DNA of 64,000 nt from Rheinheimera texasensis DSM 17496 (GTDB taxonomy: Bacteria > Pseudomonadota > Gammaproteobacteria > Enterobacterales > Alteromonadaceae), in the NCBI RefSeq assembly GCF_000711985.1, contig NZ_KL544005.1:1129970-1193969 (forward strand), in the 5' to 3' direction. The notes beneath the pieces were generated by a model. It searched no databases. It had not been told where the DNA came from and saw nothing but the letters and a program-made list of their open reading frames with translations. The stretch's first letter is position 1. Every line of letters begins with the position of its first letter. The position numbers and the translations under genes were made by a program. This document shows positions 1 through 64,000 of the stretch, in pieces.

Positions 1-245
1 CGCGGTCGGGTCTCGCCTTCCTGTACCCACTGCGCATCGACCAGTTCATCGCGCTTCAGCCGGTCCAGCAGCGGATATAAAGTACCTTCAGTGATCGTCG
101 TAGAAGGCAAACTTTGCAGCAATTTCAGCAGTTCCAGGCCATATAAAGTGCGCTGCTGCAACGCCGCCAGAATAGCCAGTTCCAGCGTGCCTTTGCGCAG
201 CTGCACTTCCCACTTTTCCATCAAAGCTTCGGTTGAGTTCATCAT
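1..245 (-). CDS. PadR-family transcriptional regulator (3' end outside window)
   Basis: The visible N-terminal 81 residues read MMNSTEALMEKWEVQLRKG followed by a winged-helix core with 'LELAILAAL', 'LYGLELLKLL' and 'ITEGTLYPLLDRL', the signature of the PadR N-terminal DNA-binding domain, in which the TEGTLYPLL segment is the recognition-helix region. PadR proteins are dimeric repressors, usually encoded next to the membrane or transport gene they control. The remainder runs off the left edge, so the effector part and target gene are not visible. Two consecutive ATG codons (245 and 242) follow an AGGTGA; spacing favours 242 or a slightly later start. A perfect 27-bp palindrome lies 42 bp upstream and probably mediates autoregulation. 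The family call is firm; the exact start is not. Confidence 0.85.
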   Translation of the reverse strand, partial: MMNSTEALMEKWEVQLRKGTLELAILAALQQRTLYGLELLKLLQSLPSTTITEGTLYPLLDRLKRDELVDAQWVQEGETRP

Positions 246-286
246 TCACCTGTATCGGGCCTAGGCATTGGCTCGCTATGTATTAA

Positions 287-313
287 ATTATACCTTGCAA
301 TACAAGGTATAAT
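287..313. promoter_or_regulatory. Perfect palindrome, probable PadR operator/promoter
   Basis: Two 11-bp arms, ATTATACCTTG (287-297) and CAAGGTATAAT (303-313), are exact reverse complements separated by CAATA. Each arm contains a TATAAT hexamer, one per strand, so the site overlaps a -10 element for the PadR gene on the minus strand and potentially one on the plus strand. No good -35 hexamer is visible. Position and symmetry suit a dimeric winged-helix repressor; assignment to the adjacent PadR protein is inference. Confidence 0.7.
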
Positions 314-393
314 GCTGAGCATAGTGATAGCCAAGATAAAGATCAACAGGATAAAGACGTCAGATGAAAAAATAATCAGTAGGTAAAAAGCAA

Positions 394-426
394 AAAGTCA
401 GTGACAACAACAAGGCCACTGACTTT
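394..426 (-). terminator. Rho-independent terminator downstream of the DUF2339 gene
   Basis: Arms AAAGTCAGTG (394-403) and CACTGACTTT (417-426) form a 10-bp stem with a 13-nt loop. Read on the minus strand the stem is followed by a T run, directly after the DUF2339 stop codon at 449. Confidence 0.75.
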
Positions 427-448
427 CTATATTGAAAAACATCAGCGC

Positions 449-3169
449 TTAGCCGGCTCTGGCAGAAGTTGCACCCGTTTTCGGCATCGGCGCTTTAATA
501 CCTATCAGCACTGTGAGGCCGCCAACGGTAATAAAAGACACAATCCGGCTGAGCGAGCCGGCATCCGCGAGGTCGACCAAAAACAGTTTCACCAGCACGA
601 CCGCCAGCAAAGCTGCGCCAGCTTGCCAGCGCAGCCGGTGTTGCAGCAGATGACCACGCAGCATCAGCACCAATGCCAGCAGCGTCCAGCCGACTGACAG
701 GCCAAGCTGCACTTCGCTACTGTGCCACAGCGACTCAAATTGCCACGGCAGCTGCAGCAGCAGCGCAATAGCGCGTACCAACAGCACAGTGGCACTGATA
801 AAAGCCGCGGCGGCCAGCAACTGCGTGAGCCAAGGCGTTGGCGTTAACACACGTTGGATAGCCCGCCATTGCAAGCCCGCGGCCAGCACTGCGCCCAGCA
901 TCACGGCATCCGGACCGTTCAGCAGCGGATAACCTGTTGCCGATTCCACCAGACTCCAACCCCACAGTAGCAACAGTCCACCGAGCCAGGGCAAAGGCAG
1001 CCGTATTAAAAACAGCGCCGGTGCGGCCGGATGCGGCCAGCGCTGCTGCACAGATAACCACAGACACAACAACATGGGTGCCACGACAGCAACAAAAAAC
1101 AGCCCCAACAGCTGCTGATTCTCCAGTTGCCAACTGTTCGCCAGATAACGTGCCTGCCACAGCACTAAAACCCCCACCAGCCAGGGCATCGCCAGTAAAT
1201 ACAATGGCTTGCTGACCTGCGCCTGCCGAATCCAGCGATAGAAACTCAAAAGCACCAACATCAGCGCGACGATACCGCTCAGAGACAACACCGGTTGCCA
1301 GTGGCCGCTGTCGAGCTGGCGAAAAAATTCGGCGCCATACCAGCAGTACAGCAGCGGTAACAGCCACCAGCCAAAACGCTGCAGCGTCGGCAATGGCCAG
1401 CGCTGATAAAGTGCGGACGCCAACACTAACGACAGCGCCGCCGCCGCGATCTGCGCCGCTAAAGGCTGCGTCAGATGACCGTCCAGTTCGGCAAAAAACG
1501 CCAGATGCCAGAGGCCCCAGCCGAGCAATGCCCACAGCAAGGTCAAAGCAGTTTCACCCGGCAACAGCCGTGTATCCGCCGGCTTGCGGTCGCTGCTGAC
1601 TGACAGCAATAGCAGCGACAAGCCGAGCACCAGAATATTGCTAAAGTCGCCCTGCAAAAACCATAAGCGGCCGGTCTGCACCGGCAATTCACTGACAAAA
1701 GCGACCAGTGCACCCGCCATCAGCAGATAAGCACCGGCGCGGCTGGCGCGGCTTCGTTGCTGGAAACCGAGCCAACATAGACCGGCAGCCTCCAACGCCC
1801 AGCCAAAGGCGGTCCAGCTGGCGCCTTGAGAAAATGGCAGCACCAAAGAGGCAAACATCAGCGCGAGGCCCAGCTGGATCTGGCCAAACCGGCGTAAATC
1901 GTCGCGTTGCTGCCGGCGTACCAGCAGATACATGCCACCATACAGCAACGCATAGACCGCGGCGCTGACGCTATCGCCCTGGCTAAAATGATTCGTCAGC
2001 AACAGCTGCTGACTAAAGGACAACAACGGCAGTCCAAACACTAAACTGCCATCGATAAAACCGCGGCTCTGATGGCCCTGGCGCAGCGTAAAGCGATAAC
2101 CAATCAACAGGTACATCAGGAAATAAGCAGCGAAAAACGGCTGCACCAGCGCGTAGTCGCTGCTGTGGTAATTGATCAGCTGCCAGGCCAGCGCGATGCC
2201 AAAAGTCGCGACAAAACCAGTCCAGTTCAGCCAGCGCCATTGCCGGTACCAGGCCAACAGCAACACACCGGCATTCAGTAGCAGGTAATAGCTGAACAGT
2301 CCGACAAAACGATTCGAGCCGTCCGATGTCAGCAAAGGCACCAAAAAACCACCGGCGGTAGCGAGAATGGCCATTGCCTGGGATTGCTGTAACAACGCCA
2401 TCGCGCTGCCAGCCAATACCGTCAGCAACATCAGCGCAAAAGCCGTTGTACCACCAATCATCGGATAATACTTGCAGGCGGCAAACAAGGTCAGATAGAC
2501 CACAGCAAAACCGGCCCCCTGCAGCAGCGCGGCGTGATTGCCCAGCCGGCGGCGTTTCCACCAGCCAAGCCCGACCAGACCAGCGCCACAAAGCCCGATA
2601 AAACCGAGCCGCAGCTCCATCGACAATAAGCCCTGATGGGCAAAGTACGTGGCGAGAAAACTCAGGCCCAAAAACAACACGGTAAGGCCAGCCAGCACCA
2701 ACGGGCTGATCTGACGGAACAAATCAAATAAGGGGCTGAGCCAGGTTAACGTAGGAGCAGCAGTTTGCTGCGACGGTGATTGCCAGGGATCAGCAGCAGT
2801 GACTGGCGACGCATCAGGCTCAAACGGCAGCTCTGTACCGCCAACCAGCACTGATGCGGCCCTGCTGTTTGCTGGCGCAGTCTCTGCCGGTCCTGCGTCT
2901 GTTTGGATCTGGGCAGGTTGCAGCGCCCTCGCCTGCAGTTCGGCTGCCTCAACAGCCGCGGTTGCACAAACAATTGGTCTGGATGGCGTCTGCTGACCGA
3001 GCTGCTTCACTTGCTGCTGTAATGCGGTCAGCTGCGCTTCCATTGCAGCTGCTTTGCGCCAGGCATCTAAGGCCAATCCCAGCGCCAGGCCAAGCACAGC
3101 GCCAATCATCGTCTCGCCTTCCAGCGCGCCCAGACTATAACCGGCGATAAATCCAAGCAGTGCCCACAT
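449..3169 (-). CDS. DUF2339 family large polytopic membrane protein
   Basis: A protein of about 906 residues. The N-terminus is a glycine-rich hydrophobic segment (GFIAGYSLGALEG) followed by a short coiled-coil-like stretch (AAAMEAQLTALQQQVKQL) and a proline/alanine-rich linker to about residue 150. The rest is an almost continuous series of more than twenty hydrophobic helices. This arrangement (N-terminal membrane anchor, coiled coil, then a very long polytopic domain) is typical of DUF2339 proteins, whose function is unknown. I chose the ATG at 3169 because AAGGA lies about 9 nt upstream; an in-frame ATG at 3208 lacks a ribosome-binding site. The gene is monocistronic: terminators lie on both sides. 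Domain family is confident, role unknown. Confidence 0.85.
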   Translation of the reverse strand: MWALLGFIAGYSLGALEGETMIGAVLGLALGLALDAWRKAAAMEAQLTALQQQVKQLGQQTPSRPIVCATAAVEAAELQARALQPAQIQTDAGPAETAPANSRAASVLVGGTELPFEPDASPVTAADPWQSPSQQTAAPTLTWLSPLFDLFRQISPLVLAGLTVLFLGLSFLATYFAHQGLLSMELRLGFIGLCGAGLVGLGWWKRRRLGNHAALLQGAGFAVVYLTLFAACKYYPMIGGTTAFALMLLTVLAGSAMALLQQSQAMAILATAGGFLVPLLTSDGSNRFVGLFSYYLLLNAGVLLLAWYRQWRWLNWTGFVATFGIALAWQLINYHSSDYALVQPFFAAYFLMYLLIGYRFTLRQGHQSRGFIDGSLVFGLPLLSFSQQLLLTNHFSQGDSVSAAVYALLYGGMYLLVRRQQRDDLRRFGQIQLGLALMFASLVLPFSQGASWTAFGWALEAAGLCWLGFQQRSRASRAGAYLLMAGALVAFVSELPVQTGRLWFLQGDFSNILVLGLSLLLLSVSSDRKPADTRLLPGETALTLLWALLGWGLWHLAFFAELDGHLTQPLAAQIAAAALSLVLASALYQRWPLPTLQRFGWWLLPLLYCWYGAEFFRQLDSGHWQPVLSLSGIVALMLVLLSFYRWIRQAQVSKPLYLLAMPWLVGVLVLWQARYLANSWQLENQQLLGLFFVAVVAPMLLCLWLSVQQRWPHPAAPALFLIRLPLPWLGGLLLLWGWSLVESATGYPLLNGPDAVMLGAVLAAGLQWRAIQRVLTPTPWLTQLLAAAAFISATVLLVRAIALLLQLPWQFESLWHSSEVQLGLSVGWTLLALVLMLRGHLLQHRLRWQAGAALLAVVLVKLFLVDLADAGSLSRIVSFITVGGLTVLIGIKAPMPKTGATSARAG

Positions 3170-3262
3170 GCAGTGACGTCCTTGTGATGAACTATGACGT
3201 CCTACCATAGCACCGGACTTTCCGCTTCAACAAGTTTTACAGCAGCGAAGTACAGGCAATAA

Positions 3263-3287
3263 AAAACCCGGCTTAGTGCCGGGTTTT
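3263..3287 (-). terminator. Rho-independent terminator of the deoR-glmS operon
   Basis: AAAACCCGGC (3263-3272) pairs with GCCGGGTTTT (3278-3287) around a TTAGT loop, with a U tract on the minus strand. It lies 18 nt beyond the glmS stop codon. Confidence 0.85.
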
Positions 3288-3305
3288 CTAAGATAAATCA
3301 GAAAC

Positions 3306-5135
3306 TTACTCTACAGTCACTGACTTCGCCAGATTGCGTGGCTGGTCAACATCTGTGCCTTTAATGATGGCGACATAGTAGCTCAGCAGTTGCAGCGGGA
3401 TGGTGTAGATGATTGGTGCGATCAGCGGGTGAACGTGCGGCACGTTCAGTACGCGCTGAGTGGCATCCGACTTAAAGTGTGCGTTGACGTCAGCGAACAC
3501 ATACAGGATGCCGCCGCGGGCGCGCACTTCTTCGACGTTTGACTGCAGTTTTTCCAGCAGTTCGTTGTTCGGGGCCACCACGATAATTGGCATCTGCGCG
3601 TCAATTAACGCCAGCGGGCCATGTTTCAGCTCGCCTGCGGCGTAGGCTTCAGCGTGGATGTAAGAAATTTCTTTCAGCTTCAGTGCCCCTTCCATCGCGA
3701 TTGGGTACTGATCGCCACGACCTAAGAACAGTGAGTGGTGTTTGTCGGCGAACTCTTCCGCCAGCTGTTCGATTTTACCGGCTAACGTCAGGGTTTCTTC
3801 CAGTTTGGCTGGCAGCGATTTCAGCGCTTCTACCATATCTTTTTGCGCGGCTGCGGTCAGGCCGTTGTACTTACCCACGGCCAGCGTCAGCATGGCTAAA
3901 CCAACCAGCTGCGTGGTGAAGGCTTTAGTGGATGCCACACCAATTTCAGCACCGGCGCGGGTCATAAAGGCTAAGTCAGATTCACGCACCAGCGAAGAAC
4001 CGGCGACGTTACAAATCGTCAGACTGCCCAAATAACCGGCTTCTTTGGCCAGACGCAGCGCGGCTAAGGTATCCGCCGTTTCGCCGGACTGGGAAATGCT
4101 GACCAGTAACGACCCTGGCTGCACAAAAGATTTGCGGTAACGGAACTCAGAAGCGATTTCAACGTTACAGGAAATGCCACCTAAAGACTCTAGCCAGTAG
4201 CGCGCCACCATACCAGAGTGGTAAGAAGTACCACAGGCGACGATCTGGATATGTTTCACTTTTTTGAACAGCTCAGCGGCGCCGTTACCAAAAGTCTCGT
4301 CCAACACAGAATCAGAACCCAAACGGCCTTCCAGCGTATTCATGATGGCGTGTGGCTGTTCGTAGATTTCTTTGAGCATAAAGTGGCGGTACTGGCCTTT
4401 GTCGCCGGCGTCGTAGCTGACGTTCGACTCTGTGACAGCGCGTTCTACTTTATTGCCGTGTTTGTCATAGACAGTGACGTCAAAGCGGGTAATTTCTGCG
4501 ACATCACCTTCTTCTAAAAACATAAAACGACGGGTCACCGGTAACAGCGCCAGTTGGTCTGAGGCGATAAAGTTTTCGCCGATACCGAGGCCAATCACCA
4601 GTGGGCTGCCTGAGCGCGCCACCACTAAATGTGACGGGTCGGTTTTGTCCATCAGCACAGTGCCATAAGCACCGCTGAACTGTTTTACCGCTGTTTGTAC
4701 TGCAGCCAGTAACGAGCCCGCTGTTTTGAATTCTTCTTCGACTAAGTGCGCGATGACTTCAGTGTCAGTATCAGAATTAAACACATAACCTTTGCCTTTC
4801 AGCATTTCGCGCAGCGGGCCATGGTTTTCGATGATGCCGTTGTGCACGACGGAGATTTTGTCAGAGACGTGTGGATGCGCGTTGCGCTCAGAAGGTTCGC
4901 CGTGCGTCGCCCAGCGGGTGTGCGCGATACCAGTGCCGCCGACGGTTGGGTTTAACTTCACTGCGTCGGACAGTTCTTTCACTTTGCCTAAACGGCGGAT
5001 GCGCTGCAGCTCACCGGTTGGGCTCACCACGGCCACGCCGGCTGAGTCATAACCGCGGTATTCCAGACGGCGTAAACCTTCGACCAGAATGTCGACGACG
5101 TCACGTTGCGCTACTGCGCCTACTATTCCACACAT
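3306..5135 (-). CDS. glmS: Glutamine--fructose-6-phosphate aminotransferase (isomerizing)
   Basis: GlmS converts fructose 6-phosphate and glutamine to glucosamine 6-phosphate and glutamate, the first committed step of UDP-GlcNAc synthesis for peptidoglycan and LPS. The protein has 609 residues, the same length as the E. coli enzyme. It begins MCGIVGA, so Cys2 is the N-terminal nucleophile of the glutaminase domain; HTRWATHG and the YRGYDSAG loop follow. Two SIS sugar-isomerase domains occupy roughly residues 280-600 ([19 protein letters not shown]) and the C-terminus is the conserved [13 protein letters not shown]. It starts 2 nt after the upstream deoR-type stop codon, with GGAG embedded in the end of that gene, so the two are cotranscribed and probably translationally coupled. 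No glmS ribozyme is possible in this arrangement. Call is certain. Confidence 0.98.
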
Positions 5136-5137
5136 AT

Positions 5138-5929
5138 TTACTCCGATGTCGTATGTTCAGTTGAAACAGGGGCACAGATCACCCGGACGCCCTGTTGTTC
5201 TATTTGCCTTTTTGCCGTGTCGGGTAACTTGTCGTCTGTTACCAGGATTTTTATCGACGTCCACGGCAGTTCGAGATTATGAATTTTGCGGCCGATTTTA
5301 TCCGATTCGACCATCACCACTACTTCACGCGCCACTTCCGCCATTACCCGGCTTAAGCTGGTCAGTTCATTAAAAGTGGTGGTGCCGCGTTGTAAATCGA
5401 TGCCGTCAGCACCGATAAACAGCTGGTCAAAATCGTAGGCCCTGAGCACCTGTTCCGCCAGCTGGCCCTGAAAGGACTCAGACTGCGCATCCCAGCTGCC
5501 GCCGGTCATTAATAATTTGGGTTCGTGCTCGAGTTCACGCAGGCTGTTGGCGATAAACAGCGAGTTGGTCATCACCACCAGGCCTTGTTTGGCGGAAAGC
5601 TCCGGCAGTAACGCGGCTGTGGTGCTGCCGCTGTCGAGAATAATGCGGTAATGGTCTTTAATCAGCGCCGCGGCCGCTTTGGCCAGTGCCTGTTTACGGG
5701 CGGAAATGGTGGCAGGTGCCGCCTCGTTGATCAGTTCATGTGGCAGCTGCACGGCACCGCCATAACGGCGCAACAGCAGTCCGTTGTCTTCCAGCGCTGT
5801 TAAATCTTTGCGAATCGTCACTTCCGAGGTTTCAAAGCGCAGCGCCAGGTCGTCAACACTGACTTCACCCTGTTCGGCCAAGAGGTCAAGGATGCCACGA
5901 CGTCTTTGTTGGGTATTGCGTTTATTCAT
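5138..5929 (-). CDS. DeoR-family transcriptional regulator, glmS operon
   Basis: A 263-residue DeoR/GlpR-type regulator. Residues 1-60 form the helix-turn-helix ([32 protein letters not shown]) and residues 75-240 the sugar-phosphate-sensing DeoRC domain with the typical [11 protein letters not shown] phosphate-binding loop and IGADGID. DeoR regulators normally release DNA on binding a phosphorylated sugar. Being the first gene of a two-gene operon with glmS suggests that it senses an amino-sugar or hexose phosphate and adjusts glucosamine-6-phosphate supply (inference). Two TTTCGAAT copies overlap its promoter and are the likely operator. It ends 2 nt before the glmS ATG. Confidence 0.9.
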
Positions 5930-5960
5930 CAGGTTGCAGGCGCTTAAATTTCGGTTTAAG

Positions 5961-6004
5961 TTTCGATTCGAAAGATATTCTATCTATTCGAAATATTATT
6001 GCAA
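5961..6004 (-). promoter_or_regulatory. deoR-glmS promoter with repeated TTTCGAAT operators
   Basis: On the minus strand TTGCAA (6004-5999) and TAGAAT (5982-5977) form a sigma-70-like promoter with a 16-bp spacer. The octamer ATTCGAAA (plus strand) occurs at 5966-5973 and 5986-5993, exactly 20 bp apart: one copy is in the spacer, the other near the expected start point. The first is also part of a TTTCG-ATT-CGAAA palindrome (5961-5973). DeoR-type repressors use repeated sites of this kind; the link to the adjacent regulator is inferred. Confidence 0.65.
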
Positions 6005-6037
6005 GCATTTCACTGCTACACAACGCCAGCCATTCAG

Positions 6038-9000
6038 TTAGTCCGGCCGGCGTTGTAACGGTAACAATATCCGGTAACTCAGACCCTGACCAGCCTCACT
6101 GCGCACCTGAATACTGCCATGCAGTTCCACCGTCACCAGATTGTAGACAATATGACTGCCGAGACCGCTAAAGCCGGCATGGCGTTTGGTGGTAAAGAAA
6201 GGTTCAAACAGCCGCGGCAGCAGTTCAGCCGGCATGCCCTGACCATTATCCAGATACTGCATCAAGACCTGATTGCCTTGTTGCGTCAGGCCCAGGCGGA
6301 TCTGCCGGTCGGTTTGTTGCGGCAAAAAACCATGCTGCAACGAGTTCATCACCAGATGTTCCAGTAACCGCGCCAGGATGCCGGCATCGGCATGCAGCAC
6401 CAGGCCAGGCTCGGCATCAAACTGCACCTGACAACCGGTTTTACTGAGCTCAGGCGCCAACGCCTGCAACACCTCAGCGAAGTAACTGCTCAGTTCAACA
6501 TCCCGCACGCTGATCGCCGAACGATCCACCGCCACCTGTTTAAAACTTTGCACCAGCGCGGCGACGCGTTGGGTGTTGTCAGCCAGCATCTGGCAGGTGG
6601 CTGCAGCGGTCTCCAGGTATTCATGAAACATCGCCGCAGTCAGACGCTTGTCGCGCTGCAGCTCCGTCAGCTGCGAAAGTTCATGTTGTAAATGACTGGC
6701 GGCGGTAACACAGATACCCAACGGCGTATTAATTTCATGCGCCACCCCGGCGACCAGGCCCCCAAGCGAGGCCATTTTTTCCTGCATCACCAGTTGCTCG
6801 CGGGTTTGCTGCAGTCGCTGCACCACATTAGCATTGGCCACGGCAATGGCGATAGTGCTGCATAAAGTACGCAGTAAATCAATTTGCTCTGCCTCGAAGG
6901 CCTGTTGCTGCGGGCTTTGTACGGTCAGACAGCCAATTTGTTCGCCTTTGACACTCAGGGGGAAATACAACACCGATTGCATCGGCTCACCAACCAGCGG
7001 AGTTGGCAACTCTTTCAAATACAACAGAAAGTCCTGCCGGCTTTTCGTCTGGATCTCGCGCTGTTGGGCAAAACACACCGCGGCAAGATTGGCCTGACCT
7101 TGCAGCACCAGTTCGAATGGTGGCATCAGCTGGCCGTTTTCCATCCAATGACTGAACTCCAGCACTTGCTGCTCGCATTTATACACGCCAATCGCCAGCA
7201 CATGCACATCCATCAGGTCGTTCAGACTACGATGCACCAGCAGCAGAATTTCCTGTAAGTCCAGCGACGCCGTGATCTGCCGGGCCACAGTTTGCAGCAG
7301 CGATAAATCGCGATAGGAATTACTCAGCGCCATATGTTGGGTTTTCAGCTCGCTGGTGCGGCTGTCCACCACTTTTTCCAGCCAGAGCCGGGTTTTGCGT
7401 TCATGCCGCAACCGGTATTGCATCACAAACCAAATCAGACTCAGCGTCAGCACCACCACCGAGGTTTTGAACCACCAGGTCAGCCACCAGGGCGGTAAAA
7501 TCTGCAGCGTCAGCTGACTTGGCTGCTGGCCCTGCCAGCTCTGCCCTGGCGCTCTGGCCATCACTTCAAACTGATAACGGCCCGGTGCCAGCCGGGTGTA
7601 GGTAGCGACCGGATTCGCCGCATCAGTTTCAATCCAGTCACGGTCAAAGCCCAGCAGCCGGTAGCGATATTGCATCGACAACGGGTCCACCAAATTCAGC
7701 GCAGAAAAATGCAGACTGAACATGTCCTGCTCATATTGCAGCTGGATTTGCTCAGCAAAACCGGGCGATTTTTTCAGTTGTAACCGCGAGTCGCCCACCT
7801 TGACCGGCCGGTTAAACAAACTAAAACCGGTCAGCCGGACCGGAAAGGTCTGCTCCGGTATTTGCAGCAAAGCAGCAGGGTAAATATCCAGCCCCTGACT
7901 GCCGCCCCGGTACTGGCGTTGTTGCTGATCAATCAGCCAGGCGCCAATCCAGGTCGTGCCCTGAAAGCCATGCATCTCGCCATACTGGACTAAACCGCCT
8001 GACTGTAACTTATTGCGGTACAACAGTAAAAACTGGTTGGCGTCTTCAAGATATTTGTCGTGATCAGCAGGGCTCAGATAAGCTTTAAAACCTTCCACCT
8101 GAGCGGGCTGCTGCGGATTAAACAATACCCGGTGATTGATGTTTCCGGCCCGCAACCACAGCTGTCCGCCTTCCGGATAAATCAGCTGAATACCATCAAA
8201 ACGCAGACCTGAACCGTCGGAAGCCTGCCAATGTTGCAGCTGACCGCTGAGCTTATCCAGCCGGATCAGTCCTTGATCAGCCAGCCCAATCCACAAAGCA
8301 TCCTGCTGGTCCGTTGCCAGGATAGAAATCACCGCATTATCCAGCCGCACGCCCGGCCGCACCTGCTGATGAAATTGCCTGACCTGTCCCTGCTGCAGCA
8401 AATACAGCCCTTCACCCCGGGTGCCAATCCACAGGCGCTGCTGGTTATCCAGATGCAGATTGCCAATATGGGGTTGGCGGCTCTCACCCAGCGGCTGCAA
8501 CTGCCAGTTGCGGCTGTTGGGATCTAAAACAAACAAGCCACTGTCGGTGCCGACATACAACAGGCCTTGATTATTTTGCACCACTTGCCTGACCAGCGTC
8601 GGCTGCCTGGCCAGACCCGGTAAAACCGGCAGCGGCCAGCGTTTGACCAGAAAGCGGGTTAAATCCAGCTCGGCGACCCCGGCATCACGATTGGCCAGCC
8701 AGACATGCTGTTCATCCTGATACCAGATGCCAAACACATCGCCGTGTCCCAACAAACCAGTCTCGCCCGGCCCCAGCGGAATATTGCGCACTTGCTGAGC
8801 CTGCGCCGACAAGCCAAAAACACCGACCGGCGTTTTCAGCCACAGTGTCTGCTGTTTATCAAATAACAAACCGGTCAGATTATTGCTCGGCAACTGATAA
8901 CTGACTAACGGATTGGCTTTGAATAATTGCCACTGCGCGCTGCCGGCGGCCTGATACCACAGCCCTTTGTCATAGCTGCTGAGCCAACGACCACCCTGAC

Positions 9001-9892
9001 TGTCAAAACCGATATCGGTCAGCAGCCCCTGTGCCAGGGCTGCCGGCTGCGCCCGCTCCGCCTGCAAAATGCCGCTGGCGCTGTCGAAATGATAGAGGCC
9101 GCCGCCATAGCTGGTCAGCCAAATCTGGCCCCTGGCGTCGGCTTTAATCGCAGTCACAGCCGCCGCGGTCAGTGCAGAGCTACGGGTGCTGAACAGCTGT
9201 TTGTGGCCCTGCTGCGGGTGCCAGCGGATGGCGCCGCCTTGTTGTATCTGGCGGTTACGCAGCGGCGCATTACCGGTGCCTAACCACAGATAACCGCTGC
9301 TGTCGCGAAATAACGTGTTGATATACAGACTATCCAGCTCGTTGAGCGGGACCGGCAATACCACGTTTTCCAGCCTTGCGTCTTTCGGCTCCCAGCGCAG
9401 CAGCCCGCCTCCATAAGTGCCGACCCACAGCTCGCCGGCACTATCCTGATACAACACGGAAATTTCAACCTGCTGCTGTTCGCCCTGTAAAGCCGGTAAT
9501 GCCACCCGGCTGAACTGTTCAGTTGCCGGATTAAAGCGGTTCAGACCGCCATAACGGGTACCAATCCAAATCATGCCCTGACGGTCAACCAGCAAACTGG
9601 ATACCCAGTCCGCCGACATCGCATTAGGGTCAGTTGGATCGGCCTGCCAGATTTTGATTTGCTGGCCATCAAATCGGTACAGGCCGTGTTGCGTGCCAAC
9701 CCAGAGGTAACCTTGTTGATCCTGCACAATGGCAGTTGACTGCGTCAGTTTCGGCGTGACGCGGGTCAGATTGAGGAAACGGCTGTAAACCTCAGCCTGA
9801 ATGGGCGCAGGCATTACCTGCGACGCCTGAGACCAGGCTGAAAGAGGAGCAATACACAATAAGATCAGGCAGTAAATCCGCCAGTTCAGCAT
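6038..9892 (-). CDS. Two-component-regulator beta-propeller sensor histidine kinase (GAF-containing)
   Basis: A 1284-residue membrane sensor kinase. A signal peptide (about 1-22) is followed by a long periplasmic region of repeated 'W(I/V)GT..GGL.R.(D/N)' blades (about 45-650), the Reg_prop repeats that fold as two seven-bladed propellers, then a Y_Y_Y Ig-like domain (about 685-790) and one membrane helix near 800-822. The cytoplasmic part has a linker coiled coil, a GAF domain (about 880-1010), a HisKA helix with the phosphoacceptor in AHEINTPLG (His ~1052), and an HATPase domain with DNGQGMP, FEPFFTTK and GLGSHIV. There is no receiver or DNA-binding domain, unlike Bacteroides hybrid systems of similar architecture, and no response regulator gene is adjacent. 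The ligand is unknown. The start is supported by AGGT about 9 nt upstream of the signal-peptide Met. Confidence 0.9.
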   Translation of the reverse strand: MLNWRIYCLILLCIAPLSAWSQASQVMPAPIQAEVYSRFLNLTRVTPKLTQSTAIVQDQQGYLWVGTQHGLYRFDGQQIKIWQADPTDPNAMSADWVSSLLVDRQGMIWIGTRYGGLNRFNPATEQFSRVALPALQGEQQQVEISVLYQDSAGELWVGTYGGGLLRWEPKDARLENVVLPVPLNELDSLYINTLFRDSSGYLWLGTGNAPLRNRQIQQGGAIRWHPQQGHKQLFSTRSSALTAAAVTAIKADARGQIWLTSYGGGLYHFDSASGILQAERAQPAALAQGLLTDIGFDSQGGRWLSSYDKGLWYQAAGSAQWQLFKANPLVSYQLPSNNLTGLLFDKQQTLWLKTPVGVFGLSAQAQQVRNIPLGPGETGLLGHGDVFGIWYQDEQHVWLANRDAGVAELDLTRFLVKRWPLPVLPGLARQPTLVRQVVQNNQGLLYVGTDSGLFVLDPNSRNWQLQPLGESRQPHIGNLHLDNQQRLWIGTRGEGLYLLQQGQVRQFHQQVRPGVRLDNAVISILATDQQDALWIGLADQGLIRLDKLSGQLQHWQASDGSGLRFDGIQLIYPEGGQLWLRAGNINHRVLFNPQQPAQVEGFKAYLSPADHDKYLEDANQFLLLYRNKLQSGGLVQYGEMHGFQGTTWIGAWLIDQQQRQYRGGSQGLDIYPAALLQIPEQTFPVRLTGFSLFNRPVKVGDSRLQLKKSPGFAEQIQLQYEQDMFSLHFSALNLVDPLSMQYRYRLLGFDRDWIETDAANPVATYTRLAPGRYQFEVMARAPGQSWQGQQPSQLTLQILPPWWLTWWFKTSVVVLTLSLIWFVMQYRLRHERKTRLWLEKVVDSRTSELKTQHMALSNSYRDLSLLQTVARQITASLDLQEILLLVHRSLNDLMDVHVLAIGVYKCEQQVLEFSHWMENGQLMPPFELVLQGQANLAAVCFAQQREIQTKSRQDFLLYLKELPTPLVGEPMQSVLYFPLSVKGEQIGCLTVQSPQQQAFEAEQIDLLRTLCSTIAIAVANANVVQRLQQTREQLVMQEKMASLGGLVAGVAHEINTPLGICVTAASHLQHELSQLTELQRDKRLTAAMFHEYLETAAATCQMLADNTQRVAALVQSFKQVAVDRSAISVRDVELSSYFAEVLQALAPELSKTGCQVQFDAEPGLVLHADAGILARLLEHLVMNSLQHGFLPQQTDRQIRLGLTQQGNQVLMQYLDNGQGMPAELLPRLFEPFFTTKRHAGFSGLGSHIVYNLVTVELHGSIQVRSEAGQGLSYRILLPLQRRPD

Positions 9893-9967
9893 CTGTATCT
9901 ACCTGAAAGGAAAGCGACTCTGTCCAGTATTAATGCTTTTTGCTGTCACTGCAATCAAAGAACAGGA

Positions 9968-10168
9968 TCACAGCGGCGATTGCCCCCCAACTGTCTGCAG
10001 CACGTTTGCCGGCTGCAGCGCCGCCATACTCATCACCATCAGCAGCATCAACAACACCCAGGCCGTGCCAAGCAGCAAACTCCGCCAATCCAGCCGGCGG
10101 AACAGCCACAGATCTAGTCCACAGACTAATAACGCCGGCCACAGCACCCATAAACTTAAGCCCAGCAT
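9968..10168 (-). CDS. Small hydrophobic membrane protein downstream of a Fur box
   Basis: A 66-residue protein beginning MLGLSLWVLWPALLV with two or three hydrophobic segments (about 1-18, 28-48) and a polar tail. I chose the ATG at 10168 because GGAG lies 7 nt upstream; an upstream in-frame TTG at 10201 has no ribosome-binding site. A TTGCAA/TATTTT minus-strand promoter overlapping a Fur box sits just upstream, giving a leader of about 25 nt. It ends 75 nt before the giant sensor kinase gene, same strand, so read-through is possible. I do not recognise a family. Overlapping reading frames exist here, so the coding call rests on the ribosome-binding site, the hydrophobic pattern and the promoter. 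Confidence 0.5.
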   Translation of the reverse strand: MLGLSLWVLWPALLVCGLDLWLFRRLDWRSLLLGTAWVLLMLLMVMSMAALQPANVLQTVGGQSPL

Positions 10169-10207
10169 TCGCCATCTCCATCGGTCAATCGCTGAGATCA
10201 AAATAAT

Positions 10208-10251
10208 TTAAATGAGAATTATTTGCAATTAGAAAAAGACTAAGTTATGGT
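10208..10251. promoter_or_regulatory. Fur box overlapping divergent promoters
   Basis: TGAGAAT-T-ATTTGCA (10213-10227) matches 12 of 14 positions of the 7-1-7 Fur consensus TGATAAT-N-ATTATCA. It overlaps a TTGCAA hexamer (10223-10228), which is its own reverse complement. On the plus strand this -35 is followed after 17 bp by TATGGT (10246-10251); on the minus strand after 17 bp by TATTTT (10205-10200). One Fur dimer could therefore repress both directions. Fur-box resemblance is seen directly; iron regulation is inferred. Confidence 0.65.
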
Positions 10252-10257
10252 AAGCAA

Positions 10258-10389
10258 CGTCAGGATGACACACCGATACTTGCCCGGTGCATGGAGGGAT
10301 CCACTCCACGGTAGTCCCAGTCGTTGATTGGGTGTTTGCTGTTCTGCAGTGACTTTGCGGGGGACGTTTGCGCCGTCCCCCGTTTTTTT
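10258..10389 (+). ncRNA. Putative Fur-controlled small regulatory RNA (~130 nt)
   Basis: A plus-strand transcription unit predicted from a promoter (-35 10223-10228, -10 10246-10251) and a strong intrinsic terminator ending at 10389, with no gene of ordinary size between. Predicted hairpins are CACCG/CGGTG (10271-10289), TGGAG/CTCCA (10292-10308) and CCCA/TGGG (10316-10332), followed by a single-stranded stretch rich in U and G and the terminator. A Fur box over the -35 makes it a candidate RyhB-type iron-sparing RNA, but I do not see the enterobacterial RyhB core. A 20-codon reading frame (ATG 10265, stop 10325-10327) is present but has no properly spaced ribosome-binding site; a dual-function RNA cannot be excluded. 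The terminator cannot serve the minus-strand HDOD gene because its U tract is on the plus strand. Confidence 0.55.
10358..10389 (+). terminator. Strong intrinsic terminator of the putative sRNA
   Basis: CGGGGGACG (10358-10366) pairs perfectly with CGTCCCCCG (10374-10382) around a 7-nt loop, followed by seven T residues (10383-10389). Orientation is unambiguously plus strand. The T run overlaps the stop codon of the converging HDOD gene. Confidence 0.9.
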
Positions 10390-11797
10390 AGTCGGTCGCT
10401 TTCCCATCACTTTGCTGCACGATCAGCGTTAATAGCTGCGCCGTGAGCTCAAATTCTGTTTGCTGGCGATCAGTCAGCGGTTTGCCGGCAGCATCGGCAT
10501 ATAACAAGCCAAACAGCCGGCGTTCCAGCCGGATCGGCGCGACAAAACAATCGCCGTCGTAGGGCAAAAATTGCTGCAGCGCGCCGATATCGGCACCATT
10601 GAGTTTTTTATGCCACAGCATCTGCTCAGAGCGCAGCAAGTCGTGCAGCACTTCACCTTTTCGCAGTTGTTCCAGGGCTATTGCCGCCTGATTGCGCCAC
10701 AATTGCGTGTCACGGCCGGCGACATAACTCGGCACAAAACTCTTGCTCTGAAAATCCATCAGCAGCAACGCGACTCGCGGTAATCCCACGCCTTCTTGCA
10801 GGCAAATCACAGTCGCATGCAGCAAGCGCGACAAACTGTCGCTGACGCGCTGCAGTTTTAACAAAGTATTCAGTTGGACACTGAATTCATAACCGGTCGG
10901 CTTGCTCTCGGTATTCTGCGCCAGAATTTGTGCCCGGTTTGGCAATAATGACACCAGGCTTTCAGCATTATATTGATTAGCCGTGAGCGCTGCTTCTTCA
11001 GCCATCAGCAGCACCTGCTGCTGGCTTTCTTCCAACGTCAGCTGACACAGCTGGGCCACTTGTGTGCAGTTTTCCAGCATAGCCGGAGACTGCAGCCCTT
11101 CTGTCAGATGCACACTGATACTGTCCGCCAGATTGACCAAAGCGCCGATGGAACCAGCCGGTGCGCTTTGCTGCAACGCATCCAGCATAAAATCACCGAG
11201 CTTCCATTCTTTCACCAGCTCGCGGTTCAGGCTGTCGATGCCAATCCCGAGATGTTTCATCGCAATGGCATGTTCATCGTCCGGATATTCGCGGCATTCG
11301 CGGACAAAATGCTCAGCCGCCGGCTCCCGCGTCGCCAACAACGCCAGCTTGCCGATATGCCGCAGCAAAGCCGCAATAAACACCAGCTCCCGTTTGGCCG
11401 CATCGGCACGCGGCACTAAAGCCCGCGCCTGCACTGCTGCATGGAAAGATTGGGTCAGTTGCTGTAGTAACAGCTGGCGTGGTTTGCCCTGTAGAAAGCT
11501 GTCAATCAGACTACTGGCCAGCGTGATGTTTTTAATTTCGAGGAAACCGACCTGAATAATGGCACGGGAAACGGTATGGATGGGTTTGCCGGATCTGTTG
11601 TAATGCACAGCATTGGCGACCCGCAGCACTTTGGCAGTCAGCCCGGCATCGCGTAACACAATTTTGGCTAAATCGTCGGCGTTGCCTTCATTGCGCTCAT
11701 CCAACTGGCAAATTTGCTGCACCACCACATCCAGCGCCGGCATTTGCTGATTTAAAATGAGCTTCATCCAGGCCTGCAGGCCCCTGATTTCTTGCAT
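10388..11797 (-). CDS. HDOD domain protein with C-terminal GAF-like domain
   Basis: A 469-residue cytoplasmic protein. The first ~270 residues form an HDOD domain (ICQLDERNEGNADDLAKIV, LTAKVLRVANAVHYNR, HTVSRAIIQVGF), the HD-related fold that lacks most metal ligands and acts as an output module in bacterial signalling. The C-terminal ~170 residues (about 300-465) look like a GAF domain (VSDSLSRLLHATVICLQEG, FVAPIRLERRLFGLLYAD). This pairing is common in gammaproteobacteria, usually in second-messenger or stress signalling, but no specific function is known. I take the ATG at 11797 (MQEIRGLQ), which has GAGAAG upstream; a longer frame to 11848 has no such site. Confidence 0.85.
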   Translation of the reverse strand: MQEIRGLQAWMKLILNQQMPALDVVVQQICQLDERNEGNADDLAKIVLRDAGLTAKVLRVANAVHYNRSGKPIHTVSRAIIQVGFLEIKNITLASSLIDSFLQGKPRQLLLQQLTQSFHAAVQARALVPRADAAKRELVFIAALLRHIGKLALLATREPAAEHFVRECREYPDDEHAIAMKHLGIGIDSLNRELVKEWKLGDFMLDALQQSAPAGSIGALVNLADSISVHLTEGLQSPAMLENCTQVAQLCQLTLEESQQQVLLMAEEAALTANQYNAESLVSLLPNRAQILAQNTESKPTGYEFSVQLNTLLKLQRVSDSLSRLLHATVICLQEGVGLPRVALLLMDFQSKSFVPSYVAGRDTQLWRNQAAIALEQLRKGEVLHDLLRSEQMLWHKKLNGADIGALQQFLPYDGDCFVAPIRLERRLFGLLYADAAGKPLTDRQQTEFELTAQLLTLIVQQSDGKATD

Positions 11798-11915
11798 AGC
11801 GTACTTCTCTTCACTACAGCACTTTACGCAGAGTGTAGCCCCAAGCACTGTCAGGCTTGAAGCCTAATTTCCAAAAAGGCTAGACTGTGCAGATCCTCTA
11901 CACGGCAGTAACAAA

Positions 11916-12698
11916 ATGAATACACCAATGGAACATAGTGCAGAATTATCGTGCAGTCACTGCACCACGCAGATTGAGCATCAGTTTTGCCCGCAGTGCG
12001 GCGAAGCTCGTCCGGAGCGCCTGCACAGCGCCGCCATTCTCAACAAGGTGTTTGCGTCGGTGTTCAATATCGACAAACGCTGGCCTGCAACTCTCTGGTT
12101 ATTATTGAGAAATCCCGGAAAATTGATCCGCGATTATCATCAGGGCATCCGCTTGCATTACGCCAATCCTGTGTTGATGTTGTTAGTTTTTGGTGCGTTT
12201 TTTACTTTTTTATACCAATGGAAGATCTATTTACCCGAGGTAAAAATAGGCGAGGTATCGGAACAGAAAAAACTGGAAGATATCATCGAAATCGTCATGC
12301 AATATGCGAATTATCTGATGATAGTGTTGACTTACCCGGTAGCCGCCGCCAGCGGCTGGTTATGGCGAGGTTCGACAGTCGCCGAGCGTTATGTCGCGTT
12401 ACTCTATACCAACGTGTTGAATTATATGGTGAGTCTGGTCATGTTACTCAGCGGCGTGTACGAACAGCACGTTGAGCAGATGGTGGGGCTGTCAATTCTG
12501 GTGATGCTGGTCGTTTTTTGTTACACCGGTATCAGTGTCCGCCAACGATTCTGGCCGGGTATTTGGCTCGGTTGCTGGCAAGTTTTGCTACAACAGGGCA
12601 TCGTCATGCTATTGGGGGCCACCAGTGCGGTGATTTACATGCTGCTGTTCAAATTAGTGGAATATCAGGAAAGTCTCGACCCGACCCGTTATCTGTAG
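11916..12698 (+). CDS. DUF3667 family zinc-ribbon membrane protein
   Basis: A 260-residue protein. The N-terminus carries a zinc-ribbon (CSHCTTQIEHQFCPQCGEARPER, two CxxC pairs near residues 13-34), followed by a conserved cytoplasmic block (IDKRWPATLWLLLRNPGKLI) and four to five hydrophobic helices between about 85 and 250. Zinc ribbon plus this NPGKLIRDY element is diagnostic of DUF3667, a family of uncharacterised inner-membrane proteins. It stands alone; its 3' end faces the oxygenase gene with 6 nt between stop codons. No convincing ribosome-binding site is visible before the ATG. Confidence 0.8.
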   Translation: MNTPMEHSAELSCSHCTTQIEHQFCPQCGEARPERLHSAAILNKVFASVFNIDKRWPATLWLLLRNPGKLIRDYHQGIRLHYANPVLMLLVFGAFFTFLYQWKIYLPEVKIGEVSEQKKLEDIIEIVMQYANYLMIVLTYPVAAASGWLWRGSTVAERYVALLYTNVLNYMVSLVMLLSGVYEQHVEQMVGLSILVMLVVFCYTGISVRQRFWPGIWLGCWQVLLQQGIVMLLGATSAVIYMLLFKLVEYQESLDPTRYL

Positions 12699-12704
12699 GT
12701 GCAG

Positions 12705-13421
12705 CTATAGCGGCCCTTTGGTTCTGAACCAACCGGTCACCGAGTAGCGCACATGGCGGGCGAATGGCGTGACGTAAGTTACCGCATGTGGGTGATGCAC
12801 CTCAAATAACGCCATATTGTTAAAACGTGGAACCCAGGTCTGTGTTGGCGTGCCATCCGGTGTAAAAAACTGCAGCAAACCGCCCCAGTCCGGGTGCCAT
12901 TGCCGGGTAAAACCCATCACATACGCAAAACGCCGCCCCTCGGCTTCAACCACATCGTTATGCCGGGTCAGATAGTTGCCCGGCACATAGCGACTGGCTT
13001 GTGCCGAGACATACATCAGCGTTTTTTCTCCGGTCAGCTCGCGCACAAACTGCAGCATCTCCGGACTATTCAGCAACTGATGTACCTGGCTCAGCAATGG
13101 CGGAGTCTGCATCTGGCGCTGCGGCCGGCCAATCAGATGACTGCCATACAAAAAACCGGTGCCTTCAGCGGCCAGCTGGTGCAGCTGTGCCATCCACTGC
13201 CTGACCTGTTCGGCTGGCATTTGCCGTAACTCCTGATCTAACAGCGACTGGTAACGGCCACCGGCAAAAAAAGCATTGTCGTATGGGGTTTCGCGCTGCA
13301 GGCAATGCAGAATGTGCTCTGCACTTTCCGGCGTCCAAATGTCTGACAGATTGATTTTCAGATCGGCGGCAAACTCAGCTTTTAAGTCAGCGCTTACAGT
13401 TGGCAGATTCAGTTGTAACAT
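12705..13421 (-). CDS. 2OG-Fe(II) oxygenase (prolyl-hydroxylase type)
   Basis: A 238-residue 2-oxoglutarate/Fe(II)-dependent dioxygenase. The jelly-roll core contains ASRYVPGNYLTRHNDV, where His and Asp of the HxD metal-binding motif are visible, and a distal HAVTYVTPFARHVRYSVTGW segment that supplies the third iron ligand and the Arg that binds 2-oxoglutarate. The arrangement resembles prolyl 4-hydroxylase-like and Tpa1/Ofd1-type proteins, which hydroxylate proline in proteins such as ribosomal or elongation factors. The substrate here is unknown. Start at 13421 has GGACAT upstream. DUF2288 lies 24 nt upstream on the same strand. Confidence 0.85.
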   Translation of the reverse strand: MLQLNLPTVSADLKAEFAADLKINLSDIWTPESAEHILHCLQRETPYDNAFFAGGRYQSLLDQELRQMPAEQVRQWMAQLHQLAAEGTGFLYGSHLIGRPQRQMQTPPLLSQVHQLLNSPEMLQFVRELTGEKTLMYVSAQASRYVPGNYLTRHNDVVEAEGRRFAYVMGFTRQWHPDWGGLLQFFTPDGTPTQTWVPRFNNMALFEVHHPHAVTYVTPFARHVRYSVTGWFRTKGPL

Positions 13422-13445
13422 TCAGTATGTCCAGATAAAGCCAGA

Positions 13446-13763
13446 TCAATGCAGTCTTTTGTCCTGCACCAGCACCCAGGGGGAAACAACCACAGCCCAT
13501 AATTCAGCATTTTGCTGATACCAGGTACTGGCCAGCACATCATCAACCCGGCGCACCTGATTGCCCTGCAGCCAGGCACTGACTTTGGCTTTATCGTCGA
13601 CGGCAAAAGCGTATGCGACTTCGACCAAATCGAGGCCAGCTACAACTTCAACCACGGCGCCGGCGGCATAAAATTTTTGCAGTTCATGCCAGTGAATACG
13701 CGCGGTTTCCCCGGTGATCTTGGCCTTTAAAACTTCAGGTTCAGTGTCAAAATTGTCGTGCAT
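13446..13763 (-). CDS. DUF2288 domain protein
   Basis: A 105-residue acidic cytoplasmic protein containing ETARIHWHELQKFYAAGAVV, LDLVEVA and the C-terminal LWAVVVSPWVLVQD, the hallmarks of DUF2288. The family is widespread in gammaproteobacteria and cyanobacteria and has no assigned function. It sits between glrR (20 nt upstream) and the oxygenase, same strand, and may be read from the glr promoter. GAGTAC precedes the ATG. Confidence 0.85.
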   Translation of the reverse strand: MHDNFDTEPEVLKAKITGETARIHWHELQKFYAAGAVVEVVAGLDLVEVAYAFAVDDKAKVSAWLQGNQVRRVDDVLASTWYQQNAELWAVVVSPWVLVQDKRLH

Positions 13764-13783
13764 CTTGTACTCGTTCTATCAGG

Positions 13784-15148
13784 TTATTCAGGTTCGTCGC
13801 CTTGCTCAGACACCTGTGCTGCGCTTAACTCATGCTTTTTCAGCAGCTTATGGAAATCAGTTCTGTTGCGTCCGGCCAACTCCGCGGCACGGGTGACATT
13901 GCCTTCGGCCATTTTCAGCACCCGCACCAGATATTGCCGCTCAAACTGGTCACGCGCTTCACTCAGTGTCGGCCAGAAGCTGCGGTTCTGTTCCAGCGCC
14001 TGACTAACCAGCGCCAGACTCACCACCGGGTTGCTGGTCAGCGCCACACATTGCTCGACCACGTTGACCAGCTGGCGCACATTGCCGGGCCACTGCGCTG
14101 TGACCAAAGCCTGCATCGCATCTTCGGAAAACCGGTTGACCTGCACGCCATGGCGCTCAGCGCTTTGCTGCAGTACATGTCGGGCTAACAGCGGAATATC
14201 TTCGGCCCGCTCCCGCAAGGTCGGCAACTGCAGATTGACCACATTGAGACGGTAATATAAGTCTTCGCGGAAGCTTTGTTCCTGCATCGCCTGCTTCAGG
14301 TCGCGGTGCGTGGCGGAAATCACCCGCACATCAATCGGAATTGATTTGGCGCTGCCGACCGGGCGGATTTGCCGCTCCTGCAGCGCGCGAAGTAATTTCA
14401 CTTGCAGCGGCAGCGGCATATCACCGATTTCATCAAGGAATAAGGTGCCACCATCGGCCTCACGGAATAAACCGGCATGCTCAGTGACTGCGCCGGTAAA
14501 AGCGCCTTTGGCGTGGCCAAAGAGTTCGGATTCGAGCAGATGCTCAGGCAAAGCGCCACAGTTAATCGCGACAAAAGCGCGGCGCGCGCGTGGACTCGCC
14601 AGGTGAATGGCATTTGCCAGCAGCTCTTTACCGGTCCCGCTGGCACCGGTGATCAGCACGCTGACATCGCGCTGCGCGACTCGGTACGCCTGCTCCAGCA
14701 CCTGTTCCATGGTTTTACTGCGCGTGACAATGGCCTGACGCCAGCTGTCTTTGCTGGGTACATGGGATTGATGCACAGCTTTTTGCAAAATATCGCGCAG
14801 TTCAACGTTATTCAGCGGCTTGGTCAGAAAGCCAAACACGCCGCGCTGCGTGGCGGCAACGGCTTCCGGAATAGAACCGTGTGCCGTCATCAGCACTACT
14901 GGTAAACCGGGGCTGCGTTTAGCAATTTCATCAAACAGCGCCATGCCATCAAGGCCAGGCATCCGTAAGTCGCTCAGCACCACGTCAACCGGCTGCTTGG
15001 CCAGCAACGTCAAAGCAGTTTCAGCACAATCGGCCGAGATCACCTGATATCCCTCGCCTTCGAGGCGCAACGTCATCAGCCGCAATAAACTCGGGTCATC
15101 GTCGACCAGTAATAAACGGGCATTGTTGCCGGTCGGAGTTGTTGGCAT
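13784..15148 (-). CDS. glrR: Sigma-54-dependent response regulator GlrR/QseF
   Basis: A 454-residue NtrC-family activator. The receiver domain (1-120) carries the phospho-acceptor Asp in VVLSDLRMPG. The AAA+ domain (about 145-380) has Walker A GASGTGKE, the sigma-54-contacting GAFTGA loop and the DEIGDMPL Walker B. A Fis-type helix-turn-helix ends the protein (GNVTRAAELAGRNRTDFHKLL). In enterobacteria the phosphorylated protein activates sigma-54 promoters of the glmY/glmZ small RNA system, which controls glmS. GGAGGT precedes the ATG, which lies 1 nt from the qseG stop. Order glrK-qseG-glrR matches E. coli, so the assignment is strong. Confidence 0.95.
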   Translation of the reverse strand: MPTTPTGNNARLLLVDDDPSLLRLMTLRLEGEGYQVISADCAETALTLLAKQPVDVVLSDLRMPGLDGMALFDEIAKRSPGLPVVLMTAHGSIPEAVAATQRGVFGFLTKPLNNVELRDILQKAVHQSHVPSKDSWRQAIVTRSKTMEQVLEQAYRVAQRDVSVLITGASGTGKELLANAIHLASPRARRAFVAINCGALPEHLLESELFGHAKGAFTGAVTEHAGLFREADGGTLFLDEIGDMPLPLQVKLLRALQERQIRPVGSAKSIPIDVRVISATHRDLKQAMQEQSFREDLYYRLNVVNLQLPTLRERAEDIPLLARHVLQQSAERHGVQVNRFSEDAMQALVTAQWPGNVRQLVNVVEQCVALTSNPVVSLALVSQALEQNRSFWPTLSEARDQFERQYLVRVLKMAEGNVTRAAELAGRNRTDFHKLLKKHELSAAQVSEQGDEPE

Positions 15149-15149
15149 C

Positions 15150-15728
15150 TCAACCTCCGCCAGATTGGTTTAGCTTGGCTTCGATTTGGGTCAGCGCCTC
15201 GATTTTCTTTTGCAGATCGGCATTTTGTTTTTGTAATTTTTCCAGATTGTCCTGCTGCTGACCATTGAGCCGGCCGAGCGCTTTGACTGCAGATTCAGAC
15301 TCCAGCAATTTCTGGTTGTAGGCGTAATCCCAGCGAAGTAAGGCAGCCAGGCCCGCAGGTAACCGGCTCAGCTGCTCACTGAGCTGATTCTGGGCACGAA
15401 ACCGCACGGCATAAGGAGTATCCGGATGCAACCGCAGCAACAACCCCTGCAATTCACCGACCGGCGTTTTTTCCAGAGTCTTACTGACGGCGTCGCGCTG
15501 TGCGGCATTCATTTGCAGCACTTCGCCGCGGAAATTCTGCCAGGCGCCAAGCGTCGGTGCATCATCCTGTAACGCCAGTTGCGGCTTGACCGGCGCCGGC
15601 TGTTCTTTCGGCAACTCGACCACTTTTTCCGGTGCTGGTTTGGGTTTTAAAATCACTGGCAAAGGCGCAGGCACGCCCTGACAACCAGCTACCAGCAGCG
15701 TTACCCCAAGCAGGGTCCACTTGTTCAT
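15150..15728 (-). CDS. qseG: QseG-like lipoprotein of the glr operon
   Basis: A 192-residue predicted lipoprotein: signal MNKWTLLGVTLLVAGC with lipobox LVAGC, a proline/lysine-rich linker, then a helical domain with a C-terminal coiled coil (NLEKLQKQNADLQKKIEAL). In E. coli, QseG is an outer-membrane lipoprotein that contacts the periplasmic part of GlrK and modulates its kinase activity. Position between glrK and glrR supports the name although sequence conservation in this family is low. The ATG at 15728 overlaps the glrK end region and is preceded by AGAGGA, favouring it over a longer in-frame start at 15767. Confidence 0.8.
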   Translation of the reverse strand: MNKWTLLGVTLLVAGCQGVPAPLPVILKPKPAPEKVVELPKEQPAPVKPQLALQDDAPTLGAWQNFRGEVLQMNAAQRDAVSKTLEKTPVGELQGLLLRLHPDTPYAVRFRAQNQLSEQLSRLPAGLAALLRWDYAYNQKLLESESAVKALGRLNGQQQDNLEKLQKQNADLQKKIEALTQIEAKLNQSGGG

Positions 15729-15730
15729 AC

Positions 15731-17143
15731 TTATTCCTCTACCATAGGCAAACGCACACGGATACACACGTCGGCATAATTCACATCAATGATCTCGGCC
15801 ATGCCACCGAGTAATCTTGCACAGTCAGACACGATCGACAGGCCAAGGCCTGAGCCTTGTACCGCATCAAAGCGTGGCGCTTTACCGCGCTGAAACGGCT
15901 CAAACAGCTTGGCCCTGAGCTCCGCCGGGATCGGCGTGCCGTTATTCGCCACGTCCAGCAGCATAAATTTCTCATGTGGTTTTAACACCACCCACACCGG
16001 GCTGCCCTCGCCACCATAGGCCTGGGCATTATTGATCAGATTGTCCAGAATACGCCGAAATAACATGGCATCGGTATAGATACGCGGTAGCTGACAGTCC
16101 AGCTGGATGAACTGCCGGCGTTGTTGCAACGACAACGCATGATCAGCGAAACAACTGTCGAGCAGTTGCTGGCTGTCGTGCCAGGCGAATTCTGGCTTGG
16201 CTTGTTGTAACAGGCGGTTGTAGTCCAGCAGTTGTTCCGTCAGTTGACTCAGCCGGTCGGCACTGCCGTTGAGCAGTGTCACTACTTCCATTTGCTGGCC
16301 ATTGAGCGGCCCCACCAGTTGTTCGCTGAGTAAAGCGCAACCTTCTTTGATACTGGATAGCGGCGTTTTCAGTTCATGCGAGGCGTGGCGCAACAGAATC
16401 AGCCTTAAAGCTTCAAGCTGTTGCAAGCGCGACGCCAGCCAACGTAATTGCTCACCGAGTTCAGTCAGCTCCCGCGGCCCCACCACTTGTTCGTGCGGAA
16501 AATGGTGACTGGCCTGACCGATGGATCGGATCATGGTATCGAGCTGTTTAATTGGTGAGGCGATCCGCGCCTGCGCCCATAACACTAACAACAAGGTCAG
16601 CAGCACCAACGTGACGGATTGCCAGGCCAACTGGTTCTGCGCATCAACAACAAAACTCTGCTGTGTCTGTAAACGCTGTTCCAGCCGTTGCCAGATTTGT
16701 TCCGTCAGCTGTTGTTGCTGCTGGCGCAGCGTCTGCAAGGTGGGGGAAAGTTCTTCGTTACTGGCATGCAGGAAATTCTGCAATAAGGTGGTGACTTGCG
16801 CTGCCTGCGCCTGACACAGCAAAGGCGCGTCTAAATCCAGGCAAACCTGCTGCAGCATCTGCTGGTAATTCAGTAAATGGGTGGTGGCCAGTGTACTTAA
16901 CGAATCGGTGCGTAAAATACCAAACTGGCGCACCGCCCGTTCGATATCAATCACCAGATTTTGCATGTTCTCGGCACGTTTCACGCTGTCGACGGAAGAT
17001 TCAGCTTCGGCCACGGCAAAACGGCTGACGTCAGATAAGGCGCTGTTACTTTGCCACAGCAACACCGCTAACGGGATCAGCGCCAGAAAAAAGCTTAATA
17101 AAATAAACTGCCGCAATGAGGCCGGCTGGATAGGACTTCGCAT
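15731..17143 (-). CDS. glrK: Sensor histidine kinase GlrK/QseE
   Basis: A 470-residue inner-membrane kinase: first helix about 14-33, a periplasmic helical sensor domain, second helix about 175-195, HAMP (IASPIKQLDTMIRSIGQ), HisKA with the phosphoacceptor in HASHELKTPLSSI (about residue 254), and HATPase with NNAQAYGG, DVANNGTPIP and GSGLGLSIV. The partner is the sigma-54 activator two genes downstream. GGAG lies 8 nt before the ATG. In E. coli GlrK/GlrR responds to envelope stress and sets glmY transcription; whether this genome has glmY cannot be seen here. Confidence 0.93.
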   Translation of the reverse strand: MRSPIQPASLRQFILLSFFLALIPLAVLLWQSNSALSDVSRFAVAEAESSVDSVKRAENMQNLVIDIERAVRQFGILRTDSLSTLATTHLLNYQQMLQQVCLDLDAPLLCQAQAAQVTTLLQNFLHASNEELSPTLQTLRQQQQQLTEQIWQRLEQRLQTQQSFVVDAQNQLAWQSVTLVLLTLLLVLWAQARIASPIKQLDTMIRSIGQASHHFPHEQVVGPRELTELGEQLRWLASRLQQLEALRLILLRHASHELKTPLSSIKEGCALLSEQLVGPLNGQQMEVVTLLNGSADRLSQLTEQLLDYNRLLQQAKPEFAWHDSQQLLDSCFADHALSLQQRRQFIQLDCQLPRIYTDAMLFRRILDNLINNAQAYGGEGSPVWVVLKPHEKFMLLDVANNGTPIPAELRAKLFEPFQRGKAPRFDAVQGSGLGLSIVSDCARLLGGMAEIIDVNYADVCIRVRLPMVEE

Positions 17144-17270
17144 GCCGAAGGCTCCGCATCAATCAGGCGCATCAGGCGCCGGTCTGGGACTCTGGCGCCT
17201 ATCATAGCGGATTTGTATGCGACAACTCACGGCCAATTATTGAGTTTTGCCGATACAAGCTGCCAACGGC

Positions 17271-17747
17271 TTATTTTAACTGCAGCTCAGTGGCAAATTG
17301 CTGCAAAGACAGCTGTTGCTGCGGGCTATCCGGCAGCACCGGCTGGCCTGGCGTTTCGGCCCATTGTAGTTCTAGCAAGCCTGCATCCGGTTGTGCCGGC
17401 AACACCAGCATAAAATCGCCTTCGTCCCGCACGACAAACTGGTGACCCTGAGCTGAGCCAGGCAACATCGGCACCCGGATCACTCTGGGATCATCAATAG
17501 ATAGCTGCTGCAGCACTTTGCCGTCGGTCTTTTTCACACTGACCATCACAGCGCCGGCATGCGTCCGTTGCGTGGTCCGGCGTTGCCCGTCCGCGAGCTG
17601 CACCCGCTGCACTTGTTGAATTTCACTGCCGTTGGCATCAAAAGCCACTTTCACCAGCCAGAACTCGGCAGCAAATCCAGGTACTGCGGTGCAGGCGGCC
17701 AGCACGGCAACTGTGAACAGGCCGACGAATTTATTGGATCTGAACAT
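17271..17747 (-). CDS. Secreted hypothetical protein cotranscribed with the M64 protease
   Basis: A 158-residue exported protein of no family I recognise. A signal peptide (MFRSNKFVGLFTVAVLAAC..AVPGFAAE) is followed by a beta-rich domain (FWLVKVAFDANGSEIQQV, GAVMVSVKKTDGKVLQQL) with no cysteines after the signal. The ATG at 17747 lies inside the 3' end of the protease gene (17-nt overlap), with AGGTGG upstream, so the two are translationally coupled. The LAAC in the signal could be a lipobox but is followed by more hydrophobic sequence, so signal peptidase I cleavage is more likely. A role as chaperone, inhibitor or partner of the protease is a guess from context. Confidence 0.75.
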   Translation of the reverse strand: MFRSNKFVGLFTVAVLAACTAVPGFAAEFWLVKVAFDANGSEIQQVQRVQLADGQRRTTQRTHAGAVMVSVKKTDGKVLQQLSIDDPRVIRVPMLPGSAQGHQFVVRDEGDFMLVLPAQPDAGLLELQWAETPGQPVLPDSPQQQLSLQQFATELQLK

Positions 17748-19746
17748 GCCATTCCACCTCTTTGCTGACAAGCGCTGGCGCTTTGATTAAACCACTGATA
17801 TCCGTAACTACAGCTTTGAGCTGATAATCTTGCTGTTGGTCCTGGCAGCAACTGATGCTGGTTTTATTGTCAAACTGAGGCAACAACTGACCATTTAACC
17901 ACCACTGTACTTGTTGCTGCGCACTGCCGACGGACAATTCAAGCGAAAACTGTTGGCTCTGGCCCCGAAGCTGCACCACTTGCGGTTGTGCTGGCTGTTG
18001 GCTGTGATACATACCGATAGTCTGATACAGCTGGTTGACCCAGGCTTCACCATTGATTTCACCAACAGGCTTACCTAATTCGAGCATAAAACTATTGTCC
18101 TTCGGCCGGTAAAACCCTTTACTGTGGTAATACCCGCCTTCAAACAAACCTACACCGGCCTGACCCGGCAACGTCGGCACTTTGGCCGGATCGCTGAACC
18201 AGTGCCGCCATTTCACCTGAGTTAAATCCGTCAATTGGGTGATGTTGGCGTAACAGGATTCGCAATAGCCTGGCAAATACAAATGTGCATTGGCATCATC
18301 AACATATTCGTCAGCCAGACGGGCGAAGGTATGGCCAAGTTCATGGATAGCTACATCGGTCGCACTCTGATGCAAGGTGAACGTCGAGATGGCGCCACCA
18401 GCACCGCCATATTTGGTGCTATTGCCGGCGACCAGTACAAAATCAAACTGCGGATAATGCTGGAACACATAATTAAACACTTTACTGCTGTTCACACAGT
18501 ACAGACGGTCGATGCCGGCACAGCCAAAATTGCCGTCAAACAGCGTATCGACCAGTGTGTTGGTCGACGGATCGTCGGCACCGCTTTGCGCGGAGACCGC
18601 ATCCAGCACATGCAGGCTCCAGCCATCGCGATGGGTACCAATTTCTTTGCTGTTGAAAAACACCTGGCTGAATTTGACTGCAGCATCGCGTAATTTCTGC
18701 TGTTCTGTCGCAGTAAAACCATCGCCGACAATCACCAGATTCAGCCGGTTGCTTTGCACAGGCCCAACCAAAGTTCGCCCCATGCCATTGCTATTTTGGA
18801 TCGCCAACAAGACTTTTTGTTTGTATTGCGCTGTAGCACCTTGTGGATCTGTGGCCTGCAGCAGAAGTTCGGTTTCCAAAGCCTCAGTACGGGCTAAAAC
18901 TTGTAATGACGTATTGGTCTGGCTGCGGTCCAGCCGGAACAGCTGCGGCTGTGCATTACTCACTGTCACCATATCGCCATCGACATCTTCAGCGCTGAAG
19001 TTCAGAGCATAACTCTGGCCTGCATCCAACAACACAGGCAAAGGTGTGACGGTCAGCGTCGGGGCATCATTGACGGCAGCCAGCGTGATCTCGGCGTTAA
19101 ACCCCACTGCTGCAGACTTCCCGTCGGTGACCTGTAACTGCAGCGCGATTTTGCCATTGAGATTTGCCGCTGGTTTCAGACTGATGCTGCCGGCCGGATT
19201 GACCACCACACCGGCATTGACCGGATTAACACTTTGTAGGGTAAAGGTGAGTGGATCCTGATCGGCATCCGTCGCTTTGAGCTGAAAGGTAGCAGCTGTG
19301 TCTTCTACCCCATCAAATTGTTGTAGCGCGACCTGCGGCAGGTCATTGATATTTTGTACTGTCAGTTTGGCATTGCCGGCCACCGGCGGATTTTTCCCGT
19401 CACTGACGGTGAAGGTAAAACTGGCTTCACCAGCAAAATCTGCGGTGGGCTGATAAGTAAAACGCCCGTCAGTTTGCATACCCACCACACCTTGTGCCTG
19501 ACTTTGACTGCTCAGCTGATAACTGAGCGCATCATTGTCCGCGTCAGTGGCACTGAGCTGGCCCTGCAGGCTGCTGTCTTCGTTTAACTGAAAGGTATTG
19601 CTGCCGGGCACCGGCGCGGCATTTTGTGGTGTGGGTTGTGGTGTACCTGTGCTGTCTGAACCGCCACCGCCGCAACCGGCTAAGCCGATGGCACTGAAGA
19701 ATAAAAAGCCGGCATGGTAAAACCAGCGCAGTCCTTGCAGACGCAT
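17731..19746 (-). CDS. M64-type metallopeptidase lipoprotein with cadherin-like repeats
   Basis: A 671-residue lipoprotein. The signal ends in lipobox GLAGC followed by a glycine run and a proline-rich linker. Three tandem cadherin-like/Big-type repeats follow (about 40-330; 'DADNDALSYQ', 'DADQDPLTFT', 'DVDGDMVTVS' are calcium-type acidic loops). The C-terminal half is an IgA-peptidase-M64-like domain: LNLVIVGDGFTATEQQKL, then the zinc motif HELGHTFARLADEY at about residues 468-481. The tail may be another Ig-like fold. M64 enzymes are secreted or surface zinc proteases; the natural target is unknown. GGAGGT lies 5 nt before the ATG at 19746. It overlaps the small secreted gene downstream. 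Confidence 0.85.
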   Translation of the reverse strand: MRLQGLRWFYHAGFLFFSAIGLAGCGGGGSDSTGTPQPTPQNAAPVPGSNTFQLNEDSSLQGQLSATDADNDALSYQLSSQSQAQGVVGMQTDGRFTYQPTADFAGEASFTFTVSDGKNPPVAGNAKLTVQNINDLPQVALQQFDGVEDTAATFQLKATDADQDPLTFTLQSVNPVNAGVVVNPAGSISLKPAANLNGKIALQLQVTDGKSAAVGFNAEITLAAVNDAPTLTVTPLPVLLDAGQSYALNFSAEDVDGDMVTVSNAQPQLFRLDRSQTNTSLQVLARTEALETELLLQATDPQGATAQYKQKVLLAIQNSNGMGRTLVGPVQSNRLNLVIVGDGFTATEQQKLRDAAVKFSQVFFNSKEIGTHRDGWSLHVLDAVSAQSGADDPSTNTLVDTLFDGNFGCAGIDRLYCVNSSKVFNYVFQHYPQFDFVLVAGNSTKYGGAGGAISTFTLHQSATDVAIHELGHTFARLADEYVDDANAHLYLPGYCESCYANITQLTDLTQVKWRHWFSDPAKVPTLPGQAGVGLFEGGYYHSKGFYRPKDNSFMLELGKPVGEINGEAWVNQLYQTIGMYHSQQPAQPQVVQLRGQSQQFSLELSVGSAQQQVQWWLNGQLLPQFDNKTSISCCQDQQQDYQLKAVVTDISGLIKAPALVSKEVEWHVQIQ

Positions 19747-19867
19747 CGAAACCTCCATGTTTATTTACATATTTTTATCAGCTTATCACATCAGCAAAGC
19801 AGCAGTCTGTATTGCCAGACAAAGAGTTCTCAGACAACCGGGCATTTGCCAGTACAAATTGCAGACG

Positions 19868-19898
19868 AAAAAAAACCGGCCAACTGACCGGTTCTTTT
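19868..19898. terminator. Bidirectional terminator between small membrane gene and protease gene
   Basis: AACCGG (19874-19879) pairs with CCGGTT (19888-19893) with an 8-nt loop; T tracts flank it on both strands (eight on the minus strand, five on the plus strand). It terminates the 64-residue gene at 19915. Confidence 0.7.
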
Positions 19899-19914
19899 TC
19901 AAATTTATTTGCGC

Positions 19915-20109
19915 TTATGCGTTTGCTGCTACACCAGCAGCGCGGGCTTTACGAACTTTTGCGGCTTGACGGTTGTAAGCATCAGTAAACTGGGCTTTTT
20001 CCAGTTTGCGCACTGCTTCACCGTTCAGGTCGATCTTGCGCAGATAAGTTACAAACACAAAAGCATTAACCACGAAGAAAGCTGCTGCTGCGATTAAAAA
20101 TGTGTCCAT
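19915..20109 (-). CDS. Small single-pass membrane protein
   Basis: A 64-residue protein: one N-terminal membrane helix (FLIAAAAFFVVNAFVFVTYL), then a basic amphipathic cytoplasmic tail (RKIDLNGEAVRKLEKAQFTD..RQAAKVRKARAAG). AGAGGTG gives a good ribosome-binding site and a terminator follows directly, so it is a real monocistronic gene. No family or function recognised. An 18-bp imperfect inverted repeat lies about 60-110 bp upstream of the ATG and may regulate it. Confidence 0.75.
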   Translation of the reverse strand: MDTFLIAAAAFFVVNAFVFVTYLRKIDLNGEAVRKLEKAQFTDAYNRQAAKVRKARAAGVAANA

Positions 20110-20170
20110 CTTACACCTCTCTACATCACCGGACTTTGCCGGACTACATACTGTGATTACCTTGGGTTTC

Positions 20171-20219
20171 AGGTAAAAAACGGAAGTGGAACTCGCTGTA
20201 TCACTTTCGTTATTTACCT
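20171..20219. repeat. Imperfect 18-bp inverted repeat
   Basis: The arms at 20171-20188 (AGGTAAAAAACGGAAGTG) and 20202-20219 match as reverse complements at 16 of 18 positions around a 13-nt loop. There is no T tract on either side that would make it a normal terminator. It lies upstream of the 64-residue membrane protein gene. Confidence 0.65.
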
Positions 20220-20576
20220 GCTTGATAACCTATATGCAGCTGGTGTGCCAACTTACAGATAAAATTTCAAGTCACTGTTTATATTGAATTTTATTAGTTC
20301 GCAGGCACTAAAATATCAAGATGGACGTTTGCAGGATCAAAGGATCTGTTGCTAAATAGCGACAGCAAAAAGCAGACACATATTTTATATATATAAATCA
20401 ATAACTTAACATGTATCTTTTTTGCGACAGTTTTTGCTGCACACAGGAAAAATCAATAAAATAATTTATATTCAACAACTTAAGGAGATATCAAACCACA
20501 CAAATTTCAACTGAGCCTGGTCTGCAGCCCCGGTTGCGGTAAATCCGCCTGAACATCGCCAGACGCGAAAAAGCAA

Positions 20577-20598
20577 AAAAGCGCCGGCAGGCGCTTTT
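20577..20598 (-). terminator. Terminator of the adenosine deaminase-family gene
   Basis: AAAAGCGCC (20577-20585) and GGCGCTTTT (20590-20598) form a 9-bp stem with a GGCA loop, 20 nt past the stop codon, with T-rich sequence on the minus strand. Confidence 0.8.
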
Positions 20599-20617
20599 GC
20601 AAGTCAACACAGGCCGC

Positions 20618-21847
20618 TTAATTAATAAAACCGTATTTGCGGGAAATCACATCGAAGTAGTTCAGACACTGCTTGGCATATTCACGTTTTTCCACATAAC
20701 TGCCCGGGAAAAAACTCTTTTTAAAGCCATAAGCCACGATATCTTTTAACCGTTTCAGCGGAATATCAAAATTGTCTACCGCCAGCTGATACTCACGGCT
20801 CACAGTGGTATTGGACACCAAACGGTTGTCAGTACAAATCACGGTGGCGATGCGATTTTCCAGCATATCTTTAAACTTGTGTTGTTTGATATCGGCAATC
20901 GCCGGATTGGTCTGTAAGTTTGAGGTCAGGCAGACTTCAATCGCGATGCGCTTGTCCGCAATATATGAAGCTAACTCTTTGATGTATTTCTGTTTATCGG
21001 TGATGGCAGGGTCTTTAATCATCTCCGGAATAAACATCGAATAGCCATGACCAATGCGGTCGGCATAACATTCGGTGATAGCTTCGAACACCGATTCGGC
21101 ACCATAGGCTTCGCCGGCATGCAAAGTCTTCAGCAAAAAATGCTGATGGGCGTATTCGTAAACTTCTTTAAAATTGTGCGCCGGAAACCCGGATTCTTGC
21201 CCCGCCAAATCCAGTGCGACTATAGGAATACCGGCTTCGTCACGTAATCGCACGCTGGCGCGCACCAGTTCCATCGCCGCCAGTTTGATCACCTGCATCG
21301 GGTCAAAATCTCGCATCAGCTGGAACAAATTGGTGTAATAAGGCGAAAAACCTTTGCCGGAGAACATCCGCATCGCACAGTTAATAATGCCATAAGCAAA
21401 TGGCGGTCGATGACCGAGCTGGACCTGATCATGCGCATTGTATTCATGCATGGCTCGCTTTAAGCCGTTGTTGACAGTATGCATAATGCGGTCGAAATCG
21501 ATGCCTACCGCCGGGTCCATCAATAGCTGCGGCGCAAACCGCACTTCGATGTAATTGACGCCTTCAGCCTGATTATCCAGCGCCAGCTCATAAGCCGCTT
21601 GCTCCAGATTTTCCAGGTCGCGCAGTACACCGCAAGTGTACTGAAAGCCATGCAGGTATTCGCCTAAGTTGTTGTAGCGCTCTTTAAACACCAGCTCTTT
21701 CATGCCTTCAACCGTGTTAGACGGCAGCACCAGCTTGCTGCGCTGTGCCATTTCAATCAAAGACTCCAGCCGCAAACTGCCATCCAGATGCAGGTGTAAA
21801 TCAGACTTAGGCATTTCTTTAATAAAATCAGCGGAATAAAACGGCAT
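20618..21847 (-). CDS. Adenosine deaminase-family hydrolase
   Basis: A 409-residue metal-dependent aminohydrolase. It has the HLHLDG metal motif near residue 17, the catalytic TLHAGE motif, RIGHGY, and VCLTSNLQTNP, all features of the adenosine deaminase family, which deaminates adenosine or related purines to the inosine form. The usual metal-binding NTDDP motif is CTDNR here: the zinc-ligand Asp is kept, but the next Asp, which contacts the purine ring in characterised enzymes, is Asn. It is also about 60-70 residues longer than typical bacterial Add. The substrate may therefore differ from adenosine. AGGGA precedes the ATG; the gene is monocistronic with its own terminator. Confidence 0.85.
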   Translation of the reverse strand: MPFYSADFIKEMPKSDLHLHLDGSLRLESLIEMAQRSKLVLPSNTVEGMKELVFKERYNNLGEYLHGFQYTCGVLRDLENLEQAAYELALDNQAEGVNYIEVRFAPQLLMDPAVGIDFDRIMHTVNNGLKRAMHEYNAHDQVQLGHRPPFAYGIINCAMRMFSGKGFSPYYTNLFQLMRDFDPMQVIKLAAMELVRASVRLRDEAGIPIVALDLAGQESGFPAHNFKEVYEYAHQHFLLKTLHAGEAYGAESVFEAITECYADRIGHGYSMFIPEMIKDPAITDKQKYIKELASYIADKRIAIEVCLTSNLQTNPAIADIKQHKFKDMLENRIATVICTDNRLVSNTTVSREYQLAVDNFDIPLKRLKDIVAYGFKKSFFPGSYVEKREYAKQCLNYFDVISRKYGFIN

Positions 21848-22053
21848 AGTGAGTCCCTGAGCAGCTTACGACTGCAGCTAGTTTAGCAAAATCGGCACCT
21901 GGATGTTGATTTGACTGCATCCCAGTCGCATTTGGGGTGTTATGCAGATTGTGCAACCGTTGGTTTTTCAGCCAATCAGTTGTTCCTGATCTGGCGATAG
22001 ACCCGCGACTGGCCTAGGCTTTGAGTTTACAACCCTGCAAAACCGGAGGTTGA

Positions 22054-23976
22054 ATGGTTGTATCCACCAAAGTTAAAAACGCATTGGCTGTTTTAGTCTT
22101 GGGAATCAGTACCCAGACTGCTGCCGAAAATAATGCCGGGCTGAAATTCAGCGCATTTGAACAGCGCATCTGGCAGATAGTCCAAAATTCTTCAGCGGAA
22201 AATCCGCTCACTTTGTTACAAGCGCTGGCAACAGACGTTACTGAACCGGCCGACCAAGCGTTATTGCTGATGCATCAGTGCCGGCTGGCCGTGCGGCAAT
22301 CGCAACAGCCGCAACCCGCTTTGTTACAACATCTGAGCAAATTACATCAGAGTGATACAGACAGGGCGACCGGCGCTGCTGCCCTGACTAAATGCCAGCA
22401 ATATCATGCCATGCTGGACGCCAGCTCGAATCAAATCCTGCAGCTGGAAAACACCGCGTACTATGGGCTGAACGCAAGCGACGGCCCTTTGATGCAGATG
22501 TGGCTGTCTTTCGATTTTGCCAATGCCGCGATGGATGCCGGTTTTGTTGATGAAGCGTTGCAAGCCATCGAGCGCTCGCTTTCAATCGCCAGACAAAACG
22601 ACTTGTCCGAATGGGTCAGCGAAAGTCTGGGCTTGCTGGCCCTGTTGCAAAGTGATTTGGGCCAGTATCAGCAGGCGCTGGCAACAGTACAACAGGGCTT
22701 GGCACAGGCCAAAGACCCGCTGAATCGCGAAACTTTACAACTGCGGCAGGCTTTTGTACTGAAGCAGGCCAAACACTATGACGAAGCGCTGGCCGCCTAT
22801 CAGCAGCTGCTTTATCAGGCAGGACCAGACAATGAGCAGGTCTATATCACTGCAGCGCTGAATATCTCGGCAATTTATCAGGCAACCCGGCGTCATGCCG
22901 AAAATCTGCAACTGACCGCCCAACTACTGCAACGGCTGGACAAAACTCAAGATCCTTACTCCTTCGCTCAGGCCGCAACTTTGCGGGCGATAGCACTGCT
23001 GAGCAACGATCAATATCAGGCGGCAGCCCCACTTTTTACTGAAGCACAACAATGGTTTGAGCAAAACGAATGGTTGGTATATCTGGTTCCCACGCTGGAG
23101 CAATGGGCCGATTTGCTGGCGCAAAAAGGTTATTTTGCCGAGGCCTATCAGGCCAGCCAGCAAAGTAAACAGCTACGCGACCAACTCAATGAACAGCGCC
23201 GGCTGCGCGATGCCACGCTGCAAAATGCTCAGCTCGAAGTTGCCCGTCAGCAACAGGCGTTACTGGAATCGCGCCAGGCCCATCAGCAAGTCACGGCTGA
23301 ACTGGCCCGCAAGGAATTTGAGCAACGCAGCTTTCAGCTGATTGTGGCGTCGCTGATGCTATTGGCTCTGACCATTCTCTGGGCTTATGTGCGGCTGCGT
23401 CAGGCCAATCAGGCGCTGGCAGCGAAAAATGAGGAACTCGACTACGAAAGCACGCATGACCCACTGACAAAAGTGTTTAACCGGCGTTACTTTAATCAGT
23501 TTATCCAGCAAAAACTGGCGCAAGGCGGCGAAGCCCTGCTGCTGCTGATCGATATCGATCACTTTAAAAAGGTCAATGACACTTATGGTCACCATGCCGG
23601 TGATCAGGTGCTGGAAATCGTCAGTAAACGCCTGGCCGGCAAGCTGCGTGACATCGACCGAATCATCCGCTGGGGCGGTGAGGAGTTTCTGATTTTTATC
23701 GAAAAACCAACGGACAGCACGAACGCGGCGGCACTGGTGCAACGTTTGCTGAGCGAAGTTGCCAGCACGCCGGTGCAATTGGCGCATACCCAACTAACAG
23801 TAACGATTTCGGCCGGTTTTTCGCTGATCACTCTCAGTGATATTCAGGCGCTGGAGAGTACACTGAACCAGATTGATGAATCGCTGTATCGCGCGAAAAC
23901 ACAGGGCCGTAATCAGGCCGTGGGCTTGTTGCCACAGCCGGCGCAGGAACTGCTGACGATACAACCGGCGCTGTAG
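22054..23976 (+). CDS. TPR-containing membrane diguanylate cyclase (GGDEF)
   Basis: A 640-residue membrane protein. A signal peptide (to about residue 24) is followed by a periplasmic helical region with TPR-like repeats (about 150-370), a coiled coil (RQQQALLESRQAHQQVTAEL), one membrane helix (about 428-447) and a cytoplasmic GGDEF domain. The active-site motif is GGEEF (541-545), preceded by RDID exactly five residues upstream, which is an RxxD inhibitory site, so it should make c-di-GMP with product inhibition. Periplasmic TPRs suggest that it senses a protein or cell-wall ligand. GGAGGT lies 3-4 nt before the ATG. No partner gene is adjacent. Confidence 0.92.
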   Translation: MVVSTKVKNALAVLVLGISTQTAAENNAGLKFSAFEQRIWQIVQNSSAENPLTLLQALATDVTEPADQALLLMHQCRLAVRQSQQPQPALLQHLSKLHQSDTDRATGAAALTKCQQYHAMLDASSNQILQLENTAYYGLNASDGPLMQMWLSFDFANAAMDAGFVDEALQAIERSLSIARQNDLSEWVSESLGLLALLQSDLGQYQQALATVQQGLAQAKDPLNRETLQLRQAFVLKQAKHYDEALAAYQQLLYQAGPDNEQVYITAALNISAIYQATRRHAENLQLTAQLLQRLDKTQDPYSFAQAATLRAIALLSNDQYQAAAPLFTEAQQWFEQNEWLVYLVPTLEQWADLLAQKGYFAEAYQASQQSKQLRDQLNEQRRLRDATLQNAQLEVARQQQALLESRQAHQQVTAELARKEFEQRSFQLIVASLMLLALTILWAYVRLRQANQALAAKNEELDYESTHDPLTKVFNRRYFNQFIQQKLAQGGEALLLLIDIDHFKKVNDTYGHHAGDQVLEIVSKRLAGKLRDIDRIIRWGGEEFLIFIEKPTDSTNAAALVQRLLSEVASTPVQLAHTQLTVTISAGFSLITLSDIQALESTLNQIDESLYRAKTQGRNQAVGLLPQPAQELLTIQPAL

Positions 23977-24077
23977 GAAGAATACAAAACAGCGGCCATA
24001 AAACACGGCATTGTGATGTTGATTCAGCTTTCTTACTGTTGAAAAGGGCTGGAAAGATCAGAAAAATTACAGGGAAG

Positions 24078-24164
24078 TGGTGCCCGGGGCCGGACTTGAA
24101 CCGGCACGCCCTTTCGAGCGAGGGATTTTAAATCCCTTGTGTCTACCGATTTCACCACCCGGGC
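24078..24164 (-). tRNA. leuZ: tRNA-Leu (anticodon UAA)
   Basis: An 87-nt tRNA with a 7-bp acceptor stem GCCCGGG/CCCGGGC, discriminator A and encoded CCA. The anticodon stem GGGAT/ATCCC encloses loop TTTAAAA, giving UAA, which reads UUA and UUG. A long class II variable arm (CGCTCGAAAGGGCG) and the T loop GTTCAAGTC are present. The symbol is by analogy with E. coli leuZ. Confidence 0.95.
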
Positions 24165-24530
24165 AGAGTCGCATGTGCAGGCGCACTTGGCAGAACGGCG
24201 GCGATTTTACGCTGGCTTTTATCTAACTGTCATGTGCTTTTTGCGATGTGGGCCAAATTTTTGCTGTAGTTGTGCTTTTTTTCGCCATCACACCAAGCTG
24301 ATGAAGCTGAAAACCACTGCTCCGATCTCAAATTTAGCCATCCAGAAATCTATATAAAAACCAACAGCTTAATAATTCATCAGCCTAAAGTCGTATCCAT
24401 TTAGCCATCTATACTGTTGCATTCGGCTTTTTGTCGTGATATTACTAAAAACGCTGCAGCTTTGTTCAGTCGCGTATCTGCAGCACAATGTGCCGGCAAT
24501 GTCGGCCAAGCGCCAAAAAAAGACAGAGCA
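24165..24530. other. Intergenic region carrying the leu promoter
   Basis: About 365 bp with no credible gene before the leader peptide. TATACT at 24410-24415 is the best -10 candidate for the leu operon; no -35 of comparable quality is at the right distance, so the promoter may be activator-dependent. Nothing else recognisable is present. Confidence 0.4.
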
Positions 24531-24617
24531 ATGAATCACTTAAACACTATGACCGCCATTCTTCTCAGCCTCCTCGTGCTCCTAATCGGACCTCGGGGTG
24601 TTGTGCATTGGTCGTAG
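24531..24617 (+). CDS. leuL: Leucine-operon leader peptide
   Basis: A 28-codon reading frame upstream of leuA reading MNHLNTMTAILLSLLVLLIG then PRGVVHWS. Six leucine codons fall within an eight-residue stretch, mixed with isoleucine and valine, as in attenuation leader peptides of branched-chain amino acid operons. Ribosome stalling at these codons when charged tRNA-Leu is scarce would leave the following RNA free to form the antiterminator. The terminal codons overlap the antiterminator arm CTCGGGGT (24592-24599). AGAGCA precedes the ATG; an internal ATG (codon 7) could also be used. The gene is too short for routine annotation but the context is compelling. Confidence 0.9.
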   Translation: MNHLNTMTAILLSLLVLLIGPRGVVHWS

Positions 24618-24668
24618 TGTAAATACGGATCCAGCAAACAAACCCCGAGCCACAGGCCGGGGTTTTTT
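24592..24668 (+). promoter_or_regulatory. leu transcription attenuator (antiterminator/terminator)
   Basis: Two exclusive RNA structures are visible. The terminator is AAACCCCG (24640-24647) paired with CGGGGTTT (24658-24665), strengthened by GCC/GGC inside, and followed by six T residues (24663-24668). The antiterminator is CTCGGGGT (24592-24599), inside the leader peptide frame, paired perfectly with ACCCCGAG (24642-24649), which removes the 5' arm of the terminator. This is peptide-leader attenuation of the leuABCD operon as known for enterobacteria. Confidence 0.9.
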
Positions 24669-24716
24669 GTTACCTCAAGGTCTGATGGGTGAAAATTTCA
24701 GCAAGAGGAACAGGAT

Positions 24717-26303
24717 ATGAGCAGCGCCCAACACGAAAACAATAAAATCTGGATTTTTGATACCACTTTGCGTGACGGCGAGCAGGCATTACGGGCCAGC
24801 TTAAGCCATAAACAAAAAATCCAGCTGGCCCATGCCATTGCGCGCTTAAATGTCGACGTGATGGAAGTGGGCTTTCCGGTGTCTTCGCCGGGCGATTTCG
24901 CTTCAGTGCAGGCGATTGCCCAAAGCGTGAAAGGCCCGGTGATTTGTGGCCTGTCGCGCGCGGTGTTCGCCGACATCGACGCCTGCGGCGAGGCGTTAAA
25001 AGCTGCCGAACGCCGTCGAATCCACACCTTTATTGCTACTTCCCCACTGCACCTGCAATACAAATTACGCAAGACTTTAGAGCAAGCCACTGAGCAAGCC
25101 GTCGCCTGTATTCAGCATGCGCGCCGTTATACCGACGATGTCGAATTCTCCTGTGAAGATGCCGGTCGCACGCCGATTGATGATTTATGCCGCATTGTTG
25201 AAGCCGCGATTAAAGCCGGCGCCACTACCATCAATATTCCTGATACTGTCGGCTACACCATCCCGAACGAATTTGGCCAGATCATCAGCCAGCTGATGCA
25301 CAAAGTGCCGAATATCGATCAGGCACGGATTTCGGTGCATTGTCACAACGATTTAGGTTTAGCGGTCGCCAACAGCATCAGCGCCATTCAGGCTGGCGCG
25401 CGCCAGATTGAGTGCACCGTGAACGGCATCGGCGAGCGCGCCGGCAACTGTTCGCTGGAAGAGGTGGCGATGATCATCAAAACCCGCGGCGACTATCTGC
25501 CGTTTTATACCGATATCAAAAGCACAGAAATTTACCGGTCCAGCCACTTGGTCAGCCAGATTTGCCACATGCCAATTCAGCCGAACAAAGCCATTGTCGG
25601 CGAAAACGCTTTTGCGCACAGCTCCGGTATTCACCAGGACGGCGTGTTAAAAGCGCAAAATACTTATGAAATCATGTCGCCGGAGCAAGTTGGCATCCGC
25701 ACCAACGAACTGAACCTGACTTCACGCTCTGGCCGCGCTGTCATCGCGCACCGCTTAACCGAAATGGGTTACAGCAAAGAAGATTATGATTTAGACCAGG
25801 TCTATCAGGCGTTTTTAACGCTGGCCGACCAAAAAGGCCGGGTGTTTGATTACGACTTGGAAGCGCTGGTGTTTTTCGAAAACTTAAAAGATGACGACGA
25901 GCGCTACAAACTGGCGTTTTTAAGTTCCAGCACCCACACCGGCCATGTCGCCAGCGCCACTGTCGGTTTAACGGTCGGCGATGAAACTTATACAGAAGCA
26001 GCCACCGGTAACGGTCCGGTCGAAGCAGCCTTTCAGGCGATCCACCGCATCGCCAAACTGGAAGATGCCAAGATGGTCGATTACAACCTGCAGGCCAAAG
26101 GCGAAGGTGAAAACGCGCTGGGCCAGGTCGACATCATCATCGAATATCAGGGCCGGCGTTATCACGGCGCAGGCCTGGCCACCGACATCGTGCGCTCATC
26201 CGTGCTGGCTTATGTGCATGTACTGAACCTGATTGAACGCAGCAAACGCATTGATGCGGTGAAGCTGGCGCGTAAAAACGCCGACAGCGCCATCGAAAAA
26301 TAA
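24717..26303 (+). CDS. leuA: 2-isopropylmalate synthase
   Basis: A 528-residue enzyme that condenses acetyl-CoA with 2-oxoisovalerate, the first committed step of leucine biosynthesis. The catalytic TIM barrel has the DTTLRDGEQ metal/substrate motif near residue 14, [13 protein letters not shown] with the two metal-binding histidines, and NGIGERAGN. The C-terminal third (about 395-510) is the LeuA dimer domain that mediates leucine feedback inhibition. AGAGGAACAGGAT precedes the ATG. First structural gene of leuABCD and downstream of the attenuator. Confidence 0.98.
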
Positions 26304-26313
26304 TTCGCTTTAA

Positions 26314-27399
<1,086 letters not shown>

Positions 27400-27409
27400 G
27401 GAGTCCACC

Positions 27410-28822
27410 ATGGGCCAGACTTTATATCAGAAGATTTACCAGAGCCACGTGGTCGGCGCCTTAAACGGCAGCACAGATTTGTTGTTTGTCGACCGCCACC
27501 TCATTCACGAAGTGACCAGCCCGCAGGCGTTTGCCGGGCTGCGTCAGGCCGGGCGCAAAGTGCGCCGGCCGGATTTAACTTTCGCCACTATGGACCACAA
27601 CACCTCAACACAAGTACGCAGCTACGACGCTGCTGGCGAGACTTCGCGTAAGCAGCTGGAGGCCTTGGCTGCCAACTGTGCCGAAAGCGGTATTGAGCTG
27701 CTGGACTTGTATCACCCGGATCAGGGCATTGTGCACGTGATTGGCCCTGAGCTCGGTTTAACACAGCCCGGCATGATCATCGTCTGTGGCGATTCACACA
27801 CTTCCACGCACGGTGCTTTTGGTGCCATCGCTTTTGGTATCGGCACGTCCGAAGTTGAGCACGTGCTGGCGACACAAACACTGCCGCAGCAAGTGGCAAA
27901 AACGCTGAAAGTAGAAGTGACCGGCACGCTGTCGCCTTTTGTTACGCCAAAAGACGTGATTCTGGCAGTGATTGGCGCTTTGGGCACGGCCGGTGGTAAC
28001 GGTTATGTCGCGGAATTCTGTGGTGATGCCATCAAAGGCATGACGATGGAAGGCCGGATGACGCTGTGTAACATGAGCATCGAAATGGGCGCCAAAGCAG
28101 GTCTGATTGCGCCGGATGCCACCACTTTTGCGTATCTGGAAGGCCGCCGTTTTGCGCCCAAAGCCGAGCATTGGGATGCCGCTGTCGCCTACTGGCAAAG
28201 CCTGTATTCAGACGCCGACGCGCAGTTCGACAAAGTCGTCTGCATTGACGGCAGCCAAATCAAACCACAAGTGACCTGGGGTACCAATCCAGAGCAAGTG
28301 ATAGCGATTGACCAGCCGGTGCCGGCGCCAGAATCTTTTACTGACCTGATTAAAGCCGACGCCGCCCGCCGCGCGTTGACATACATGGGCTTGGAAGCCG
28401 GCCAGAAACTGACCGATGTTAGCGTCGATGTGGTGTTTATCGGTTCCTGCACCAACAGCCGGATTGAAGATTTACGCGCTGCTGCTGCTGTGGTCGCCGG
28501 TAAAACCGTCGCCGCCGGCGTACGCGCTTTAGTTGTGCCTGGTTCTGGTCAGGTCAAACGTCAGGCGGAAGCAGAAGGCTTAGCCGACACTTTCAAAGCT
28601 GCTGGTTTTGAATGGCGTGAACCGGGCTGTTCGATGTGCCTCGGCATGAATGACGACCGCGTCGATGCCGGTCAGCGCTGCGCGTCCACCTCAAACCGTA
28701 ATTTTGAAGGCCGGCAAGGCCGCGGCAGCCGCACCCATTTAGTCAGCCCGGCGATGGCCGCCGCTGCTGCTATTCACGGCAAATTTGTTGATGTGGCCAC
28801 TTTAACCGGAGCAAGCGCATGA
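27410..28822 (+). CDS. leuC: 3-isopropylmalate dehydratase large subunit
   Basis: A 470-residue subunit of the [4Fe-4S] isopropylmalate isomerase, which interconverts 2- and 3-isopropylmalate with LeuD. The aconitase-family features are visible: [47 protein letters not shown] (first cluster cysteine) and [13 protein letters not shown] (the other two). The ATG at 27410 (MGQTLYQK) has AAGGAG upstream; a longer in-frame reading back into leuB is not translated. It overlaps leuD by 4 nt (ATGA). Confidence 0.98.
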
Positions 28823-29421
28823 GTGAGATCTTCGCCAAGGGCCTGGTGTGCCCGCTGGACAAAAATAACGTTGATACCGACCAAATCATCCCGAAGCAGT
28901 TTCTGACCTCGGTCAGCCGTGACGGCTTTGCTGAAGCGCTGTTTTTTGACTGGCGTTATCTGGCCGATGGTAGTGCGAACCCGGAGTTTGTGCTGAACGA
29001 ACCGCAGTATCAAGGTGCATCTGTGCTGCTGACCCGCGCCAATTTTGGCTGTGGTTCCAGCCGCGAACACGCGCCCTGGGCCATTCAGCAATATGGTTTT
29101 AACGTCGTCATCGCCGAAAGTTTTGCTGATATTTTCTTTAATAACAGCATCAACAACGGCATGTTGCTGATTAGCCTCAGCGCTGCCAACATAGATTTTC
29201 TGTTTAACCGCTGTAAACAAGGGCCACAGCAGTGGCACATCGATTTGGCCAATCAGGAAATCTTATTGGGTAATAATGCCGCTATTGGCTTTAGCATTGA
29301 TGCGGATATTAAACAGCGCCTGCTCAGCGGCCTGGATTTTATCGGTGCCAGCGAAACCTTCAGCCCGCAGATTGACCAGTATGAAGCGCGCCGCCGCGCG
29401 GCCCAGCCCTGGTTAGGCTAA
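28819..29421 (+). CDS. leuD: 3-isopropylmalate dehydratase small subunit
   Basis: A 200-residue small subunit that completes the isopropylmalate isomerase with LeuC. It contains the swivel-domain motifs [16 protein letters not shown] near residue 14, [14 protein letters not shown] and [13 protein letters not shown], the substrate-specificity elements of this family. The ATG overlaps the leuC stop (ATGA), which implies coupled translation and a 1:1 ratio. A strong terminator follows 10 nt after the stop codon. Confidence 0.98.
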
Positions 29422-29431
29422 CTGGCTGCAG

Positions 29432-29466
29432 ACAGCGATGTACATTCGCAGTACATCGCTGTTTTT
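29432..29466 (+). terminator. leuABCD terminator
   Basis: A perfect 12-bp stem, ACAGCGATGTAC (29432-29443) with GTACATCGCTGT (29451-29462), a 7-nt loop and a T run that continues to 29466. Confidence 0.92.
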
Positions 29467-29675
29467 CTTCTGTTTTCAGCAAGTTTTCAGCATCTTCCAT
29501 TCATTTTTATCAAGCTTCGTTCACAGTTCACACACCTAACACCCTATAACAGGGAAAAGTCTAAATTTATTGGGTAAAACAATAACTTCCTGACTATGCT
29601 CGATCGGTAACACGCAAATACATCAGGGTCTGTGAAGCTGTCGGAACCCGGGGCCAAGCGCAGGAAAACCCGACG

Positions 29676-31892
29676 GTGCATACTGAAAATCTGACGATCC
29701 TGTTCGTAGATATCGCTGGCTTCACCGCCACCACCAATCGCCAGTCGCGCCGGCAAAACGCCTCTTTGCTGCAAAATTTTGAAAGCCTGCTAAAACCGCA
29801 GATTAAAAAATTCTCCGGCCAGCTGGTGAAATCAATTGGCGATGCGTTATTACTCACCTTCCGCTCACCCACAGACGCCATGTTATGCGCCTGCCGCATG
29901 CAGGACCGGCTGGCGCTGCATCACCAGCAATATCCTGACGAACAGCCGATTGTGATCCGCATCGCCGCCCATTTGGGGGAAGTCCGCACCGCCCGTCACG
30001 ACATTTTTGGCGAAGCCGTCAATCTGGCATCCCGCATCGAAGCCGTGACGCCGCCGGGTGAAATTTATCTGTCTGAAGCGGTGTTTCTGGCGATGAACAA
30101 GACCGAAGTTCATGTACAAAGCGCCGGGCAATTTCAGCTGGACGGCTTTGACCACCCGCTACATCTGTATAAAGTCCAGCAAGACCCGTTGCTGGAATTA
30201 CCCTTTGGATCATCATCGACAGACCTGCTGCCCAACAATACTCAAAAGCACTGGCGTATGACGGCGCTGGTATTTATTACTCTCTTAGGCGTGGCGACGA
30301 CAACCGTATATCTCCAGGATCCGCCACTGGCCCCTGCAGCTTTGCCCGCTACAACGCAACGCAGCAGTCAGTATGTAACGGCAGACCTGACTGCGATTAA
30401 CGATAACCAACTGCCCGCAGAATTTCGTTTTGGCCTGCAACTGGCCATAGAACAGGCGATTCAGCGTATTCCTGGCTTATATCTGGCACCAGAAGATGGA
30501 TCGGTGTCGACCGATTATAGGTTGCGGGTGAATCTGGTTATGCGGGTCTTCCCGAAACCCGCCGAATTGCACTTCACACTCGAGCGGCCAGCGACACCAG
30601 CCAAGCAACAATGGGGAATTCAGTGGTCCGGACAACAGCAACAACAGACGTTACGTCAAGTACAACAACAACTAATCCAATTGTTCAGTCAAATCACTGG
30701 TGTGGCTGCGCTGAATACGCCGCCGACAGATATCGATGTCCCAGACAGTTTTTATCAGCAATATCTGCAAGCACGTCAATGGCTGCAACAAGGTGAGCAA
30801 AGCCAGAATCCCCGATTACTGCAGCAAAGCAGAGACCAACTCCGGCATGTCGTCACAGCGTTACCGGAATTCCGGGCTGGGCGGCAAGCATTGTGTAACG
30901 CTATGCTCCACTTGTTTGAATGGCGAGGAGATCACTCGCAACTGACGGATGCAGCACCTTATTGCCAGAAACTGATAGAAGGCGCGGCAGACAGTGATGA
31001 CTGGCTGGCCTATGGCCGCTGGCTGGCATTACAGCAAGACAAACAAACCGCCGCCAAAGCCTTGCTACAGGCATTAACAACTAACCCTAAATCTGGCCAG
31101 GCTTATGCGTTGCTGTCACGTTTATATCTGCAGGATAATCAGCCACTGGAAGCAGAACTGGTACTGAAGCGTGCTGTCTCTTTACAACCTGACTATTGGC
31201 CGGCAATCCAGCTTATGGCTGTCTTTCAGCTGGAACAAGGACAGCTACAGGCTGCTGTGGCCAATTTTAAAAAAGTCGTCCTGCTTGCCCCTGAGAATGC
31301 TGTAGCATTGACTAATCTTGGCTCCGCTTATTTATACAGCGGCCAGTTGCAGGCCGCGGCCGACACCTATCAAGCAGCACTGCAAATCCAGCCCGAACCT
31401 TTTATTCAGGCCAACCTGGCTACCGTTTACTACTATCTTGGCCGCTTGCAGGATGCAATAGCGCTGTATCAGCAGGCTCTAAAAACCAGTCCTGATGAAT
31501 ATGAATTTCACGGCAATATTGCCGATGCTTACCGGCAGAACCAACAGCCCAGTGAAGCCAGACTGCATTATCAGCTGGCACTGCGGGCCCTAGAGCAGAA
31601 GCCAACACTGACAGCCCGTGAGCTGGCGCTGAAAGCGCATTATTTAAGTGCGTCCGGCGACAGTGCCAATAGCCAAAAGCAAATGAAACAGGCACTGCAA
31701 CAACAACAAAATAATGCCGAAACCTGGCTGCTGGATGCATTAATGAAAGCGCGTCAGGGTGAAAATTCTGCGGCGTTGCTATCAGCAAAACAAGCAGTCC
31801 GACTGGGTTTCCCGGCAAAGTTACTGGCGGTAGAACCCGATCTGCGGGCCCTCGCTGCGGATCCGCAATTTCTGGCGTTGCTCAGTCAATGA
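29676..31892 (+). CDS. Class III adenylate cyclase with periplasmic TPR domain
   Basis: A 738-residue protein starting at a GTG. The N-terminal cyclase domain (1-165) has both metal aspartates (ILFVDIAGFT and VKSIGDALLL), the Lys of VKSIGD and an Asp (RHDIFGEAVN) that specify ATP, and the Asn/Arg pair in VNLASRIEA, so it should be catalytically competent and produce cAMP. One membrane helix (about 195-212) is followed by a periplasmic domain: a ~120-residue alpha/beta part, then seven or more TPR repeats (about 340-700). This layout (cytoplasmic cyclase, membrane helix, external TPRs) suggests a sensor for an envelope or secreted protein. AGGA lies 11 nt upstream of the GTG. The small cysteine-rich gene 31 nt downstream is probably cotranscribed. 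Confidence 0.88.
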   Translation: MHTENLTILFVDIAGFTATTNRQSRRQNASLLQNFESLLKPQIKKFSGQLVKSIGDALLLTFRSPTDAMLCACRMQDRLALHHQQYPDEQPIVIRIAAHLGEVRTARHDIFGEAVNLASRIEAVTPPGEIYLSEAVFLAMNKTEVHVQSAGQFQLDGFDHPLHLYKVQQDPLLELPFGSSSTDLLPNNTQKHWRMTALVFITLLGVATTTVYLQDPPLAPAALPATTQRSSQYVTADLTAINDNQLPAEFRFGLQLAIEQAIQRIPGLYLAPEDGSVSTDYRLRVNLVMRVFPKPAELHFTLERPATPAKQQWGIQWSGQQQQQTLRQVQQQLIQLFSQITGVAALNTPPTDIDVPDSFYQQYLQARQWLQQGEQSQNPRLLQQSRDQLRHVVTALPEFRAGRQALCNAMLHLFEWRGDHSQLTDAAPYCQKLIEGAADSDDWLAYGRWLALQQDKQTAAKALLQALTTNPKSGQAYALLSRLYLQDNQPLEAELVLKRAVSLQPDYWPAIQLMAVFQLEQGQLQAAVANFKKVVLLAPENAVALTNLGSAYLYSGQLQAAADTYQAALQIQPEPFIQANLATVYYYLGRLQDAIALYQQALKTSPDEYEFHGNIADAYRQNQQPSEARLHYQLALRALEQKPTLTARELALKAHYLSASGDSANSQKQMKQALQQQQNNAETWLLDALMKARQGENSAALLSAKQAVRLGFPAKLLAVEPDLRALAADPQFLALLSQ

Positions 31893-31923
31893 CCCCTCTT
31901 TCCATGACAAAAAGGACAGAACC

Positions 31924-32403
31924 ATGAAGAAGATACCATTGTTGTTATTGCTAAGCGGTGTGCTGTTATGCAGTTGGGCCGCTGTTGCTAAGTGTGACAA
32001 AGAACGCGAAAATCAGACCATAGAAATCAGCCGAAATGGCAGTGTAATCGCGGTGGAAAACAAAGAATTCAGTCAAAAATGCGTGGTAAAAAACAACAAA
32101 AAGCACGACGAGAATACCGGCTCGCAACTGGTTTGGCTATTCCGTGATATCCCTTGTCCGCCGGGGCATTGCCGGGTGGAATTAGACGGCAATCCAGAAT
32201 TAACTAAAGAAGTTTTTAAATGCGACATCGGCAACGAGCAAAAAAGCCGCTGCCGGTTAAAAGTCAATAAACTGAAAAAGTTGTGCCGCAACCTTGACCC
32301 CGGCGATAACAAAGACAGCTGTGAATTTAACTACCGGATTTGGGTTGGCGATCAGGAAATCGACCCAACTATTATTATCCGCCCCAGACCGATGGCGGAA
32401 TAA
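31924..32403 (+). CDS. Secreted cysteine-rich protein downstream of the TPR cyclase
   Basis: A 159-residue exported protein with a clear signal peptide (MKKIPLLLLLSGVLLCSWAAVA|K). The mature part has eight cysteines, an even number consistent with four disulfides, and a beta-rich, strongly charged composition (KNNKKHDENTG, IPCPPGHCRVELDG). I do not recognise a family. AAGGA gives a good ribosome-binding site. Its position just after a cyclase with an external TPR domain makes it a candidate ligand or modulator of that sensor, which is inference only. Confidence 0.78.
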   Translation: MKKIPLLLLLSGVLLCSWAAVAKCDKERENQTIEISRNGSVIAVENKEFSQKCVVKNNKKHDENTGSQLVWLFRDIPCPPGHCRVELDGNPELTKEVFKCDIGNEQKSRCRLKVNKLKKLCRNLDPGDNKDSCEFNYRIWVGDQEIDPTIIIRPRPMAE

Positions 32404-32422
32404 CAAGCTTTGTACGCCTTGG

Positions 32423-32447
32423 CAACAGCCCGCTTGGCGGGCTGTTG
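32423..32447. terminator. Hairpin between convergent genes
   Basis: CAACAGCCCGC (32423-32433) pairs perfectly with GCGGGCTGTTG (32437-32447) around TTG. There is no proper T tract, so it is either a weak terminator serving both converging genes or an RNA-stabilising hairpin. Confidence 0.5.
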
Positions 32448-32455
32448 CTGCAGAT

Positions 32456-34114
32456 TCAGTCCCGAATGTCTGTGCGTAGCAGATTGTGCTGCATGAACTC
32501 CTGTTGACGCGGATCGCGGATTGCCAAGCCATCGCTTTGCAGGGGGGCTGCCGCTGACAGTGCTTGTTGAGTTTGTGCTTGCTGCGCCGCGGTCAGCACC
32601 GGACAGCTGTTATTGCCGGCATAAAACAACGCTGTTTTTAACAGGCCTTCCTGTGCATCACCAAGCGGTTTGCTCAGGTCGTCCGCCACCGGGCAGCCTT
32701 TGATATCAGCGGCAAACTGCGGGGCTGGTTTTGGTGTGAAACCGGCGGCATAATCACCAAAACCTTTGGCGTTGACGCCGCTGAACTGAATGGTGAAATA
32801 AGTGGTGCCGCAGTTGTCGGTCGGATAAAAACCATAAGGTTTGCCACAGGTTTTGCCGCCAATCTGGATCACCTCGACATCAATCCCCCGCAAGGCGTTG
32901 ATAAAGGCTTCGCTGGCCGAGCAGGTATTGTCGGTGGTCAGCACAAAAATCCGGTTCAGGCTGAGGTTAGGCAAGGTCTGATTGGTCAGCCGACCGGCGT
33001 TGTAGTCGATACCGCGGCTATAAAACGGTGTGGGTTCCAGTGCTTCGCCGGTCACCGGATCGGTATTCGGATATTTATCGTTAAACTGCAACTTGTCGAA
33101 ATAACGCGACTGGATTTGATTCGGGCCGCTGACCATATAACCAAACTGCGATGCCAGCGCCAGCAAACCACCACCGTTATAGCGCAGGTCGACGACCAGC
33201 TCACTGACTGCTTCGTTGCGGAACTGCTCCACAGCACTAATCAGCTGTGGCTGCGCTGCGGCGATGTGAGTATTAAACTGCAGATAACCGACTTTTTTAC
33301 TGCCGCTTTGCAGCACTTTGACGTTATGCACCGGCACCGTCGACACATCGGCAGATTGCAAAGTGAAGGATTTGCGGCTGCCGTCGGCTTGTTGCACCGT
33401 AAATTGGTGGCTTTCACCGGCTTTGGCCGGGAATAACGCGGCGTTGATAGCATTGACGCCGGCCTGGGTATTGTCGTTGACGAAATCTATACCATCAACT
33501 TCCAACAGCTTCGAACCACGGCTCAGCAATGCAGTCGCCGCTGGACTACCAGGTTCGGTGTAAGCGACGGTCAGCTGACGCGGTGGCCGGGTCGCAGTGA
33601 AAATCCACTCAATACCATAGCCACTGGTGACCGCAGACTGGGTTTGCTTTTTGTACTCAGCAGTATCCTGATAAAAATGGAAATTGTCTTTGGCGGCACC
33701 GGAATCGGTTTTGTTGCTGGTTTTCAGCAGGTCAAAATAGGCCAAAGTGCTGTATGACGCCGGGTCAAGATCGGGCAATTCCTTGTACCACAGATAAGTT
33801 CTGTTGCTCCAGGAACGCAGCCAGAGCTTTTCATGCATGGCGGTACCGGCTTTGTCCGGATAGGCGCTGTTACTGAACGGGTCTGTACCGCTGCGTGGCG
33901 TGGCGCAGAAGTTCTGTAACGTCGACTCAGCGGCATATTGACCCGCTATCCAGGTTGGCGCTGTCGGAGTGGTTGGCGTTGTGGTGCCGGTGCCGGGTGT
34001 AGTACCGGGATTAGTCCCACTGTTGCTGTCGCCGCCGATGGTCCCGCCACCGCCACAAGCACTGAGCAAAGCAGAACTAAAGACGATAACGCTACTGTAT
34101 ATCCACTGTTTCAT
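32456..34114 (-). CDS. S41-family (C-terminal processing-type) peptidase lipoprotein
   Basis: A 552-residue lipoprotein: signal with lipobox LLSAC followed by a glycine run and a threonine/proline linker. A PDZ domain (about 165-240; GSPAATALLSRGSKLLEVDG) precedes the S41 protease core: LVVDLRYNGGG, then TTDNTCSASEAFINAL with the nucleophile Ser at about 399, and GGKTCGKPYGF with the catalytic Lys about 25 residues on. The Ser/Lys dyad therefore appears intact. Such proteins degrade or trim envelope proteins; substrate unknown. I take the ATG at 34114, with GGAG upstream, rather than the longer reading to 34255, which would overlap the divergent promoter region. Confidence 0.88.
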   Translation of the reverse strand: MKQWIYSSVIVFSSALLSACGGGGTIGGDSNSGTNPGTTPGTGTTTPTTPTAPTWIAGQYAAESTLQNFCATPRSGTDPFSNSAYPDKAGTAMHEKLWLRSWSNRTYLWYKELPDLDPASYSTLAYFDLLKTSNKTDSGAAKDNFHFYQDTAEYKKQTQSAVTSGYGIEWIFTATRPPRQLTVAYTEPGSPAATALLSRGSKLLEVDGIDFVNDNTQAGVNAINAALFPAKAGESHQFTVQQADGSRKSFTLQSADVSTVPVHNVKVLQSGSKKVGYLQFNTHIAAAQPQLISAVEQFRNEAVSELVVDLRYNGGGLLALASQFGYMVSGPNQIQSRYFDKLQFNDKYPNTDPVTGEALEPTPFYSRGIDYNAGRLTNQTLPNLSLNRIFVLTTDNTCSASEAFINALRGIDVEVIQIGGKTCGKPYGFYPTDNCGTTYFTIQFSGVNAKGFGDYAAGFTPKPAPQFAADIKGCPVADDLSKPLGDAQEGLLKTALFYAGNNSCPVLTAAQQAQTQQALSAAAPLQSDGLAIRDPRQQEFMQHNLLRTDIRD

Positions 34115-34285
34115 CGCACACTCCAGACTCATTGATCCCTTATTCCTGCAGGATGATAACAAAAAGTTATCACCTAAGTTAATTACTTGCCCTACGTCAA
34201 TCAAGCTTGATTTGCCAGCAGCATTTGTTGCAAAAATCGCCAATTGTTTCCACACTCAGGCAGTGCACATACAAGGAGCATCGTG

Positions 34286-35437
34286 ATGACCAGTCTGGCC
34301 CCGAGTCAAATTCTGCAACTGTTTCAGGGTGGCGGCAGTGTTAATCAGCGCTTAGCCAATTTACACGACCGTGTTCTGCAAACCATGCCTGCCATCAGCC
34401 GGATCGCCTGCGCTTTGTATGAACCTTCCAGCCAACTGCTAAAAACATTTATCAACAGTACCAAAGAAGGCCAGGCCATCAGCGGCTATGAAGCCAAGAT
34501 CGATAGTTGCGGCGAACTGAGTCTGCTGGCAAAAAATGGCAGCTGCCGGGTCATTGACGATATCCCACTGCAAATCAAATCGGGTAATCAACATTCCGAC
34601 TGGCTCTTATCACAACCCTACCGTAGTTCCTTTACCGTTCCTATGTACGATAACGGCGGCTTTTTGGGTTTTATCTTTTTCGATTCCGCAGAACCCGGTT
34701 ATTTTGATGCCCGCGTGCAACGCGACCTGTTGCTCTACTGCAATCTGATTAATATGGCGTTATCTGCCGAACTGTCCGCAGTCCGTGCCGTTTTGGTGTC
34801 GGCACAAGTGGCGCGGGAATTTGTTGATTTACGTGACTTTGAGACTGGAGCCCATCTGGAACGCATGGCGCAATATGCCCGACTAATCGCGAAATCGGTA
34901 GCAGCCTATTTTCAGCTTAGCGATGAAACCATTGAACACATCTATCTGTTTGCTCCTTTACACGACATTGGCAAAATTGGCATTCCAGATCAGATCCTGC
35001 TAAAGCAAGGACCGCTGACCCCCGACGAAAGAGCATTGATGCAAACGCATGTGGAAAAAGGTGAGCAACTGATGCAAAAAGTCATTGGTGATTTTGGTCT
35101 GCAACACCTGCCGGATTCAGAGATTATGCATAATATTGTGGCCTGCCATCATGAGTTTCTGGACGGTTCAGGCTACCCACGTGGTTTGCGTGGTGACGAG
35201 ATCCCTATCGAAGCCCGCATCGTTACAGTGGCGGATATTTTTGATGCACTGACCAGTCAGCGGCCCTATAAAAAGCCATGGACAGCTGAAGCTGCGATGA
35301 TAGAACTCCACCGAATGGCTGAAACCGGCCTGGTCGATAGGCGCTGTGTCGAAGCTTTAGCCGGAGAGCTCGAAAAAGCCCAATGGATTGCCCGGCATTT
35401 TGTTGATGCACATATAGCGGAAAGCCCAACCCACTAA
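34286..35437 (+). CDS. GAF-like/HD-GYP c-di-GMP phosphodiesterase
   Basis: A 383-residue cytoplasmic protein. An N-terminal GAF-like sensor domain (about 10-165) precedes an HD-GYP domain with GAHLERMAQYA, HDIGKIGIPD (226-235), and HHEFLDGSGYPRGLRGDEIP (288 on). All metal-binding histidines and the GYP signature are present, so it should hydrolyse c-di-GMP to pGpG/GMP. The ATG at 34286 lies 9 nt after AAGGAG; a GTG one codon earlier is possible. Its stop codon directly abuts the stop of the converging GGDEF-EAL gene, with no intergenic base, so the two c-di-GMP genes may interfere at the RNA level. Confidence 0.93.
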   Translation: MTSLAPSQILQLFQGGGSVNQRLANLHDRVLQTMPAISRIACALYEPSSQLLKTFINSTKEGQAISGYEAKIDSCGELSLLAKNGSCRVIDDIPLQIKSGNQHSDWLLSQPYRSSFTVPMYDNGGFLGFIFFDSAEPGYFDARVQRDLLLYCNLINMALSAELSAVRAVLVSAQVAREFVDLRDFETGAHLERMAQYARLIAKSVAAYFQLSDETIEHIYLFAPLHDIGKIGIPDQILLKQGPLTPDERALMQTHVEKGEQLMQKVIGDFGLQHLPDSEIMHNIVACHHEFLDGSGYPRGLRGDEIPIEARIVTVADIFDALTSQRPYKKPWTAEAAMIELHRMAETGLVDRRCVEALAGELEKAQWIARHFVDAHIAESPTH

Positions 35438-38400
35438 TCATGTATCCAACTGGCACCAGGGTTGTTCGGTCTGCCAGTGACGGATCCAGCCTGCGATCTC
35501 AGCGGCCGGCATAGGCCGGGCAATACCGTATCCCTGGGCCAGCTCACAACCGATACTTATCAGGGCTTTGGCGTGCGCCATAGTCTCCACACCTTCAGCA
35601 ATCACACTGCGGTCAAACACGCTTGCAAGCTGCACCACGCCGGCAACAATATTGTGGTCATCCGGATCTTCCAGCATATCGCGGACAAAACTCTGGTCGA
35701 TTTTCAGGCTATGGACCGGTAGCTGACGCAGATAGGTCAAAGACGAATAACCGGTGCCAAAATCATCGAGCGCAAAACGCACGCCAAAACCCTGACAGCG
35801 CCTTAACGCGTCGCGTGCGGCGGCTAAATCATGGATAGCGGTGCTTTCCAGAATTTCCAGTTCAATCTGCCCTGGACTGAGCTGTGGGTAATGCTGTAAC
35901 AAGCCAGACAGCTGGGCGGCAAAGTCGGCATTCAGTAAGTGGCTGGCACTGATATTGATACCAACTTCCAGCTGAATCCCTTCAGCCAGCCAGCTGTCAG
36001 CCTGCATGATGCCGGCATGTAACACAAACTGGCCAAACTGGCTTTCCAGCTCGCTGCCTTCGATAAAAGGCAAAAATGCTGCCGGCGACAACAAGCCGCG
36101 CTGCGGATGTTGCCAGCGGATCAGCGCTTCGACCCCTACCACTGCACCGCTGCGTAAATTCACTTTCGGCTGATAAAACAGCACAAACTGATGCTGCTGC
36201 AAGGCTTCATGCAGTTGTTCCAGCATCATCCGGTGCTCCTGCGCTTCGCGCTCGTGCTCAGGGTCAAACCACTGAATACGGTTGCGGCCGGCCTCTTTGG
36301 CCTGATACATGGCTTTGTCAGCATGGCGCAGCAGCGTATCAGGGTCGGCGTTGTCATCCGGATATAAACTGACACCGATACTGCTGGTCAGCGAGATTTC
36401 GATACCGTCGAGCTGCAAAGGCCGGTTGACCGCCTGCAACAGCCGTTTGACGATATGGTTGCCTTCCGGCAGCGCCGGCATATCCGACAGCAACACGACA
36501 AATTCATCACCGCCAAGCCGAGCCAGCGTGTCGTCGTGGCGCAGCGCAGACTGGAGCTGGTGACTCAGCGCCAGTAACACGCGATCACCAAAGGCGCTGC
36601 CGTGCTCTTCGTTAATTTGCTTAAAACCATCGATATCAATCAGGCACACTGCACAACGTTGTCCGGTTTGCAGAGCGCGGATCAGCGTCTGATTAAAGCG
36701 CGACAACAGCAAACGCCGGTTCGGCAGGCCGGTTAAAGCATCAAAATTCGCCACTTTATCCAGTTCAGCGGCATGGGCTTTGAGCTGACTGATATCAGCA
36801 AAAATACCGATATATTGCCGGATTTTGCCATCGGCATCGCGGACCACTGAAATCGACAGCATTTCGGTATACACAGTACCGTCTTTGCGTTTATTGATGA
36901 TTTCGCCGCGCCAGAAGCCATGTTGCTGCAACTGATGCCACATCTGCTGATAAAAGCCTTTTTCATGCAGACCGGACGATAAAATACGTGGCGATTTGCC
37001 TTCAACTTCAGCCGCGCTATAGCCGGTAATACGGCAAAACGCCGGGTTGACCCGGATAATCCAATTCTCTGCATCAACCAGCATCATGCCGTCATAGCTG
37101 CCGGCAAACATCAGCTCTGCCAGCCGCAGTGTTTCTTCATTGTGCCGGCGCTGCTGAATATCGGTGTGAGTGCCGGCCAGCTGCAGCGGCGCGCCGTCAG
37201 CCGAGCGCGTGACGATTTTGCCGCGGGTCAGTATCCAGCGCCAATTGCCGTCTTTACAACGGGCGCGAAATTCCACTTCATGCAGCGGCGCCAGGCCTTG
37301 CAGATGTTGCTCAAGCGACCGGTCTACCGCAGCAAAATCTTCAGGGTGCACCAGCTGCGGCCAGTTATCCGGCCGCACATCCATTTCACCGGGCTGATAC
37401 CCCAACATAGTCTCAAAGCGTTCACTTACCTGCATCCGCTGTTGTTGCAAGTCCCATTCCCAGAAACCCTGCTCTGAGCCTTCCAGTACACGCTGCAGCA
37501 AACGCTTCTGACCGACCATGGCAGTAATATCGCGGGCAATACCAAAGGTGCCGCAGAGCTGTTGACGATGGTCAAACAATGGCCCTTTGCTGACGGAATA
37601 CAAAAGTGGTTTACCATCAGCCGCCTGAATTTGTTCCTGAAAATGCAGCACTTGTTGCTGCTGCCGTACTTTGGCATCATTTTGCTGCCACACCACAACC
37701 TGGGACGGGTCCAGCAATTCGATGTCGGTACGACCGATAATCTGACTGGCATCGCGGCCAAAAGCCCGACAAGCCGCCTGATTCACCAGCTGATATCGTC
37801 CGGCGTTGTCTTTGGTAAACACGACGTCGTCAGTGCCTTCAATCACCGCATCTAACAAACGCTGCTGCTGACCCACGTGATACGTTTTGTTGCGCAGTTG
37901 CTGGCATAACCAGCTGACGGTCAAGCCGTTAATCGTCAGAAACAACCACTGCAGCTGCATATACAGGCTTTGCTCCGGACCACTTAACGTGTGCCGGACA
38001 ATCCAGCCGACGGCCATCGCTGACAACAGCGTGGCAAAAATACCGGGGCCAAAACCACCAAAAACGGCCGCCAGAATGACCGGAAATAACTGAAGGATCA
38101 TCATTGGCTTAGTGGCTATATCCACCGGCAATAACACACGGAACCACAGCATCATGCCCACCAGCAACGCCGCCAGCAGATAATCGCGAACCTGACTCTG
38201 CCGGTGATTCAGTGGCAACACACTGCGCTCGACGCCTGCCGGCAATGGCACATTTTTCAGCGCCAGCGACAAGCCGACCGCGCTGACCAACACAAACAAC
38301 ATGCCCTTCAGCATCGAGACTTTCAGCAGCTGCTCCGGGCCTATCAGCAGCAGCAACAACTGGTCAGACAAAAAAATCCAGCTGAGCGCCAGCACCAGAT

Positions 38401-38476
38401 AAGCCAGCACAACAATGAAGATGAACCTTTGACGAAGTGACAACAGGGCAAACCCGTAAATGCGAACAAGTCGCAC
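35438..38476 (-). CDS. Multi-PAS GGDEF-EAL membrane protein
   Basis: About 1012 residues. The N-terminus has two helices (FIFIVVLAYLVLALSWIFL and a second) and a DUF4118-like four-helix membrane module (about 100-200). Three PAS domains follow, the last with EGKSPRILSSG. Then GGDEF, with RHDD five residues before GGDEF (an intact inhibitory site), and EAL with VEALIRW, ALDDFGTGYSSL, LKIDQSF, IAEGVET and the Gln of QGYG, so both synthase and phosphodiesterase sites look functional. No ATG suits the start: GTG 38476 begins VRLVRIYGF just before the first helix. In-frame sequence up to 38731 would run over the promoter and first codons of the divergent DUF2252 gene and is unlikely to be translated. 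Confidence 0.88.
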   Translation of the reverse strand: MRLVRIYGFALLSLRQRFIFIVVLAYLVLALSWIFLSDQLLLLLIGPEQLLKVSMLKGMLFVLVSAVGLSLALKNVPLPAGVERSVLPLNHRQSQVRDYLLAALLVGMMLWFRVLLPVDIATKPMMILQLFPVILAAVFGGFGPGIFATLLSAMAVGWIVRHTLSGPEQSLYMQLQWLFLTINGLTVSWLCQQLRNKTYHVGQQQRLLDAVIEGTDDVVFTKDNAGRYQLVNQAACRAFGRDASQIIGRTDIELLDPSQVVVWQQNDAKVRQQQQVLHFQEQIQAADGKPLLYSVSKGPLFDHRQQLCGTFGIARDITAMVGQKRLLQRVLEGSEQGFWEWDLQQQRMQVSERFETMLGYQPGEMDVRPDNWPQLVHPEDFAAVDRSLEQHLQGLAPLHEVEFRARCKDGNWRWILTRGKIVTRSADGAPLQLAGTHTDIQQRRHNEETLRLAELMFAGSYDGMMLVDAENWIIRVNPAFCRITGYSAAEVEGKSPRILSSGLHEKGFYQQMWHQLQQHGFWRGEIINKRKDGTVYTEMLSISVVRDADGKIRQYIGIFADISQLKAHAAELDKVANFDALTGLPNRRLLLSRFNQTLIRALQTGQRCAVCLIDIDGFKQINEEHGSAFGDRVLLALSHQLQSALRHDDTLARLGGDEFVVLLSDMPALPEGNHIVKRLLQAVNRPLQLDGIEISLTSSIGVSLYPDDNADPDTLLRHADKAMYQAKEAGRNRIQWFDPEHEREAQEHRMMLEQLHEALQQHQFVLFYQPKVNLRSGAVVGVEALIRWQHPQRGLLSPAAFLPFIEGSELESQFGQFVLHAGIMQADSWLAEGIQLEVGINISASHLLNADFAAQLSGLLQHYPQLSPGQIELEILESTAIHDLAAARDALRRCQGFGVRFALDDFGTGYSSLTYLRQLPVHSLKIDQSFVRDMLEDPDDHNIVAGVVQLASVFDRSVIAEGVETMAHAKALISIGCELAQGYGIARPMPAAEIAGWIRHWQTEQPWCQLDT

Positions 38477-38647
38477 AAGGATAATAGAGCCCTCTGGCCG
38501 CAGCAAGTTTCTAAATAGGCAACAACACTTGTCAGACCATTGATAACTGAGACCTTTGCTTACAAAAACGGCTGGTTTTTTCTGTCGCCAGCATACGGCT
38601 TCTGCATTAGCATAAAACCTCGCAGCCATAGAAACGGAGATATTCAG

Positions 38648-40000
38648 ATGCAGCGCCTGCAACAACTGATCAGCGAATTCAGCCGGACCGATCAAGTTGA
38701 CCCCAGCCAGCAACTCTTGGCCAAACATCAAAAAATGGCATTAAACCCGTTTCGGTTTTTACGCGGCAGCTCTGGCTTGTTTTATGCCGATATTCAGTCG
38801 GGTCTGCTGAAATTGCCACCGGCGCTCACCACGCAAGTGCCACTGACCACCGTGATGGGTGATTGCCATATCTCCAATTTTGGTTTTTTCACTGAAGATG
38901 GCAGTTATGGCGAACGTGTCATTTTTGCTCCCAACGATTTTGACGATGCCTGTATTGGGCCGGCAGTGTGGGATTTAAGCCGCTTTATTGTCAGCCTGTT
39001 ACTGGCCGCAGATTATTGCCACGGCCTTACCACCGGGAAATACATCAGCGAAGATGCGCCGGACCTGACCGGGTTGACCGCCGCCAGCGCTGCAGATGCT
39101 CACGCTGCCGCCCGCCGTTTTCTGCAAAGTTATGCTGATTGCTGTGCGGCCGTGGCCAAAGACCCGGAATTTCGTTTCAGCACTCAGGATGATTTCCCGA
39201 AACAACATGTACTGAAGCCGTTTTTGAAAAAAGCCATTAAACGTTCAGCCGCCGGACCTGACTTTCTCAGCAAAAGCACGCTGGCCAAATCGGTAGACTT
39301 CAGTGCCCGGCCTTTGCAATTTAAAGCCGACAGCGGCAAATTCAGCCGGATTGAAGCCAGCCGTTATGCCGAACTGGAACAGGCTTTTGCGCCTTATGTG
39401 CACGATAGCATTCTGGATATCGTCACCCGCCATGGCGCTGGTACCGGTTCACTGAATATGCAACGCTATTATTTGCTGGTGGGGCCGGCTGAGATTGGAT
39501 CTGATGCCGATGTGGCTTTGTGTCAGGTGGTTGAAGTGAAACAACAGCGCCGTTCAGCACCGCTGTTTTTCTTCCCGGACTTACACCCGGTCAACCGGCT
39601 CAATGACGCGCATCTGACAGTCGATTGCCAGCGTCTGATGCAGCGCCGGCCCGATTCAATACTGGATGAAGTGCAGTTTGAAGGCGCACATTATCTGGTG
39701 CGGTCCCTCCATCATGCCAACGTCGATGTCGACCCGGAAGACATCTGTCTGCACATGCAGGACCCGGCGAAATCATTGCGCCAATATGCCGAAGCCTGCG
39801 GCCATGCGCTGGCGCTGGCGCACAACCGGGCTGACCGGCGCTCTGCGCGTTTCGCCGTACAGATGCAACAGACGTTGGAAGTTGAAGCCGACGCCTTACT
39901 GCAAGCCTGCGCTGACTATGCCAGCCAGCAACAACAAGACAGCCAGTTGCTGGCCACTCTGCTGACTCAAACGTCAGAGCGGATCGAGGGTCAGCAATAA
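38648..40000 (+). CDS. DUF2252 family protein
   Basis: A 450-residue cytoplasmic protein with the kinase-like signature of DUF2252: PFRFLRGSSGLFYADI, VMGDCHISNFGFF, FAPNDFDDACIGPAVWDLSR and a C-terminal CGHALALAHNRADRRSA. The GDxHxxNFG and NDFDD motifs resemble the catalytic and metal-binding loops of aminoglycoside-phosphotransferase/HipA-like folds, suggesting an unknown phosphotransferase. GGAG precedes the ATG at 38648; in-frame sequence upstream belongs to the divergent control region. The last 27 nt overlap the 3' end of the converging DUF1826 gene. Confidence 0.85.
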   Translation: MQRLQQLISEFSRTDQVDPSQQLLAKHQKMALNPFRFLRGSSGLFYADIQSGLLKLPPALTTQVPLTTVMGDCHISNFGFFTEDGSYGERVIFAPNDFDDACIGPAVWDLSRFIVSLLLAADYCHGLTTGKYISEDAPDLTGLTAASAADAHAAARRFLQSYADCCAAVAKDPEFRFSTQDDFPKQHVLKPFLKKAIKRSAAGPDFLSKSTLAKSVDFSARPLQFKADSGKFSRIEASRYAELEQAFAPYVHDSILDIVTRHGAGTGSLNMQRYYLLVGPAEIGSDADVALCQVVEVKQQRRSAPLFFFPDLHPVNRLNDAHLTVDCQRLMQRRPDSILDEVQFEGAHYLVRSLHHANVDVDPEDICLHMQDPAKSLRQYAEACGHALALAHNRADRRSARFAVQMQQTLEVEADALLQACADYASQQQQDSQLLATLLTQTSERIEGQQ

Positions 40001-40567
40001 ACGCACAGAAAGGCCTGGTGGGGAGCGGTGCCAGACGGCTGCTGCGTCTGGCCAGGCTGAGCCTTTTAACACAGCTGTGTCGCCCAGCTGTAATGCTCCG
40101 GTAACATCCGCTTCGTCCGGACCCTCGCGCCATTCAGTCGCAGGTCCGGCATAAGTGACCAGCATCCGCAGTGCCACATGGTCAGTATGAAAACGTGGAC
40201 ACATCGCTTGATGTAACGTTTTTAGCCGGATGCCAAGATAATCTGTATCCATCAGACAGGCCAGCATTTCGGCCTGTAACATAATATCCTTGCGCAGTCC
40301 GTCACTGCCAGGGAGCTCCGGCAACGCATTTATTAACAGCGCCGGTAAGTCATCGAGATGCGTCTGGCGCTGCAGCGCAAAGGCCGGACGCGCAGCCAAC
40401 TGTCTGGCACAGCTCAGCAATTCTTTATCCAGCTGCCGCTGCCATACCGCGAGATTGACTTCCGGCAACAGAATATCGCTGAGTACGTCCGCTGATGTGC
40501 TTTGCCGGATCTGTGCCCCGATCGGCCTAAACTCAGTGAACATCATCTTGCTGAAATGGGTTGTCAT
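39974..40567 (-). CDS. DUF1826 domain protein, zinc-regulated operon
   Basis: A 197-residue protein with [37 protein letters not shown] and [12 protein letters not shown], the conserved core of DUF1826. Conserved His, Asp and Cys residues suggest metal binding. The family is repeatedly found beside CobW GTPases under Zur control, and here the gene overlaps the 3' end of cobW by 35 nt. A role in zinc-sparing or zinc delivery follows from this context only. The start has a weak ribosome-binding site; ATG 40546 is an alternative. Confidence 0.82.
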
Positions 40568-41741
40568 ACAGTCGCCAGACCGCGGGACCTGCGGCGTATT
40601 CCTTCGGAGTTAACAGGCAAGCAGCTAACTGGCTGCGCATTTCAGCCTCATCAAGCTCCTGACCGATAAAGACTAACTCCTGGCGACAATCACCGAAGTC
40701 TCCATTGAACTGGGCTTCAATCGCAGCGCGGCTTTCAGCATCATCCGGCCATTCCGCTTTAGGCACGGCAAACCAGAACAAACCCGCCATGCCATAGCGC
40801 GCAATGCCGCCGGCCTGATGCCACTGCCAGGCAAATTCCGGCTGTGCCGCCAGCCAGAAATAGCCTTTTGAACGCAATAAGCGGCCTTGTGGCCAATCCT
40901 GATGGAAGAACTGATAAAGTCGCGTCGGATGAAACGGCATTCTGGCAACAAAACTAAAGCTGCTGATGCCATACTCTTCGGTTTCCGGCTGCTGCTCGCC
41001 ACGCAACACCTGCAACCAGCCGGGCGCTTGCTGCGCCTTGGCAAAATCAAACAAACCTGTGCCCAGCACTTTGTTTAGCGGCACCCGGCCATGCTGGCTG
41101 TACTCAATCTGCGCCGACGGATTGAGCTGACGCAGCACGGCGGTCAAAGCATCTAATGCAGATTTACTGACCAAATCTGTTTTACTGACCACCAGCACAT
41201 CACAGAATTCCACCTGATCAATGAGCAGATCTGCGACAGTGCGCTCATCCTCTTCTCCGAGGTGTTCGCCACTGTCTGCCAACAGACGGGCTTGTTGATA
41301 CTCGGCCATGAAATTCACGGCATCAACCACTGTCACCATTGTGTCCAGCCGGGCGATATCAGCGAGAGTTTTGCCGTCTTCGTCGGTGAAAGTAAAAGTT
41401 TCGGCGATGGGCAAGGGTTCGGAAATACCAGTAGATTCAATCACCAGATAATCAAAGCGCCCTTCCCGCGCCAATGCCTGTACTTCAATGAGTAAATCTT
41501 CCCGCAAGGTACAGCAGATACAGCCGTTACTCATCTCGACCAATTTTTCTTCCGTGCGATTGAGTTGAATTTCTTTTTGCACGGCATGTGCATCTATATT
41601 CAGTTCGCTCATGTCATTGACGATCACCGCGACTTTCAAGCCGGCGCGATTTTGCAGAATATGGTTTAACAAGGTGGTTTTACCGGCGCCTAAAAAACCG
41701 GATAACACTGTGACAGGTAACAAGGGTGTTTGATGATGCAT
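40533..41741 (-). CDS. CobW/COG0523 family GTP-dependent zinc chaperone (ZigA/YciC-like)
   Basis: A 402-residue G3E GTPase: Walker [10 protein letters not shown] at residues 15-23, the metal-binding SNGCICC (CxCC) motif near 73, [11 protein letters not shown] and a guanine-recognition SKTD. The C-terminal CobW_C domain follows from about 260. Family members of this branch move zinc to client proteins under starvation. An almost perfect Zur box just upstream of the start codon strongly supports a zinc role over cobalamin or nitrile hydratase. It heads an operon with DUF1826. Confidence 0.92.
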
Positions 41742-41765
41742 AACAGCGGCCTGAAAGATTCTTTG

Positions 41766-41788
41766 AGATGTTATATTATAACAATATC
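41766..41788 (-). promoter_or_regulatory. Zur box upstream of cobW-DUF1826
   Basis: The core TGTTATA-T-TATAACA (41769-41783) is a perfect 7-1-7 palindrome and matches the gammaproteobacterial Zur consensus (GAAATGTTATANTATAACATTTC) at nearly all core positions. It lies 25-47 bp upstream of the cobW start codon, where Zur would block transcription in zinc-replete cells. Confidence 0.88.
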
Positions 41789-41849
41789 CAGATCGATTCC
41801 AGCATCCGCTGACAGGACGAAGCCCGCATGAGCAACCATTCAGGTAAAA

Positions 41850-41868
41850 AAGCCCGCAATGCGGGCTT
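41850..41868 (-). terminator. Terminator of the M4 protease gene
   Basis: AAGCCCGC (41850-41857) pairs with GCGGGCTT (41861-41868) around AAT; a T run follows on the minus strand. It lies 20 nt after the stop codon. Confidence 0.85.
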
Positions 41869-41887
41869 GGTGTTTTATTGACTGCGG

Positions 41888-43738
<1,851 letters not shown>

Positions 43739-43953
43739 TTATCAATAATGTTCCTGAATACCGCGCTGATACAGAGCGGCCCAGCTAACATAGACAAGAA
43801 AAACCCCTTAAAATTAACATCATATCAATATCAGTAATTTATTAAGTTCTTATCAACCCCGTCACATCATGCTGTCACCAAACTAGTTTTCACCAGCGCT
43901 GTTTCCCCGGCAAAACTGGGATAAGATGATGGTTTTTCTGGCGGGATCTGCGA

Positions 43954-44580
43954 ATGGAACAGCTTTTTCACTGGTTTGATTTAATGGGCATCGGTGTGTT
44001 TGCCATCGCCGGCACACTGGCCGCCTGGCGCAAACAAATGGACGGCTTTGGAGTCATAGTGCTCGCGACGGTCACCGCGATTGGCGGCGGCACTCTTCGC
44101 GATCTGATTTTGGACGTACCGGTCATTTGGCTCAGTGACAACAGCTATTTCTACGCCATTTTTGGCGCCACCGCGCTGACCATTCTGTTGGTGCGCAAAC
44201 GTCTGACGATTCCAAACAATGCGCTGCAAATCGCCGACGCTATAGGTCTGGCATTTTTTGTCGTGATGGGCGCGCAGAAAGCGCTGGCATATGGCACCTC
44301 AGATTTTGTCGCCATCATGATGGGTACTATGAGTGGGGTCTGCGGAGGCATGATCCGCGATGTACTGTGCCGGGAGATCCCGCTGGTGTTTCGTGGTGAG
44401 CTCTATGCTGTCACCTGTATTTTTGGCGGCCTGGTTTATACCCAGTTACTGAATTTGCAGGTTGCTGCGTTGCCGGCAATGCTGGCCGGCATGCTCGCCT
44501 GTCTGCTGTTGCGGCTTGCCGCTATTCGCTGGCATCTGACTATTCCGGTATTTGGCCGCAGTGGCCAGATAGGTAAATAA
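43954..44580 (+). CDS. TRIC-type cation channel family protein (YadS/UPF0126)
   Basis: A 208-residue inner-membrane protein with seven predicted helices and the internal duplication of the family: GVFAIAGTLAAWRKQMDGFGVIV and IGLAFFVVMGAQKALAY, each followed by a glycine-rich IGGGTLRD or CGGMIRD motif. Bacterial homologues of TRIC are trimeric potassium-permeable channels; glycine transport has also been proposed for related proteins. The ATG follows GGGATC. The gene has its own terminator, shared with the converging TerC gene. Confidence 0.9.
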   Translation: MEQLFHWFDLMGIGVFAIAGTLAAWRKQMDGFGVIVLATVTAIGGGTLRDLILDVPVIWLSDNSYFYAIFGATALTILLVRKRLTIPNNALQIADAIGLAFFVVMGAQKALAYGTSDFVAIMMGTMSGVCGGMIRDVLCREIPLVFRGELYAVTCIFGGLVYTQLLNLQVAALPAMLAGMLACLLLRLAAIRWHLTIPVFGRSGQIGK

Positions 44581-44597
44581 CCTGTCTTGCAGTAGCA

Positions 44598-44623
44598 AAA
44601 AGCCCGCAGCAGCGGGCTTTTTT
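44598..44623. terminator. Bidirectional terminator between TRIC and TerC genes
   Basis: AAAAGCCCGC (44598-44607) pairs with GCGGGCTTTT (44612-44621) around AGCA, with T tracts on both strands. Confidence 0.85.
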
Positions 44624-44646
44624 CATAGAAGCAGAGAGATGCCTTG

Positions 44647-45390
44647 TTACGGCAAATCTTTGTGCAGCTGCACCGGGTTCGATTTCTTACGCAGGCGGAT
44701 ATTAATCATCTCAACACAGCACGAGAACGCCATCGCGAAGTAGATGTAACCTTTTGGTACATGTACATCAAAGCCTTCAATCATCAAAGTGACGCCGACC
44801 AAAATCAGGAACGACAGTGCCAGAATTTTAATAGTTGGATGGGCGTCAACAAAATCACCGATAGGCTTGGCGGCAAACATCATCACGCCGACCGCGGCAA
44901 TAATCGCAATCGCCATAATTTCGATATTATTGACCAGGCCAACTGCGGTGATCACTGAATCTAACGAGAACACGATGTCGAGGATCATAATCTGGATCAG
45001 CACCATCATCAGGCTGTTGGCCACCACTTTGGGCGCGCCCGGCTCTTCATCAGCACCTTCCAGACTATGGTGGATTTCCTGCGTGGATTTCGCTAACAGG
45101 AACAGACCACCGCCAATCAGAATTACGTCACGACCGGAGATATCATTGCCAAGCACCGTAAACCAGGTTTCGGTTAGACCCATCACCCAGGAGATCGAGA
45201 ACAACAGCGCCAGCCGGGCAAACATCGCGAGGCCTAAACCCAAACGACGAGCAAAAGCACGTTGCTTTTCCGGCAACCGGCCAACCAGAATTGATAAAAA
45301 GATAATATTATCAATACCTAATACGATTTCTAATGCGGCAAGCGTGCCCAGTGCAATCCAGGCCTCCGGACTTGCAATCCACTCAAACAT
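44647..45390 (-). CDS. TerC family membrane protein
   Basis: A 247-residue inner-membrane protein with about seven helices and the TerC signatures: LEIVLGIDNIIFLSILVGRLP in the first part and ILDIVFSLDSVITAVG in the second, each with a conserved acidic residue in a membrane helix. Characterised members export manganese or calcium or support metalation of exoproteins; the original family member is linked to tellurite resistance. No Mn riboswitch of the yybP-ykoY class is evident in the 5' region. Monocistronic. Confidence 0.92.
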   Translation of the reverse strand: MFEWIASPEAWIALGTLAALEIVLGIDNIIFLSILVGRLPEKQRAFARRLGLGLAMFARLALLFSISWVMGLTETWFTVLGNDISGRDVILIGGGLFLLAKSTQEIHHSLEGADEEPGAPKVVANSLMMVLIQIMILDIVFSLDSVITAVGLVNNIEIMAIAIIAAVGVMMFAAKPIGDFVDAHPTIKILALSFLILVGVTLMIEGFDVHVPKGYIYFAMAFSCCVEMINIRLRKKSNPVQLHKDLP

Positions 45391-45581
45391 ATCGATCTCA
45401 CAAGTTAAGCTAAAAACTGCCGGCTAGTTTACTTGCGAAGCTCTACGCTGCCAATGAAAACGTGGCTTAGCCGCAAGCGAGCCTTGCTGCGGTGAACGTC
45501 AGCAGCAACAGGTTAAAGACCACGACGCTGCAGTTGCCGCTCTGTTATGCTGGATTTTTCAACAGTTTCAGGAACAACTGG

Positions 45582-46919
45582 ATGCGCACCTTTTCTCTCA
45601 CTTTGCTCAGTACCGCTTTGTATGCTGTGTCAGCGCAGGCTGCTGTGGATGCAAAAACTGCATTACCGCAATCAGTAGCCAGTGATTATCAACAACATCT
45701 GGGCGCCTTATTTACCCACTTTCACCAGAACCCGGAACTGTCGCATATGGAGGTCAACACTGCCGCGCGGCTGGCGAAAGAACTCAAAGCGGCCGGTTTT
45801 GAGGTTCACACCGGCATCGGCAAAACCGGTGTGGTTGCCATCCTGAAAAATGGCCCGGGGCCATTAGTGATGATGCGCGCTGATATGGACGGCCTGCCGG
45901 TTGAAGAAAAATCTGGCTTGCCGTACGCCTCCAAAGTGAAAACCAAAGATTGGGACGGCCACGATGTCTCCGTGATGCACGCCTGTGGCCATGACGTGCA
46001 TATCACCAGCCTGGTTGGCACGGCCCGACAAATGGCGGCGCGGAAAAAAGACTGGTCCGGCACCCTGATGTTAATCGGGCAGCCGGCAGAAGAGCGCAGT
46101 GGCGGCGCTTTGGGCATGGTGCAGGATGGTTTGTATCAGAAATTCGGTAAACCGGATTATGCGCTGGCATTCCATGTATCCAGTGAAATTGAAGCAGGTA
46201 AGTTGGTCGCTGTAGAAGGCTCGCCTTATTCCGGTGTCGACAGCGTCGATATTATTATTCACGGTGTTGGTGCCCATGGCGCCAGCCCGCATCGCGGTAA
46301 AGATCCGATAGTGCTTGGCGCGCAGATTGTGTTGGCTTTGCAAACCATTATCAGCCGGGAATTGCCGCCGAAAGAGCCGGGTGTTATCACTGTTGGTTCC
46401 TTTCAGTCCGGCACCAAACACAACATCATCTCAGACCAAGCCGTGCTGCAGCTGACGGTGCGCAACGACAATATGGAAACGCGCGATCAGCTGATTGCGG
46501 CTATTAAGCGGGTCGCGGTGAATATGGGACGGGTCGCAGGCCTGCCGGAAGACAAACTGCCGGAGGTGATAGTACGCGATGGCACCACACCACCGACCGT
46601 CAATGACATTCCGCTGACGCAGCGCCTCAAAGCCACCTGGACCAAGCATATGGGTGCGGATATTTTTGATCAGAATTACAAACGGCTCGGCATGGGTGCA
46701 GAAGACTTTCCGTTCCTGACGACAGACCCATACATCCCCAGTGTGTACTTTGCCGTCGGCGGCACACCGGCTGCGGCTTTTGCCGCGGAGAAAAATGGTG
46801 GGCCTGCCGTGCCGAGCCATCACAGCCCGTTATTTAAAATCGAACCTGAACCTGCAGTTCGTACCGGCGTGGAAGCGACAGTGCGGGCTCTGACTGATTT
46901 GCTACAGGCACCGCGCTAG
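45582..46919 (+). CDS. Exported M20-family amidohydrolase
   Basis: A 445-residue amidohydrolase with a signal peptide (MRTFSLTLLSTALYAVSAQA). The metal-binding residues of the M20D group are visible: HACGHDVHI, the GQPAEERSGG glutamates, ALAFHVSSE and SHHSP near the C-terminus; the lid domain contains GVGAHGASPHRGKDP. Relatives hydrolyse N-acyl amino acids such as hippurate or IAA conjugates; the export signal implies a periplasmic role with peptides or N-acyl amino acids. I use the ATG at 45582 because it begins the signal peptide and follows AGGAACAAC. The stop overlaps the converging solute-binding gene by 4 nt. Confidence 0.88.
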   Translation: MRTFSLTLLSTALYAVSAQAAVDAKTALPQSVASDYQQHLGALFTHFHQNPELSHMEVNTAARLAKELKAAGFEVHTGIGKTGVVAILKNGPGPLVMMRADMDGLPVEEKSGLPYASKVKTKDWDGHDVSVMHACGHDVHITSLVGTARQMAARKKDWSGTLMLIGQPAEERSGGALGMVQDGLYQKFGKPDYALAFHVSSEIEAGKLVAVEGSPYSGVDSVDIIIHGVGAHGASPHRGKDPIVLGAQIVLALQTIISRELPPKEPGVITVGSFQSGTKHNIISDQAVLQLTVRNDNMETRDQLIAAIKRVAVNMGRVAGLPEDKLPEVIVRDGTTPPTVNDIPLTQRLKATWTKHMGADIFDQNYKRLGMGAEDFPFLTTDPYIPSVYFAVGGTPAAAFAAEKNGGPAVPSHHSPLFKIEPEPAVRTGVEATVRALTDLLQAPR

Positions 46920-47674
46920 TTCGTTGTCGTTTTGAGCTGTTCTTTGTGTTCCAGCAGCTGATATTTGTCTTTCAGCTGCTGGATAGCGCGCTGCTGTTGG
47001 CGCAAAAAGCGGTTAAATTCAATGATAAGCCCAGGTTGATTCACACTGGATAACAAAAACGGCAACTCAGAGAAGGGCAAAGTGTCAGCCGCCACCAGCG
47101 CACCCGGCTGGCCAATCCGGCGCAGGTATTCATTGGCGACATTCAGTTCAATCGACGCACCATGCACCCGCCCTCTGAGCACCAACCCCAAAGCGGACGC
47201 ACTGTCTGCGACATCCACCATGCGAAATTTGTAGCGCTTTTGCAACTCCAGCCAGCGATGCGGCGCAAAACCGTGGATCACAGCCAGGGAGCGGAACTTT
47301 TCCAGCGGCATTTGCTGGTTTTGCGGTAACACTATTGTGCTGCCTAAGGTGTAAATCACCGGGTCACTAAAAGTCTTCGGATATTCCGCCACCATGTACT
47401 GTTGCCAGGCCGGATTGTCCGGATAAACCAAATCTATTCCGCTGTTGGCTTCCTGATACAGGCGTTTGACTGGTAATGCTGAAAAGCGGATTTGATAACC
47501 GGCGGTTTTGCCAAATAACTGCATCAAATCGTAGAAGAAGCCACGCTGCTGGCCGCTGCTGAAATCGAAATGCGGGTAATAATCGATTTGTTCGATACCG
47601 ACCACAATGGAGCGGGGTTCAGCTTTGGCAAGCGCAGACCAACACAACAACACTGCTGCCAGCCAAACTTTCAT
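46916..47674 (-). CDS. Periplasmic solute-binding protein (SBP_bac_3-like)
   Basis: A 252-residue exported protein: signal peptide MKVWLAAVLLCWSALAKA, then a type II periplasmic-binding fold (IVVGIEQIDYYPHFDFSSG, AGYQIRFSALPVKRLYQEA, KYQLLEHK). It resembles the orphan amino-acid-binding-like proteins found outside ABC operons in Alteromonadales. It is the last gene of the tetR-MMPL-LolA-like-barrel cluster, 19 nt after the barrel gene, with GGAG before the ATG. No ABC permease is nearby, so it probably serves the MMPL system or a sensor rather than an importer (inference). Confidence 0.82.
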   Translation of the reverse strand: MKVWLAAVLLCWSALAKAEPRSIVVGIEQIDYYPHFDFSSGQQRGFFYDLMQLFGKTAGYQIRFSALPVKRLYQEANSGIDLVYPDNPAWQQYMVAEYPKTFSDPVIYTLGSTIVLPQNQQMPLEKFRSLAVIHGFAPHRWLELQKRYKFRMVDVADSASALGLVLRGRVHGASIELNVANEYLRRIGQPGALVAADTLPFSELPFLLSSVNQPGLIIEFNRFLRQQQRAIQQLKDKYQLLEHKEQLKTTTN

Positions 47675-47693
47675 ACGACATACTCCGGAATTG

Positions 47694-49433
47694 TCAGAAA
47701 TAATAATCAAAGCCTAACTGAATATAATCATCCTGTCTGAACCACCAGGTCGGCTGTTGCAAAGACATGGTTTGAAAAAACCAGGCATCCAGCCGCAAGC
47801 GCAGATTGTTACTGAAACGCATAGAGGCTTCAAGCATGCCGCTTCGGGTGCCACCATTTTGTAAATCCTGTGCGATGCCAAATAATAGCTCGCTGCCGGC
47901 TTCATCATTCAGTGCTACGCGCACGCCGGCAAACAGATCGCGTTGCCCCGGAACCGGCGCAAACTGCCCGCGGTTGTCGTATTGATATTCTAGCAACCAG
48001 CCAAGGTCCACCGCCGAATCAAACACACCAACATTGGTGTATTCAAAACCGGCCACCGCGGCGGTGAAATTGTCGATATCGCTGCTGCGACGAATAGCTT
48101 CAAGCTTCCAGATCCAGCTGTCGACAATCCACTGGCCTTCCAGCCCCCACTGCTGCATTTGTTCGTAATAGGGTACCACCGCACTACCCTGACCCACCGG
48201 CATAAACCGCGGGTCCCGGTTAGTGCCGGTAAAATACGACAGCGCCAGGTCGATTTGGTCGATTTGTTGGCTGTAACGCAGCGCCAGATCTACATGCTGC
48301 TGTTCGCGCGACGACTGATACACAGCGTCATCGACTAACACCGGCAATGGCAGCCGCAAACGGCCTTGTTCGCCGCTTAAGGTACGCTCCCGAAAATATG
48401 GCAGCACAAAACTTTGCAGATTGCCCCAGTCACCGCTCAGGTTGAGTTGCAGCAGCGGCTGGCCCAGTTTCGATTCACCATCGACCGCATCCACCCAGTC
48501 AGTCTGGTTGATGATATCCACCAGATGGATCGACTCGGTCACACCCCAGAAAATTTTGTCGACGCCGGCTTTAAACTCCCAGCCATCGCCTACGCTCAGC
48601 CAATAAGCCTGACGCAAATCAACCAGATTGCGTTCACTATCGCGTTGATCCCAGCGCAGGTACGGACTGACTGTCCAGCTGCTGCGCTCATCTTCGGATT
48701 GCCAGTACCATTCGACCAACGCGCTGCCGCTTAATGCACTGCGGCTTTGGCCCTGTAAGCCGCGCTTGGCGAACCAGCGCCAGTCCAGCCCTAAAGTGGT
48801 ATCAGTTTGCAAACGTTCAGTCCAGTCACTGCGGGGTTCACGCGTGAGCACTGCCGGCGCTTCAGCGATGTCCGGGGCAGATGGTTCTGGTGGCAAAGGC
48901 GCCAGTGGCGCTGATGCCGCCGAAACGGGGGCCGCTTCGGCCACGGCGGCAGGTGTTTCTGCCGGCGCAGCTAACAGCACAGGCACGGCTTTACTTTGTT
49001 GCTGCACTTGCCGGGCTAAAGCCGCAGTGGCCTGCGACGACAAACCACCGGTTTTACGCACTGCAACAGCGCCCTGCGCAGTGCCGCCCGACGTTTGCCG
49101 GGTGGCAACCCATTGCCGCCAGGCCACGGCATCCGCTTCAACTTTTTGTTCGGCACTGAGCGCATCCACGGCAGCAATTTCAGCGGCGGTTGGTAGCTCC
49201 AGCACAGCACCCAGTTTGACGTGATGCACGTTGTTACCAATAAAAGCAGTCGGATTTTTCTGTTGCAAAGCAACAATGGCCTGATACATCGAATACGGTG
49301 CATCGCCACGGGCGGCGCGGGCCAGACTCCATAAAGTCTCATTGCCGGTGACAGGCCCGATGGTTGCGGCGTGCGAGGGAGTGACAGCAGCCAAAGCTGC
49401 AGCACATAACACCCAACAGATATTTAATTGCAT
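47694..49433 (-). CDS. FimV/LysM-headed outer-membrane beta-barrel protein
   Basis: A 579-residue exported protein. After the signal peptide (about 1-22), residues 24-90 form a FimV N-terminal/LysM-like domain (GPVTGNETLWSLARAARGD, NPTAFIGNNVHHVKLGAVLELP), which in FimV and relatives binds peptidoglycan. A proline/alanine linker (about 150-200) leads to a ~370-residue region of alternating amphipathic beta strands rich in Trp/Tyr, with a conserved-looking KIFWGVTESIHLVDIINQTDWVD block and a C-terminal DYYF ending in Phe, as in outer-membrane barrels. A peptidoglycan-binding head on a barrel is unusual. It follows the LolA-like gene after a hairpin-containing gap and is the probable outer-membrane component of the MMPL system. 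Function unknown. Confidence 0.82.
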   Translation of the reverse strand: MQLNICWVLCAAALAAVTPSHAATIGPVTGNETLWSLARAARGDAPYSMYQAIVALQQKNPTAFIGNNVHHVKLGAVLELPTAAEIAAVDALSAEQKVEADAVAWRQWVATRQTSGGTAQGAVAVRKTGGLSSQATAALARQVQQQSKAVPVLLAAPAETPAAVAEAAPVSAASAPLAPLPPEPSAPDIAEAPAVLTREPRSDWTERLQTDTTLGLDWRWFAKRGLQGQSRSALSGSALVEWYWQSEDERSSWTVSPYLRWDQRDSERNLVDLRQAYWLSVGDGWEFKAGVDKIFWGVTESIHLVDIINQTDWVDAVDGESKLGQPLLQLNLSGDWGNLQSFVLPYFRERTLSGEQGRLRLPLPVLVDDAVYQSSREQQHVDLALRYSQQIDQIDLALSYFTGTNRDPRFMPVGQGSAVVPYYEQMQQWGLEGQWIVDSWIWKLEAIRRSSDIDNFTAAVAGFEYTNVGVFDSAVDLGWLLEYQYDNRGQFAPVPGQRDLFAGVRVALNDEAGSELLFGIAQDLQNGGTRSGMLEASMRFSNNLRLRLDAWFFQTMSLQQPTWWFRQDDYIQLGFDYYF

Positions 49434-49533
49434 GATTCGGTTCCGGGATCTGACACTGCCTACGTCTCAAAGCTGCTTTCAGCATGGCTGAAAGCCAGAT
49501 TTTTACCAACTGGACAGCACGGCGAAACAACAA

Positions 49534-49572
49534 ACTCAGCAAATCTCGGGCCAGACCGCAGATTTGCTGAGT
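49534..49572 (-). terminator. Intercistronic 13-bp hairpin, possible attenuator
   Basis: ACTCAGCAAATCT (49534-49546) and AGATTTGCTGAGT (49560-49572) are perfect reverse complements with a 13-nt loop. On the minus strand the following sequence TTGTTGTTTCG is T-rich but not a full T tract. It lies between the LolA-like and barrel genes and could partially terminate transcription or protect the upstream mRNA. Confidence 0.6.
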
Positions 49573-49580
49573 GACTGAGC

Positions 49581-50423
49581 TTAACGGCTGCGTTGCAGGG
49601 CATTGGTGTCAAAATCAGCATCGGTACGACCTTTGCCAAACTCAATGTCGCGCACGAGTAAATCGGTACTTTTGCCGGTTTGATGATTGGTCATCTGCAG
49701 TTTCAGCGGCCGCCAGTATTTATTCAGATACTGCTTGTAGTCACTCATCACCAGAGTTTTTAACAGTGCATTTTTTCGGTCATAGAATTCGATTTTGCGC
49801 GCGCGATACTCAGCCTGATCAATCCACACCACACTTTTGCTGTAGCCAGAAAATTCGTCGAGCGGCACCTGCTCCACCACAAACACCGCTTCGCCGTTTA
49901 GCTGCTCATCACGCAGCCAGGTAAATTTGAATTTCTCCAGTTCAAACGAACTTAAGTCTTCATAGGCAAATTCGCTGGCCATAAATGGGCCGGATTTATT
50001 GCGCGACGCAATACGTTTGACCCGCTTCACCGAAGGCAGATACAGCCATTGGTCGTCCGGTTTACCGGTGTGCGAGTGGTTCAGAAACGCGGTACCGCGT
50101 ACATCTTTTGGTTCATCAAAAATGGTCAGGCCTTTGTCGCCGTCGTTGGCGACTTCCAGACTGATGCTGCGGATCTCGCGGGTACTTTCTTCGCCTTGGG
50201 CATTGCGCAGCACCATAGTGGTTTTGGACTCGCTGTCTTTCCAGCCCTCGTCACGTTTTTTACGTTCAGTGGCGATTTGCAGCCCCTTGCCGCCATCGTC
50301 GGCCAGCACAGGCATGCTGAACAAACCAGTGGTTAACCAACTGGCACACAACAAGCCGGACAACAGCTTTATCCAGCTGTTTCGAACCTGCGGGCGATGA
50401 CAGATCAGCAAATGAGTATTCAT
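49581..50423 (-). CDS. LolA-like outer-membrane lipoprotein-sorting protein
   Basis: A 280-residue exported protein. A signal peptide (to about residue 42) is followed by an unclosed-barrel domain containing TTMVLRNAQGEESTREIRS, DVRGTAFLNHSHTGKPDDQWLYLP and SSFELEKFKFTW, typical of the outer-membrane lipoprotein-sorting protein family that is structurally like LolA/LolB. Such proteins are regularly encoded next to MMPL/RND transporters and are thought to carry lipids across the periplasm. The ATG lies 1 nt after the MMPL stop with GGAG overlapping it, so translation is coupled. Confidence 0.9.
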   Translation of the reverse strand: MNTHLLICHRPQVRNSWIKLLSGLLCASWLTTGLFSMPVLADDGGKGLQIATERKKRDEGWKDSESKTTMVLRNAQGEESTREIRSISLEVANDGDKGLTIFDEPKDVRGTAFLNHSHTGKPDDQWLYLPSVKRVKRIASRNKSGPFMASEFAYEDLSSFELEKFKFTWLRDEQLNGEAVFVVEQVPLDEFSGYSKSVVWIDQAEYRARKIEFYDRKNALLKTLVMSDYKQYLNKYWRPLKLQMTNHQTGKSTDLLVRDIEFGKGRTDADFDTNALQRSR

Positions 50424-50424
50424 A

Positions 50425-52740
50425 TCAGACTCCGTTCGGATGAGTGGCGGCAGGTGCCGGGGAATAGGCTTTGCGGTCCAGCTTCAGCAGCACCGCCGGT
50501 AAAAACAGGAAATCGACAATCAGCGCGATCAACAAAATGATGCCGGTGAGCAGACCCATATCAGAATTCAGCCGGAAATCTGACAACAGCAGTACCGAGA
50601 AGCCAATCACCAGTACCACAGTGGTCACGACCAAAGCCCAGCCCACACTATGAAAGGCGTACCGCACCGCATCTTCGGCATTTCGACCATCCTGTCTGGC
50701 GTGCTGATATTTAGCGAGAAAATGCACGGTATCGTCGACGATAATGCCGAGGCTCATCGAAGCAACCACCGACAAACCTAAGTTGATTTCGCCGGATAAC
50801 AACTGCCAGACACCAAAACCCAGCAGGGCCGGTATCATATTCGGCAATAAACTGATAGTGCCCAGTTTCCAGGAGCGCAGGCTTAACACCAACAGAGCGG
50901 AAATCAACACAGCCGCCAGCGGCAGGCTTTGCATCATGCTGGCCATATTGCGCTCACCAATATGCGCAAACATCAGCGCAGTGCTCGATGCTTCAATCGA
51001 ATATTGCGGATATTGCTGCCGGAACCAGGCAATAGTTTTGTCTTCAATCGCCGTCATTTCTTTACTGCCAAGGTTTTGCATCGTGATACCAACCTTGGTG
51101 GCACTTTTATCCATATCCAGCTGATTGCTTAAATCCAGACCAAAAGGTAACGACATTTCGTACATCAGCAGATATTGCGCCGCCAGCTCCTGACTTTCCG
51201 GCAGCCGGTAAAAGGCCGGGTCGTCACCATGCATACTCTTATTCAGCCGTTTATAAGTGTCGCTGATCCGGCTTACATGGGTCACTTCCGGTAAGGTCTG
51301 CAGATAATCGCCAAAAGCATCAATGGCGGCGATAAATGCCGGATCATTGACGCCAGATTCACCGCCGCTTTCGATGGCAAAATCCATCAGCGACACGCCA
51401 CCTAGTTTTTCTTCCAGCAAATCAACGGCCTGACGATACTCCGTCTGAGTGGAAAAATATTTGACTGCCTCGTCATTCACGCGGTTTTGCAACGTCAGAT
51501 AGCCGCCCGCCAGGGTCAGCAGCACAGTGCCAATTAAAATAGGCCCGGGCCGGCGGATGACAAATTCCGCTAAACGGTCCATACCACCAAAGGCTTTGGA
51601 ATCGTGGCCTGCACTGATTGGCAATAACGCCAGTAACGCTGGCAACAACAGGATGGTTAATAACCAGGCCAGCATTACGCCCACGGCCACCATATTGCCG
51701 AAGTCACGCAGTATAGGCACTTCAGAGAAATTCAGTGTCAGGAAACCAACCGCCGTCGTCGCACTGGTAATAAACACCGGCATAGTATTTATCAACATGG
51801 CCTGGCGGATCGCATCAGGTTTGGACTGGCCTTGCCGCATCAAAAACTGACAGGAAGCTATCAGATGTACACTATCCGCTACCGCCAGCGTCATCACCAG
51901 GGTCGGCACATTCACCGTGGCGGTGCTGAGGAAAATGCCGGCCCAACCGGCCAGGCCGAGCGTAGAGCTGATGGTCAGAATAATAATAATCACCACAGCA
52001 AGCGCCGCGAGCGCAGAGCGCAGCATCAACGCCAACAATACAATGATAGTGACAAACATCAGCGGCACCAGAGCGCTGGCGTCATGCTGCGCTTCGGCGG
52101 TAAAGGCATTGTTCAGCGCTATCACGCCAGCCAGTTTAAAACTGACGGTCGGATGTTCTTTTGCCAACTGTTCGGTCAAAGCCGCCACCGAGGAATAGAC
52201 GTCCGCGACTTCTTTATTCTGGTCTTTCTCCGGCAACTGCACCGTGATGTTCACTGCAGTCATGCCGCCGTCTGCCGATACCAACCGCTTCAGCAACGCC
52301 GGTTCATTAAGCACAACTTCTTTGATTTTACTGATTTTTTCTGCCGAAATATCCGCCACATCTAATAGCAAATCTTCGACAAGTAAGTCGTCTTCCTGCG
52401 CTTCAGTGTGCTGAAAATTAGTGATCGAATCAACGCGCAACGAATAAGGCGTTTGCCAGGCGGCGTCGGTAAGCTTTTTCACCACGGTCAACACTTCTGG
52501 CGTGAACACATCCCCCTCGGCCGGCAACACCGCCACCAGCATATTGTCGCTTTTATTAAACTGCGCCTGCATCCGCTCAAACGCCTGCATCTGTGGATTG
52601 TCGGCCGAGAAAAAAATCCGGAAATCACCGCGGAAATACAGATTTTTCGCGCCCCAGCTAAATAAAACTGTCACCAGCAAGACCAGGAACACCGCCAGCC
52701 AAGGCCTTTTTACAGAATTGTCTAACCAGGGATGATTCAT
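50425..52740 (-). CDS. MMPL/RND-family transporter
   Basis: A 771-residue inner-membrane transporter with 12 predicted helices in two repeats, each with a large periplasmic loop after the first helix. The conserved MMPL elements are visible: NVPTLVMTLAVADSVHLIASCQ in the first half and GIIVDDTVHFLAKYQHARQDG in the second, with membrane-embedded aspartates that carry protons. Relatives move hydrophobic molecules such as lipids, hopanoids, sterols or carotenoid derivatives. I take the ATG at 52740, which overlaps the tetR stop codon (ATGA), not the longer in-frame reading to 52827. Together with the LolA-like carrier and barrel it forms a likely trans-envelope lipid export or trafficking route. 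Confidence 0.92.
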   Translation of the reverse strand: MNHPWLDNSVKRPWLAVFLVLLVTVLFSWGAKNLYFRGDFRIFFSADNPQMQAFERMQAQFNKSDNMLVAVLPAEGDVFTPEVLTVVKKLTDAAWQTPYSLRVDSITNFQHTEAQEDDLLVEDLLLDVADISAEKISKIKEVVLNEPALLKRLVSADGGMTAVNITVQLPEKDQNKEVADVYSSVAALTEQLAKEHPTVSFKLAGVIALNNAFTAEAQHDASALVPLMFVTIIVLLALMLRSALAALAVVIIIILTISSTLGLAGWAGIFLSTATVNVPTLVMTLAVADSVHLIASCQFLMRQGQSKPDAIRQAMLINTMPVFITSATTAVGFLTLNFSEVPILRDFGNMVAVGVMLAWLLTILLLPALLALLPISAGHDSKAFGGMDRLAEFVIRRPGPILIGTVLLTLAGGYLTLQNRVNDEAVKYFSTQTEYRQAVDLLEEKLGGVSLMDFAIESGGESGVNDPAFIAAIDAFGDYLQTLPEVTHVSRISDTYKRLNKSMHGDDPAFYRLPESQELAAQYLLMYEMSLPFGLDLSNQLDMDKSATKVGITMQNLGSKEMTAIEDKTIAWFRQQYPQYSIEASSTALMFAHIGERNMASMMQSLPLAAVLISALLVLSLRSWKLGTISLLPNMIPALLGFGVWQLLSGEINLGLSVVASMSLGIIVDDTVHFLAKYQHARQDGRNAEDAVRYAFHSVGWALVVTTVVLVIGFSVLLLSDFRLNSDMGLLTGIILLIALIVDFLFLPAVLLKLDRKAYSPAPAATHPNGV

Positions 52741-53510
52741 GCGGGCTCCTGTGTTTGGTTCAACGTCGGGTGAATGAGGGGATCGGACATCAGCTGTTGA
52801 CTGAAAATCAGGCCGATGCGGTGCCAACTGGCCTGATAATCCCAGTCTGCCGACAAAGGTAACCAGCCCATGCCATCAAACAATAAATTAATGCTCTGAA
52901 TGTTGATCTGTCCCGCCTGCAGGCCAGCAAACAAACCTAACTGGCGCAGCGGCGCAAACAGCGCATTACAGCCAAAAGCCAGCGCCCAGTTGATAAAGGA
53001 ATATTGCTCCACCGCAGCCCCGGCAGGCAAAGTTAAACTACCGTCCGCCAGCGCTGCTGACAGGACGGTCTGGCACATGGTCAATAATTCGGTTTCCAGC
53101 TGCTGACGGCGTAGTAGCCGCTCTGGTGAACTTTTTTCCATCACCCCCGGTGTGGCAGCGGTCAACAAACATAAAAACAAGGTCGGTTCGGCGGCGCTGA
53201 AACGATGATAAGCATAATGCAGAGCCAGCGCGCGTTCCCGGCTATGGCCGTTAAAGTTAAGTGCTAATTGGAAAAGATGTTGCAGCCGCTCTAATGAGTC
53301 GACGCTGAGGGCAGTCAGCACGTCTTCTTTGCTGCTGAAATGATTATATAAAGTGCCTTTGGACACGTCAGATAAAGCCGTCAGCCGGTCCATGGTCAGG
53401 CCGGCAAAACCGTCCTGCCGTAAAATCTGCTGCGCCAGCTTCAACAGCGCCTGCTCCCGGAGTTGCCGGGCCAGGCTACGCGAGTTTTGCATTGGCGGCT
53501 GGGGGAGCAT
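52737..53510 (-). CDS. TetR-family repressor of the MMPL operon
   Basis: A 257-residue regulator with a TetR helix-turn-helix near residues 32-60 (FAGLTMDRLTALSDVSKGTLYNHF). The C-terminal ~190 residues are a ligand-binding/dimerisation domain of unknown specificity; length and hydrophobicity fit an aromatic or lipid-like effector. It is the first gene of the operon and overlaps the MMPL start by 4 nt, so it probably represses the whole set and is released by a substrate of the system. The start is uncertain (53510 or 53492; neither has a good ribosome-binding site). Confidence 0.88.
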   Translation of the reverse strand: MLPQPPMQNSRSLARQLREQALLKLAQQILRQDGFAGLTMDRLTALSDVSKGTLYNHFSSKEDVLTALSVDSLERLQHLFQLALNFNGHSRERALALHYAYHRFSAAEPTLFLCLLTAATPGVMEKSSPERLLRRQQLETELLTMCQTVLSAALADGSLTLPAGAAVEQYSFINWALAFGCNALFAPLRQLGLFAGLQAGQINIQSINLLFDGMGWLPLSADWDYQASWHRIGLIFSQQLMSDPLIHPTLNQTQEPA

Positions 53511-53611
53511 TGGACGATACCGAAAAAAGTTGACGGATCGTCATTCTAGGTGAAAACCACCACAACGCAAGGTCAAAGCGGAAAAATCAACCGGAGGTCG
53601 GACCCATCGGT

Positions 53612-55081
53612 TCAGAAGCGCCAGTACATCGGCGTAAACAATAACAAGACCGTCAGAATCTCCAGCCGACCCAATAACATACCAAAGCTAATCAACCATT
53701 TGGCGCCATCGGGTAAACTGGCAAAAGTACCATCCGGGCCAATCACAGGGCCAAGCCCCGGGCCAACGTTACTGATCGCCGTCGCAGCGCCGGTCAGCGC
53801 CGTAACAAAATCCAGTTCGTACATTGATAAACCGAGCGCCAGCGCAGCAATAGAAGCGAAATAGATAAAACAAAACGCCAGTACTGAACCCAATAACTGG
53901 TCGTTTACCGGTTTGCTGCCATATTTCTGCACCCAGACTGCATTCGGATGTACCAATAATTTAAACTGCTTGATCAACAATAATCCGGCCAGCTGGGTGC
54001 GGAAAATCTTCAGGCCACCGGTAGTTGACCCTGAGCATCCCCCGGAAAAGGTTAAATAAAAGAACAGGATCAGCGCCAATCCACCCCAGGCCGCATAGTT
54101 TTCGCTGGCATAACCACAAGTCGTAATGATGGAAACCACGTTAAAAGTGGTGTGAGTCAATGCATCAAGCAAAGGCCGGTCATTATGATGGTGCTGATAC
54201 AAGGTCAGTAAAATCACGCTAAAAGCGGTAATGGCTAAAAAGGCCCGGACCTGAGGGTCACGTAACAACAGCCATTTGTGACCTCGTACCGTGCCTACCA
54301 GTAGTACCAGCGGCAGCGCCGACAGCAGCATAAATAACGACGAAATCCACAGCAGCGCCGGTTTATCGTTAAAGTGGCCAAAAGATGCGTCGTAATTGGC
54401 AAAACCACCGGTGGCGACTGTCGTCATGCCATGGGTAATAGCATCAAAGCCATTCATGCCAAACAGATAAAACAGCGTCATACAGCTCGCCGACATGGTT
54501 AGATACACCACGCCAATCATCAGACTCAGACTGGAACTACGCGGCAGAATTTTTTCAGAAATATCCGAATTTTCGGTTTTAAATAACTTCATCCCACCGA
54601 TTTTTAACGCCGGTAAAATGGCAATCGCCATCACGATAATACCAATGCCACCAATCCACTGCAGCACCGCGCGCCAGAACAGCAGGCCTCTTGGCATGTT
54701 ATCCAGCCCTTTGAGCACTGTGGCTCCTGTGGTGGTGATCGCCGACACAGTTTCAAACACCGCGTCAACATAACTGAGCTGCGGCAGCACCAGCACAAAA
54801 GGCAAAGTGGCAAATAAACAAATCGATACCCAGCATAAGGTGGTCAGCAAAAACAGCTGGCGTTTCATCAGCACAAAGTCATGCCGGCCTTTGTAGACCA
54901 GGCTATAACCGACGCTGACCGTTAACAGGCTGCTGATGAGGTAACTCCAGAAACTCTGCTCATCGAAGTACACTGCGACACCAGCGGTCAGCAGCATAAA
55001 CATCGACAAAATCACCAGCAGATATCCAATCACCCGGTAAAACAGATAACGACTTTTTGCAGTTTGTACTTCAATGCGCAT
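53612..55081 (-). CDS. trkH: TrkH-family potassium uptake channel
   Basis: A 489-residue inner-membrane potassium transporter subunit. The four pore loops with their selectivity glycines are visible: SAITTTGATVL, TTVATGGFANYD, ITTCGYASEN and ISNVGPGLGPV. The conserved SGGCSGSTTGGLKIFR and GGIGIIVMAIAILP segments are also present. TrkH imports potassium, gated by the cytoplasmic ring protein TrkA, which is not encoded here. No good ribosome-binding site is visible before the ATG. Divergent from comM. Confidence 0.95.
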   Translation of the reverse strand: MRIEVQTAKSRYLFYRVIGYLLVILSMFMLLTAGVAVYFDEQSFWSYLISSLLTVSVGYSLVYKGRHDFVLMKRQLFLLTTLCWVSICLFATLPFVLVLPQLSYVDAVFETVSAITTTGATVLKGLDNMPRGLLFWRAVLQWIGGIGIIVMAIAILPALKIGGMKLFKTENSDISEKILPRSSSLSLMIGVVYLTMSASCMTLFYLFGMNGFDAITHGMTTVATGGFANYDASFGHFNDKPALLWISSLFMLLSALPLVLLVGTVRGHKWLLLRDPQVRAFLAITAFSVILLTLYQHHHNDRPLLDALTHTTFNVVSIITTCGYASENYAAWGGLALILFFYLTFSGGCSGSTTGGLKIFRTQLAGLLLIKQFKLLVHPNAVWVQKYGSKPVNDQLLGSVLAFCFIYFASIAALALGLSMYELDFVTALTGAATAISNVGPGLGPVIGPDGTFASLPDGAKWLISFGMLLGRLEILTVLLLFTPMYWRF

Positions 55082-55252
55082 GAGGGCCCGGGATTAATGC
55101 AGTCAGAAAATTGGATCAACACAAGATAGTTGAGTGTAGCGGCTTCTTGGCACAGAAGAAAGGCTGCCCGAATGGCCTGCCACAGTGAATTAGTTTGCAT
55201 TTATTTAACATTGGGCTACATCTTTAGATCTGTGCAACAAGCAAGGACGCTG

Positions 55253-56752
55253 ATGACACTGGCATTCATTCACAGCCGGGCGCGGCTCGGACTGCAGGCG
55301 CCGCCCGTGACTATCGAAGTACATTTGTCTAATGGCCTGCCCGGTTTTCAGCTGGTTGGGCTGGCGGAAACCACAGTGCGGGAAGCACGTGACCGGGTAC
55401 GTAGCGCACTGTTGACCTGCGGCTTTGACTTTCCCGATCGCAAAATTATCGTCAATCTGGCACCGGCGGATTTACCCAAAGAAGGCGGCCGTTTTGATTT
55501 GCCTATCGCTATCGGCATTCTGGTAGCCAGTGGCCAACTCCCTGCCGCCGCAGTTGCTGACACTGAATTTTATGGCGAACTGGCATTATCAGGCGAGATC
55601 CGGCCTATCGTCGGCGAAATTCCGTTAGCGCTCGCAGCACAGCAGGCTGGCCGGGCTTTGCTGCTGCCGATGCAAAATGCCTGCGTTGCCCGGCAAGTGC
55701 CGGATGTACTGGTGCTGGGTGCCAGTCATCTGTTGCAGGTCCATAGCCATTTGCTGGCACAACAACCTTTACCGCCCATTCCGGCGCTGCCCGACACTGC
55801 CATTCCGTCGCCATTATGTTTGTCGGATGTCAAAGGCCAGCAGCACGCCAAAAGGGCGCTGGAAATCGCGGCCAGTGGATCACATAATTTATTGTTTTAC
55901 GGTCCGCCCGGGACCGGAAAATCGATGCTGGCTCAGCGGCTGGCCGGTATCTTACCGCCACTGACGTTCCATGAAGCTTTAGAAAGCGCAGCGATTTATT
56001 CGATTGCGGCACTACCTCCCGCCGCTGATCTCCGCCGTCGACCATTCCGTCAGCCGCATCACACCAGCTCGGCGCCGGCGCTGGCAGGCGGCGGAACCAT
56101 GCCCAAACCCGGCGAAATTTCCCTGGCGCACCACGGTGTATTATTTCTTGATGAATTGCCCGAATTTCAGCGCCATGTGCTGGACGCGCTGCGCGAACCA
56201 CTGGAAACCGGGCTGGTACATATTTCCCGTGCCGGCCGTCAGGCTGAATTCCCGGCTCAGTTCCAGCTGGTCGCGGCGCTGAACCCAAGCCCCAGCGGCC
56301 ATCATCTGGACGGCCGCGCCAGCAAAGCCGAGATTTTACGTTACCTCGCACGTATTTCCGGCCCGCTGACTGACCGCATTGACCTGCAGCTCGAAGTGCC
56401 CTTGTTACCAGCCGGCGTGCTGAGCCAACAGAGTAATGGCGAAACCAGCGAAATAGTCGCAAGCCGGGTGCTGGCCGGGCGGGAACGTCAGCTGGTGCGC
56501 CAGGGCAAACCCAATGCAAGGCTGAGTAGTAGTGAACTGGAACAATTTTGCCCGCTGCAAAGTGCCGACAGCGCTTTTCTGGAACAGGCGGTCTCGCAAT
56601 TGCAGCTATCCAGCCGCAGTTTTCACAAATTATGGAAAGTGGCACGCACTATTGCCGATCTGGCTGGCGACCAAAAGATTGACCGGCCACATTTGCTGGA
56701 AGCGCTGAGTTACCGGGCTTTTGATAAGCTGCTGCGGTATTTACGCGACTAG
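55253..56752 (+). CDS. comM: ComM/YifB family AAA+ helicase (Mg-chelatase-like)
   Basis: A 499-residue protein with the ChlI-like N-terminal domain (EVHLSNGLPGFQLVGLAETTVREARDRVRSAL), an AAA+ core (Walker A YGPPGTGKSML, HHTSSAPALAGGG, DELPEFQRHVLDALREPLE) and the C-terminal Mg_chelatase_C helical domain (FHKLWKVARTIADLAG). ComM is a hexameric branch-migration helicase that extends recombination joints during natural transformation. The ATG at 55253 follows AAGGA by 5-6 nt. Length matches H. influenzae/E. coli homologues (about 505). Confidence 0.95.
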   Translation: MTLAFIHSRARLGLQAPPVTIEVHLSNGLPGFQLVGLAETTVREARDRVRSALLTCGFDFPDRKIIVNLAPADLPKEGGRFDLPIAIGILVASGQLPAAAVADTEFYGELALSGEIRPIVGEIPLALAAQQAGRALLLPMQNACVARQVPDVLVLGASHLLQVHSHLLAQQPLPPIPALPDTAIPSPLCLSDVKGQQHAKRALEIAASGSHNLLFYGPPGTGKSMLAQRLAGILPPLTFHEALESAAIYSIAALPPAADLRRRPFRQPHHTSSAPALAGGGTMPKPGEISLAHHGVLFLDELPEFQRHVLDALREPLETGLVHISRAGRQAEFPAQFQLVAALNPSPSGHHLDGRASKAEILRYLARISGPLTDRIDLQLEVPLLPAGVLSQQSNGETSEIVASRVLAGRERQLVRQGKPNARLSSSELEQFCPLQSADSAFLEQAVSQLQLSSRSFHKLWKVARTIADLAGDQKIDRPHLLEALSYRAFDKLLRYLRD

Positions 56753-56879
56753 CACATGTAGGGGTGCCACTACCCGCTTATCCCTGTTTATCCCGCTGCA
56801 ACGCCCGTTGAACCCTAGCTTGCATCCGTGATGAGCTTTATTCATATACTGAGTGTCATTGCTGCTGGAGAGCTGGCCC

Positions 56880-57920
56880 ATGCCATTAGACTTACCAAGA
56901 CTGATTCGATTTAACATCTGGTTCTGGTGCTGCGTCGCTTTGTTTGAAATAACGAATCTGCTACTGGAAGTACTGGTGTGGAAAGAGAAATTCGAACTGA
57001 AATATTTGCTGTTGTCATTCGGTTCTTTAGCGGTGCAACTGGCCTTAACCAGTGCACTGCTAACGCTGGCGCAGCGCTGGCAGTTGTCGGCGTTGCGGCT
57101 GTTTCTGGCCACGGCGTTGCTGGCTTTGTGTTATATCCCTTTATTCAATTACGCCAGTATGCTGCTATGGCAAAAATATGATTTCCACCTGAATTTACTG
57201 CTCGGGCAGCTCGACACCCACGCGCTGGCGTTTTTTGTCTGGGCGGCCGCTTTTCTCAGTTTTAGCCGGTATTGCCTGCAACAGGCGCAAGCTCAGGAGT
57301 CCCACCGGCTGGCTCAGAATATTCAGCAGCTGGAACTGCAGGCACTGCGTCATCAACTCAATCCGCATTTTACTTTTAATGCGCTGAATTCCGTTTGTGC
57401 CTTGCTCGAAGCCGAACGTTTTGAAGATGCCGAGCTGATGTCAGAACAGCTATCGACTTTTTTACGCTATTCGCTCAGTCATTCGCCGGATTCACTGGTT
57501 CGCCTGGCCGACGAACTCTCAGCAATTGAGGCTTATCTGACCCTCCAGAAAACCCGCTTCGGCGACAAGCTGAGGGTGCAATGGCACATTGACGAACAGA
57601 TCAAACAACAACTGGTGCCCGCATTGTTGCTACAGCCGCTGGTAGAAAATGCCATCAAATATGCCGTCGCTGCGCAGCAAAATGGCGCCACTATCACTAT
57701 CAGCGGCGGGCAATGCGATGGTCTGGTGCAATTGTCGGTGCAGGATGACGGCCCCGGCGCGCAAAGTGCAGCTGGCCATGGCACCGGCGTCGGCCTTAGA
57801 AATATCCGCGACCGGCTTTATCAGCATTTTGGTGAGCAGGCACGTTTAGTAGTGCAGAGTTTACCGGCCGGTTTCAGTGTGGCGATCGCCCTGCCGCCGC
57901 AACAGAGCAGCGTTTTATGA
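56880..57920 (+). CDS. LytS-type sensor histidine kinase (active)
   Basis: A 346-residue membrane kinase of the His_kinase (PF06580)/LytS group. Four N-terminal helices (about 10-135) are followed by a linker and the catalytic core: LRHQLNPHFTFNALN with the phosphoacceptor His of NPHF at about 163, an N-box LVENAIKYAVA (Asn 257), G1 DDGPG and G2 GTGVGLRNI, so the ATPase domain is complete. Partner genes overlap: the next kinase starts inside its stop codon. GGAG lies about 10 nt before the ATG. The signal is unknown; the downstream target may be the M6 protease or other exported functions (inference). Confidence 0.93.
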   Translation: MPLDLPRLIRFNIWFWCCVALFEITNLLLEVLVWKEKFELKYLLLSFGSLAVQLALTSALLTLAQRWQLSALRLFLATALLALCYIPLFNYASMLLWQKYDFHLNLLLGQLDTHALAFFVWAAAFLSFSRYCLQQAQAQESHRLAQNIQQLELQALRHQLNPHFTFNALNSVCALLEAERFEDAELMSEQLSTFLRYSLSHSPDSLVRLADELSAIEAYLTLQKTRFGDKLRVQWHIDEQIKQQLVPALLLQPLVENAIKYAVAAQQNGATITISGGQCDGLVQLSVQDDGPGAQSAAGHGTGVGLRNIRDRLYQHFGEQARLVVQSLPAGFSVAIALPPQQSSVL

Positions 57921-59047
57921 TTAGGCCCGTCAACGACTCTGCCTTAGCACTGACCCGTTTCTGGTTTTGGCATCTGCTGTATTGGCTTGGCTATTTACTG
58001 CTGAAATACACCCATCTCAGCTTGCTGATCCCACTACAACAGGAAGCAGCTTTTCCTTACCTGGCGACATACACGCTGATCACCGTCATTAACCTGAGCC
58101 TGACCGGCTGGCTCGGCACCCGCGAACTGGCCCGGCCCTGTACGCCTGCGCAGCAACTGCAACGACTGGCGGTCTGGTTAATGCCGTTGTTATTGCTGTT
58201 AATTCCGCTGCGCCAATATTTGCTGACACATTATGCAATGAAAAGCGGCCCCGACATGATGACGCACTGGAGCCACTATTTAGTCGTGGGTATTCCGCTG
58301 GTGCTGTTGCCACTCTGTGGCTGGGTGGCGGTGTTTTTGCTGATGAAGCTGAATTTCTTCACTTTGCAGCAACTGGAAAACCGCCAGCAACTGCTAAAAC
58401 AGGCGCGGCAAGCGCGGCTGAAAGTCCTGCGTTATCAGCTCAACCCTCACTTTATGTTTAATACGCTAAACGCGTTGAATTCATTGATTGTCAGCCGTAA
58501 AGGCCTGGCCGCCGAAGACTTGATCCAGCAACTATCAGCATTTTTGCGCCACTCGCTGAAGAATCAGGACGACCAGTGGGTGCCGCTGCGCGAAGAATTA
58601 CAGGCGCTGGAAGCCTATCTGGCTATTCAGCAAGTGCGGTTTGGCGAGCGGCTGGTGCTGGATTGGCAGTTAAGCGCGACTAAACCAATGCAGCTGCCGC
58701 CTTTGTTGTTTCAGCCGATGGCCGAACAAGCCATTCTGTGGACTGTGGCCGAACAAAGTGGTCCTATCCACTTACATATTGAGCTGACCGAGCCCTGCGA
58801 ACCGGGCGAACAGGCGGGCATGCTGCAATTTATTATTCGTAGTGATGCCGCCGGCACCGAAACCCAGCTCTGGCCTGCCAGTCAGGTGCCCGCAAGTTTA
58901 CAGCAGCTACAAGAGCGGCTGGAGTTGCTCTTTGGCTCCCGCGCCAGTCTGACGTTATTAAACCCGGCCTTTGGTTTTTATGCCCGGCTGAATTTACCAC
59001 TGGAGGTGTTATATGCAGCCCATCCGGCTCGTGATCGCGGACGATGA
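57917..59047 (+). CDS. LytS-type kinase homologue with degenerate ATPase (pseudokinase)
   Basis: A 376-residue membrane protein related to the preceding kinase, with four helices (about 20-155) and the dimerisation/phosphoacceptor segment LRYQLNPHFMFNTLN (His about 178). The ATP-binding domain has lost its key residues: the N-box Asn is Gln (271, FQPMAEQAIL), the G1 DxGxG is RSDAAGTE, and the G2 glycines are VPASLQQ. It therefore probably cannot bind ATP but may receive phosphate from, or form a heterodimer with, the first kinase. ATGA overlap with the upstream gene and 35-nt overlap with the LytTR gene show a tightly coupled operon. Confidence 0.9.
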   Translation: MIRPVNDSALALTRFWFWHLLYWLGYLLLKYTHLSLLIPLQQEAAFPYLATYTLITVINLSLTGWLGTRELARPCTPAQQLQRLAVWLMPLLLLLIPLRQYLLTHYAMKSGPDMMTHWSHYLVVGIPLVLLPLCGWVAVFLLMKLNFFTLQQLENRQQLLKQARQARLKVLRYQLNPHFMFNTLNALNSLIVSRKGLAAEDLIQQLSAFLRHSLKNQDDQWVPLREELQALEAYLAIQQVRFGERLVLDWQLSATKPMQLPPLLFQPMAEQAILWTVAEQSGPIHLHIELTEPCEPGEQAGMLQFIIRSDAAGTETQLWPASQVPASLQQLQERLELLFGSRASLTLLNPAFGFYARLNLPLEVLYAAHPARDRGR

Positions 59048-59741
59048 ACCGCTGGCGATCAGTAACTTAAAAGCCAAACTGGCGAATTATCCGAACCTGC
59101 AGATTGATGCCTGTTTTGATAATGGCGACGACACGCTGACATACTTACAGCAGCATCAGGTCGATTTGGTGTTTCTGGATATTCAGATGCCAGGCCTTAA
59201 AGGCATTGATATTCTGAAGCAGCTGAATAAAGCCTCCGCCTTAAGCCCGCCGCTGCTGGTGCTGGTGACGGCGTATGAGCAATATGCTTTTTCCGCTTTT
59301 GAGCATTTTGCCTTTGATTACCTGCTCAAACCGGTGTCGCGCCAGCGCCTGGCGCAGTGCCTGCTAGACGTGCGCACCACGCTGGATAAAAACCAGCCGC
59401 TCAGCGAAGTGGCCCCGCCGCACAAGCTGACCTTCCGCACCGGCGCTTCGACTTTGCTGCTGGATGACATCGACGTGCGGGTGATAGAAGCTGCCGGCAA
59501 CTATATGTGTGTGCAGACTTTGTCAGAAAATCTGGTGATCCGCGAAACCATCAAAGAACTGCTGCAACGGCTGCCAGCGCATTTTGTGCAAATTCACCGC
59601 TCGATTCTGGTTAATCTGCATCATGTGCATAAAGTCAAAACCCACCACAACGACTATCAGTTCACGTTGTCCGACGGAAAAGTGGTGAATGCGTCGAGGC
59701 GTTATAAGCAGAATTGGGAAGGTCGGCTGGCAGAGCTTTGA
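59013..59741 (+). CDS. LytTR-family response regulator
   Basis: A 242-residue regulator: receiver domain 1-120 with acceptor Asp in LVFLDIQMPGLKG (about residue 54) and the switch Thr and Lys in LVTAYEQYA and YLLKPVS, then a LytTR DNA-binding domain (about 145-240; VIEAAGNYMCVQT, HFVQIHRSILVNLHHV). GGAGGT precedes the ATG. LytTR regulators bind pairs of direct repeats; a direct repeat upstream of the next gene is a possible site. It completes a two-kinase system. Confidence 0.95.
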   Translation: MQPIRLVIADDEPLAISNLKAKLANYPNLQIDACFDNGDDTLTYLQQHQVDLVFLDIQMPGLKGIDILKQLNKASALSPPLLVLVTAYEQYAFSAFEHFAFDYLLKPVSRQRLAQCLLDVRTTLDKNQPLSEVAPPHKLTFRTGASTLLLDDIDVRVIEAAGNYMCVQTLSENLVIRETIKELLQRLPAHFVQIHRSILVNLHHVHKVKTHHNDYQFTLSDGKVVNASRRYKQNWEGRLAEL

Positions 59742-59887
59742 CCTGCCCTGTCCCGGTGTTGCTCATTGATGTGAATTAACCGGAACAACAGCTTAAATCT
59801 TCATTTAGTTTCGAAATAGCGTTTTTTTTGCACGGTGAAGGCTTGTGAAAAAACCAAACTTGTTCCTTTTTCATTCGAAATTCAAAA

Positions 59888-59908
59888 AAATATCACAGAA
59901 ATATCACA
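59888..59908 (+). promoter_or_regulatory. 11-bp-phased direct repeat upstream of the M6 protease gene
   Basis: AAATATCACA occurs at 59888-59897 and again at 59899-59908, a period of 11 bp (one helical turn), in the 294-bp region between the LytTR gene and the protease. Direct repeats are the usual LytTR target form, but the sequence is not close to characterised LytTR boxes. The rest of this region is AT-rich and holds no gene. Confidence 0.45.
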
Positions 59909-60035
59909 TTTTTGCGGCAGTGGATCCCGCATAGCCTGAGCAAAAACGTCTAGTCTGGAGCCGGATCTGTCCATACAGACCATGCAGCAGCCCCAGAGCT
60001 GCACTTGCCAACATTTTGCAACAGGAACATCCACC

Positions 60036-62009
60036 ATGACTTATTCATTCCGGGCGCGGCCATTTTCAGCGGCTTGCTCTGTATTGCTATTCAGTGCGCT
60101 GCTGACCAGCACCACAGGTCTTTGGGTCAGCACGGCCCAAGCCGCCGTGCCTTATGCGAATCAGCCGTTTCAGTTCCGCCAGCCCGGTGGACAGAGCTTA
60201 ACCATCTATTTGTCCGGTAACAGTTTGTTCGCCGAACAACGGCTGGCCGACGGTCGGCTGGTGGTGTACGACAACCAGTTAAAAGGTTATGCCTATGGCC
60301 GTGTCAGCGCCGATGGTAAAATCATTGAATCGACCGGGCAGCTGGCGTTGCCACCTGCCAATACCAAAGCAGATCCGGCACAAGCCACAGCTGAACTGTC
60401 CGGCGTGAAGCCAGAGCCGGGCTTATCTGCAGCTGCAAGAGCTGCATTGGTCAGGCAGGCGCAGCAACAGTTGTTTGGTCAACAGTCCGGTGAGACCTCT
60501 TTTCATCTGCATGACGAACCCGCCGACGATGCTGCCGTGTTGGCGACAGATATCAGCAACAGTGCCTTACCTGCCACGGTGAAAGGCCTGACGGTGATTA
60601 TCCAGTTTCCGGATCAGGCCGGGACAATCAGTAAAACTCAGGTCGAGAGTTTCCTCAATGACCTGAATTACAGCGAATTTGGCAACGCCCAGTCCGTGCG
60701 CGGCTATTTTCGCACTGTGTCGGCCGGCAAACTGGATTATCAGAACAGCGTGACACGTTATTACACCGCGAAGAAAAACAAAGCGTATTACGCCGACAAC
60801 AGCCTTTCGGCATCCGTCAGGTCAATGGAGTTGATCTCAGAAGCGCTGAACTGGCTGGATAAAACTGAAGGCTTTGATTTCTCCACGCTGACCACCAACA
60901 GCAGTAAACAAATTCTGGGGCTGAATTTCTTTTACGCCGGTGAAGCCGACAGTGCCTGGTCAAAAGGTTTGTGGCCCCATATGGGCGGGCTTTCGCCAAA
61001 ATTCTGTGCCGACGGCGTCTGTACCTCTCGTTATCAAATCACCAATATGGGCACAAACATGGCCATTGGCACCTTTGTGCACGAAAGCGGCCATCTGTTA
61101 TTTGGCTGGCCCGACTTATATGATTATGACGGCAGCTCTGAAGGTTCAGTCGCTGCATTTTGCCTGATGGGTTACGGTGCCATCGGCGCACAAAATAAAT
61201 TTAAACCCACCCCACCGGTCGGCGTGTTGCGCCATCTGGCCGGCTGGGACAGCGTGATTGAACTCAATCCGAAACTGAACAGTCAGGCCCCATCCGGGCT
61301 ACTTAGTCACACTTCAGAAAGCCATCAGCTGTATCGCTGGAGTAATCCGGCCAATACCAAAGAAGCGTTTTACCTCGAAGCTATTCACCAAAGCGGGCAA
61401 CAGCAATATCAACCAGACCAGGGCCTGGCCGTCTGGCATGTCGACCCGAGCGGTGATAACTCGAATGAATGGAAACCTTATATCCAGATGGAGCATGCTG
61501 ACGGCAACCGCGATCCGGAAAACAAACGTAATCGCAGTGATGCCACCGATTTATACGACGGCAACAGCACTGCTGAATTTAACCGGAATTTCCCGAATGC
61601 ACTGACCAGCAAAGGCACCAACAGCCTGTGGTGGAATGGCACAGATTCAGGGTTCGCCCTGGCGCAAATCAGCGCTCCGGCACCCACTATCAGCTTTCAG
61701 CTGGTGGCCGCCAGCACTGGCGAAACTTATAGCGGTAACCTGACCAGCGGCGCCCAGGCCATAGTGCCGAACAACAGTTATTTTCAGTATGGTGGCGGCA
61801 CTATCCGCTTAACTTTAACCGGTCCGGCCACGGCGAACTTTGATTTGTACCTGCAACGCTGGAATGGCTCCGCCTGGGTAAATGTGGCGCAGTCAACCTC
61901 AACAACGGCTAAAGAATCATTAAGTTACGCTGCTAACAGTGGCTATTACCGCGCGGTGGTGAAAGCAGTCCGTGGCAGCGGCAGTTACAGCCTGAAACTA
62001 GAGAAATAA
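60036..62009 (+). CDS. Secreted M6-family metalloprotease with C-terminal PPC domain
   Basis: A 657-residue protein with a long signal peptide (to about residue 33), a propeptide-like region, and an M6 (immune inhibitor A-like) catalytic domain: LTVIIQFPD, then FVHESGHLLFGWPDLYDYDG with zinc-binding HESGH at 349-353. A C-terminal PPC domain (about 565-657; GGGTIRLTLTGPATANFDLYLQR) probably aids secretion or substrate binding. AGGAAC precedes the ATG. A terminator follows. Likely an extracellular protease; position after the LytTR operon hints at regulation by it but this is not shown. Confidence 0.9.
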   Translation: MTYSFRARPFSAACSVLLFSALLTSTTGLWVSTAQAAVPYANQPFQFRQPGGQSLTIYLSGNSLFAEQRLADGRLVVYDNQLKGYAYGRVSADGKIIESTGQLALPPANTKADPAQATAELSGVKPEPGLSAAARAALVRQAQQQLFGQQSGETSFHLHDEPADDAAVLATDISNSALPATVKGLTVIIQFPDQAGTISKTQVESFLNDLNYSEFGNAQSVRGYFRTVSAGKLDYQNSVTRYYTAKKNKAYYADNSLSASVRSMELISEALNWLDKTEGFDFSTLTTNSSKQILGLNFFYAGEADSAWSKGLWPHMGGLSPKFCADGVCTSRYQITNMGTNMAIGTFVHESGHLLFGWPDLYDYDGSSEGSVAAFCLMGYGAIGAQNKFKPTPPVGVLRHLAGWDSVIELNPKLNSQAPSGLLSHTSESHQLYRWSNPANTKEAFYLEAIHQSGQQQYQPDQGLAVWHVDPSGDNSNEWKPYIQMEHADGNRDPENKRNRSDATDLYDGNSTAEFNRNFPNALTSKGTNSLWWNGTDSGFALAQISAPAPTISFQLVAASTGETYSGNLTSGAQAIVPNNSYFQYGGGTIRLTLTGPATANFDLYLQRWNGSAWVNVAQSTSTTAKESLSYAANSGYYRAVVKAVRGSGSYSLKLEK

Positions 62010-62015
62010 CTACAA

Positions 62016-62050
62016 GGCCACTAAAGCCGCCTGCGCTGTAGTGGCCATTT
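62016..62050 (+). terminator. Terminator of the M6 protease gene
   Basis: GGCCACTA (62016-62023) pairs with TAGTGGCC (62039-62046), followed by ATTTTATT. The long 15-nt loop makes it moderate in strength. Confidence 0.65.
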
Positions 62051-62231
62051 TATTGACCGCCAATCCCCGTTAAACCCGGCTTTCGGGGCTCTGGTCACTT
62101 GGTCACCTCGACTGCCCCTGCCGTCCCTTTTGTTCAGACAAGCGCCACCACCAGCAGAATAATGACGCTATGGCAGCGTGCTGAGCGCACCGCCAATACC
62201 TGACAGCACGAATCACCACGAGGGACACCCT

Positions 62232-62576
62232 ATGAACAGCCTGACCTTATTACGCACTGCCGCCCTGACCATCACAGTCGCCACCAGCCTGGCCATGCCC
62301 GCCAGTGCCAGCAAAGGCGAAATGTCTTATATCGACCGAGCCGTCATGAGCGTCTGTGTCGAAGCCTCACAAGATGATGCCTTTGGCCTGGTGAAAACCT
62401 TAAAAGCCTATCGCATCAGTAAAGATAATGCGGTGAAAAAAGTGGTGTGTAATGCTCAGCCGCTGGTCGACTTCGCCCGCGCTGAACAAGCGCACAAAGT
62501 GGTGAAACTGTTAACGCCGGTCGAAAACCGCATCAATGGCAATGTGACGATTAAAGATGTGGATGCCCCGCTTTGA
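62232..62576 (+). CDS. DUF3718 family exported protein
   Basis: A 114-residue protein with a signal peptide (about 1-26, ending SLAMPASA) and two cysteines (SVCVEASQDD and KKVVCNAQ) that probably form a disulfide. The pattern YIDRAVMSVCVEASQDDAFG..LVKTLKAYRIS is characteristic of DUF3718, small periplasmic proteins of Alteromonadales with no known function. The ATG at 62232 follows GAGGGACACCCT. Monocistronic, with a terminator downstream. Confidence 0.82.
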   Translation: MNSLTLLRTAALTITVATSLAMPASASKGEMSYIDRAVMSVCVEASQDDAFGLVKTLKAYRISKDNAVKKVVCNAQPLVDFARAEQAHKVVKLLTPVENRINGNVTIKDVDAPL

Positions 62577-62618
62577 GTGCATGGCGAACAAATTTTTTGC
62601 TGAAACGCAGCAGCAAAA

Positions 62619-62638
62619 CCCGCCGCGTTCGCGGCGGG
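62619..62638. terminator. Terminator between DUF3718 and membrane-protein genes
   Basis: CCCGCCGC (62619-62626) and GCGGCGGG (62631-62638) form a strong 8-bp G/C stem around GTTC. On the minus strand TTTTG follows, so it best serves the membrane-protein operon. Confidence 0.65.
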
Positions 62639-62647
62639 ACAGCAGCA

Positions 62648-63259
62648 TCAGTCCGCAGTTATTGACTGACTGCGCAGTCTTAATACATCGAGTAAAAAGA
62701 CCGCAAACAATTGATTCAGTAACATCGATACAGAAAATTCGTGTGCTGCATAATGCGCTGCCTCAGAGGAGAGCTCAGCTACCGCCGCCGGCATTTGCTG
62801 CAGGATAAACCCCAGCTGGACTGCTGCGCTCGCCAGTATCAGGCCAACAGCCCATTTCAATGCAACACTCAAATCCTGCCAATGTACTGCGCGGTATAAA
62901 TAATCTGGTGTCCGGTCCAAGCGAAAGCCGTGAAAACTTTGCCCGACCACGATAAAACACAGTACAAAGGCCAGATGGAAAATCCCCGGCATCTGCACCA
63001 GCCAGCTCCTGTCAAAGAAAGGGATACAAATCAGCCGCAGCAACACGAGGGCAGCAACCAGCACGCAGAAGTAAAACGCTGGTCTGGTCAAATATCGAAC
63101 CCGGTCAAATACTTGTGGACTTAAATAAAGCAGTAGCAACAGAGTGGCAGTTAACCAGATTTGTTGCACCAGCTCGGCCGAAGCGCTTAACAAGACCAGA
63201 ATTGCAAACAGTGAGTAACTGACTGCAACAGTCCAAATCAGCGTAATATAACGCTTCAT
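62648..63259 (-). CDS. Hypothetical polytopic membrane protein
   Basis: A 203-residue protein with five or so hydrophobic helices (starting ITLIWTVAVSYSLFAILVLL) and no motif I recognise. The ATG at 63259 has AAGGAACGG upstream and overlaps the previous gene's stop by 4 nt (ATGA), so the two membrane genes form an operon. Longer in-frame sequence to 63388 runs back into the upstream gene and is not likely to be translated. Function unknown. Confidence 0.75.
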   Translation of the reverse strand: MKRYITLIWTVAVSYSLFAILVLLSASAELVQQIWLTATLLLLLYLSPQVFDRVRYLTRPAFYFCVLVAALVLLRLICIPFFDRSWLVQMPGIFHLAFVLCFIVVGQSFHGFRLDRTPDYLYRAVHWQDLSVALKWAVGLILASAAVQLGFILQQMPAAVAELSSEAAHYAAHEFSVSMLLNQLFAVFLLDVLRLRSQSITAD

Positions 63260-63525
63260 AACCGTTCCTTTGGTTTCTTCTCGAAATGTTGTTGTAACTT
63301 GCGCCCCAGCCGGACGCCCGCCAGATAACTTAAGACTGCGCTTAGCATGACGCCCAGATCTGCCAGCGAAAACTTGTCGCTTGACCACTGACTGACCGCA
63401 TAAAACGACAGGAAATACACCACAAAACCGGCTCTTTTGCCGGGCATCTTTGGATCATCGGCCCCACCGGCAAATACACCGAGTAACAAAAACAACAAAG
63501 TACTGGCAAGGAATACTAAAAGCAT
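63256..63525 (-). CDS. Small hypothetical membrane protein
   Basis: An 89-residue protein with two or three helices (MLLVFLASTLLFLLLGVFAGG, FVVYFLSFYAVSQW, LGVMLSAVLSYLAGV) and a strongly basic C-terminal tail. It is the first gene of the two-gene membrane operon, with AGGTCG about 9 nt before the ATG. No family recognised. The cotranscribed partner suggests a small membrane complex. Confidence 0.7.
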   Translation of the reverse strand: MLLVFLASTLLFLLLGVFAGGADDPKMPGKRAGFVVYFLSFYAVSQWSSDKFSLADLGVMLSAVLSYLAGVRLGRKLQQHFEKKPKERL

Positions 63526-63606
63526 CGGCGTCGACCTGATGAAAAAGCAGACTGCCGAATTTATATCACAAAATTAACAGTCTGTTATAACACTCAGTTA
63601 CGCGCA

Positions 63607-64000
63607 TCAACCCTCACCAAACAGCGCCAGTAAATCCATGGCACTGCCCTGCCACGGCTGGCCTTGCGTGCCGGCGAACAGCTGGTCAGCGAGGCCGCGT
63701 TTGTATTGCTGCATTTGCTGCACTTTTTCTTCGACGGTGTGACGGGCAATCAGCTTATACACAAACACCGCTTTGTCCTGGCCGATGCGGTGCGCGCGGT
63801 CGGTGGCCTGATTTTCGGCGGCAGGATTCCACCAGGGGTCGTAATGAATGACGGTATCAGCTGCGGTTAAATTCAGCCCGGTACCGCCGGCTTTGAGGCT
63901 TATGAGGAAAATCGGATTACTACCGTGCTGGAAGTCGTCAATTTGTTGCTGCCGGTTTTTAGTTTGCCCCGTCAGTTTGCTGTATGGAATGCCCAGATAC
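63607..64000 (-). CDS. SNF2-type helicase, C-terminal part (5' end outside window)
   Basis: The visible 130 residues are the end of the second helicase lobe: [49 protein letters not shown], then [22 protein letters not shown] with the arginine finger region of motif VI, and a short tail. This is diagnostic of SWI2/SNF2 ATPases (COG0553 type), which translocate on double-stranded DNA. The N-terminal lobe lies to the right of the window. The stop codon is TGA at 63607-63609. Confidence 0.93.

Follow-up and report, generated by a model that had tools for sequence, protein, structure and literature searches.

The window analysed here, 64,000 nucleotides of the 4.59 Mb genome of Rheinheimera texasensis DSM 17496, contains at positions 10209–10389 a Fur-like box, a TTGCAA motif that reads in both directions, and a plus-strand unit of approximately 130 nt with a strong terminator. 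The unit is flanked by a sensor kinase gene and an HDOD gene, and a short open reading frame (ORF) diverges from it across the box. The genes and predicted control elements are arranged as follows:

6038–9892, minus strand: two-component regulator propeller sensor kinase gene (PF07494, PF07495, GAF, HATPase_c)
9968–10168, minus strand: ORF of a 66-residue small hydrophobic (putative membrane) protein, on the other side of the Fur-like box and pointing away from the RNA
10200–10205, minus strand: -10-like element TATTTT of the small ORF's promoter
10211–10229, strand not assigned: Fur-like operator AATGAGAATTATTTGCAAT, conserved and common to the two divergent promoters
10223–10228, both directions: self-complementary TTGCAA, the -35 element of both promoters
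10246–10251, plus strand: -10 element TATGGT of the small RNA promoter
10258–10389, plus strand: small RNA gene of about 130 nt, conserved in nine genomes, with a 5' end predicted to within about 2 nt
10357–10389, plus strand: intrinsic terminator, a 10-bp stem followed by T7
10388–11848, minus strand: HDOD-domain protein gene (PF08668), convergent with the RNA

The interval was aligned across related genomes, and the RNA, the spacing of its promoter, and the closing stem with its T run are kept in nine of them. The RNA unit is present in nine of the 22 Rheinheimera genomes and was found in no other of 395 genomes of the family with a covariance model (R1) of the 60-nt core. All nine matches are sequences from which R1 was built, including that of the window, which scores 75.2 bits; because 13 candidates per genome were scored under strict filters, the lack of R1 matches outside the clade is not proof of absence. 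A DNA search of 147 relatives returned 15 matching genomes, the source genome included, nine of which have the RNA. The RNA-bearing records include Rheinheimera riviphila KYPC3, Rheinheimera sp. SA_1 and 4Y26, three MAGs called Rheinheimera sp., and two called Gammaproteobacteria bacterium. A degenerate pattern identified 27 stretches in the species-genome collection, eight of them Rheinheimera-type RNAs with at least 56.2 bits and the other 19 with at most 26.3 bits; the best of these low scorers (L059) has neither a Fur-like box nor a terminator in 370 bases inspected by eye and was taken as a chance match. Among 394 genomes of the order the pattern matched two, both from Rheinheimera.

In eight of the nine genomes the RNA sits between the propeller sensor kinase and HDOD genes and adjoins both. 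The exception is G006, in which the RNA has been relocated beside an ORF resembling, by eye, the DUF2288 ORF of the window, and the HDOD gene is not adjacent. A close HDOD orthologue is present in nine genomes of the genus, namely the eight with the RNA in the standard place and G020, the contig of which ends inside the HDOD gene and which was placed in neither the with-RNA nor the without-RNA group. The other 12 genomes have neither an RNA match nor a close HDOD orthologue. At its stop codon the HDOD gene reaches the terminator of the small RNA, so that antisense transcription of the RNA from the HDOD gene may occur. Two genes past the HDOD gene there is a gene of the 2OG-Fe(II) oxygenase superfamily (12708–13421, minus strand); the proximity of an iron enzyme to a Fur-type operator is perhaps a coincidence.

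The sequence-only reading had placed a Fur-like site over TTGCAA and proposed the hexamer as the -35 element of promoters in both directions, and the alignment bears this out: on either strand, exactly 17 nt separate TTGCAA from a -10-like hexamer in all nine genomes. The plus-strand hexamer is TATAGT in six genomes, TATGGT in two, and TAAGGT, the weakest form with only three of six consensus letters, in G018. The minus-strand hexamer is TATGCT in five genomes, TATTTT in three, and AAAAAT in one. The box stretch retains 20 to 22 of its 22 letters in the eight other genomes. The length of the plus-strand spacer is constant, its letters are retained down to 3 of 17, and 6–7 variable letters lie between the -10 element and the conserved GTCAGG or GTCATGG. 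The constant spacer length, the drifting letters, and the 6–7-nt gap are as expected of a promoter whose predicted start point is near 10258. The plus promoter of the window is absent from the output of a simple promoter scan, because TTGCAA and TATGGT together have 8 of 12 consensus letters and the threshold was nine.

The operator AATGAGAATTATTTGCAAT scores 19 of 21 against a Fur-type consensus and is the top match on both strands of 464 kb of the source genome, the 21-letter consensus having been composed after the site was seen and thus not being independent of it. In three mononucleotide shuffles, each searched on a single strand, the highest score was 17, reached by one match. The classical E. 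coli Fur 19-mer is GATAATGATAATCATTATC, and the window has no match to it with up to three mismatches. Within the 22 genomes of the genus, AATGAGAATTATTTGCAAT with at most one mismatch occurs at 11 places in nine genomes, nine of these places being at the small RNA, and the reversed control pattern gave no matches. The search of 147 relatives also matched the box alone at six loci from other genera, one of which (L009) directly precedes a FecE/FecCD-like uptake operon, as read from the translation; the remaining loci are not clearly iron genes. Judged by its promoter region, the small RNA is very probably controlled by Fur. One of the two remaining places of the genus search is at L102 in the source genome; this near-identical box, AATGAGAATTATTCGCAAT, also found in G018, is located approximately 61 nt before a 265-residue ORF that looks secreted and is followed by an EF-hand-like ORF, both names being read from translation only.

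The plus-strand unit had been described as approximately 130 nt long, ending in a strong intrinsic terminator, and lacking an ordinary gene; it is conserved and has no shared reading frame. Counted from GTCAGG, the conserved RNA start at 10259, through the last T of the terminator run, its length is 131 nt. The terminator ranks strongest among nine terminator-like sites in 9000–11500, where shuffled sequences give 2.7 sites. A stem, judged by eye, followed by at least six T closes the unit in all nine genomes, with stem sequences that differ by lineage. Measured from GTCA through the T run, the units are 106 to 231 nt long, about 106 nt being the size in the 4Y26-like lineage. In two R. riviphila-like genomes (G004 and G013), inserts of unequal length between the core and the terminator extend the units to 182 and 231 nt; the insert units (L012, 1614–1690, plus strand; L013, 1286–1414, minus strand) each have an extra, third ANGGAU loop on an imperfect stem with mismatches. 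A coding role for the unit was rejected, as ORFs of at least ten residues are absent from four of the nine RNAs and those of the others share no frame. The small RNA gene is almost certainly real, because the box, the spacer length, and the RNA core persist while the spacer letters drift and no frame is conserved.

To the left of the box, the 66-residue ORF of the sequence-only reading is present and conserved, but its designation as a membrane protein is a reading of the hydrophobic sequence. The ORF has alternative starts, and its product matches no Pfam family. It has 42 homologues with E-values of 0.01 or better, and all of the genus-named ones are from Rheinheimera. Residues P11, D19, D27, and R29 are invariant among eight aligned proteins. 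In G006, alone of the nine genomes, the counterpart across the box is only 32 residues long, and it is hydrophobic. A natural guess is that the product is a membrane protein and that cells short of iron make it along with the RNA.

The structure of the RNA was derived from a hand alignment checked against the loci, and can be divided into three consecutive hairpins, a conserved tail, and two further hairpins before the terminator:

10259–10269, plus strand: hairpin 1, GUC [AGGAU] GAC, with an A-GGA-X pentaloop (AUGGA in two genomes)
10271–10289, plus strand: hairpin 2, CACCG / CGGUG, a 5-bp stem with two compensated pairs and an invariant CUUGC loop
10292–10303, plus strand: hairpin 3, UGG [AGGGAU] CCA, an ANGGAX hexaloop on a covarying 3-bp stem
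10304–10312, plus strand: tail CUCCACGGU, conserved (with the form AUCCACGGU in two genomes) and complementary to ribosome sites of the GGAG type
10316–10332, plus strand: lineage-specific hairpin CCCAGUC GUU GAUUGGG, found in the RNAs of the source genome, G009, and G018 among seven aligned
10337–10348, plus strand: small conserved hairpin UGC [UGUUCU] GCA with a U-rich loop, its three pairs kept in 6, 7, and 7 of seven RNAs

The stem of hairpin 1 is invariant, and its loop has five bases including GGA in all nine genomes, even where GGA is shifted by one base (AGGAN to AUGGA); since the stem never varies, the hairpin is not tested by covariation. In hairpin 2, two pairs are changed on both sides (CG/AU, AU/GC), and 24 of 25 cells are paired in five distinct rows. 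This score was reached by six of 120 permutations, all of which are equivalent to the observed arrangement because three rows share an arm. The CUUGC loop has an unpaired probability of 0.82–0.98 in eight of the nine RNAs and 0.42 in the other, and may possibly serve as a base-pairing seed. The stems of hairpin 3 are UGG/CCA, CGG/CCG, CAG/CUG, and, with one A.C mismatch in two of the nine RNAs (G019 and G017), CAC/GCG, so that all three pairs change on both sides (UA/CG, GC/AU, GC/CG). Fourteen of its 15 cells are paired in five distinct rows, which was reached by two of 120 permutations, the observed one and an equivalent. In a covariation test with four distinct rows, the score was reached by 11 of 500 shuffles and the number of further pair types by 117 of 500. 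When hairpin 3 was slid along the alignment, no more than 42% of the cells were paired and no pair changed on both sides. The tail stretch TCCACGGT is present in all nine genomes, and the unpaired probability of its TCCACGG is 0.09 in the RNA of the window and 0.08–0.66 across the nine. Folding of three whole RNAs was mildly better than that of shuffled sequences in two cases (z of -1.72 and -1.89) and worse in one (+0.44), and minimum-free-energy folding of the three does not single out the hand-aligned structure.

Hairpins 1 and 3, which flank hairpin 2, present A(N)GGAX-type loops, a feature missed by the sequence-only reading. Both loops contain GGA in all nine RNAs; that of hairpin 1 is AGGAX, where X is U, A, or C, or AUGGA, and that of hairpin 3 is A(A/G)GGAU throughout. 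According to a study of RsmE–RsmZ structures, the recognised core is A(N)GGAX, an ANGGAX hexaloop placed directly on a stem is the high-affinity form, and loops without N are bound more weakly by RsmE (PMC4005645). By its sequence, hairpin 3 corresponds to the high-affinity form described there and hairpin 1 to the weaker one. The loop letters that vary are at N and X, the positions left free in the RsmE structures of that study (PMC4005645).

Strict two-hairpin content was found in seven of the nine RNAs, and the other two have one strict hairpin. The CsrA motif had been noticed in the RNA before statistics were calculated, so that the tests were not blind and the chance figures are descriptive: among 40,000 sampled windows, each of 92 nt and drawn from 464 kb of source DNA that includes the small RNA locus, two have strict two-hairpin content, and when three RNAs were dinucleotide-shuffled, 6, 3, and 1 of 3,000 shuffles had it. 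As a look-elsewhere control, 256 combinations of a first base and a trinucleotide were compared, and only A..GGA has two sites in seven of the nine RNAs and at least one in all nine; the runner-up has two sites in five RNAs. An exhaustive search of both strands of the 464 kb identified five hairpin pairs within 80 nt, one of them the small RNA; such a pair by itself is thus uncommon in this DNA, though it is not confined to the small RNA. The GGA of hairpin 3 has an unpaired probability of 0.90–0.93 in five RNAs, 0.39–0.50 in two, and 0.05–0.08 in the two with the A.C mismatch, in which the thermodynamic model buries it. The GGA of hairpin 1 is unpaired with a probability of 0.67–0.93 in five RNAs and is mostly paired (0.13–0.36) in four. 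The total number of GGA per RNA is three to five. A CsrA gene was found in 21 of the 22 genomes of the genus; the one in which it was not found, G018, is a fragmented genome with the RNA. The loop sequences and their conservation suggest that the RNA probably binds CsrA.

The RNA belongs to no RNA family catalogued in Rfam. A scan with 4227 families, which presumably include PrrF, identified only a tRNA in the window at the gathering score, and neither RyhB, PrrF, nor related models matched the small RNA at that score, in agreement with the earlier statement that the RNA lacks a recognisable RyhB core. RyhB (RF00057) is over the cut-off in none of the 22 genomes of the genus and in one of 14 control genomes, and sub-threshold RyhB matches (E up to 1) occur in all 22 and likewise in unrelated controls. 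No CsrB/CsrC/Rsm family matched the window at the gathering score, and in the scanned stretches none did even at E-values up to 10. Sub-threshold matches of other families to the window (suhB/mmgR, 19.8 bits against 41; Xoo2, 19.4 against 45; and two weaker ones) were rejected; all of them take in the terminator hairpin. Those to L004, a snoRNA and PhotoRC-I with E-values of 3.8 and 8, were rejected too.

The best-known small RNAs under Fur control spare iron by base pairing, Csr RNAs are outputs of carbon and stress signalling, and E. coli McaS has inputs other than Fur. RyhB and PrrF have a Fur-type box at the promoter and an intrinsic terminator, as has the Rheinheimera RNA, which differs from them in scoring below the cut-off and in carrying CsrA-type hairpins. 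With RsmX/RsmY/RsmZ, CsrB/CsrC, and the Pseudoalteromonas RNAs Pf1–Pf3, the Rheinheimera RNA shares A(N)GGAX hairpin loops, an intrinsic terminator, an intergenic position, and occurrence mostly in one genus (PMC4005645, PMC11882849). However, its GGA number is below the counts given there for multi-dimer sponging (9 in Pf3, 21 in Pf2, 25 in Pf1, six in RsmX, and 22 in CsrB; PMC4005645, PMC11882849), and it differs further in having no Rfam match and a Fur-type promoter box. Several A(N)GGAX hairpin loops, as expected of a Csr/Rsm RNA, are present, but the many GGA are not. McaS contains four GGA, can bind two CsrA, and represses csgD more strongly with CsrA (PMC10729762); both McaS and the Rheinheimera RNA are short and combine few GGA motifs with pairing segments, and the latter differs in the lack of an Rfam match and in the Fur-like box at its promoter. 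In E. coli, CsrA represses ftnB, bfr, and dps, and the levels of CsrA, CsrB, and CsrC are reportedly not substantially changed by iron starvation (PMC6686035). The link of CsrA to iron described there is control of iron storage, whereas in Rheinheimera Fur would act on a CsrA-binding RNA. Among the matches listed from titles and abstract starts of the open-licence literature, there was no Rheinheimera regulatory RNA and no Fur-controlled CsrA-binding RNA.

The alignments show that the unit is conserved, structured, and non-coding, that it has the elements of a promoter and a terminator, and that one of its CsrA-type hairpins covaries; transcription, Fur control, CsrA binding, and effects on targets are predictions. 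Since the RNA has two A(N)GGAX hairpins, one with a covarying stem, its anatomy points to CsrA, instead of or besides iron sparing. We lean towards a Fur-controlled CsrA-binding small RNA, which would most likely work in the manner of McaS. The position of the box suggests that iron-loaded Fur on the shared -35 element would silence both directions. In iron starvation, repression would be lifted and the RNA of approximately 130 nt would appear, and the same box would also release the small membrane protein in the opposite direction. A CsrA dimer would grip hairpins 1 and 3 through their A(N)GGAX loops, and the exposed CUUGC loop between them and the CUCCACGGU tail after them could serve as segments for pairing with mRNAs. 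CsrA bound to the RNA would either be drawn off its mRNA targets or help the RNA to pair with mRNAs. The RNA would be a poor sponge unless abundant, because it has only two CsrA sites, and by analogy with what is reported for McaS, CsrA-assisted pairing appears at least as likely as titration (PMC10729762). More tentatively, direct control by Fur of a dual-function CsrA-binding RNA could provide the Csr network with an iron input, with the small membrane protein co-controlled.

The sequence-only reading had considered a different iron-sparing RNA. The evidence from sodB and sdhC does not support iron sparing of the RyhB/PrrF kind, as pairing with these genes is not consistently exceptional against background gene starts. 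A Fur-controlled, purely base-pairing RNA of this type would mask the ribosome sites of mRNAs, for example those of sodB and sdhC, by means of its CUUGC loop and CUCCACGGU tail; it is consistent with the retention of CUUGC and UCCACGGU in all nine genomes and with the lack of RyhB matches over the cut-off in the genus. Among gene starts called by a rough script (358 in the source genome and 256 in G019), the tail seed ranks sodB at 46 of 358 and 172 of 256 and sdhC at 281 of 358 and 126 of 256, and the loop seed ranks sodB at 333 of 358 and 149 of 256 and sdhC at 7 of 358 and 141 of 256. The two genes were rejected as proven targets, as all of these ranks are ordinary except the last one for the source genome. 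There, the sdhC leader contains GGGCAAG, which is complementary to CUUGCCC, but GGGCAAG is also present in both RNA-less genomes examined, and in nine genomes 5 to 83 of 100 shuffled leaders did as well as the real one in long-leader duplexes for sdhC. The sodB leader has GATGGAG or CAGTGGAG in the nine RNA-bearing genomes and G020, and TACGGAG, which differs just upstream of the ribosome site, in all 12 genomes of the genus without the RNA, so that the tail could pair over a longer stretch where the RNA exists. However, TGGAG occurs in six of the eight readable sodB leaders from outside the genus (13 genes from 12 genomes, five not anchored; the second SOD gene of G004, in which this leader is absent, excluded) and is probably ancestral. 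The 10-mer ACCGTGGAGT occurs 20 times in ten genomes, six of these being the RNA gene itself, against 72 occurrences of the reversed control, and the tail is mostly paired in the RNA of the window. A purely base-pairing RNA is unlikely in our estimation, and it is similarly doubtful that iron sparing like that of RyhB is the main work of the RNA. A likeness between the middle part of the source RNA and the sdhC leader (TTGGGTGTT...CTGTT...TGCAG, by eye) was rejected, as most of it is absent from the RNAs of other lineages. The sdhC leader itself (L104, about 1850–2030, minus strand) is long and, by eye, well conserved, including in two RNA-less genomes, and may contain a regulatory element of its own.

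A U-rich hairpin and a U tail are features of Hfq-dependent RNAs, and the small conserved hairpin and the U7 end would suit a Fur-controlled RNA that acts through other pairing or another protein such as Hfq, its GGA loops being incidental. The uneven thermodynamic exposure of the GGA loops fits this explanation, but the compensatory stem beneath the invariant ANGGAU loop and the presence of GGA in both loops of every RNA argue against it and render it rather improbable. A reading in which the plus-strand unit has no role as a regulatory RNA, the box serves the small membrane protein only, and the right side is the terminator region of the HDOD gene is very improbable. The box is still accompanied by the ORF in the genome with the relocated unit (G006, with the shortened ORF), and the HDOD stop codon is in contact with the terminator, as such an arrangement would have it. 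However, the T run follows the hairpin on the plus strand, conservation and covariation are seen in the RNA core, and G006 has the RNA without an adjacent HDOD gene.

If the Fur-controlled CsrA-binding RNA is real, a single molecule would connect the iron and Csr networks through its Fur-like box and its two CsrA-type hairpins. The Csr network of Rheinheimera would thereby gain an iron-sensing input, which is reportedly lacking in E. coli (PMC6686035). The RNA would also be a candidate iron-responsive RNA for a genus in which RyhB exceeds the cut-off in none of the 22 genomes.

At another locus of the source genome (L183, 11950–12032), two palindromic copies of ACAGGGA(T/C)GT are located in TTTTACAGGGATGTAAAA-type hairpins 73 nt apart. 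These hairpins adjoin two tRNA genes; they fit the CsrA loop form and may be repeat or terminator elements.
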